DNA of 34,964 bases from an uncultured Bacilli bacterium (GTDB taxonomy: Bacteria > Bacillota_I > Bacilli_A > RF39 > UBA660): positions 1 to 34,964 of the forward strand of contig CANQAT010000007.1 of the NCBI GenBank assembly GCA_947588925.1, given 5' to 3'. Shown piece after piece: positions 1 through 34,964 of the stretch; position 1 is the first letter of the stretch, and the number at the start of each line of letters is the position of its first letter. The position numbers were made by a program, and so were the translations under genes. Under the pieces are notes generated by a model. That model was not told where the DNA came from. It ran no database searches and was given only the letters and a program-made list of their open reading frames with translations.

Positions 1-37
1 CCTGTCAAGAGGAACATTTGTTTGCTTTACACTTTTT
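1..37 (-). repeat. Copy A of the 37-bp promoter cassette (truncated by the window edge)
   Basis: Bases 1-37 are identical to 13858-13894. Read on the minus strand the unit ends with TTGACA (3-8) followed by GG, after which the window stops. In the other copy the same TTGACA is followed by a run of 18 G, so the window edge probably lies in a second homopolymer. The unit sits just past the obg terminator and points out of the window to the left, implying another switched gene there. The identity is seen; the promoter role is inferred from copy B. Confidence 0.8.
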
Positions 38-72
38 AAAAAATTTGCAAATTATTTTAACTTTTTGCAAAC
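37..72 (-). terminator. Intrinsic terminator of obg
   Basis: On the minus strand GTTTGCAAA (72-64) pairs with TTTGCAAAT (51-43) around a 12-base loop and is followed by a U-run (43-38). It lies 26 bases after the obg stop codon. Confidence 0.7.
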
Positions 73-97
73 TTTTTATCACTATAATAATTATATT

Positions 98-1369
98 TTA
101 CTCTTTATATTCAAATTCATAATCTAAGATACGTATTGTATCTCCTTCTTGAATTCCCATTTCTTTTAGTTTATCATCTATTCCTAATTTTCTTAGTTTT
201 TTAGAAAATCTAGCAAATGCTTCATCACTTGAAAACCAAGTCATTTTAAGTAATTTCTCTATTTCATCACCTGTAACAACAAAGGTATTACCCTCTTTAT
301 ATATTTTAAATGGCTGTTCTTCTTTAAATTTATAAAGTACATGGCTCTCAAATTTTTCTTCCTCATATAAAGGCTGTTTTTCTATCGTATCTAGCATATC
401 AGCAAGTTTAATTAATACCTCATCTATTCCTTCTTTTGTAACTGCGCTTATAGGATATACTTCAACACTTACTTCTTTTTTAAATTTTTCTAAATTTTCT
501 TTAAATGAAGGCAAATCCATCTTATTAGCTATAACTATTTGTGGTTTATCGAGCAATTTTTTATTAAAGTTTTCTAGCTCTTTATTTATTATTTTGTAAT
601 CTTCAACTGGATTTCTACCTTCAAATGCGGACATATCAATAATATGTGCGATCACTCTTGTACGTTCTATATGTTTTAAAAACTTATCTCCTAATCCTTC
701 ACCAAGTGAGGCACCTTCTATTAGTCCGGGCAAATCAGCTACAACAAAAGAGCGATTATCTTTAGTTTTAACTACTCCTAAATTTGGAATTAAAGTTGTA
801 AAATGGTATGCGGCAATTTTTGGTTTAGCAGCGCTAATTACACTTATAAATGTACTTTTACCTACACTAGGAAGTCCAACAAGTCCAACATCCGCAAGTA
901 ATTTAAGTTCTACTTTAACCTTTTTTTCTTCTCCCGGTTCCCCATTCTCACAAAACGCTGGTGCGGGATTATTTCGAGTTGCAAAAGCCATATTACCTCT
1001 TCCACCTCTACCACCATAAGCAGCCACTACTCTATCACCAATCTTAGTTAAATCTCCTATTATAAGATTTGTATCTGTATCTGTTATTACAGTACCAATA
1101 GGAACTTTTATTACTAAATCATCTGCATTTTTTCCGTTGCACCCTTTACCTTCTCCGTGTTGCCCATCCTTAGCCTTATATATTTTTTTATATCTTAAGT
1201 CTATTAATGTATTCAAGCCTTCATCAACTTCAAAGACTATGTTTCCTCCGTGTCCACCATTTCCTCCATATGGACCACCCATTTCAACATATTTTTCTCT
1301 TCTAAATGCCATACATCCATTACCACCACGTCCAGCATTTAATTCTATTATTACTTCATCTATAAACAT
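98..1369 (-). CDS. obg: Obg/CgtA GTPase
   Basis: Essential ribosome-associated GTPase for 50S subunit assembly and stress control. Residues 1-158 form the glycine-rich Obg fold (runs such as GGPYGGNGGHGG and GGRGGRGNM). The G domain follows with P-loop GLPSVGKST (165-173), a DLPGLIEGAS switch region and NKMD specificity motif. The last 80 or so residues (from about 345, ending ILDYEFEYKE) match the OCT domain of Gram-positive Obg proteins. Length 423 aa is normal for the three-domain form. The start is ATG with AAAGGAAGTGAT upstream. It is the last gene before the left-edge promoter cassette. Confidence 0.97.
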   Translation of the reverse strand: MFIDEVIIELNAGRGGNGCMAFRREKYVEMGGPYGGNGGHGGNIVFEVDEGLNTLIDLRYKKIYKAKDGQHGEGKGCNGKNADDLVIKVPIGTVITDTDTNLIIGDLTKIGDRVVAAYGGRGGRGNMAFATRNNPAPAFCENGEPGEEKKVKVELKLLADVGLVGLPSVGKSTFISVISAAKPKIAAYHFTTLIPNLGVVKTKDNRSFVVADLPGLIEGASLGEGLGDKFLKHIERTRVIAHIIDMSAFEGRNPVEDYKIINKELENFNKKLLDKPQIVIANKMDLPSFKENLEKFKKEVSVEVYPISAVTKEGIDEVLIKLADMLDTIEKQPLYEEEKFESHVLYKFKEEQPFKIYKEGNTFVVTGDEIEKLLKMTWFSSDEAFARFSKKLRKLGIDDKLKEMGIQEGDTIRILDYEFEYKE

Positions 1370-1388
1370 AGTATCACTTCCTTTAAGT

Positions 1389-1394
1389 ATTATA
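1389..1394 (-). promoter_or_regulatory. Candidate -10 box for obg
   Basis: TATAAT on the minus strand, 19 bases before the obg start. No convincing -35 is visible, so obg may also be reached by read-through past the weak terminator at 1408-1437. Confidence 0.35.
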
Positions 1395-1407
1395 CACTAA
1401 AAATTGT

Positions 1408-1437
1408 TAAATTAAAACACGTTACGAGACGTGTTTT
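1408..1437 (-). terminator. Terminator of the symporter gene
   Basis: AAAACACG/CGTGTTTT (minus strand) with an eight-base loop that contains the symporter's stop codon, followed by AATTT. Moderate strength because the U-run is interrupted. Confidence 0.55.
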
Positions 1438-2615
1438 TCAATTAGCATAGAGCTTGTAATATCACCAACTACATTTAAGCAAGTGCCGGGTGGATCTACT
1501 ATCCAACCAATTGTTGCAATTATTGGGAATGCCTCAAGTGGAAAACCATAAAGTGAGACAACAAGCATTTCTCCTATGAACGCACCACCCGGTATACCAG
1601 ACATAACAACTCCAGATAATACGGCTATTAATATAGCTATTAAATATGTATCTATTCCTGTAAAACTTTTACCGAATATTGAAAATAAGAATGCTATTTT
1701 AAGTATAGACGCCATACTAGAACCTTCCATATGAATAGTTGAACCTATTGGAAGTGTAGTTCTAGCAACATCATCATCGATATTTAATTTTTCTGCGCAT
1801 TCTAAATTTGCTGGAAGACTTGCAAGCGATGAACAAGTGCCAAGTGAAGTTACTGTTGGTGTAAATATATTTTTATAGAATTCTTTTACTCCCTTTTTAC
1901 CTCTAGCAATAAAACTATAAAGTGTATAAAAAATTACGAAATAAACTATAGATAGTACATAGTAAAATATCATACTTCTTGCATAACTTCCTATTATCTC
2001 CCCACCATATTCACCTACTAGTGAGGCAAAGTAAGCACAAAGTCCAACAGGTGCATAATACATAATTATTTTAATTACGTTCATCATTATTTTAGATATT
2101 GTATTTAAGCCATTTGATATTTTACTTTTTTCATCCTTTAACATACTTACTGCAAATCCTACTATGCATGAAAATATTATAAGTGGCAACATATTACTTT
2201 TGGATAACAGTTGATTAAATTCTGGCACAGTTATCATATCTACTATTTTATCCCCTAAATTAATAGCTTCAGTTGAACCTTCTGTTAATTCTAAAGTAAC
2301 ATTTCCTACTGGATTTACTAGTTTAACGCTAATTAAAGTAAATATTGAAGCAATTGCGCTTGTCAAGATAAATACAATGAACATATATGTAAAAATTTTA
2401 CCTAATTTTTTAAAACTTTTAATATTTGAAATACTACTAGATATAGTAAAGAATACTAGTGGGACTACTATTGTATAAAGTAAGTTAACAAAAACAGTTC
2501 CAAATGGTTTTAAATACATCGCATTTTCACCAAATATTACTCCAATTATACAACCTATCATTATTGAAATTAAAAGTATTAACGGAAACCTATACGCTTT
2601 TAATATTTTTTTCAT
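1422..2615 (-). CDS. Dicarboxylate/amino acid:cation symporter (DAACS family)
   Basis: Secondary transporter of the glutamate/aspartate/C4-dicarboxylate:Na+ or H+ symporter family (GltP/DctA/SstT type). About eight hydrophobic segments, two re-entrant regions typical of the fold (TCSSLASLPANL near the middle, and the later GSTIHMEGSS standing where the family has the TxNMDGT-type motif), and the late GIPGGAFIGEM stretch. The substrate cannot be read from the sequence. The start is set at ATG 2615, preceded by GTAGGAGGTCTT; an upstream in-frame start would add 12 residues (beginning MLLFEYN) that include the RBS. Length 397 aa is usual. It has its own promoter and stands alone. Confidence 0.88.
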   Translation of the reverse strand: MKKILKAYRFPLILLISIMIGCIIGVIFGENAMYLKPFGTVFVNLLYTIVVPLVFFTISSSISNIKSFKKLGKIFTYMFIVFILTSAIASIFTLISVKLVNPVGNVTLELTEGSTEAINLGDKIVDMITVPEFNQLLSKSNMLPLIIFSCIVGFAVSMLKDEKSKISNGLNTISKIMMNVIKIIMYYAPVGLCAYFASLVGEYGGEIIGSYARSMIFYYVLSIVYFVIFYTLYSFIARGKKGVKEFYKNIFTPTVTSLGTCSSLASLPANLECAEKLNIDDDVARTTLPIGSTIHMEGSSMASILKIAFLFSIFGKSFTGIDTYLIAILIAVLSGVVMSGIPGGAFIGEMLVVSLYGFPLEAFPIIATIGWIVDPPGTCLNVVGDITSSMLIEKHVS

Positions 2616-2630
2616 AAGACCTCCTACTAC

Positions 2631-2658
2631 ATTATATTCAAATAAAAGCAAAAGGCAA
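2631..2658 (-). promoter_or_regulatory. Promoter of the symporter gene
   Basis: Minus strand TTGCCT (2658-2653), 16-base spacer, TATAAT (2636-2631), lying 15 bases before the start codon. Confidence 0.5.
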
Positions 2659-2719
2659 AAAAATTTTACATTTACAAATCTTAAACATATTTAACTACCT
2701 GATAAAAATCTTCCATAAA

Positions 2720-2743
2720 GAAAAAATTGGTGTAACACCAACT
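2720..2743 (-). terminator. Terminator of the kinase-HIRAN pair
   Basis: TTGGTG/CACCAA with a three-base loop followed by six U on the minus strand, immediately after the HIRAN gene stop. Confidence 0.7.
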
Positions 2744-3424
2744 TTATACGTTAAAAATTATTTTGACATTTGTTGTGATATATTCATCAGATAATTCAGA
2801 TTCAAAATTTAAGCTTTTAATCATTGCAGAATAATCTGTACCACTTTTTAATGCGTCTAATAACTGTTTGCTATAGTACCTAGGAACATAACCTATATAA
2901 TACTTTTTCCCTAAATTAGTATAAACAACTCTTATAGCATTTTCATCATATTTATTATTTAATTCTGGTTCTAGGTATAATTTATCATTTATTTTTAATA
3001 ACTTTTTGCACAAATTAATATCACTACTATAATTAGTACCAGCTACATCAAATTCAAGTCTATCTAAATCAAAAGCAGGTACAAATTCATAACTATCTGT
3101 TATTAGTCTTCCCTTTGTTGCTTTTAAAATTTCAAAATCGGTAGAATTGCTTTCCAAATTATAGGCATTTAAAATTTCCAAATAATCAGGTCTATTCTTG
3201 TTTGGCAATCTCGTTAAAATATTGGCAAATAACTTTTCACTTACATATGTTTTGTCAATATCTTTAAAGCCCGGAAAGTACTCAAACCCATTATCAATAG
3301 CATCATTAAGTTCAGGATTTGTATATCTAAATACATAATTTTCATCATTCTTTGTTAATGTACCAACTCTATAACGTCTGCGTGTAACAGGATCTTTCCA
3401 AATTAACCATAATTCATTTTTCAT
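2744..3424 (-). CDS. HIRAN-domain protein with HipS-like N-terminal region
   Basis: 226 aa, no membrane segment. Residues about 125-205 look like a HIRAN domain: an AGTNY start, then LYLEPELNNKYDENAIRVV and KKYYIGYVPR, matching the family's NpyDpnAI and iGYlpr signatures. Residues 1-110 contain a VGTLT...YVFRY block and SEKLFANILTRLPNKNR, which resemble the small N-terminal subdomain of HipA (found as a separate antitoxin, HipS, in HipBST). That second match is by motif only and is tentative. The gene starts four bases after the kinase stop, with its RBS (GAGGGGTGAT) in the end of the kinase gene, so the two are probably translationally coupled. Inferred role: partner or antitoxin of the kinase. 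HIRAN domains elsewhere bind DNA ends. Confidence 0.72.
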   Translation of the reverse strand: MKNELWLIWKDPVTRRRYRVGTLTKNDENYVFRYTNPELNDAIDNGFEYFPGFKDIDKTYVSEKLFANILTRLPNKNRPDYLEILNAYNLESNSTDFEILKATKGRLITDSYEFVPAFDLDRLEFDVAGTNYSSDINLCKKLLKINDKLYLEPELNNKYDENAIRVVYTNLGKKYYIGYVPRYYSKQLLDALKSGTDYSAMIKSLNFESELSDEYITTNVKIIFNV

Positions 3425-3428
3425 GCTA

Positions 3429-4280
3429 TCACCCCTCTATTATATCAAGAAGTATATCTCTTCTCTTTATTAAGTATTCTATTATAAATTTTTTATGTAG
3501 TAACGTTATTAAATTGTCAGGAATTTTATTTACAATTGTAATTATCTTTTTATCAGATAGTTTTTTTAAATTTAGTATTTCTAATTTAACAAAATTAGGA
3601 TACATATCATACAACGTTTTAATTAAATCAAAATGTTTTATTCTTTTCCCATCTTCATTATATATCATGGATTGGCTTCTTTTAATATATGTTTCAAAAT
3701 CTTTTTCCTTGCTGTAAAACTTATTTAAAAAGTTTTCATCCTTAAATTCTCGTAAAAGGCTACACCCATTATCGTATAAAGGAGAAATTTTATATGATTT
3801 AAGGCCAATAATTATACCCCAATTTTCTTCATGTCTATCTTGTTCTCCTATAAGTGCATCAAAAATCATTATTTTAATGAAATCGAAGAAGAGAGTTTTA
3901 TCCATATCGTCTAATGTTTGTTTTATATTTTTTATTGTGTAATACTTTTTCCTTTCTGACTCATATTTATTTAAAAATGCACTTGCATCCATATGAATAT
4001 TTTCATTTGAGAACAAATAATTAAGAACCCCAAATACCATATTTTCATCTAACGCTAGTTCAATTCTAGCACATTTATAACCCAATATTTTAGCAATTTC
4101 GTAAGCTAATTTCTCAGAGCATGCCTCACTACAATTGTAATCTGATCGCTCGTATTTAAACATCATAATATTTTTATTTTTACCTAATGCCATTCTTTTT
4201 TTCCTAGAACCTTTTACAATATATGTACTAGTTAAAAAATGAAAATCTTTACCACTTATTTTAATTTTAAATTTATTCAT
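3429..4280 (-). CDS. HipA/CtkA-like Ser/Thr kinase
   Basis: HipA_C-type kinase core, 283 aa. Numbered from the chosen start: glycine-rich loop KGSRKKR (24-30), ATP lysine in MMFKYE (K42), helix-C glutamate in SEKLAYEIA, catalytic loop GEQDRHEENWG (D148, H150, N153) and metal-binding PLYDNGCSLL (D170). All key kinase residues are present, so it looks active. Relatives phosphorylate translation-linked targets such as aminoacyl-tRNA synthetases; the target here is unknown. It lacks the usual HipA N-terminal extension, and a comparable region seems to sit in the downstream HIRAN protein. No HipB-type repressor gene is present. The start is ATG 4280 with AGGTGA upstream; a TTG at 4319 would add 13 residues but has no RBS. 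Confidence 0.8.
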   Translation of the reverse strand: MNKFKIKISGKDFHFLTSTYIVKGSRKKRMALGKNKNIMMFKYERSDYNCSEACSEKLAYEIAKILGYKCARIELALDENMVFGVLNYLFSNENIHMDASAFLNKYESERKKYYTIKNIKQTLDDMDKTLFFDFIKIMIFDALIGEQDRHEENWGIIIGLKSYKISPLYDNGCSLLREFKDENFLNKFYSKEKDFETYIKRSQSMIYNEDGKRIKHFDLIKTLYDMYPNFVKLEILNLKKLSDKKIITIVNKIPDNLITLLHKKFIIEYLIKRRDILLDIIEG

Positions 4281-4323
4281 ATATTCACCTATAATGTTTG
4301 CTACTTTAGGGGTGTCCAATTTA

Positions 4324-4329
4324 ATTATA
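4324..4329 (-). promoter_or_regulatory. Candidate -10 for the kinase-HIRAN operon
   Basis: Minus strand TATAAT, 43 bases before the chosen kinase start. The -35 region is poor. It lies back to back with the pyrG promoter. Confidence 0.45.
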
Positions 4330-4379
4330 CCACGTATAAATTACAAATAAAAGACTATTTTTTAATATTAGGGGTGTGC

Positions 4380-4385
4380 TATAAT
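4380..4385 (+). promoter_or_regulatory. pyrG promoter (extended -10)
   Basis: TATAAT preceded by TGC (TGnTATAAT form), compensating for a weak -35. The start-site region has no G-run, so the reiterative-GGG attenuation known for Bacillus pyrG is not evident. Confidence 0.55.
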
Positions 4386-4406
4386 ATGGACAGATATATA
4401 ATTTAG

Positions 4407-6015
<1,609 letters not shown>

Positions 6016-6017
<2 letters not shown>

Positions 6018-6039
6018 AATGGCATTTTGCCATTTTTTT
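6016..6039. terminator. Bidirectional terminator between pyrG and asnS
   Basis: AAAATGGC/GCCATTTT hairpin with T-rich tails on both strands. It starts in the last codons of pyrG and reaches the asnS stop. Confidence 0.8.
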
Positions 6040-7414
6040 AATAGTCACAATTTCCGGGTGTTCTATAATATGGAATTACATCTCTTATATTATCTACTCC
6101 TGTTAGATATATGAGTAATCTTTCAAATCCCATACCAAATCCTGAGTGAACACATCCACCATATTTTCTTAGGTTCAAGTACCAATCCATGGAATTTTTA
6201 TCCATTTTTAGTTCATCCATACGTTTAACTAACTTATCATAGTCATCTTCTCTTTGTGATCCACCCATAAGTTCTCCTGCACCCGGTACTTCAAGGTCAA
6301 CTGCTGCAACAGTTTTACCGTCATCATTTTGTTTCATATAAAATGCTTTTATATCTTTAGGCCAGTTTTTAATAAATACAGGTCCGTTAAAATATTCTGT
6401 GATGTATTTTTCGTGTTCTTTAGCGATATCCTCTCCGTATTCAGGTTCAAATTCCCATTTGACATCTGCTTTTTTTAGTATTGTTATTACGTCTTCATGG
6501 TCTATTCTTGTAAACTTACTATTTATAAGCTTAGTTAATTTTTCTATTAAACCTTTTTCAACGAATTTATCAAATAATTCCATCTCTTCTTTGGCGTTAT
6601 CTAGTACATATTTAACTACATATTTTAACATATCTTCCATTATATCCATGTCCATATCAAGATCGCAGAACGCAATTTCAGGTTCAATCATCCAGAATTC
6701 AGAAGCATGGTATTTTGTATTTGAATTCTCTGCTCTAAATGTAGGTCCAAATGTGTAAGTTTTCTTATATGCCATTGCAAATGTTTCTGCTTGAAGTTGA
6801 CCGCTTACTGTAAGAGACGCTCTTTTAGAGAAGAAATCTTTACTGTAATCAACTTTACCACTTTTTGCAACTCTATCTAAATCGAGTGTGGTTACTTGAA
6901 ACATCTCTCCTGCTCCTTCACAATCACTTGATGTTATTATTGGAGCGTGGAAGTATACATATCCCCTATCTTGAAAGTATTTATGTATTGCATATGCGGC
7001 TATACTTCTTACTCTAAATACTGCATTAAATAGATTTGTTCTAGGACGAAGATATGCAATTTCTCTTAAAAATTCACGAGTTGGTCTACCTTTAGATTGT
7101 AGTGGATAATCATCTTTTGAATCCCCTTCTAGTTTTACGTTACTTGCTTTAAGTTCAAAGTCTTGTGTGCCTTCTGATTTAATTAATTTACCAGTTATGC
7201 TAACAGCAGAACCTAGTCTCATTTTACTCAACTCATCAAAGTTAGATAATGTACTATCATAAACAACTTGTAAGTTTTTAAGATACGTACCATCATTAAA
7301 ATCTATAAATCCAAAATCTTTTTGTTTTCTATGACTTCTTATCCAACCTTGTACTGTAATATCTTTATCTAAATATTTTTCATAATCTTTATATATATCT
7401 TTTACATCTAACAT
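6038..7414 (-). CDS. asnS: Asparaginyl-tRNA synthetase
   Basis: Class IIb synthetase charging tRNA-Asn. An N-terminal OB-fold anticodon-binding domain (residues 1-110) is followed by the catalytic core with the AsnRS signature CEGAGEMF, motif 2 FRAENSNT and motif 3 GFGMGFERLL near the C-terminus. The start is ATG 7414 with AAAGGTGAT upstream, four bases after the gatB stop; an in-frame upstream ATG would overlap gatB and lacks spacing to an RBS. Having direct Asn charging means the neighbouring GatCAB is needed mainly for Gln-tRNA, or serves both routes. Last gene of the T-box-headed operon. 458 aa. Confidence 0.97.
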   Translation of the reverse strand: MLDVKDIYKDYEKYLDKDITVQGWIRSHRKQKDFGFIDFNDGTYLKNLQVVYDSTLSNFDELSKMRLGSAVSITGKLIKSEGTQDFELKASNVKLEGDSKDDYPLQSKGRPTREFLREIAYLRPRTNLFNAVFRVRSIAAYAIHKYFQDRGYVYFHAPIITSSDCEGAGEMFQVTTLDLDRVAKSGKVDYSKDFFSKRASLTVSGQLQAETFAMAYKKTYTFGPTFRAENSNTKYHASEFWMIEPEIAFCDLDMDMDIMEDMLKYVVKYVLDNAKEEMELFDKFVEKGLIEKLTKLINSKFTRIDHEDVITILKKADVKWEFEPEYGEDIAKEHEKYITEYFNGPVFIKNWPKDIKAFYMKQNDDGKTVAAVDLEVPGAGELMGGSQREDDYDKLVKRMDELKMDKNSMDWYLNLRKYGGCVHSGFGMGFERLLIYLTGVDNIRDVIPYYRTPGNCDY

Positions 7415-7418
7415 TTTA

Positions 7419-8834
7419 TCACCTTTTTTCCATTTCTTCATTTATTATATCCCTCGTAAGTACTGGATTAGCCTTACCACGGGTTTCTTTCATAACTTGA
7501 CCTACAAAATAATCAAATGTGTTTTTACCTTTTCTGTGATCCTCTATTAAGTCAGGTCTTTCATCAAGTAATTTTGTAACTATATCACGTATAGTTTTAT
7601 CATCTGTAATTTGAGTAAGTCCAAGCTCTTTAACCACTATATTTGGTTCTTTATTTTCTTCTAAACATTTTGAAAATACTTCTTTACTTTGCTTAGATGA
7701 TATTTTATTATTATCGACCATATCAATTAATTCACATAACATTTTAGGAGTTAAAGATAAGTCTTTTATATCAAGTTCATTTTTATTTAAGTATCCAAGT
7801 ACTGAAGTTGTTATCCAATTTGAAATGCTTTTTGGATTACAACCTATAAATACACACTCTTCAAAATAATCTGATACTGCTTTATCTTTTACAAGTATTT
7901 CTGAATCATAACGAGATAGACCATAAACTTCCATATATTTATTAATTCTATCGAATTGTAACATAGGTATTTCACTTTTTATCTCATCTATCCACTCATC
8001 AGTTATTTTAATAGGTGGTATATTTGGTTCAATATAATATTTATAATCTACTGCGTCTACTTTAGAACGAAGTGAATGAGTAGTTAAAGTATCCTCATCA
8101 AAGCGTCTAGTTTCCTGTAATATAACTCCACCATTTTCAAGAACCTCTTTTTGTCTTTTTATTTCAGTTTCAATTGCAAGACGTACACTATTAAAGCTAT
8201 TTATATTTTTCATTTCAGTTCTAGTTCCCAGTGTATCATCTTTTGAAAGTGATATATTTACATCTACTCTCATCTGTCCTTTATCTGTGCGTGCTTCTGA
8301 TACTCCTGTATATAAGAATATCCCTTTTAAAGCTTCAAGGAAAGCTATTGCCTCCGTTGATGAGTGCATACAAGGCTCTGTTACTGTTTCTAGAAGTGGT
8401 ACACCTGCTCTATTATAATCTATTAATGAATAATCTTTAAAGTGGTCTAGTGAGGCAGTATCTTCTTCTAAGTGAATGTTATTTATTCCTATTTTTTTAT
8501 CCTCACCATCCACGTTAATCATGACATACCCATTAACTCCAACTGGTTTTGTCTCTTGTGTTATCTGATAACCTTTAGGTAGATCTGGGTAGTAATAGTT
8601 TTTTCTATCGAACATTACTATATCAGGAGTTTTACAATTTAAAGCAAGTGCCATAAGTAAGGATTTTCTAAATGCTTCTTTGTTTGCAACAGGAAGTATT
8701 CCGGGTAGTCCTAAATCTACAACAGATACGTTTTCGTTAGGATACTCTGAATATGCATTTTTCGCACTTGAAAAGTTTTTTGAATTTGTTTTAACCTCAC
8801 AGTGTACCTCAAGTCCAATTGTTACTTTATACAT
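7419..8834 (-). CDS. gatB: Asp/Glu-tRNA amidotransferase subunit B
   Basis: tRNA-binding and kinase/transamidase subunit of GatCAB, which amidates Glu-tRNA-Gln (and Asp-tRNA-Asn). Signature stretches are GLEVHCEVKT at the N-terminus, KNYYYPDLPKGYQITQ, NRAGVPLLE and RTEMKNINSF. The C-terminal YqeY-like helical tail ends FVGQVMKETRGKANP. Length 471 aa is normal. The RBS is AAAGGAGG; the start overlaps the end of gatA by eight bases. Confidence 0.98.
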   Translation of the reverse strand: MYKVTIGLEVHCEVKTNSKNFSSAKNAYSEYPNENVSVVDLGLPGILPVANKEAFRKSLLMALALNCKTPDIVMFDRKNYYYPDLPKGYQITQETKPVGVNGYVMINVDGEDKKIGINNIHLEEDTASLDHFKDYSLIDYNRAGVPLLETVTEPCMHSSTEAIAFLEALKGIFLYTGVSEARTDKGQMRVDVNISLSKDDTLGTRTEMKNINSFNSVRLAIETEIKRQKEVLENGGVILQETRRFDEDTLTTHSLRSKVDAVDYKYYIEPNIPPIKITDEWIDEIKSEIPMLQFDRINKYMEVYGLSRYDSEILVKDKAVSDYFEECVFIGCNPKSISNWITTSVLGYLNKNELDIKDLSLTPKMLCELIDMVDNNKISSKQSKEVFSKCLEENKEPNIVVKELGLTQITDDKTIRDIVTKLLDERPDLIEDHRKGKNTFDYFVGQVMKETRGKANPVLTRDIINEEMEKR

Positions 8835-10272
8835 CGTATTCCTCCTTTATTAATCCCTTATACCCTAGTTTATCTTCTATTTTGTTTGCTATATTAAGTA
8901 CTTTAGCGTCATCAAAAGCTTTACCAGTTATATTAATTCCAATAGGCATATCATCTACAAATCCATTTGGAATAGTAATGCTAGGAAACCCTCCAAAGTT
9001 ACCTATTACCATATGGTTTTCTAGTATCAAGTATCTATCACTCATTCTATCTATTTCGTTATCAAAGAAAGGCGCAACTCCTCCGCTAGCAGGTAGTATC
9101 ATAGCGTCATAAGTCTTATATAACTCATTCATCTTATCTACTATTATATGTCTTAATCTTAAAGCATTTTTAAATAGTCTTTCTTGATTTTCTCTTTGAA
9201 GTATATAACTACCTAGTATAAATCTTCTTTTTATAAGTTCACTAAAGCCTTTAGTTCTAGCGTCAAACATTATTTCGTTTATACTGCCTCCTTCTCCACG
9301 AGGTCCAAAAGGAATTCCTGTTAGGTTTGAATTATTACTTGTTGCCTCGGCTGAGCTTATTGTTATATAGGTTGGATAGAGTGCTTTTAAAAGATTATCG
9401 TCAAATGATACTTCATCAACTGTAAATCCTAGCTTTTTGCACTCTTCTATAGTCTCTTTAAATTTATCTAATATCTTTAAAGTTTCTTCTCCTGCGTCTT
9501 TATAAAGTGTTTTATCTGTAATTTCTTTTATATAGAATAGTTTCATACCTTTTATATCGTTATCGATTACATCAGTATATTTTATATCTTCATTTGGAAG
9601 TGAGGTCATATCTTTTTCATCTTGACCCTTTAATATATCAGTAACAATTGCAGCGTCTCTAACACATCTTGCAAAACATCCAACATGGTCTAGACTTGAA
9701 GCAAAAGCAAATAATCCATATCTTGATATTCTACCGTATGTAGGCTTAAATCCAACTAACCCACCGAATGCGGCTGGTTTTCTAATGGAATCTCCTGTAT
9801 CTGAACCTATTGAAAATGGAACTATACCAAGGGCAACTGCGGCAGCTGATCCAGCACTAGAGCCACCTATTTCTCTATTTTTATTCCAAGGATTTCTTAC
9901 TATACCTGTGTGTCCAGTCGTACCTGTTCCGCCCATTGCAAGTTCATCTAAAACTGTTTTTCCTACAAGTACTGCTCCTGCGTCTTTTAACTTTTTGTAT
10001 GCAGTTGAATCGTATACTGGAACATAATCTTTTAATATGTTTGAAGAAGCAGTTGTAAGTATTCCTTTAGTTGAAAAGTTATCTTTTAAAGCATATGGAA
10101 TACCGCTTAGAAGTGAATTAGACTCTTTTTCTTCTTTTTTATCCATAATTGTTACAAATGAATTGAACTCATCTTGATAAGTATGTGCTTTTTCTATTGC
10201 GATTTTAAATAGCTCATCGCTTGTAACTTTTTTCTCATCTAAATCTTTTCTTAGATCCATTATAGTTTTCAT
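8827..10272 (-). CDS. gatA: Asp/Glu-tRNA amidotransferase subunit A
   Basis: Glutaminase subunit of GatCAB with the amidase-signature fold (481 aa). The Ser-cisSer-Lys triad can be placed: Lys in PYALKDNF, cis-Ser in GGSSAGSAAA and the nucleophile Ser in SDTGDSIRKPA. The last two motifs differ from the common GGSSGGS and SDTGGSIRQPA forms (G to A, G to D, Q to K), but the three catalytic residues are kept, so activity is expected. Overlaps gatC by four bases (ATGA) and gatB by eight, showing tight coupling. Confidence 0.97.
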   Translation of the reverse strand: MKTIMDLRKDLDEKKVTSDELFKIAIEKAHTYQDEFNSFVTIMDKKEEKESNSLLSGIPYALKDNFSTKGILTTASSNILKDYVPVYDSTAYKKLKDAGAVLVGKTVLDELAMGGTGTTGHTGIVRNPWNKNREIGGSSAGSAAAVALGIVPFSIGSDTGDSIRKPAAFGGLVGFKPTYGRISRYGLFAFASSLDHVGCFARCVRDAAIVTDILKGQDEKDMTSLPNEDIKYTDVIDNDIKGMKLFYIKEITDKTLYKDAGEETLKILDKFKETIEECKKLGFTVDEVSFDDNLLKALYPTYITISSAEATSNNSNLTGIPFGPRGEGGSINEIMFDARTKGFSELIKRRFILGSYILQRENQERLFKNALRLRHIIVDKMNELYKTYDAMILPASGGVAPFFDNEIDRMSDRYLILENHMVIGNFGGFPSITIPNGFVDDMPIGINITGKAFDDAKVLNIANKIEDKLGYKGLIKEEYDV

Positions 10273-10562
10273 TCACCCACCACCTTTGGTACTTTTACTT
10301 GATCTGCTTTTGTATCTTTTGCATTAGCTAAAACTTCATCAGTAGTTAAACTGTCTTTTGCTTCATCTTCTCTAAAGTTTGCATGGTATATAACATATGG
10401 AAATACAAGAGGTTCAACGCTTTTTATATTTTCTATTTTACCTATTAATTCCATATGCTTTTCTACTGTTTCAAACTCTTTTAGAGTTCTTTCGTATCCT
10501 TCATCATCCATATCAAACATTAGCTTTGCTGCATAATCTTTTAAGTTTTCCTTTGTTACCAT
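10269..10562 (-). CDS. gatC: Asp/Glu-tRNA amidotransferase subunit C
   Basis: Small stabilising subunit that wraps around GatA and GatB. 97 aa with the family pattern LKDYAAKLMFDMDDEGYERTLKEF near the start and a LREDE-like FREDEAKDSLTTDEVLANA near the end. The RBS GGAGGATATT lies directly after the U-run of the upstream terminator, leaving no room for a separate promoter. Transcription must come from read-through of the T-box/tRNA unit. Confidence 0.93.
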   Translation of the reverse strand: MVTKENLKDYAAKLMFDMDDEGYERTLKEFETVEKHMELIGKIENIKSVEPLVFPYVIYHANFREDEAKDSLTTDEVLANAKDTKADQVKVPKVVGE

Positions 10563-10576
10563 AATATCCTCCTAAC

Positions 10577-10599
10577 AAAAAAACAAGCCAAAGGCTTGT
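10577..10599 (-). terminator. Hairpin terminator between the tRNA-Asn pair and gatC
   Basis: Minus strand ACAAGCC, TTT loop, GGCTTGT, then seven U. A perfect 7-bp stem only 15 bases before the gatC start. Either a partial terminator setting the tRNA:gatCAB ratio, or the conditional terminator of the unit. Confidence 0.85.
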
Positions 10600-10611
10600 A
10601 CTATTTTTAAA

Positions 10612-10687
10612 TGGCGCCTGATGTAGGACTCGAACCTACGACCTAACGGTTAACAGCCGTGCGCTCTACCGACTGAGCTAATCAGGC
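10612..10687 (-). tRNA. tRNA-Asn(GTT), second of the tandem pair
   Basis: Complete cloverleaf with encoded CCA. Acceptor GCCTGAT/ATCAGGC, discriminator G, anticodon loop CTGTTAA with GTT, T-arm GGTTCGAGTCC. Identical to the first copy outside the acceptor stem. Confidence 0.97.
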
Positions 10688-10695
10688 ATTTAAAA

Positions 10696-10771
10696 TGGCG
10701 CTCAATGTAGGACTCGAACCTACGACCTAACGGTTAACAGCCGTGCGCTCTACCGACTGAGCTAATTGAGC
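10696..10771 (-). tRNA. tRNA-Asn(GTT), first of the tandem pair
   Basis: Complete cloverleaf with encoded CCA. Acceptor GCTCAAT/ATTGAGC, discriminator G, anticodon GTT. It begins about 20 bases after the T-box antiterminator and is separated from the second tRNA by eight bases. Confidence 0.97.
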
Positions 10772-10785
10772 AAATCTAAATAGTT

Positions 10786-11031
10786 TCACCTTGCTTGGGA
10801 CGAAATAACCGCGGTGCCACCCAAATTGTCAAATGACCACTTTACCGATTCTAATAAATCGTGCAACGGCTAACGGGTTACATCCGGAAAACTCTACTTT
10901 GTTCAAGTTAACAGTTCATGAGTGTTATTCATAATATGCTTGATTGTTAGCTTCCACCATACCTAACTCGCTTTAATTAGTTTATATTATTACTTCTCTC
11001 AATCAAAACTTTTATTCCCTAAAAGGCTTAT
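10786..11031 (-). ncRNA. T-box riboswitch leader, Asn-specific
   Basis: Minus-strand leader. The T-box core GGGTGGCACCGCGG is at 10822-10809, and CGTCCCAA (10802-10795) closes the antiterminator by pairing CCCAA with TTGGG. The bulge UGGC is complementary to the GCCA end of tRNA-Asn (discriminator G). In Stem I the S-turn halves AGTA and GAA flank an ATAATAT/ATATTAT helix, and the apical GTTAG/CTAAC stem encloses a GGTG loop. The codon right after the GAA side reads AAC (10926-10924), matching anticodon GTT. No downstream GGGACG strand exists to make the usual competing terminator before the tRNAs. Known biology: T-boxes sense uncharged tRNA; here it heads tRNA-Asn genes plus gatCAB-asnS. Confidence 0.92.
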
Positions 11032-11037
11032 GTACTA

Positions 11038-11066
11038 ATTATAGATTAGAATTACCTTTTTGTCAA
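11038..11066 (-). promoter_or_regulatory. Promoter of the T-box/tRNA-Asn/gatCAB-asnS unit
   Basis: Minus strand consensus TTGACA (11066-11061), 17-base spacer, consensus TATAAT (11043-11038). A near-perfect housekeeping promoter. Confidence 0.9.
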
Positions 11067-11101
11067 GTAGTTTTTTATACTTTTATTATATGCATATTCA
11101 T

Positions 11102-11130
11102 TTGATTTATTTTTTTATTTAAGTTATAAT
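11102..11130 (+). promoter_or_regulatory. Promoter of yigZ
   Basis: TTGATT, 17-base spacer, TATAAT. Divergent from the T-box promoter, with about 36 bp between the two -35 boxes. Confidence 0.75.
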
Positions 11131-11145
11131 TCTTTTGGTGATATT

Positions 11146-11739
11146 ATGTATTCTATTCAAAATAATGTAGAAAATACTATAATAATTAAAAAATCAAAAT
11201 TTATAACTAAATTATATAGAGTTAATAATATAGAAGAAATTAAAAGTATTATCGATAGTTTAAAAGATGAATATAATGATTCAACGCATATCTGTTATGC
11301 ATATATTGTTAATAATATGGAGAAAAGTTTTGATGATGGTGAGCCTAGTGGGACTAGTGGACTACCTATTTTAAATGTTCTTAAGAAAAATAATTTATCA
11401 AATGTACTTGCAGTAGTTATAAGATATTTTGGTGGGATTAAACTTGGAGCTAGTGGACTTTTAAGAGCATATTCATCAAGTGTTTCTCTAGCTTTAAAAT
11501 TAACTGATATTATAGAACTTATTAAAGGTTATTTAATTGAAATAGAGTTTAATTATGATAATTTAAAATTAGTAGATTATATATTGAGTAATAAAAACAT
11601 TGTAGATAAAAAGTATGAAGATAATATAACGTATAAATTTTATTTAACTAAAGAAGAATTAAATATAATAAGTGAGCTTGAAAAAATAGCAATACATATA
11701 TCTATTATAGATGATGTATTAATTGAAAATAAGAAGTAG
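11146..11739 (+). CDS. yigZ: YigZ/IMPACT family protein
   Basis: UPF0029/IMPACT-fold protein of 197 aa, a normal length. The N-terminal IMPACT domain has KKSKFITKLYRV, then FDDGEPSGTSGLPIL and VVIRYFGGIKLGASGLLRAY, the family's most conserved blocks. The C-terminal 70 residues fit the DUF1949 ferredoxin-like domain. The bacterial role is unsettled; eukaryotic IMPACT acts in translational stress control. RBS GGTGAT, start ATG. Monocistronic, ending in a hairpin shared with the convergent LRR gene. Confidence 0.92.
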   Translation: MYSIQNNVENTIIIKKSKFITKLYRVNNIEEIKSIIDSLKDEYNDSTHICYAYIVNNMEKSFDDGEPSGTSGLPILNVLKKNNLSNVLAVVIRYFGGIKLGASGLLRAYSSSVSLALKLTDIIELIKGYLIEIEFNYDNLKLVDYILSNKNIVDKKYEDNITYKFYLTKEELNIISELEKIAIHISIIDDVLIENKK

Positions 11740-11755
11740 TTTGTTACTTCTTATT
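11731..11755. terminator. Bidirectional terminator between yigZ and the LRR gene
   Basis: AAGAAGTA/TACTTCTT, six-base loop, T-rich on the plus-strand side. It overlaps the yigZ stop codon. Confidence 0.65.
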
Positions 11756-11762
11756 TTATTTA

Positions 11763-13799
11763 TTAATCTACATAAGTATATGTCTTAGCAGGTATTCCAT
11801 TAAGTAAACTATCTGGCAAATTCCATTTATCTTTAGTTACCTTTACAACAGATAAGTTAGTACAGCCCCAAAACATGCCATAGTCAGTAGCGCTATGTGT
11901 ATCAAAACTTGTTAAATCTAATTCTGTTAGACCTGTACAGTTTGCAAACATGTTGCGCATAAAAGTTACTTTTGAAGTATCAAAATGACTTACATCGAGT
12001 TTCGTTAAACTACTACAATTATTAAACATTCCTCCCATTTCTATTGCAATAGATGTATTAAAATATTCAAGTCCTACTATCTTACTTAAATTTGTACACC
12101 CATTAAACATTCTAGTCATATATGCTAGTTTTTCAAATGTACAATTCTCTCCAAACTTAATACTTTTTAGATTGGTACAGTTTTGAAATAATGAACAATC
12201 CCAAGAAGTAATAACTGTTACACTCTTTGTATTCCATTTGCTTAAATCTAGATACTCTAAATTACTATCATCGGAAAATAATCCATTCATATTTGTTACC
12301 TTTGATGTATCAAAGTTTTCTAGTCCCTTAATTTCTTTTAGGCTCGTACAGCCACGAAGCATAGAACCCATATTTTCTACTTGCGAGGTATTAAAATTAC
12401 TTAAATCGAGACTTGTTAAACTACTACAACCATAAAACATTCCATCCATTCTTGTTACAGAAGATGTATCGAATTTCTCTAGACCTTTTATTTCTTTTAA
12501 GTTGGTACATCCATTAAACATATTGGACATATTTGTTACTTTGATTGTTTTAAACATACTTATATCTAAATATTCTAAACTACTACAGCCCCTAAAAAGA
12601 CCATTAGAATTATTATAAAAATCAGTAACATTTTCTAAAGTAAAATTCTTCCCAAAGTTTATGCTCTTCAAGCTACTACAAAATGTAAACATTCCTCCAT
12701 TCCAAGTCCCAATAGTTGTTACTTTTCTTGCGTCCCACCTAGTTAAATCAAGACTCGTTAAACTTTTGCAATTATAAAATGTAGCACACATATTTGTTAC
12801 ATTCGATGTATCAAAATTTTCTATTCCTTTTATCTCTTTTAAGTTTATACAGTCTCGAAACATATCACCTATGCTTCTTGCACTACTTGTATTAAAATTA
12901 CTTAAATCTAGTTCTTTTAAACTACTACATCCTGAAAACATACCTCCTATATCTGTTACACTACTTGTATTAATTCCTATAAGATTAATATTTTTTAATG
13001 AATTACAATATTGAAACATCCAAGTCATAATCGTTACTTTACTTGTGTTTATTAAATTTAATTCTATTTCTTCTACTACTTGAAAATTCGCAAAAATCCA
13101 TCTAAGATCTGTTGGACAACTTATATATCCATCACTATATACATAGATTGTTCCATTCTTATCATCATAATATGCATTTGTTTCATATTCACTTTTATCT
13201 GTAGATACTTTTATATGTCTAAAATTTTCTAATTCTTCTTTTGTTAAACCTTCTGGTAGTACACTATCTTGTAAAAAGATTATCTTTTTCACTGTCGTAT
13301 CTGCATAATCTCTTCCATATTTTCCATCTTCTATTGTGTCTCCTACTAATGTCTTTATTTTTGTATTAAAAGTATTTCCATCAACTAAAGTACTCTCATT
13401 TAAGTTTTTTAGTATCTCTATATCTTCATCTGTTACTCTTGCATAGTAATCATCTATTAGTCCCTTTAGTACTCTTGTTACTTTTGAGTTCTCTATTAAT
13501 AGAAGTCCACTTTTTAATCCTCTTCCATCATAGTTTATAAATATCTCTTTATCTCCTAGTACTATTTTCTTTCCATTATCAGTAATAGTGTATAATCCAT
13601 CTTTTACATTATTAAATACTTCTTCATTTATAAGAGACGTATTTACTGCTCTTATATATTCACTTGTACTTATCTTTAATGATTTTATCTTTGCCTCTGT
13701 TATTATATTTAATACTAGTGGTACTGCTATTATAGCAATAAAAGCTAATATTAATATTACTGCTAGTAACTCTACTAATGTAAATCCCTCGTTTTTCAT
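11763..13799 (-). CDS. Prepilin-type N-terminus fused to BspA-like leucine-rich repeats
   Basis: 678 aa predicted surface protein. Residues 1-30 are a textbook class III/type IV prepilin leader: short basic MKNEG, then FTLVELLAVI and a hydrophobic helix, with cleavage expected after G5 and E at mature position 5. Residues 31-235 are a pilin-like stalk and a non-repeat region. From about 240 to 660 run about 18 BspA-type (DUF285) repeats of 22-25 residues with the core MFxxCxxLxxLDLSxFDTSxVTxM. No C-terminal anchor is seen, so tethering by the pilin helix is likely. Relatives of BspA mediate adhesion. RBS GGGAGGAAT. Expression is probably phase variable through the homopolymer promoter just upstream. 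Family assignment is firm; adhesin function is inferred. Confidence 0.92.
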   Translation of the reverse strand: MKNEGFTLVELLAVILILAFIAIIAVPLVLNIITEAKIKSLKISTSEYIRAVNTSLINEEVFNNVKDGLYTITDNGKKIVLGDKEIFINYDGRGLKSGLLLIENSKVTRVLKGLIDDYYARVTDEDIEILKNLNESTLVDGNTFNTKIKTLVGDTIEDGKYGRDYADTTVKKIIFLQDSVLPEGLTKEELENFRHIKVSTDKSEYETNAYYDDKNGTIYVYSDGYISCPTDLRWIFANFQVVEEIELNLINTSKVTIMTWMFQYCNSLKNINLIGINTSSVTDIGGMFSGCSSLKELDLSNFNTSSARSIGDMFRDCINLKEIKGIENFDTSNVTNMCATFYNCKSLTSLDLTRWDARKVTTIGTWNGGMFTFCSSLKSINFGKNFTLENVTDFYNNSNGLFRGCSSLEYLDISMFKTIKVTNMSNMFNGCTNLKEIKGLEKFDTSSVTRMDGMFYGCSSLTSLDLSNFNTSQVENMGSMLRGCTSLKEIKGLENFDTSKVTNMNGLFSDDSNLEYLDLSKWNTKSVTVITSWDCSLFQNCTNLKSIKFGENCTFEKLAYMTRMFNGCTNLSKIVGLEYFNTSIAIEMGGMFNNCSSLTKLDVSHFDTSKVTFMRNMFANCTGLTELDLTSFDTHSATDYGMFWGCTNLSVVKVTKDKWNLPDSLLNGIPAKTYTYVD

Positions 13800-13829
13800 A
13801 TTCTATTCCTCCCATATTAATCTATCTAT

Positions 13830-13865
13830 ATTATCTCATTGCCCCCCCCCCCCCCCCCCTGTCAA
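13830..13865 (-). promoter_or_regulatory. Phase-variable promoter with poly-G spacer
   Basis: Minus strand TTGACA (13865-13860), then 18 G (13859-13842) and CAATGA, then GATAAT (13835-13830). The spacer is 24 bases where 17 is optimal, so the cloned state looks OFF or weak; about 11 G would restore optimal spacing. Homopolymer spacers of this kind switch genes by slipped-strand mispairing in other bacteria (e.g. Neisseria porA). The expected start site leaves a leader of about 25 bases ending in the RBS. Confidence 0.8.
13842..13859. repeat. Homopolymer of 18 C (plus strand)
   Basis: The longest G/C run in an AT-rich window, placed exactly between -35 and -10 of the LRR gene promoter. True length may vary between cells, and assembly may misstate it. 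Confidence 0.9.
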
Positions 13866-13894
13866 GAGGAACATTTGTTTGCTTTACACTTTTT
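13858..13894 (-). repeat. Copy B of the 37-bp promoter cassette
   Basis: Exact match to window bases 1-37. It contains the -35 box and 29 bp upstream of it. Identity stops abruptly at both compared outer ends, so the unit is a defined cassette rather than a duplicated region. Confidence 0.9.
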
Positions 13895-13982
13895 GCGTAG
13901 AAGCACTATGCATTTGCCTTTTAAATTAAAGAATAACTAATATAATTATTCCCTTATTTTTTATGTTTATTCATCTATTTAA

Positions 13983-14011
13983 AGTATACTACCAGTCACT
14001 TTTAATGTCAA
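13983..14011 (-). promoter_or_regulatory. Second promoter upstream of the LRR gene
   Basis: Minus strand TTGACA (14011-14006), 17-base spacer, TATACT (13988-13983), directly after the tsf terminator. A transcript from here would cross the cassette and the poly-G tract before reaching the LRR gene. A weak GAATAA/TTATTC hairpin near 13930-13950 might attenuate it. Confidence 0.55.
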
Positions 14012-14012
14012 T

Positions 14013-14038
14013 AAAAAAGCAAGGATTATTTACCTTGC
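14013..14038 (-). terminator. Terminator of tsf
   Basis: Minus strand GCAAGG/CCTTGC with an eight-base loop holding the tsf stop codon, followed by six U. Confidence 0.8.
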
Positions 14039-14904
14039 ATTTGTTTTGCAACTTCTTCTGCGAAGTTTTCTTCTCTTTTTTGCATACCTTCGCCAACTTC
14101 AAAACGAATCATATCAGTTATAGTACCACCATTTGCTTTAACATAATCTGAAACTGTTTCTTTATTTTCTGCTTTTACAAATATTTGATTTTCTAGGCAT
14201 ACTTCTTCATAATATTTTTTAACTTTTCCAACTAATATTCCATCAATCTTATCAGCAGGTTTACCTTCATTTAAAAGTTGTTCTTTCATTATTTCTTTTT
14301 CTTTATCAAGTACGTCAGTAGGTACATCACTAGCTTTAACATATAAAGGTTTCATTGCAGCAGCATGCATAGCAACATCTTTTGCAACATTCTCATTTGC
14401 GCCATCTATTACAGTTAAAACTGCAATTTTTCCTCCCATATGTATATAATCTCCGAAAGTCTCACTATCTTTTTTAGTTACTACTTTCATTCTTCTAAAG
14501 CTTAGTTTTTCACCTATTGTTGCAGTACGAGCAACTATTAATTCTTCTATAGTTCCTTCATTTGTAGAAAGCTTTAGTGCGTCTTCTAATGTTTTAGCAT
14601 CACTATCTATAATAGTTTCTAGTATGGTATTTACCATATCTGTAAATTTTTCATTTTTAGCAACGAAGTCTGTTTCTGCATTAACTTCAACTATTACGGC
14701 TTTATTACCTTTTGTAAGTATTGCAGCTACACCCTCTGCAGCAATTCTATCTGCCTTTTTAGCAGCTTTAGATATCCCCTTTTCTCTCAACCAATCGATT
14801 GCAGCGTCGATATCTCCATTAGTTTCTTCAAGTGCTTTTTTACAATCTAACATTCCAGCACCTGTTTTTTCTCTTAAATCTTTTACTTGACTTGCAGTAA
14901 TCAC
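14026..14904 (-). CDS. tsf: Elongation factor Ts
   Basis: Nucleotide exchange factor for EF-Tu. The N-terminal UBA-like segment carries VKDLREKTGAGMLDCKKALEE. The core has NAETDFVAKNEKF, the EF-Tu contact region, and the C-terminal MHAAAMKPLYV block. 292 aa, a normal length. The start is GTG (14904), six bases after AGGAGG; no ATG is well placed. Downstream of rpsB in the usual rpsB-tsf order, with a hairpin between the two. Confidence 0.97.
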   Translation of the reverse strand: MITASQVKDLREKTGAGMLDCKKALEETNGDIDAAIDWLREKGISKAAKKADRIAAEGVAAILTKGNKAVIVEVNAETDFVAKNEKFTDMVNTILETIIDSDAKTLEDALKLSTNEGTIEELIVARTATIGEKLSFRRMKVVTKKDSETFGDYIHMGGKIAVLTVIDGANENVAKDVAMHAAAMKPLYVKASDVPTDVLDKEKEIMKEQLLNEGKPADKIDGILVGKVKKYYEEVCLENQIFVKAENKETVSDYVKANGGTITDMIRFEVGEGMQKREENFAEEVAKQMQGK

Positions 14905-14920
14905 AATAATCCTCCTTATC

Positions 14921-14949
14921 TTATAAAAAGATGATTTTTAAATCATCTT
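14921..14949 (-). terminator. Hairpin between rpsB and tsf
   Basis: Minus strand AAGATGATTT/AAATCATCTT with a two-base loop and a short U-run. Likely a partial terminator or processing hairpin that adjusts the rpsB:tsf ratio. Confidence 0.6.
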
Positions 14950-14957
14950 CGTTTTAT

Positions 14958-15995
14958 TTATTTTAAAGCTTCTAATAACTCAGCTTTTTTCATTGTAGAA
15001 TATCCTTTAATTTCTCTTTCTTTAGCGAGGTCTCTTAATTCAGCTACTGTTTTTACAGTTAAATCTTCTTTAGCTTTAACTGTGGCTTTTTCTTTAACAG
15101 TTTCCTTTTTTTCCTCAACTACTTCTTTAGTTTCTTCTACTTTTACTTCTTTTTCAAAACTTTTTGATGACTTTCTCTTATCAAAAGATTTTTCTTTATC
15201 AAATGGTTTTTCAACATTTTTTCTTTCTTCTTTACGTTTTACTGACTCAACTGCTCTTTTCATGATGTCTGAACCATTTTCATCAGTCTTTCCACTTACA
15301 TAATCAGTAATACTACCACCGTTAGCTTCAAGTATAGCGTTATTTAAAACACCCATAATTAGTTTAACAGCGCGTATTGCATCATCGTTTGCAGGAATTA
15401 CATAATCTATCATATCTGGATCACAGTTTGTATCAACTATTCCAAATACAGGTATATTTAATTTCTTAGCTTCACGTATTGCAATTTCTTCTTTAGATGG
15501 GTCTACTATAATCATAGCCTGTGGAAGTTTATCCATTGAACGAATACCGCATAAAATTTTATCTAATTTAGCATACTCTTTCTTTAGACCAATTACTTCT
15601 TTTTTAGGAAGTAAATCAAATATTCCATCTGCTTCCATCTTTTCTATTTGCTCAAGTCTTTTTACTCTAGCTCTAATAGTTTTAAAGTTTGTAAGTGTTC
15701 CTCCTAACCATCTTTCAGTAACATAGTAAGAATCACTTTTTACAGCTTCTTCTTTAACTGCTTCTTGAGCTTGTTTTCTTGTTCCAACAAAGATAGTTTT
15801 ACCACCATTTTTTGAAATTTCTAGAAGTGCATTATATGCCTCTTCTATCTTCTTTGCAGTCTTTTGTAAATCGATAATATAAATATCATCTCTTGAAGTA
15901 AAAATGTATTCTTTCATTTTTGGATTCCATCTTTTTGTTTGATGGCCAAAATGAACTCCAGCTTCTAATAAGTTGTTCATAGACACAACTGCCAT
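14958..15995 (-). CDS. rpsB: Ribosomal protein S2 with Rho_N-like C-terminal extension
   Basis: 30S protein S2. Residues 1-228 are the standard S2 body ([50 protein letters not shown]). Then comes a charged Lys/Glu linker of about 75 residues and, at the end, [29 protein letters not shown], which matches the Rho N-terminal (SAP-like) helix-turn-helix motif. Total 345 aa against about 230-260 for typical S2. The start is ATG 15995 after AAAGGAATGA; an upstream in-frame extension of 18 residues overlaps the leader and is unlikely. The tail may bind RNA. Confidence 0.95.
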
Positions 15996-16100
15996 AATAT
16001 CATTCCTTTCGTTATTTCTTCCACTCATTTCAACTTTATACATCACCAATTGGCACTAGATATATAAATCCATGGGTGTGTAATTTAAAAAGCCATATAT

Positions 16101-16128
16101 ATTATAACATATTATATGACTTTTGCAA
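16101..16128 (-). promoter_or_regulatory. rpsB-tsf promoter
   Basis: Minus strand TTGCAA (16128-16123), 16-base spacer, TATAAT (16106-16101). Leaves a leader of about 100 bases before rpsB, in which S2 autoregulation is possible but not shown. Confidence 0.6.
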
Positions 16129-16142
16129 CAATTTTTTTCAAA

Positions 16143-16757
16143 TTAAATAACACTTCTTATACTAACTATAGGGATTATATTAATTTTATCTATCCTAACC
16201 CCAAGCTCTGGCGTTGAAGAATGGACTATTTTACCATTACCGATATAGATTGCAGAATGTGTAACTGTAGTCCCATAACCATAAGAGACTATATCACCCG
16301 GTTTAATATCCTCTATAATAACCTCTTCGCCTGATTTAGCTTGATCAGTTGTAGTTCTAGGAAGTTTTATATTAAACTGTCTATATATTGCTTGTACAAA
16401 TCCTGAGCAGTCCGCACCAGTAGTTAAACTAGTACCTCCACTTACATATGGATTTCCAACGAATTTTACAGCATAATTCACTATTTTTTTTCTCAAGTTA
16501 TCTTCTAACTTTTCTAATCTTAATCTTTCTTCTCTTTCTTTTTCTAACTTCATTTTAGCAAATTCTTTTCTGCCAGTATCTGTCTCATAAAAATTGATAA
16601 TGTTTTTATTTTCTAATTTTTTTGCGCTTATTTCATAAATTTTAACCATCTTTTCTTCATCGTTATTAGCTTCTGTTGATGAAATGTTTCTCGTATCTAT
16701 TAAAGATAGAACTAGCGCGCATATAAAAATTATAAAATAAATTTTTACTTTTTTCAC
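16143..16757 (-). CDS. Secreted NlpC/P60 peptidoglycan hydrolase
   Basis: 204 aa. A basic start KKVKIYF and a hydrophobic stretch to about residue 22 act as signal peptide or anchor. A charged helical segment (residues about 50-95, KLEKEREERLRLEKLEDNL) follows, then an NlpC/P60 domain with catalytic Cys in GADCSGFVQ, His in VTHSAIYIG and third polar residue in KIVHSS. Such enzymes cut gamma-D-Glu to diamino acid bonds in wall peptides. The start is taken as GTG 16757, which follows AAGGAGAATTATT; the ATG at 16799 has no RBS and would place 14 charged residues before the signal sequence. Confidence 0.9.
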   Translation of the reverse strand: MKKVKIYFIIFICALVLSLIDTRNISSTEANNDEEKMVKIYEISAKKLENKNIINFYETDTGRKEFAKMKLEKEREERLRLEKLEDNLRKKIVNYAVKFVGNPYVSGGTSLTTGADCSGFVQAIYRQFNIKLPRTTTDQAKSGEEVIIEDIKPGDIVSYGYGTTVTHSAIYIGNGKIVHSSTPELGVRIDKINIIPIVSIRSVI

Positions 16758-16804
16758 AATAATTCTCCTTAACTTTTCTATGCCTTTTTTAAGACACATT
16801 GTCG

Positions 16805-16833
16805 ATTATAACAAAATATTAAAAAAATGTCAA
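16805..16833 (-). promoter_or_regulatory. Promoter of the NlpC/P60 gene
   Basis: Minus strand TTGACA (16833-16828), 17-base spacer, TATAAT (16810-16805): full consensus. Confidence 0.85.
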
Positions 16834-16909
16834 ATTATGGAATTATGGAATTATTAGAATTTATTAATTGCATGTGAAAGAAGTAGCGCAATCCAATATA
16901 AATAAAAAC

Positions 16910-16938
16910 TTGATAAAAATTAATTTTTATGATATTAT
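16910..16938 (+). promoter_or_regulatory. Promoter of the candidate antitoxin RNA
   Basis: TTGATA, 17-base spacer, TATTAT. Points toward the shared terminator and faces the toxin gene. Confidence 0.65.
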
Positions 16939-16944
16939 GTATAT

Positions 16945-17063
16945 GGATGTGGAAATCACATACAATAAAAAGAGATACACTTGATATTGACGTGTTAGGT
17001 GTTAATCTCTGTCTAAAAATTAGTCTTTGAAAAACACCTATTATGTGTAAATAGGTGTTTTTC
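16945..17063 (+). ncRNA. Candidate type I antitoxin RNA
   Basis: About 120 nt between a good promoter and a 13-bp terminator, with no credible ORF. It can form a 5' hairpin (ATGTG/CACAT) and a second stem (AGAGAT/ATCTCT). It converges with the minus-strand toxin mRNA and shares its 3' terminator, giving perfect complementarity there. It also carries GTTAGGTGTT (16994-17003), which can pair with AACACCTA in either RNA's terminator arm. Confidence 0.6.
17030..17062. terminator. Shared bidirectional terminator of the toxin and antitoxin RNAs
   Basis: Thirteen-base-pair stem (AAAAACACCTATT with AATAGGTGTTTTT), loop of seven, U-runs in both directions. It starts four bases after the toxin stop codon. 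Confidence 0.85.
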
Positions 17064-17065
17064 TT

Positions 17066-17131
17066 TTAGTCTTGATTGTAAAATTTTGTCATAACCATAA
17101 TAACTAAAATTAGCAGTACGATATATTCCAT
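17066..17131 (-). CDS. Small hydrophobic peptide, candidate type I toxin
   Basis: 21 aa: starts MEYIVLLILVIM, ends TKFYNQD. One membrane-spanning segment followed by a short polar tail, the layout of Gram-positive type I toxins (TxpA/BsrG/Fst-like in architecture; no sequence match claimed). The mRNA has a leader of about 100 nt in which CCTCT..TTCTA can pair with TAGAA..AGAGG and hide the strong SD AGAGGTG. That SD precedes an overlapping 12-codon frame (MSKGDLWNISYC, 17148-17110), while the toxin ATG itself has only AAAGGCG. Coupled translation like mok-hok is possible. Coding status is inferred from context. Confidence 0.6.
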   Translation of the reverse strand: MEYIVLLILVIMVMTKFYNQD

Positions 17132-17235
17132 AAATCGCCTTTAGACATCACCTCTATTCTAAATTATTTTAGGGTTAAAAATTTGGTTTAATAGAACAGA
17201 GGGAAACACCTAACTATCTTGTATATCTCACGTAC

Positions 17236-17264
17236 ATAATACTACAAAAATAAACGATAGTTAA
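17236..17264 (-). promoter_or_regulatory. Promoter of the candidate toxin mRNA
   Basis: Minus strand TTAACT (17264-17259), 17-base spacer, TATTAT (17241-17236). Confidence 0.5.
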
Positions 17265-17296
17265 TGATTTTTTTAACTGCAAAAAATTAATAGAAA

Positions 17297-17323
17297 TTTA
17301 AAAATCGTTGAAAATCAACGATT
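17297..17323 (-). terminator. Terminator of tRNA-Glu
   Basis: Minus strand AATCGTTG/CAACGATT with a five-base loop followed by TTTAAATTT. It separates the tRNA from the toxin promoter. Confidence 0.75.
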
Positions 17324-17333
17324 AGAATTCAAA

Positions 17334-17410
17334 TGGTGACCTGTAAGGGATTCGGACCCTTGTATGTAGCCTTGAGAGGGCTATGTGTTAAGCCACTTCA
17401 CCAACAGGCC
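17334..17410 (-). tRNA. tRNA-Glu(CTC)
   Basis: Full cloverleaf with CCA. Acceptor GGCCTGT/ACAGGTC (one G-U), anticodon loop CTCTCAA giving CTC, T-arm GGGTCCGAATCCC. The body resembles bacterial tRNA-Glu. A CTC isoacceptor beside a presumed TTC gene elsewhere is notable in an AT-rich genome. Confidence 0.9.
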
Positions 17411-17426
17411 ATTTCCAAACATATTA

Positions 17427-17455
17427 ATCTTAACACAAATATTAAATTTTTACAA
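17427..17455 (-). promoter_or_regulatory. Promoter of tRNA-Glu
   Basis: Minus strand TTGTAA (17455-17450), 17-base spacer, TAAGAT (17432-17427), 17 bases before the tRNA. Confidence 0.5.
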
Positions 17456-17489
17456 TACAAATTTACCAAAAAATGCAAAACTGATTGTC

Positions 17490-17518
17490 TTGTTTATTAC
17501 CGTAAACGATGATATAAT
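17490..17518 (+). promoter_or_regulatory. Promoter of the MazG-like gene
   Basis: TTGTTT, 17-base spacer, TATAAT, 18 bases before the start codon. Confidence 0.6.
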
Positions 17519-17536
17519 TTAACAAAGGAGGATCAA

Positions 17537-17842
17537 ATGAAAGAAATAACTATCAGAAGCTTACAAGAAGGTATATTAAAAATTGATAATACACCTAACG
17601 CTATTGATAAATACTTTGAAAAACTTGTTGAGGAAGTTGGAGAATTATCGAGAGCTATGAGAAAAGATATTCGTCTTGCAAATAGCGACAATATAAAAGG
17701 AACCGTTGAAGAAGAATTATATGATGTTCTTTATTATGTAATATGTCTATCTAATATGTATAACATAGATTTAGAAAAATGTGCTATTTTAAAAGAAGAA
17801 TTGAACAAAGAAAAGTATAATAGACCAAGTATCTTTGAGTAA
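17537..17842 (+). CDS. MazG-like nucleotide pyrophosphohydrolase
   Basis: All-alpha NTP pyrophosphohydrolase of 101 aa, single domain. Metal-binding motifs are present: KLVEEVGELSRAM (ExxE half) and EEELYDVLYYVICL (ExxD half). Such proteins hydrolyse aberrant or excess (d)NTPs to monophosphates. RBS AAAGGAGG, start ATG. Stands alone. Confidence 0.85.
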   Translation: MKEITIRSLQEGILKIDNTPNAIDKYFEKLVEEVGELSRAMRKDIRLANSDNIKGTVEEELYDVLYYVICLSNMYNIDLEKCAILKEELNKEKYNRPSIFE

Positions 17843-17927
17843 AACAATTTAAAATATTTCTTATTGCGATTAATAAGTAGTAATAACTACATAAACATAT
17901 CATCTTTTAAAAATTTTCAACCTAGGA

Positions 17928-17957
17928 TTGACAAATGATATTTATTTGTGATTTAAT
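17928..17957 (+). promoter_or_regulatory. Promoter of the acidic orphan gene
   Basis: TTGACA, 18-base spacer, TTTAAT. Confidence 0.55.
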
Positions 17958-17975
17958 TGTTTTAGGGGGATTAGT

Positions 17976-18584
17976 ATGGAGAGTTTAAATTTAATAACTG
18001 AACAATTAAGAATTAACTTAATAAACTTTTTTAGAGAGAAAAAGGCAAAATTTGATAGTATGTATTTTGATGATGAAGATGGTGAGGAATTAGAGGATGA
18101 AAATACTTGCTGTGATGAAACAGATACAGATGATTTAGATGACGAAGAATATGATATGTTGGCCGATGAGGAAATAGATTATAATAGTAGTAGGTTCAAT
18201 GAAGAAGTAGAAATGAAACTAGTTGAAGAAATTAGAAAAAGTGACTATAAAAAGATTATTTATCTTATACTTTTAGAAGATATATACGAAGCTTGTAAAT
18301 CAAGACAAATATTAAACGAAAATCTAGCTGACTACGAAAAAAATTATATAAATCTATTAGAAGGAGCCAGTTTAAAAGATATATTTAATTGTTTTGAAAA
18401 AGATGATGAATTCTTACTAGACACATTTTCTTTATTTTATGGCTATAATATATCTAGTTCTATTGAGGATAGATATAAAAATAGAAAGCTTATAGAACTA
18501 GCTGGGAATTATTCTTATTTGGAAAAGTTTTCTGTACATACAATGGATGACGCACAATACGAATACTATAAAAGAAGGAATTAA
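17976..18584 (+). CDS. Hypothetical acidic protein
   Basis: 202 aa, family not recognised. Residues about 25-65 form a dense Asp/Glu patch (DDEDGEELEDE, then DETDTDDLDDEEYD) with a CC pair inside. The rest is predicted helical and charged, without membrane segment or signal peptide. Strong RBS (TTAGGGGGAT) and its own promoter argue for a real gene. Its TAA stop overlaps the gltX TAA on the other strand (18581-18584), both in the loop of the shared terminator. Confidence 0.8.
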   Translation: MESLNLITEQLRINLINFFREKKAKFDSMYFDDEDGEELEDENTCCDETDTDDLDDEEYDMLADEEIDYNSSRFNEEVEMKLVEEIRKSDYKKIIYLILLEDIYEACKSRQILNENLADYEKNYINLLEGASLKDIFNCFEKDDEFLLDTFSLFYGYNISSSIEDRYKNRKLIELAGNYSYLEKFSVHTMDDAQYEYYKRRN

Positions 18585-18597
18585 CCTTCTTTTATTT
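18571..18597. terminator. Bidirectional terminator between the orphan gene and gltX
   Basis: AAAGAAGG/CCTTCTTT with loop AATTAA and T-rich tail. Both convergent stop codons lie in the loop. Confidence 0.8.
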
Positions 18598-20236
18598 TTG
18601 TAAATCTATCTTTTATTCTATCTTTACCTAATAAACTCATTATTTCATACAAATCTGGTGTCATTGACTTACTTGTTAGAGCTACTCTAAGAACAGTAGA
18701 TATGTCTGCGACACTTCCTTTAAACGCGCTAGGATCTTTCTTATATTCTTTCATATTTGAAGCATATCCAAGGTTATCACACATGAGTTTAATATTGTTA
18801 AACCATATATCTTTATCTGATAAATCTATATACTTATCTATATATGTATTAAGTATTTTATTTATCTCATCTTTATCAGTAATATTTTTCCATTCATAAG
18901 TTTTTTCTTTATTATAGAATATATCATCGTACATATACCATATTAAATTTTCTATATCAGAATATTTAGCAATATCTTTTCTTGGCTTTTCTTGTTCTCT
19001 TTCTATATTTATAATGCTTTTATAATAATCTGGATCTTTTTCTATTAAATTTTTTAGAGTTTCACTATAAGTACTAGCCCAATTTAAAGATTCTTGATAT
19101 AGTTCTTCTTTTGTCATTTTAGATATAATATTTTTAGATATATCATCAAGTTTCATTAAATCATAAAGCGCACCACTAGTGGACATCTTATCCGCACTAA
19201 ACTTAAAATCTGTAAATTTTTTATCTGGATTAGAAGTGTGCCACTCCTCATAATTAGAATTTATTATAGTCATAAGAGATTCTATAACTGCAAGTTTAGG
19301 ATATCCTAATTCTTCATAATAACTCATTCTAGCTTCTGGATCTTTTCTTTTACTTATCTTTCTTAGTGTTTCACCATCTTTTTTCATGATAAGTGGTGTA
19401 TGTATGTATTTTGGAGCTTCAAATCCAAATGCTTCAAACATTTGAATATGTTTAGGCGCACTAGGCAACCACTCTTCTCCTCTAACTACATATGTAGTAT
19501 GCATTAAATGGTCATCTACAACGTGTGCGAAATGATATGTAGGAAGCATATTTTCACTTTTCATAATTACTTCATCTATATCATTTTCGTTTAAGTAAAG
19601 TTTCCCTTGCCTTAAATCATCAAATTCAAATTTATTATCAAAATTTCCATTACTTCTAAATCTTATTACGTATTTTTCACCATTTTTTATTTTCTCAATA
19701 GCTTCTTCGATAGATAACCTTGAACATCTAGCAAATCTTCCATGATAGCCCGGTCTAATTTTCATAGTTTCTTGGTTTTCTCTCATTAAATCTAGCTCTT
19801 CTTTGTCACAAAAGCAAGGATATGCCCTACCTATTTCTATTAAGTGTTTTATAAATGCATGATATATTTCTTTTCTCTCACTTTGTATATATGGTCCATA
19901 ATTACCAACTGTTTTTCCATTAAATTCATATTCATCAGGGATTAGATCATAGTGAGTTAAAGTATGCATAATAATTTCATCTGCGCCCTCTAATTCCCTA
20001 GCCTTGTCAGTATCCTCAAATCTTAAATAAAATACTCCATTAGATTCTTTAGCAATTGTATAATCTATAAGTGCTTGAAAAAGTCCACCTAAATGTATAA
20101 AGCCTGTTGGTGATGGCGCAAATCTAGTAACTATCGCCCCGCTAGGCAAATTCCTACTTGGATATTCTTTTTCGTAATCCTCTATAGTTTTAGTAATATT
20201 TGGGAATATTAAATCTGCTAAATCTTTATTTGTCAT
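18581..20236 (-). CDS. gltX: Glutamyl-tRNA synthetase
   Basis: Class Ic synthetase charging tRNA-Glu. HIGH-type motif in RFAPSPTGFIHLGG, the Glu-binding FEDTD block, and KMSKS-type LRKISKRKDP. The C-terminal helical anticodon domain ends KSMTPDLYEIMSLLGK. At 551 aa it matches the longer clostridial GltX form (E. coli has 471). Together with GatCAB, a non-discriminating enzyme making Glu-tRNA-Gln is likely; no glnS is seen here. Start ATG 20236; a TTG one codon earlier is also open. Confidence 0.96.
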   Translation of the reverse strand: MTNKDLADLIFPNITKTIEDYEKEYPSRNLPSGAIVTRFAPSPTGFIHLGGLFQALIDYTIAKESNGVFYLRFEDTDKARELEGADEIIMHTLTHYDLIPDEYEFNGKTVGNYGPYIQSERKEIYHAFIKHLIEIGRAYPCFCDKEELDLMRENQETMKIRPGYHGRFARCSRLSIEEAIEKIKNGEKYVIRFRSNGNFDNKFEFDDLRQGKLYLNENDIDEVIMKSENMLPTYHFAHVVDDHLMHTTYVVRGEEWLPSAPKHIQMFEAFGFEAPKYIHTPLIMKKDGETLRKISKRKDPEARMSYYEELGYPKLAVIESLMTIINSNYEEWHTSNPDKKFTDFKFSADKMSTSGALYDLMKLDDISKNIISKMTKEELYQESLNWASTYSETLKNLIEKDPDYYKSIINIEREQEKPRKDIAKYSDIENLIWYMYDDIFYNKEKTYEWKNITDKDEINKILNTYIDKYIDLSDKDIWFNNIKLMCDNLGYASNMKEYKKDPSAFKGSVADISTVLRVALTSKSMTPDLYEIMSLLGKDRIKDRFTKIKEG

Positions 20237-20259
20237 CAAATCACTCTCATTTCTAAATG

Positions 20260-20288
20260 ATTATAACAAAATTTATATATTTTGTAAA
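20260..20288 (-). promoter_or_regulatory. gltX promoter
   Basis: Minus strand TTTACA (20288-20283), 17-base spacer, TATAAT (20265-20260), directly after the glycosylase stop codon. Confidence 0.75.
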
Positions 20289-21113
20289 TCATTTTTTATT
20301 TCTTTTATAGTTAAACATGTATTGTATAGCAAGTCCACTATATTCTTTATATGTATTATATGTAAATTCTCTAATATTTTTTTCTCCTTCGATATTGTAA
20401 TCGTCTTTCATAAACTTTTTAACCCATGTGTCTACTGGATATACATCTAGTTTTTGATATGCAAATAAAAGTATACATGAAGCAACTTTCATGCCTATTC
20501 CTTTAAAACTCATAAGATAATTTAGCGCTTCTTCACTATTCATATCATTAATGCTAGTTAAATCAAGTTTTTTATTTACTATATCTTGCATTATACCATA
20601 TAAATATTTATCTCTAAAACCTACTTTACAATTTCTAAAATCTTCGACTGTCAATTTAGATAAATCTTCTATACTTGGAAATAAATAATAATCATTTCCT
20701 TCAAATGTAACTTTTTTACCGTAGTTACTTGCAATTAAATTAAGGGCATTTGCAATAAATGTTACTTTGTTTCTTTGAGATATAATATAAGCAATTAAGG
20801 TCTCAAATGGATATTGATGTATTATTTTTAGACCCTTACTATATTTTATCGCACTTTCAATCTTTTTATCTTTTTCTATTATACTTTTTTCTATTTTATC
20901 GTAATCTCTATTTAAATCTAAATAGTCATAAATTATTTCTTTTAAATTCTCTTCATTATTAGATTTTACTATTATATAGTCTTTATCCTCTTTTAGACTT
21001 ACTACTCTATCTTTTAAAATTACTATATATTCATCATCAACTTTTTTAAATCTAAAGATTTGACCACATGTAAGAGTAGATTCCAAATCAAAATTATTTT
21101 TTATCTTCAACAC
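20289..21113 (-). CDS. ogg: 8-oxoguanine DNA glycosylase (OGG1 type)
   Basis: Base-excision repair glycosylase/lyase. An N-terminal TBP-like region begins FDLESTLTCGQIFRFKK (the OGG family's CGQxFRW-like block). The HhH-GPD core follows, with YPFETLIAYIISQR and SFKGIGMKVASCILLFAYQKLDVYPVDTWVKKF, containing the catalytic Lys (GMKVA) and Asp (PVDTW). 274 aa. The start is probably GTG 21113, five bases after AGGTGA; an earlier GTG (21122) is also open. It overlaps the end of the upstream DUF308 gene by about 20 bases, so they are cotranscribed. Confidence 0.88.
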   Translation of the reverse strand: MLKIKNNFDLESTLTCGQIFRFKKVDDEYIVILKDRVVSLKEDKDYIIVKSNNEENLKEIIYDYLDLNRDYDKIEKSIIEKDKKIESAIKYSKGLKIIHQYPFETLIAYIISQRNKVTFIANALNLIASNYGKKVTFEGNDYYLFPSIEDLSKLTVEDFRNCKVGFRDKYLYGIMQDIVNKKLDLTSINDMNSEEALNYLMSFKGIGMKVASCILLFAYQKLDVYPVDTWVKKFMKDDYNIEGEKNIREFTYNTYKEYSGLAIQYMFNYKRNKK

Positions 21114-22386
21114 ATTTATCACCTATATTTTCCTTACTATATATAATTTTTGATACCACATTGCTATTTTTTCTTCTATAGTTTTCTTCTAAGTATTCAT
21201 AGTATGTTCCCGGAGATATAATGCCAACTATTTTTAATACTTCAAATACATAGTTTCTCATAAGCATATCGACAAAATATGTACAGTTTACTCCAAATAC
21301 AAAATATCTTTTATATGTACCTTTTGCAAACTTATAAAATTTAGCGTGGGTTGCAAGTAAGAGTTTATTTGCATAATCCATTTTCTTTTTGTCTTTACAC
21401 TTATCCGGTTTCCAAGGAATTGTATCTTTTAAAATATTATTTAACGCTCCTTTAAGTTTATCTTTTTCTTCTAAAGTTAGCTTAATGCCATATTCTAAAA
21501 TAGTTTTCTTACTGTTATTTATACAAAAGTTAATATATTTTTCTTTTTCTTTTATTTCAAATAATACCCCATCCCCTAGTGAGGTGAACAAGATCCTTGA
21601 ATTTTTATCATAGTTTCCATATGAATAAATAATTCCTTCAAACATAATATCCATATGTCCAAATTGATTAAAACCATATGGAGATAAATGTATAAATATT
21701 TGCAAGTCAGAATCTTTATTATTCTTTTTAGTTTCTACTATTAATTCGTCTAAATATTTATTTATATGTTTTAAAGCCCTTTTTGGAATAAAAGCTTCAA
21801 ATAATATTGGAAGTGTCATTCTTAATTTCTTTTTTACTTTAAGTTTTAATTTATCTGATAGTATATCTATAACAAACTCAAATAATTTACTAATTCCAAG
21901 TATAATGCAATATATACCTATTATTGTTACAAATATACTGATTTTGCTAGTTGGATAAAATAGAAAGAATAAAGAAAATATCAAAAACACAAGTCCAAAT
22001 AATAATTCTTTTAATCTTGATCTTAAATTTACTTCTGCAAGTATTGAATAATTTATAAATTTAACTATTGCATTAAAAAGTAAATATATTGAAAATACTA
22101 TTGGGATTAATGATATAGGCAGTTTTGGAAATAACAAAAATATTAATCCTAATACTATATTTATTATTATTTTAAACAGTGTTTGAGAATTTCTAACTAT
22201 TTTTTTATTTAATAGAAAGTTTATTAATTGAGATATACCAAATATTATAAATGCATATACTAATAAAGTAATAACCGAATTATAAAGGTTAATACTTCCT
22301 ATAACTACTATAATACCTAAAGTAATTATTGTAAGTCCAGAGACTAAATTATTTAATATACTTAATTCTTTTTTTCTTAAATACAT
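21094..22386 (-). CDS. DUF308/HdeD-like membrane protein with a papain-like C-terminal domain
   Basis: 430 aa. Residues 10-170 hold about six hydrophobic segments in HdeD/DUF308 style. Residues 185-430 are soluble. There FGHMDIMFEGIIYSYGNYD (H244) precedes YFVFGVNCTYFVDML (C368). A conserved-looking His ahead of a Cys-Thr-Tyr-Phe is the order of circularly permuted NlpC/P60-like amidases (YiiX, DUF4105 type), so a membrane-tethered thiol hydrolase is plausible. That fold assignment is inference only. Cotranscribed with ogg without an obvious functional link. Confidence 0.7.
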   Translation of the reverse strand: MYLRKKELSILNNLVSGLTIITLGIIVVIGSINLYNSVITLLVYAFIIFGISQLINFLLNKKIVRNSQTLFKIIINIVLGLIFLLFPKLPISLIPIVFSIYLLFNAIVKFINYSILAEVNLRSRLKELLFGLVFLIFSLFFLFYPTSKISIFVTIIGIYCIILGISKLFEFVIDILSDKLKLKVKKKLRMTLPILFEAFIPKRALKHINKYLDELIVETKKNNKDSDLQIFIHLSPYGFNQFGHMDIMFEGIIYSYGNYDKNSRILFTSLGDGVLFEIKEKEKYINFCINNSKKTILEYGIKLTLEEKDKLKGALNNILKDTIPWKPDKCKDKKKMDYANKLLLATHAKFYKFAKGTYKRYFVFGVNCTYFVDMLMRNYVFEVLKIVGIISPGTYYEYLEENYRRKNSNVVSKIIYSKENIGDKCVEDKK

Positions 22387-22412
22387 AAAAGCACATCCAA
22401 ATTTCTACAATT

Positions 22413-22418
22413 ATTATA
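22413..22418 (-). promoter_or_regulatory. Extended -10 promoter of the DUF308-ogg unit
   Basis: TGCTATAAT on the minus strand; poor -35. Confidence 0.5.
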
Positions 22419-22433
22419 GCACACTTTTAAACA

Positions 22434-22461
22434 TAATAAAACTCGAACCTTAATTCGAGTT
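22434..22461 (-). terminator. Terminator-like hairpin, left copy of the tRNA-Met flank
   Basis: Minus strand AACTCGAA, loop TTAAGG, TTCGAGTT followed by TTATT. Stronger than its counterpart next to tRNA-Met (23016-23037). Confidence 0.6.
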
Positions 22462-22476
22462 ATATTCAATTTGGTA
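22454..22476. repeat. 23-bp direct repeat, left copy
   Basis: Exact match to 23030-23052, where the same bases form the last five bases of tRNA-Met (TACCA) plus its 3' flank. The two copies bracket 553 bp without a recognised gene. Confidence 0.8.
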
Positions 22477-22717
22477 TGAATAAGCAGTATATCCGAAACT
22501 TTAGGAATAATTGATAAAAACCTAATAACTAAATGCATTTTACCATAGATATTTATTATTTCAACATTTTTAATGAGCTTTTATAAAATAATATGAAAAA
22601 AGGGAACAGTATTCCTTTTTCTCCTTCTCAAAAATAAAGGTATTCAGTTACACATTCGTTATATTGCATCTTATAATTAATGCAAATATCTAACACTTAT
22701 ATTCAAATGTATGCAGA

Positions 22718-22746
22718 TTGACTTTAAATATAAAATGTGCTACAAT
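22718..22746 (+). promoter_or_regulatory. Promoter of a possible small RNA
   Basis: TTGACT, 17-base spacer, TACAAT, with no coding gene downstream for 460 bases. Confidence 0.55.
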
Positions 22747-22751
22747 GTAAT

Positions 22752-22812
22752 TGCTCAATGACCAAGTGTTATATGAGTCCTGGAGACGCAACTATTTACT
22801 AGTTGCGTTATC
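22752..22812 (+). ncRNA. Possible small RNA
   Basis: Starts after the promoter above and contains a 9-bp hairpin ACGCAACTA/TAGTTGCGT (22786-22808). No U-run follows directly, so the 3' end is uncertain; a T-run near 22858 is an alternative end. It holds a 14-codon frame (MTKCYMSPGDATIY) with no RBS. Confidence 0.3.
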
Positions 22813-22979
22813 CGTATTATGATATTTTAAATAGCTTTTAATATAATTGATCAATTGCTTTTTTTATACCTATTATACTCTTTTAGCACATTTTTTAAAT
22901 ATCCTGGTTCATCAATTAAATATGAACTAATTATATACATATCACATTTATTCTTTTCAAGTATATACTAATAAATATC

Positions 22980-23007
22980 AAAAAACTAATCCATTCCTGA
23001 ATTAGTT
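22980..23007 (-). terminator. Terminator downstream of tRNA-Met
   Basis: Minus strand AACTAATTC/GGATTAGTT (one G-U) with loop AGGAAT and six U. Confidence 0.75.
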
Positions 23008-23029
23008 ATTCATCAAACTCAAATTAAGG

Positions 23030-23052
23030 TTCGAGTTATATTCAATTTGGTA
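23030..23052. repeat. 23-bp direct repeat, right copy at the tRNA-Met 3' end
   Basis: Exact match to 22454-22476; includes the encoded CCA of tRNA-Met. Confidence 0.8.
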
Positions 23053-23124
23053 GCGACGGGGAGATTTGAACTCTCGACACCATGGGTATGAACCATGTGC
23101 TCTAGCCAACTGAGCTACATCGCC
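23048..23124 (-). tRNA. tRNA-Met(CAT), elongator type
   Basis: Full cloverleaf with CCA. Acceptor GGCGATG/CGTCGCT, anticodon loop TTCATAC, T-arm GAGTTCAAATC. The body resembles Gram-positive elongator tRNA-Met (GTAGCTCAGTTGGCTAGAGC) rather than initiator; tRNA-Ile2 (CAT) cannot be fully excluded. Confidence 0.9.
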
Positions 23125-23140
23125 ATAAGACAACAATAAC

Positions 23141-23169
23141 ATTATAACAAAGTTGTTTTTTTTTTGCAA
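23141..23169 (-). promoter_or_regulatory. tRNA-Met promoter
   Basis: Minus strand TTGCAA (23169-23164), 17-base spacer made largely of A, TATAAT (23146-23141). Confidence 0.75.
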
Positions 23170-23190
23170 TACTTTTTTATAAATTTGTGC

Positions 23191-23196
23191 TATAAT
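23191..23196 (+). promoter_or_regulatory. Extended -10 promoter of the DUF1003 gene
   Basis: TGCTATAAT, 18 bases before ATG; back to back with the tRNA-Met promoter. Confidence 0.55.
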
Positions 23197-23214
23197 CTGA
23201 ATAGGAGGATATAT

Positions 23215-23712
23215 ATGGAAAATAGGAAAAAAGAAATTGTTAAAATGTTACTTCATCAAAACTTAGAAGAAAAAGATGAAGAAGAAATACTAGATTTGTT
23301 ATTTAATGAACCTATAACAATAGATGTAGATAAAGAAAACGATAAGAAAATGTCTATTGGAGATAAAGTTGCAGATAAAATATCTGAAATAGCTGGTAGT
23401 TGGACTTTTATAATACTATTTTGTGCTTTCTTAATTATTTGGATTATTATAAATGGTATTGTTCTTACAAATGCAGTTGATCCATATCCATTTATTCTAC
23501 TTAATTTAGTACTATCTTGTATTGCGTCACTTCAAGCTCCAATAATTATGATGAGTCAAAATAGACAGGCAAAAAAGGATTCAATTAGAAATAAAAACGA
23601 TTATAGAACTGATCTTAAAAGTGAATTAATTCTTGAGTCTTTACATGATGATCTTGATGAAATACTTAAAAATCAAAAGAAAATTTTAGAATATCTAAAA
23701 AATGAAAAATGA
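23215..23712 (+). CDS. DUF1003 membrane protein
   Basis: 165 aa. A charged N-terminal 55 residues, then GDKVADKISEIAGSWTFIILF and a second membrane helix (PFILLNLVLSCIASLQAPIIMMSQNRQ), the DUF1003 signature pair, followed by a charged coiled-coil tail. Function unknown in the family. The start is ATG 23215 with AGGAGG upstream; an earlier in-frame ATG would run through the promoter and is rejected. Its stop lies in the terminator shared with murD. Confidence 0.9.
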   Translation: MENRKKEIVKMLLHQNLEEKDEEEILDLLFNEPITIDVDKENDKKMSIGDKVADKISEIAGSWTFIILFCAFLIIWIIINGIVLTNAVDPYPFILLNLVLSCIASLQAPIIMMSQNRQAKKDSIRNKNDYRTDLKSELILESLHDDLDEILKNQKKILEYLKNEK

Positions 23713-23730
23713 CCTTATCAGTCATTTTTT
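23705..23730. terminator. Bidirectional terminator between the DUF1003 gene and murD
   Basis: AAAAATGAC/GTCATTTTT with a seven-base loop. Both flanking genes end inside it with TGA stops. Confidence 0.8.
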
Positions 23731-25073
23731 CTTACTAAATCTTTAAAGGTATTACCCTTTTCTTCAAAGTTTTTAAAATATTCATAACTACTTGCAGCAG
23801 GGCTTAATAAACATATCTTGCCTTTTTGTGTAACCTCTTTTGCTTTTTTTACTGCGTCTTTTAAATATTCTATATAATATATATTTTTATCGTTATTTAT
23901 CTTTTCTATTCCCTTACCTACTTTATATCCAGTTGTTGGCATACATATAAGGTTATTAACACCACTCTCTATTAAAAAGTCTATTAACGGTTTATAGTCT
24001 ATTCCCCTATCCATACCTCCAAATATTAGTGTATCTACATCTTTTAAAGTCTTTATTGCATTAATTGTAGCGGCAGGTATAGTCGCAATAGAATCGTTAT
24101 AATAAGTTATATCGTTATATGTTCCAACAAGCTCTAGTCTATGTTCTAAAGGAATAAAAGAATTTACAGTATTAACAGCCTTACTTATATCTAAATTAAG
24201 TAATTTTGATACCAAGAGTGAGACCATTATATTAAATAAGTTATGATCCCCAAGTAAGTTTCTCTTACTATTTTTATCATATAGTATTTCACTATTATAA
24301 ATAACATTATCACTATCTAAGTATATAGTATTATCTTCTTTTTGATTTGTAAGAGTTACTTTATATAGTTTACTCAATATTTTATTATTGTTTACTTCTC
24401 TTACTAAATCTTTATTATCTAAGCTATATATACCTATATCAGAACTCGTTTGATATTTAAACATATTCATCTTATTTTCATAATAGTGTTTTAAAGTTCC
24501 TGCGTGGTCTAGGTGTTCCTCAAATAAATTAAGTATTACACCTATATGAGGTGAGACTTTAACATATTCTAGTTGTAAGGCTGCCATTTCTATTACAAGA
24601 TAAGTGTCCTTATTAAATTTTTCTACATCATTTAATATAGGATTACCAATATTACCAAGTAAGTATACATCATATCCTTGATCTTTAATTATATTATATA
24701 TTAGACTTACTGTTGTACTTTTTCCTTTTGTACCTGTTACTCCAATAGTATTTTCTTTAAATACTTCAAGAACAAGTTCTAATTGTGATGTAATCTTATC
24801 CTTTATATCGGTTATATCTATATTTTTAAAACTGATACCGGGTGTTTTTATGATTAAATCATATTTATTTAGATTATCTAAGTAGTTATCCCCATATATT
24901 ATATCTACATTAGAGTCACTAATTAAACTACTTATATCCTTTTTATCTATTATAGTTAGATGTTTATCTTTTAAATGTCTTCTTATAAAGTTATAAGTAG
25001 AAATACCTTCCCTACCAAATCCTAATATACATATATTTTTATCTTTTATCTTTTCAATTATACTATTATACAT
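23718..25073 (-). CDS. murD: UDP-MurNAc-L-alanine:glutamate ligase (MurD, possibly MurD2)
   Basis: Mur ligase adding the second amino acid of the peptidoglycan stem. 451 aa with ATP loop GVTGTKGKSTT, the EHLDHAGTLKHYYENK stretch (MurD-like EHLDRH region) and the C-terminal GGMDRG and LLSPAAASxE-like LLSPAASSYEYFKNFEEKGNTF motifs, all typical of MurD. It overlaps the upstream murL-like gene by eight bases. In the MurD2-MurL pathway known from Xanthomonas the ligase adds L-Glu, which MurL then epimerises, so this ligase may prefer L-Glu. The sequence alone cannot settle the substrate. Confidence 0.93.
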   Translation of the reverse strand: MYNSIIEKIKDKNICILGFGREGISTYNFIRRHLKDKHLTIIDKKDISSLISDSNVDIIYGDNYLDNLNKYDLIIKTPGISFKNIDITDIKDKITSQLELVLEVFKENTIGVTGTKGKSTTVSLIYNIIKDQGYDVYLLGNIGNPILNDVEKFNKDTYLVIEMAALQLEYVKVSPHIGVILNLFEEHLDHAGTLKHYYENKMNMFKYQTSSDIGIYSLDNKDLVREVNNNKILSKLYKVTLTNQKEDNTIYLDSDNVIYNSEILYDKNSKRNLLGDHNLFNIMVSLLVSKLLNLDISKAVNTVNSFIPLEHRLELVGTYNDITYYNDSIATIPAATINAIKTLKDVDTLIFGGMDRGIDYKPLIDFLIESGVNNLICMPTTGYKVGKGIEKINNDKNIYYIEYLKDAVKKAKEVTQKGKICLLSPAASSYEYFKNFEEKGNTFKDLVRKND

Positions 25074-26424
25074 TTTCTAAAGCCTTCTTTACAATTTCAA
25101 TAAATTTTTCTTCTAAGTTGTTTTCATTATTAAACTCTTTTTTTAAATTATGATTTAACTCTAAATCATAGTTATTTTTATAATACTTTAATAAGTATGG
25201 AAGATTACCACCTAATTTACTTATAGTAAGACTTAGGGCATATCTAACCTCTTCGTACGTTCCAACACATTCAAAAGGTTTAGTTTCACTATATCCTGCA
25301 AGCTCTAATAAAGTACCAAGTAATTCTTTATCTTCAAATAAATCTTCACCAAATATATCTACTAGCTCATCTTTATATAAAAATGGACTAAGTATAATAT
25401 ATACAAATAAGCATTTTGGGCATTTGCAGCACCACTCCCAAGGATTACTTTTACTTCCTACGTTACAGCTTCTAAATACTTTATGATATTTTTTATATTT
25501 AGAAAATAACATACCTATTTGAAATTCGCTTAAAGGTCTAAGTAGACTAAAATATTTAATATCTAGTCCAAAGTATTTAAGTGTATAATCGTTAAAGTCG
25601 TTTTCAAACTCATAAGTTTTAGAGTATTGATGATTTATTTTAGTACCTATAACAGTTGGTTCATTCGCACTTCCCTCGTTAGATAGTATTATATATTTTT
25701 TATTTTGTAAATATGATATAAAGTATGTAACAAAGGCAACTAGTGATGAAAAAGGTGTATGTCCATTTAAAAAGCCTTGGTCGTTTAATTCTATTAGTTT
25801 TTTATCTAGTACTCTTTTTACTGTAACTATTTTCTCATCACTATATCCTGCGGTATTTGCGCAATTAATACTTACCTCTTTAGGATTTATAACAAAGCAA
25901 GTATTATTTTCAAACTCATCTTTCATAAGTTCTAAAGTAACTATTGAATCTTTCCCACCACCAATAGGTATTAAATTACCATTTGGTCTATAAGTCACAT
26001 CAAACTCGCTTTTTTCATTATTAGTACAAGTGATATTCATGAGGTTATCCATTGATACGTCTATACCGTTTTTATATAAAAACTCTCCAAGTCCATAATA
26101 ATATAGTTTCTTAAACCAATTTATTTGATCTTGATCTATATATCCTGCATTTATTATTACATTAGGACTACAAGTACATTTAAAATAACTAACTAACTCA
26201 ACAAGTCCTATATGAAATACTAAATAGTTAAATAAATTAGTATCTATATCATTATTTTTAATATATTTTTTATCGATTATATAGTATGGATTAAATTCAC
26301 ATAATCCTTCTATTTTAAAGTGATATATTATTTTTATGGTATCGCCGTTATCAACTACTTCATAACTATCATAATAAAAGTTTTTATATTTTTCTCTTAA
26401 TTCATTAAACTTTTCTTGATTCAT
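25066..26424 (-). CDS. murL: MurL-like UDP-MurNAc-L-Ala-L-Glu epimerase
   Basis: 452 aa. It has an ATP-pyrophosphatase-like loop IPIGGGKDSIVTLE, followed by LSNEGSANEPTVIGTKINHQYSKT-type text (NEGSANEPT, then INHQYSKTYEFE) and a Cys cluster WEWCCKCPKCLF. These are the features I associate with MurL, which converts the terminal L-Glu of UDP-MurNAc-L-Ala-L-Glu to D-Glu using ATP. Position directly upstream of and overlapping murD supports this. RBS AGGAGG, start ATG. The family call rests on remembered motifs. Confidence 0.82.
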   Translation of the reverse strand: MNQEKFNELREKYKNFYYDSYEVVDNGDTIKIIYHFKIEGLCEFNPYYIIDKKYIKNNDIDTNLFNYLVFHIGLVELVSYFKCTCSPNVIINAGYIDQDQINWFKKLYYYGLGEFLYKNGIDVSMDNLMNITCTNNEKSEFDVTYRPNGNLIPIGGGKDSIVTLELMKDEFENNTCFVINPKEVSINCANTAGYSDEKIVTVKRVLDKKLIELNDQGFLNGHTPFSSLVAFVTYFISYLQNKKYIILSNEGSANEPTVIGTKINHQYSKTYEFENDFNDYTLKYFGLDIKYFSLLRPLSEFQIGMLFSKYKKYHKVFRSCNVGSKSNPWEWCCKCPKCLFVYIILSPFLYKDELVDIFGEDLFEDKELLGTLLELAGYSETKPFECVGTYEEVRYALSLTISKLGGNLPYLLKYYKNNYDLELNHNLKKEFNNENNLEEKFIEIVKKALENV

Positions 26425-26432
26425 ACGACCTC

Positions 26433-26969
26433 CTAATATGTATTAATACTAACTAGTACCCAATCATAGTCTTCCTGATTGTAAGTACTATGACAAAATT
26501 CACAGTATCCAGATTTATTTACGTCCATAGGATGTCCACAATTAGGACAAAATCTAACTATGCCTTGCACTTTCGCACTTCTTTTTTTCTCAAATACTAA
26601 TATATTTTCTTTTTCTATTCTTGATGTATTATTACCTCTTTTAAACTTTAAGGTAGTCTTATCTACTATATAATCCATATATCTTGAAATTAGTCTAACT
26701 TTTATAACATATTTATCAGGAAGTATTTCAACACTTAATATATCAGTTGACTTTACATTCAACTCATCAAACATTTCTCTTTCGTTATTTTGATTTAAAG
26801 TAGCAAGTCTATTTTTAAATTCTTCCATAACACTATCACTTATAAAGTGGTCTACTCTTTTTAAGTTATCTGTCATAAGACTCATGTGTAACATAACAAA
26901 TATATTATCTACTTTAGTTTTAAAACTACTTAAAGTAAATGTTGGGTCTAATTCTATTAATTCATCCAT
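26433..26969 (-). CDS. Tim44-like domain protein with C-terminal zinc ribbon
   Basis: 178 aa. Residues 1-130 resemble a Tim44-like/NTF2-fold region (DPTFTLSSFKTKVDNIFVMLHMSLMTDNL, then SVEILPDKYVIKVRLISRYMDY). The C-terminus has a four-Cys ribbon, FCPNCGHPM and YCEFCHS, followed by the conserved-looking DYDWVL. No membrane segment. Known relatives are uncharacterised. First gene of the murL-murD unit, nine bases before murL, so a role near the wall machinery is possible but unsupported. Confidence 0.7.
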   Translation of the reverse strand: MDELIELDPTFTLSSFKTKVDNIFVMLHMSLMTDNLKRVDHFISDSVMEEFKNRLATLNQNNEREMFDELNVKSTDILSVEILPDKYVIKVRLISRYMDYIVDKTTLKFKRGNNTSRIEKENILVFEKKRSAKVQGIVRFCPNCGHPMDVNKSGYCEFCHSTYNQEDYDWVLVSINTY

Positions 26970-26984
26970 AGTATCACCACTTTA

Positions 26985-27013
26985 ATTATATCAAAATAAT
27001 ATACTTAATACAA
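26985..27013 (-). promoter_or_regulatory. Promoter of the zinc ribbon-murL-murD operon
   Basis: Minus strand TTGTAT (27013-27008), 17-base spacer, TATAAT (26990-26985), directly after sigE. Confidence 0.55.
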
Positions 27014-27700
27014 TTATCTATTTTGAAGTTTTAACCTGCTTATAACTTTTTTCTCTATTCTTGATATATATGACTGGCTTATACCTAGAGCCTCCGCAAC
27101 CTCCTTTTGTGTGAGTTCCTTATTTCCAAATAAACCATATCTAAGTGACATAATCTGTTTATCTCTATCATTTAACTTTTCTAATTCTTGATAAAGTATT
27201 TTCTTTTCTATTTCTTCTTCTAAAGGTCTAGTTACCAAGTCATCAGATGTACCTAGTATATCTTCTAAGTGGAGCTCATTACCCTCACTATCATAACTTA
27301 GGCTATCTTCAAAACTAACTTCTCCTCTTCTTCTTTTGTTTTTTCTTAGAAACATTAAAATCTCATTATCTATACACCTAGAGGCATATGTAGCTAGTTT
27401 AATATTCTTATCTAGTTTATAAGTATTTACGCCTTTAATAAGTCCAATAGTTCCAATACTTACTAAATCTTCTAAATCAACGCCCGTATTTTCATACTTT
27501 TTAGCAAGAAACACGACTAGACGGAGATTGTGTTCTATAAGTTTATTACGCGCATACTCATCTCCTACCATAGATAATTCTACAAACTTTACCTCATCTT
27601 CTTTAGAGAGTGGCTCAGGTAGTTTATCTGTACTGCCTACAAAATATACACCTTCACTACTTAGTAATTTTTTTATAAAATTAATTATATCTCTTATCAT
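27014..27700 (-). CDS. sigE: Sporulation sigma factor sigma-E
   Basis: Mother-cell sigma factor. After a short N-terminal pro-region (IRDIINFIKKLLSSEGVYFVGSTDKLPEPLS) come region 2 (ARNKLIEHNLRLVVFLAKKYENTG, EDLVSIGTIGLIKGVNTYKLDKNIKLATYASRCI in pieces) and region 4 (ELTQKEVAEALGISQSYISRIEKK). The ATYASRCIxNEILM block is the SigE/SigK signature. The pro-region is shorter than in Bacillus subtilis but keeps the amphipathic helix. 228 aa. It follows spoIIGA, its presumed processing protease, with one base between; the RBS TTGGAGGAAT lies in the end of spoIIGA. Confidence 0.92.
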   Translation of the reverse strand: MIRDIINFIKKLLSSEGVYFVGSTDKLPEPLSKEDEVKFVELSMVGDEYARNKLIEHNLRLVVFLAKKYENTGVDLEDLVSIGTIGLIKGVNTYKLDKNIKLATYASRCIDNEILMFLRKNKRRRGEVSFEDSLSYDSEGNELHLEDILGTSDDLVTRPLEEEIEKKILYQELEKLNDRDKQIMSLRYGLFGNKELTQKEVAEALGISQSYISRIEKKVISRLKLQNR

Positions 27701-27701
27701 G

Positions 27702-28478
27702 TTATTCCTCCAATAATCTTTTATTAAGTATTACATCTACTCCATCTAAACTAATCTTATCCATAATTCCAAGCAATATATTTTTATACTCTTTACTACC
27801 AAAAAGCAGTTTATCTACTTTTATAACTTTAATCATATTTAAACCATTTACTCCCATGTATGGAATGAGTCTAAACTCTTTAATATCGAATAGTATTTTT
27901 CTTTTATCTATAAGTATTACAGGTTTTCTTGTTAAATTATCTATTAGAGTATTACCTGTATCTAGGTATGCGGTATATTTATATTTTTTATTTTTTAATA
28001 TGATATCTATATTGTAATAGTTAGAATAGTTTAATCTAAAGTTTTTAGTTTGCTTAATATAAATATATAGTATGAGTGGTGAAAATATTAATAAAAATAT
28101 AAAATTTATAGATAGTCCATTATTAAAGAATATTATACCTATATGCTTATATGAAAACTCTATATTAAGTAAGTATAAAAATCCTCCAAGTATAATACTT
28201 GACATATATAAATATAGTATATTTACTAAAGTATATTTTATATTTACAAATCTAAATGTAATTATAGTCATTACTACACTTATTAAAAATTTAAGTATAA
28301 ATAATAATACACTATTTATATTAAAAAATAAGAGTAGTATACTAATTCCACCTACAAATGCCCCAAACATTATACGGGTTATTTTTATATTTCTTTTAAG
28401 TATTACTGATACTGTAAGTAATAATATAAAATCAATAAAAAAATTAAGTATCATGATAAGGTCTAAATATATTTTCAT
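27702..28478 (-). CDS. spoIIGA: Pro-sigma-E processing protease SpoIIGA
   Basis: 258 aa. Five membrane segments in residues 1-140, then a soluble aspartic-protease half-domain with KYTAYLDTGNTLIDNLTRKPV (catalytic DTG) and IPYMGVNG. It cleaves the pro-sequence of sigma-E at the sporulation septum after a signal from SpoIIR. Shorter than the Bacillus protein (about 309 aa). The start has TAGGTGATAAA upstream. Adjacent to sigE in the classical order. Confidence 0.9.
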   Translation of the reverse strand: MKIYLDLIMILNFFIDFILLLTVSVILKRNIKITRIMFGAFVGGISILLLFFNINSVLLFILKFLISVVMTIITFRFVNIKYTLVNILYLYMSSIILGGFLYLLNIEFSYKHIGIIFFNNGLSINFIFLLIFSPLILYIYIKQTKNFRLNYSNYYNIDIILKNKKYKYTAYLDTGNTLIDNLTRKPVILIDKRKILFDIKEFRLIPYMGVNGLNMIKVIKVDKLLFGSKEYKNILLGIMDKISLDGVDVILNKRLLEE

Positions 28479-28498
28479 TTTATCACCTACTTAATTAT

Positions 28499-28533
28499 AA
28501 AAAAAGAACACTATTAAAAGTGTCGTTTTTTAT
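28499..28533 (-). terminator. Terminator upstream of spoIIGA
   Basis: Minus strand ACACT/AGTGT core extended by A and T tracts, followed by seven U. It ends the small orphan gene and overlaps its stop. Confidence 0.65.
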
Positions 28534-28844
28534 ATTAGTGATTTGTTTTTACAATCTTCATATTTTTTATTTATTTCATATTCTATTATTTCATCTAAGC
28601 TCATATAACGGCTAGCTAATTCAGATTTAGTTGGATTAGCATTTCTCTCTTTGATTGCTTCGATTTGTGATTTAATAGTTTCATATTGACTAATAACTAT
28701 TTTAACTAGTTCATTATAGTCTTCTAAATCATTAATAATCTCTAAGTAATTAAGTTTGTACTCAACATCTTGGATTACTTGTTTTGAACCTCCATATAAT
28801 TCAATTATTTCTTCAATTTCTTCATCAGTTAGTTTAAATATCAT
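28530..28844 (-). CDS. Small hypothetical helical protein
   Basis: 104 aa, not recognised. Charged and probably coiled coil for most of its length (LTDEEIEEIIELYGG, then NDLEDYNELVKIVISQYETIKSQIEAIKE). No membrane segment, no cysteines of note except one near the end. Own promoter and terminator, so expressed alone. Its RBS (AGGGGG) lies in a hairpin formed at the very 5' end of the mRNA, suggesting control of translation. Confidence 0.75.
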   Translation of the reverse strand: MIFKLTDEEIEEIIELYGGSKQVIQDVEYKLNYLEIINDLEDYNELVKIVISQYETIKSQIEAIKERNANPTKSELASRYMSLDEIIEYEINKKYEDCKNKSLI

Positions 28845-28867
28845 ATAAATCCCCCTACGGGTTTATA
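28841..28867 (-). promoter_or_regulatory. 5' hairpin hiding the RBS of the small orphan gene
   Basis: On the minus strand TATAAACCC can pair with GGGATTTATA around GTAGG, covering the AGGGGG RBS and ending at the ATG. It begins at or near the transcription start. Confidence 0.45.
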
Positions 28868-28895
28868 TACTATCATAAATAATACTGATTGTCAA
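28867..28895 (-). promoter_or_regulatory. Promoter of the small orphan gene
   Basis: Minus strand TTGACA (28895-28890), 17-base spacer, TAGTAT (28872-28867). Confidence 0.65.
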
Positions 28896-28902
28896 CTTTT
28901 TC

Positions 28903-29505
28903 TTAACTTTTTCTTAAAACAATAAATGGATATTTATATAAGTCCTTTATATTCTTAAAATTATTTAACTCTAATTTTTTTAACATCTGTAAAAATATTA
29001 AAGCAGTTCCTTCACTATCATAATCTGCTCTGTGGTGCTTCTGCTCATCCCAAGGAATGTTATACCTTTTAACTAAAGTAGCTAGATTATGATATCTTTC
29101 ATTTGATTCTAAATATCTAGATAGTCCTAGAGTATCTATAATGGTATTATTTATTCTACCTAAGTTATATTTTAAATATGCCATATCTAGAAAAGATAAA
29201 TCAAATTTTGCATTATGAGCAACCATAGGAAGATCTCCTACCCACTTCATAAAGTCTTTTACAGAGTCTTCTTCATTTCTCTTTCCTTTTAACATGTCAT
29301 TACTTATACCAGTTATTTTAGTTATTTCATCACTAATATTTATATTAGGGTTAACAAGTTCATCATATCTGTCGATAACTTTGCCATTTTGTATTTTTAC
29401 AGCGCCTATTTCTATTATTGAATCTCCACTATTTGGATAAAATCCTGTAGTTTCTAAATCAAATATTACATATGTATCTTCTAAAAGTGTTACATCCTGT
29501 ACCAT
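28903..29505 (-). CDS. DnaQ-family 3'-5' exonuclease
   Basis: DEDDh exonuclease of 200 aa: ExoI TYVIFDLETTG, ExoII VAHNAKFDLSFL, ExoIII HHRADYDSEGTALIF with the catalytic His and Asp. It resembles the exonuclease module of PolC or DinG as a stand-alone protein, so an epsilon-like proofreading or repair role is possible. The start is ATG 29505 with AGGAGGATAT upstream; the longer open frame to 29580 runs through the structured RNA and is rejected. The gene begins about 14 bases after the end of the 6S-like RNA, with no promoter of its own, so read-through supplies it. Confidence 0.88.
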   Translation of the reverse strand: MVQDVTLLEDTYVIFDLETTGFYPNSGDSIIEIGAVKIQNGKVIDRYDELVNPNINISDEITKITGISNDMLKGKRNEEDSVKDFMKWVGDLPMVAHNAKFDLSFLDMAYLKYNLGRINNTIIDTLGLSRYLESNERYHNLATLVKRYNIPWDEQKHHRADYDSEGTALIFLQMLKKLELNNFKNIKDLYKYPFIVLRKS

Positions 29506-29516
29506 ATATCCTCCTA

Positions 29517-29696
29517 TTAAAAATGCCAGAAGAGCGTAGTCCTGAATCGAATAAAACCTAGTCTCCCAGGTGGGCACCACATCATACCCTTTAGGATCCC
29601 TAAATTAATAGGTCTTCAACACCGAGTATGAATTAGATTCCCTTATATTTCGATTAGTAGGTTTTTCATATAGGACATTTTATCGCTTCTTCCAGC
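29517..29696 (-). ncRNA. ssrS: 6S-like structured RNA
   Basis: About 180 nt with its own strong promoter and a U-run end. The 5' and 3' ends pair in a rod: GGAAGAAGCG (29693-29684) with CGCTCTTC (29536-29529), GTCCT (29676-29672) with AGGAC (29543-29539), AAAACCTA (29665-29658) with TAGGTTTT (29560-29553). These helices are separated by internal loops, with local hairpins at the far end (ATACTC/GGGTAT, TTTAGG/CCTAAA). Size and long rod with bubbles fit bacterial 6S RNA, the sigma-A holoenzyme decoy. I recognise the architecture, not a specific sequence signature. A regulatory leader of the downstream exonuclease is the alternative. Confidence 0.55.
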
Positions 29697-29701
29697 ATAA
29701 T

Positions 29702-29730
29702 AATTATAGCACGTTTCAAAGAAGTATTCA
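29702..29730 (-). promoter_or_regulatory. Promoter of the 6S-like RNA
   Basis: Minus strand TTGAAT (29730-29725), 17-base spacer ending TGC, TATAAT (29707-29702): both -35 and extended -10. The -35 overlaps the yqfD stop codon. Confidence 0.8.
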
Positions 29731-30915
29731 AGTATTATTATCTTGATTATACTTTTCTATATCTACGTAATCTGTTACATCTTCAACTACGCTAAAAAAT
29801 ATATTTAGTGTAATAGAATCATCGCTTACACTTTTACTCAGTATCTTATAATCAGATATATATTCTTTACTTCCTAATTTGCTTTTTATTTTTTCTAAAG
29901 CCTTTAAACTTGCTTTTTTTACTAAATCTTCCTCATTTAATGTTTCATTTATTACTTTAGTTTCTCTTTGTAATTGATATACTAATTTTACCGGCAATAT
30001 GTTATTTTTAAATATTGTTTTTTCTTCTATATTTTTAGTTTTATATTTTTGAAAGTTAAATAATTCTATATCATTATTTAAAAACTTAACTACTAATACT
30101 TTATTCTCTTTTCCTGTTTCATAATTTTCATAATATGTAAAAGGATAAGTGATTTCTACCTTATACCATACCTCTCCATAAACAGTTCCTATAGAACTTA
30201 CTGTATCTTTTATATTTCCATTTAAGTCTATATATCCACTTACAATAATATCTCCCTTTTTTACAAAGGAATTCACGCCTTTTACAATTTGTCCACTAGA
30301 TATATTTAGATTTTTAATGATACAATCTTTTTTAGCTACAATATGTCTTAATGGATAGTTTAAAGTATCGTTATTTTCTATTCTTGGTTCATATCTTACA
30401 ATATATTTAGTTCCAATATTTTCTATTTCAATCCAATCTATATCATTTCTATATTTATTTAGTATTTCCTGCTTTATTTTCTGAATATCATTATAACTTT
30501 TTTTAAATTTATATTTTTTTATACCTAAAGTATCTAATTCTTCTTTTAATATTTTCTCCATTTTTGAGTCATTTGTTATAATATCCACGCTAAATATTAT
30601 ATTTGTAGTTGTATATATCAAAAATAAAGCTATAAATATTAATATTATAATAAGTTTATTATTAAGTATATTATTTTTAAATCTAGCAATACCAAAGTAA
30701 TCTATAATATCTATTTCATATATTGTTTTAAGCTCAACAACCTTATCATAGTCACTTTTATATATTTTTATATTTATCTCACTTTTAGATATATAATTTA
30801 TGTTAAGTATTTCTATGTTATTATTTTTTAATCTCTTTATAAACTTTTCTATATTATTACCCTTTATTTTTAAATAAAGTTTGCTTCTTAACATAAATAA
30901 TATATAATTTTTCAA
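29728..30915 (-). CDS. yqfD: Sporulation protein YqfD
   Basis: 395 aa. An N-terminal soluble region, one membrane helix (about residues 87-110, LIIILIFIALFLIYTTTNIIFSV in pieces), then an extracytoplasmic region with KYIVRYEPRI, IVAKKDCIIKNLNISSGQIVKGVNSFVKKGDIIVSG-type text (family hallmark: AKKDGvI and G.. vKkGD.LVSG) and GTVYGEVWYKV. YqfD is needed for sporulation in Firmicutes and is under sigma-E in Bacillus. It follows yqfC by four bases. The usual downstream phoH-ybeY genes are absent here. Confidence 0.9.
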   Translation of the reverse strand: MKNYILFMLRSKLYLKIKGNNIEKFIKRLKNNNIEILNINYISKSEINIKIYKSDYDKVVELKTIYEIDIIDYFGIARFKNNILNNKLIIILIFIALFLIYTTTNIIFSVDIITNDSKMEKILKEELDTLGIKKYKFKKSYNDIQKIKQEILNKYRNDIDWIEIENIGTKYIVRYEPRIENNDTLNYPLRHIVAKKDCIIKNLNISSGQIVKGVNSFVKKGDIIVSGYIDLNGNIKDTVSSIGTVYGEVWYKVEITYPFTYYENYETGKENKVLVVKFLNNDIELFNFQKYKTKNIEEKTIFKNNILPVKLVYQLQRETKVINETLNEEDLVKKASLKALEKIKSKLGSKEYISDYKILSKSVSDDSITLNIFFSVVEDVTDYVDIEKYNQDNNT

Positions 30916-30919
30916 GATA

Positions 30920-31159
30920 TCACCTAAATTCTATCGCACTAAATTGCCCCGTTATAAGTATCTCATCATTCATAAGCTTAGAAACTACTAAATCACTACC
31001 TTTAACTATTACATCAAAATACATAGTTTTTACTACTATTTTATTGGAATCAAAGTGTCCAATGTCTTTATAGTTTACGATATTTATCTTATTATTTAAT
31101 ATAACTATTTTAGGTTCTTCTTCGTTTATGTATGACCTGATACTTTTTACTATACTCAA
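30920..31159 (-). CDS. yqfC: Sporulation protein YqfC
   Basis: 79 aa, family YqfC/YabP-like. It contains PKIVILNNKINIVNYKDIGHFDSNKIVV, DVIVKGSDLVV (family pattern i.GedL.v..l....i.i.G.i..i.f) and the ending ILITGQFSAIEF. The start appears to be TTG 31159 after AGGTGATATC; no ATG is available nearby. Probably one unit with yqfD. No clear sigma-E promoter could be read upstream. Confidence 0.85.
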   Translation of the reverse strand: MSIVKSIRSYINEEEPKIVILNNKINIVNYKDIGHFDSNKIVVKTMYFDVIVKGSDLVVSKLMNDEILITGQFSAIEFR

Positions 31160-31190
31160 GATATCACCTATATAATTTTATTAGAAATTT

Positions 31191-31217
31191 AAAAAAAAAT
31201 ACTAAAGTTTAGTATTT
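31191..31217 (-). terminator. Terminator of tdk
   Basis: AAATACTA/TAGTATTT, five-base loop containing part of the tdk stop region, then nine U on the minus strand. Confidence 0.8.
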
Positions 31218-31790
31218 AATTTTAAGTACTTTTTCGATGTAACACTTACCACAAAGTGGTTCATATATTTGATTAGCGCTCATTCCATCAATTATAACTT
31301 CTTCACCATCTTTAACATATTTACCGTCTACAAGTCTTGCATTAAATTTAGCTCTTTTACCACACTTACAAATAGTTATAAGTTCTTCAAGCTCATCTGC
31401 AACTTCCATTAAAGCCTTAGTTCCCTCAAATAATTTACCTTTAAAATTAGTCTTAAGTCCATAACATATTACTGGTATGTCTTTTAATTTTGAAATAATC
31501 CATAATTCTTTTATTTGAGATTTGCTCATAAACTGTACTTCATCAACCAAAATACAGCTTAAATTATTAAAATCTATCTTTGAAGTTAATTTTTCTTTTG
31601 GACCTATTAATATATCAACGCTTCTTTCAATACCTAACCTAGATACGATTTTTTTACCTCCCTTTTTATCTATAGAGGGTTTTATTATAATAACTTTCAT
31701 TCCTTTTTCTTCATAATTATGGGCAACCTGCAATAAAGCTGTTGTCTTACCACAGTTCATAGCTCCAAATCTAAAATATAGTTTTGACAT
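31209..31790 (-). CDS. tdk: Thymidine kinase
   Basis: Type II (TK1-like) thymidine kinase of the salvage pathway, 193 aa. P-loop FRFGAMNCGKTTALLQ, Walker B CILVDEVQFM, lid with zinc site ICKCGKR and LCGKCYIE, and the substrate lasso YEPLC. The start is ATG 31790 after GAGGAGGTAAT; the longer frame overlaps the xer stop. One base separates it from xer, so they are cotranscribed. Confidence 0.96.
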   Translation of the reverse strand: MSKLYFRFGAMNCGKTTALLQVAHNYEEKGMKVIIIKPSIDKKGGKKIVSRLGIERSVDILIGPKEKLTSKIDFNNLSCILVDEVQFMSKSQIKELWIISKLKDIPVICYGLKTNFKGKLFEGTKALMEVADELEELITICKCGKRAKFNARLVDGKYVKDGEEVIIDGMSANQIYEPLCGKCYIEKVLKIKY

Positions 31791-31791
31791 A

Positions 31792-32682
31792 TTACCTCCT
31801 CGCTCTTGGATGAGCATTTAAATAAACATTTCTTATTTTTTCATCTGTTAAATGCGTATATATTTGAGTGGTTGACAAGTTTTCATGTCCAAGTAGTTCT
31901 TGAACACTTCTAAGATCCGCTCCGTCTGTTAACATATGAGTTGCAAATGTATGTCTTAAAACATGGGGAGATATTTTAAGTTCAATACCTGCTATTTTAG
32001 AGGCACTATCTACTATAGATCTAATCTCTCTATCATTTATCTTCTTACCAGTCTTACTTAAGAATAAATACTCACTGTTATTTACATTAAGTTTTTTATA
32101 ACTTTTTTTTAGATATTCGTTTAATAAGTTTAAACATTTACTACCAAAATACACAATTCTTTCTTTATTACCTTTTCCAGTTACTGTAATAGATTTATTA
32201 TATATAGATATATCGCTCATTTTTACATTACAAATTTCACTTACACGCATACCTGTTGAATATAACATCTCAAGTATTAATGAATTTCTAAGTCCAATAT
32301 AGTTATTATTATCAAAGGCATTTAAAAGTTTTTCAGTATCTTCAAAGTTCAAATATTTAGGCAATTTTTTATCCAATTTAGGATTAGATACTAAGGAGCA
32401 CGGGTTATCTTCTATAATATTGTTTACTTTTAAATATTTAAAAAAACTTCTAAGTGAACTAATATGTCTAGATATTGTTTTACTATTATACTTTTGGTTA
32501 TACAAATAGTTTATATATAATCTTATATCTTGATATTCTATATCTTTAAAGCTTTTTATATTGTTTTCATTTATATATTCTAAAAACAAATCCAAATCTT
32601 TTAAATATCCATTTACTGTTAAATCAGAGTAATTTTTTTCATACTTTAATTCTTCTATAAATTTCAAAATATACTCTCTCAT
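31792..32682 (-). CDS. xerD: Tyrosine recombinase, XerD/XerC type
   Basis: 296 aa, usual for Xer proteins. The N-terminal SAM-like DNA-binding domain spans 1-90. The catalytic domain has Arg in STGMRVSEICN, Lys in VTGKGNKERIV, the HxxR box HVLRHTFATHM, His in LLGHENLSTTQ and the nucleophile Tyr in IYTHL. Probably the chromosome-dimer (dif) recombinase since it sits among housekeeping genes, but XerC versus XerD cannot be told apart here. The start is ATG 32682, after TTGGAGGC. Confidence 0.9.
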   Translation of the reverse strand: MREYILKFIEELKYEKNYSDLTVNGYLKDLDLFLEYINENNIKSFKDIEYQDIRLYINYLYNQKYNSKTISRHISSLRSFFKYLKVNNIIEDNPCSLVSNPKLDKKLPKYLNFEDTEKLLNAFDNNNYIGLRNSLILEMLYSTGMRVSEICNVKMSDISIYNKSITVTGKGNKERIVYFGSKCLNLLNEYLKKSYKKLNVNNSEYLFLSKTGKKINDREIRSIVDSASKIAGIELKISPHVLRHTFATHMLTDGADLRSVQELLGHENLSTTQIYTHLTDEKIRNVYLNAHPRARR

Positions 32683-32706
32683 AAAAGCCTCCAATATAAT
32701 TATATC

Positions 32707-32733
32707 AGAAAAAGAATAGTATTTCTATTCTTT
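32707..32733 (-). terminator. Terminator of the coiled-coil gene pair
   Basis: AAAGAATAG/CTATTCTTT with a five-base loop and U-run; the stop codon TAG is in the stem. Confidence 0.75.
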
Positions 32734-33792
32734 TGGTTCAGATACACCATCTTTAAATGCACTTACTAATTCATTGAATTTAAGAAGATTATTAGCTAAA
32801 GCATTCTTATCAGACTCATATTGAATTCTATCTAGGGCGAGCTGACTCCTCTCTTCATCAAGTGCGTCTTTTTGCTTTCTAAGTACATCTTCAATATGTG
32901 CGAGCTCTTCTCTTCTATTATCGTATGCAGCCTGTACTTCTTTTTGTACTTTGTCGATGTTGTCTTGCTCTTTCTTTTTATACTCTTCAAATTCTTGCTT
33001 TTCATTTTCTAATGAAGCTTGAGAATCTTTAAGTAGATTAAGTCTCTTTTCGATTTCTTCTTTTTTCTCAGTTAATTTATTTAATACTTCTTCTTTATAT
33101 TCGTTTATCTCATCAAACTGACTCTTTTTAGAATTTTCTATTTCAGATTGTAGTTTCTTTAATTCATCAAATCTTGAATCGATTTTTTGTTTTAAATCAT
33201 TATTCTTTCTGAATATCTCTGAAGCGTCTTTTACATTTACACTAACTTTTTCAAATAGATCATTTATATCTGTTGAATCTATATTATCTTCTTCATACTC
33301 AGTTAGTTTATTTAACTCTTCTATAGGTGTATCAGAAAGTGTGATTGTATCATCAGACTCACTATTTTCTTGTGGCTCTAAACTTTCTACCTCTTCAGGT
33401 TCACTTACAGTCTCAAGATTTTCATCAACGCTTGGTAGCTCTTCTTCAGTGTTATTAGGTACATTGTCTGAAGGAGCCTCTACCTCATTAATATCTTCAG
33501 TAGGAGTTTCTACGTTATTAGCATCTTCTTGTTCATTTTCGTTATCTTGAGTATAATAATCAAAACTAGGTTCTTCTACATTAGTATCTTCAGCTGCGCT
33601 ATCTAAGCTACTTATTCCAAAGTTATTATTTTCTACAGGAGTTGTATCATTATTAACTTCTGTATTAAATAAATCCTCGTTTTCATAATCACTTTCTCCA
33701 AGACCACTTATTGAATCATAAGTAAATTCTTCATTTTGTTCATCGTTATTATCGCTATTAAATTCAAATATATCATCGTTATAATTTTCCAT
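32725..33792 (-). CDS. Acidic disordered/coiled-coil protein (paralogue 2)
   Basis: 355 aa, not a recognised family. Residues 1-175 are strongly acidic and low complexity (Asn/Asp/Glu rich with spaced aromatic residues, e.g. DIFEFN, FTYDS, SFDYYTQ), likely disordered. Residues 185-330 are a continuous charged coiled coil with heptads (DELKKLQSEIENSKKSQ and following). The short tail is LLKFNELVSAFKDGVSEPKE. It shares the coiled-coil-plus-tail plan with the gene just upstream (11 bases apart). No membrane segment; cytoplasmic scaffold or cytoskeletal role is a guess. Confidence 0.75.
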   Translation of the reverse strand: MENYNDDIFEFNSDNNDEQNEEFTYDSISGLGESDYENEDLFNTEVNNDTTPVENNNFGISSLDSAAEDTNVEEPSFDYYTQDNENEQEDANNVETPTEDINEVEAPSDNVPNNTEEELPSVDENLETVSEPEEVESLEPQENSESDDTITLSDTPIEELNKLTEYEEDNIDSTDINDLFEKVSVNVKDASEIFRKNNDLKQKIDSRFDELKKLQSEIENSKKSQFDEINEYKEEVLNKLTEKKEEIEKRLNLLKDSQASLENEKQEFEEYKKKEQDNIDKVQKEVQAAYDNRREELAHIEDVLRKQKDALDEERSQLALDRIQYESDKNALANNLLKFNELVSAFKDGVSEPKE

Positions 33793-33803
33793 TTCACACC
33801 TCT

Positions 33804-34430
33804 TTATTCCTCATCACTTATTGGCTTAAAACTTGCATTTATTTGACTAATTAAGTCCTTAAATCTATCACATTTCTGTTGAAGATTCTTATTTTCAAGT
33901 TCAAGCTTCTCATTAGTAACTTCTTTATATTTTTCAAATTGATTTTTTTCAGATTCCAATATTTCTTGGGAGTGCTGAAGCCTATTCAATTCCAAACCTT
34001 TATAAGTTTCAAATTGTTCTTTTTCTTCTTTAAATTTTTCTTTTTGCATTTCTAACTCTTTTTTAGATAATTCTAACTCATTTAAAGAGTTATCCATGTT
34101 ATTTTTAAATTCGAGTTCCATTTTAGATAAGTTTTGTTTTTGCTCTTCTAAATATAAATTGACTTGTTCCATCTTCTTTTCATATTCTTCGTTTTTAGCA
34201 CTCACATACTTTTCAAAATCTAATTTAGATTTAGTTAATCTTTGTTTTTCTTCTAATAATTCTTGCTGCTCAATATTATTTTCTTCTCTTTTTTTGTTTA
34301 CAGTATCGATATATTTATTAAAATTATTGATATCATTAGTCAAATTATCAAACATACTATCTAAGTTTGTATCACTCTTTTGAGATGTATTAGAATTAAC
34401 ATTGTCGTTTAATAAAAAATCATCATACAT
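33804..34430 (-). CDS. Coiled-coil protein (paralogue 1)
   Basis: 208 aa. A short polar head (MYDDFLLNDNVNSNTSQKSD) is followed by an almost unbroken coiled coil (about residues 30-185, rich in Glu, Lys, Leu) and a tail DRFKDLISQINASFKPISDEE that parallels the end of the next gene's product (F-(K/N)-(D/E)-L-(I/V)-S). First gene of the pair, start ATG after AGGGTGAT. Family not recognised. Confidence 0.75.
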   Translation of the reverse strand: MYDDFLLNDNVNSNTSQKSDTNLDSMFDNLTNDINNFNKYIDTVNKKREENNIEQQELLEEKQRLTKSKLDFEKYVSAKNEEYEKKMEQVNLYLEEQKQNLSKMELEFKNNMDNSLNELELSKKELEMQKEKFKEEKEQFETYKGLELNRLQHSQEILESEKNQFEKYKEVTNEKLELENKNLQQKCDRFKDLISQINASFKPISDEE

Positions 34431-34472
34431 AAAATCACCCTTTTATTCTCTTTTTACTCTCGTACTGTACCA

Positions 34473-34501
34473 ATTGTATCATTTTTTTTAAAAAATTTCA
34501 A
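34473..34501 (-). promoter_or_regulatory. Promoter of the coiled-coil pair
   Basis: Minus strand TTGAAA (34501-34496), 17-base A/T-tract spacer, TACAAT (34478-34473). Confidence 0.6.
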
Positions 34502-34531
34502 TACAATTATACAATGTTTTATATTTTTCTT

Positions 34532-34664
34532 AATTCTCATAGTAAAAACCCTTTTTTAAATTGATGGGTTTTTAGTTTGAGAATAGCTATGGGTTTTTAG
34601 TTTGAGACAAGTTATAACTGAATAAAATAATATTACAAAATTATATGTTGCATTTAGTTTGAGA
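34532..34664. repeat. Repeated TTTAGTTTGAGA motifs, direct and inverted
   Basis: A 19-bp unit (ATGGGTTTTTAGTTTGAGA) occurs at 34564-34582 and again exactly at 34589-34607, 25 bp apart. A shorter copy (TTTAGTTTGAGA) is at 34653-34664. A near-inverted copy lies at 34533-34551 (two mismatches), able to form a long hairpin with the first unit. Multiple terminal repeats like this are typical of insertion sequence ends, but an operator array for the ORF that follows is also possible. Confidence 0.7.
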
Positions 34665-34702
34665 ATTATGTAAAGTAACACTTCATAAGGAGGTGTTTTT
34701 TT

Positions 34703-34964
34703 ATGAACAATTTAAATGATGTAATCTTGTATCTTGATGACATTAACTCATATGTCTATTCAATTCTTTATTATCATACTTGTCCTTTAAATGTTAGACA
34801 AGAATTGGATTTGACAGAAATTTTAATGTATTTATCAACCGTTTCTGAAATAATACAAGATATAAAAAACTATTTATATTCTAAAGAGGTTCTTCCGAAA
34901 GTTTCCGGAAAAAGTAGAAAGTGGATAGAAATATCTGCTTTTTATTTTATTGAAAGAGAATCGA
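34703..34964 (+). CDS. Partial ORF running off the window
   Basis: 87 complete codons with no stop before the end. Begins MNNLNDVILYLDDINSYVYS after a strong RBS (AAGGAGGTG), and later reads KVSGKSRKWIEISAFYF. Not recognised. Different character from the neighbouring coiled-coil genes, and preceded by the repeat array. It may be the first gene of an insertion sequence or other repeated element, which would explain why the sequence ends here. Confidence 0.6.
   Translation, partial: MNNLNDVILYLDDINSYVYSILYYHTCPLNVRQELDLTEILMYLSTVSEIIQDIKNYLYSKEVLPKVSGKSRKWIEISAFYFIERES

Follow-up and report, generated by a model that had tools for sequence, protein, structure and literature searches.

The window analyzed here, a stretch of 34,964 nucleotides, carries an Asn operon on its minus strand. 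The operon begins with a promoter that agrees with the consensus at 12 of 12 bases (TTGACA-17-TATAAT, 11066..11038). This is the sole strong promoter of the unit, and a promoter scan identified no comparable site between the T-box and the tRNAs or between the terminator and gatC. Downstream lies a T-box leader (11015..10793) that matches RF00230 over the whole length of the model, at 126.8 bits compared to a cut-off of 93 (E 5e-28). The covariance-model alignment places the specifier AAC at 10926..10924 and the UGGC bulge at 10819..10816; AAC fits the anticodon GUU, and UGGC fits the GCCA end of tRNA-Asn. The antiterminator element, UGGGUGGCACCGCGG..UCGUCCC, occupies 10797..10823 in the alignment and has an energy of -5.9 kcal/mol in a forced fold. 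Two tRNA-Asn(GTT) genes follow, at 10771..10696 (72.4 bits) and 10687..10612 (71.8 bits), each with discriminator G and then CCA. The T-box-to-tRNA pattern had 0 matches in 100 shuffles of the window.

Beyond the second tRNA gene is a perfect intrinsic terminator, T2, composed of ACAAGCC UUU GGCUUGU and seven U (hairpin 10599..10583, with the U-tract to 10577). The start codon of gatC (10562..10269; TIGR00135 at its cut-off) is 15 nt past this U-tract, which leaves no room for another promoter, so gatC is reached by read-through. Then come gatA (10272..8827; best match TIGR00132 at 445 bits, slightly under the cut-off of 481), gatB (8834..7419) and asnS, encoding asparaginyl-tRNA synthetase (7441..6038). 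These four genes mutually overlap, and the unit ends at 6038. A first-pass annotation, made from the window alone, had listed the consensus promoter, the Asn T-box, two tRNA-Asn(GTT) genes with discriminator G and gatC-A-B-asnS in this order. All of these parts are present, the covariance-model scan supports the T-box, and no separate promoters for the tRNAs or gatC were found. The list had omitted T2, however, and had overlooked that a U-tract terminator is missing ahead of the tRNAs.

A profile search detected no GlnRS in the window's genome. The best match, at 45 bits compared to a cut-off of 426, is inside an ORF at 18581..20239 that is read as gltX. GatCAB thus presumably serves Gln-tRNA and AsnRS serves Asn, a division inferred from the pathways. 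Elsewhere in the window there is a 6S RNA at 29519-29701 on the minus strand (RF00013, 62 bits), and another UGGC-bulge T-box of the same genome, L007, heads an apparent aspartyl-tRNA synthetase gene.

Relatives were searched with a pattern reaching from the T-box core to the tRNA T-arm, and the resulting counts are lower bounds. Within the order, the pattern matched in at least 20 of 288 genomes, which all belong to one family, and a second draw of that family gave matches in at least 23 of 386 genomes (13 of 150 genera). There was no match in class-mates outside the family (sample of 395, including about fifty family members). A few matches represented a different unit, with tRNA-Phe. The first-pass annotation had described the T-box as a cis element heading the genes for the tRNA that it senses, and this order is indeed conserved: in the window's genus, g1, it occurs in 13 of 16 genomes, and it is also present in 6 of 7 genomes of genus g74 and 2 of 2 of genus g269. 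In two of the three g1 genomes without a match (G244 and G292), the contig breaks off within the tRNA, and the same terminator follows; in the third (G294, 62% complete), the end of the tRNA lies at a contig edge together with that terminator. T-box scores of the g1 relatives are between 124.6 and 152.2 bits (RF00230). In the window's genome, and in those g1, g74 and g269 genomes with tRNA and T-box on one contig, all tRNA-Asn found lie behind the T-box. The same holds for most relatives of canonical layout (G245, G108, G214, G243, G276 and others). An additional tRNA-Asn copy is present in G662, and in G093, G171 and G676 fragments near contig ends may represent further copies.

Between the T-box and the first tRNA of the window there is no U-tract terminator. 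Instead, a competing hairpin, H1 (UUUCGUC/GGUGAAA, 10784..10805), takes the 3' strand of the antiterminator and has no U-tract behind it; according to folding, H1 and the antiterminator are mutually exclusive. The U-tract terminator, T2, is about 185 nt past H1, beyond the tRNAs. The same position, after the last tRNA and just ahead of gatC, is taken by T2 in g1, g74 and g269. The leader is therefore a member of the T-box family that belongs neither to class I, as H1 overlaps the antiterminator but lacks the U-tract of a terminator, nor to class II, as the antiterminator is followed by a tRNA gene and not by a ribosome-binding site that a sequestrator could act upon.

It could be argued that this is nevertheless an ordinary class I T-box, in which a weak H1 terminates transcription before the tRNAs, tRNAs and enzymes are gated together and T2 is incidental. 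H1 has been retained and competes with the antiterminator, and other genera have exactly that layout with a good U-tract. Moreover, of seven further T-boxes that were inspected in the window's genome, six end in 6-7 T, and the seventh (L005) has a weak U-tract. Against this, T runs between T-box and tRNAs do not exceed 4 nt in any of the g1, g74 and g269 loci, compared to 5-7 nt in the canonical T-box-tRNA loci of other genera, and H1 reaches only -2.9 kcal/mol in the window. Such a switch would also throttle the sole tRNA-Asn genes, and it would leave unexplained both the conserved T2 and the long-range covariation described next. We consider it unlikely.

The 3' strand of H1, termed arm R, is complementary to an arm L located across one or two tRNAs in g1, g74 and g269. 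In the window, R (10778..10792) consists of AAGGU (10792..10788), which pairs with GCCUU (10595..10591), and ACUAUUU (10784..10778), which pairs with AAAUAGU (10606..10600). Arm L (10591..10606) covers the 5' arm and loop of T2 together with the flank just upstream. At locus L026, AGACUUG...CUAUUUAA is opposite UUAAAUAG..CAAGUCU. Mean R:L energy in g1 was -12.7 kcal/mol for true partners and -10.7 kcal/mol for swapped partners, with 0 of 5000 permutations as good, and across 19 loci 114 of 133 cells of the inner helix were paired compared to a permutation mean of 98.3 (sd 4.3, p ~2e-4), with the reservation that kinship of the genomes inflates such permutation tests. The inner helix was aligned solely by anchoring on the terminator G(U/C)C, and L was dealt out randomly in the permutations. 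Eight of 12 g1 loci were in the best 0.5% of the 20-nt windows of their own locus. The anchor triple was paired in 57 of 57 cases. Among the 19 loci, one pair of the inner helix is A-U (12), G-C (5) or G-U (2), and another is G-U (7), A-U (5), C-G (4) or U-G (1) and unpaired in 2; in most loci, the latter position is in the terminator loop and thus unconstrained by the terminator stem.

Outside g1, the g269 locus L311 combines UUAGGGC:GUCCUAA with a second 7-bp block, and this pairing employs letters other than those of g1 (7+7 bp, -13.3 kcal/mol, 0 of 2870 windows as good). In genome G655, which was obtained only once the hypothesis had been written down, there is a 9-bp pairing, UAAUAGGAU:GUCCUAUUA, at -9.4 kcal/mol, which is in the best 0.4% of windows and is equaled by 2.4% of shuffles; its R copies the T2 3' arm UUUAAUAGG. 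The pairing is shorter in g74 (-6.5 to -11.5 kcal/mol), where true partners have no advantage over swapped ones. It is weak at L028, and at L025 it is no better than 7% of shuffles. Four canonical T-box-tRNA controls had no excess R:L complementarity. Judged from these comparisons, R:L complementarity across the tRNAs has been kept through sequence change, clearly in g1 and g269 and weakly in g74.

T2 could also be leaky and free of regulation, fixing how much tRNA is made relative to mRNA; the T-box would then have decayed or act otherwise, and R:L would be the relic of a duplication. Partial terminators are common inside operons, and some canonical relatives likewise have a terminator between the tRNAs and gatC (L017). 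However, the T-box still has its full length and scores highly (124-152 bits in g1), R tracks changes in a terminator loop that the terminator stem leaves free to vary, and g269 has independent arms; we think this explanation similarly unlikely. It is highly improbable that R:L acts on RNA processing or stability, looping around the tRNAs to steer RNase P/Z cleavage or to protect the gatC mRNA, since, even though R directly precedes the first tRNA and L directly follows the last, L overlaps the 5' arm and loop of a terminator and no processing site, and R overlaps the strand that competes with the antiterminator, which is the anatomy of an attenuator.

Folding indicates how the arms might be coupled to the T-box. 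When the antiterminator was forced and the polymerase was placed at the end of L, pairing of the anchor with R had a probability of 0.85-1.00 in 19 of 19 loci. Conversely, when R is folded onto the 3' strand of the antiterminator, it cannot pair with L. Without a forced antiterminator, some loci already favor R:L. Whereas folding up to the end of L separates the two states, equilibrium folding of complete transcripts does not do so cleanly: T2 wins in many genomes, and in the window its P is 0.92 even with the antiterminator forced. The model consequently needs a co-transcriptional order of events.

Comparison of the window's operon, which is from an uncultivated gut-type Bacilli lineage, with its relatives suggests that the T-box controls a stop signal past the tRNAs. 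We read the parts and their order, their conservation, the lost proximal U-tract, the tracking of sequence change by R:L and the mutual exclusion of H1 and antiterminator as the marks of an Asn T-box whose terminator has moved beyond the tRNA-Asn genes and is contacted through long-range base pairing, and we hold this to be probable. The binding of tRNA, the timing of events and a causal role of R:L in read-through are inferred. In this displaced-terminator model, the strong promoter would drive constitutive synthesis of the leader and the tRNAs. When tRNA-Asn is charged, no antiterminator would form and R would fold onto the antiterminator 3' strand as H1; T2 would then fold freely and end transcription, and the tRNAs alone would be made. 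When uncharged tRNA-Asn accumulates, it would hold the antiterminator, and R would stay free. L, which emerges past the tRNAs and before the 3' arm of T2, would then pair with R and occupy the 5' side of T2, and with T2 blocked the polymerase would read through into gatC-gatA-gatB-asnS. That the released arm disarms the distant terminator in this way, with the sole tRNA-Asn genes constitutive and the enzymes induced by uncharged tRNA, is a reading we favor with somewhat greater reserve. What is switched is most likely T2, behind the tRNAs, which would leave the tRNAs outside control and gate gatCAB-asnS alone. Cutting of R from L by RNase P or Z could be a difficulty for the model.

Two proposals of the first-pass annotation find no support in the window's genome. 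One is that the switch gates the tRNAs, ahead of which there is no U-tract terminator; the other is local positive feedback by tRNA from the same transcript. A T-box requires a free 3' CCA, which a nascent tRNA does not have, and T2 is only about 25 nt past the last tRNA; feedback by nascent tRNA was thus rejected. Feedback wiring does exist in genera g61, g93, g102, g276, g288 and g290, acting via the tRNA pool of the cell: here a normal T-box terminator with 5-7 T is ahead of the tRNA-Asn genes, and the tRNAs themselves are therefore gated.

Further architectures occur within the family. Two genomes of g102 (loci L018 and L307), and also L314, have a T-box, four to five tRNA-Asn genes, a second T-box and gatC, and G765 (g102) has a promoter, two tRNA-Asn genes, a T-box and gatC. 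These layouts are possible intermediate stages. In g61 (L010, L011, L012, L014, L015), the T-box seems to be embedded in a tRNA operon, since tRNA-Ile and tRNA-Glu stop about 25 nt upstream of it. At L010, L014, L015 and L037, terminator-like hairpins between the last tRNA-Asn and gatC resemble a tRNA T-arm (GUAGGUCGUAGG...CCUAC) and are perhaps a tRNA remnant turned terminator. A GatC tree groups g1 with g93 and g276, and g74 and g269 with g61 and g102. That GatC proteins of two clearly distinct types are encoded downstream of the same T-box-tRNA unit suggests that the gene was replaced or that the origin was repeated. Other genera of the family contain a second T-box-tRNA unit, in which a T-box with a good terminator is followed by tRNA-Phe(GAA) (L009, L312) or, in its place, by a decayed tRNA-like copy (L305, L308); short genes follow at all four loci, and the unit may be mobile.

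If true, the displaced-terminator model resolves the deadlock that arises when an essential tRNA is controlled by a switch for which that very tRNA is required, a wiring that related genera keep. The first genes behind the leader encode its own ligand, and the terminator on which the control element would act is separated from it by genes for stable RNAs. What look like intermediate stages in relatives (tRNAs ahead of the T-box, T-boxes flanking the tRNAs, a T-box with its terminator ahead of the tRNAs, and a displaced terminator) would make it possible to trace how the expression platform of a riboswitch evolved. Annotators could not assume that the terminator adjoining a T-box is the switched one. 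A survey of 2008 reported no T-box upstream of amidotransferase genes in its set (PMC2494555). In the open-access literature, which we covered incompletely, neither a T-box ahead of tRNA genes nor a displaced terminator of a T-box came to light, and we do not claim priority.

In the textbook view, T-boxes are leaders, each of which switches the gene that immediately follows it. The leader of the window resembles them in its Stem I with specifier, its antiterminator with a UGGN bulge, the hairpin competing for the antiterminator 3' strand and the amino-acid enzyme operon downstream. It differs in that the competing hairpin lacks a U-tract, the terminator is past the tRNA genes (one or two in relatives) and seems to be linked by a long-range arm, and the first products are the ligand tRNAs. 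Also close are the loci of g61, g93, g102, g276, g288 and g290, of the same family as the window and also with the T-box directly upstream of tRNA-Asn, but with the canonical terminator before the tRNAs and, in the four tested, without R:L excess. In thrU-tufB of Escherichia coli, tRNA genes are co-transcribed with a protein gene, and there, too, tRNAs are processed from a transcript that also carries mRNA; unlike that of the window, the thrU-tufB leader is not known to contain a tRNA-sensing riboswitch. The transamidation operon of Clostridium acetobutylicum is reported to be likewise preceded by an Asn-sensing T-box, a two-codon type with overlapping Asn and Glu codons in the specifier loop (Saad 2013, per PMC4052509). 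In the window, by contrast, the specifier context is GAAUAACA, in which AAC alone matches.
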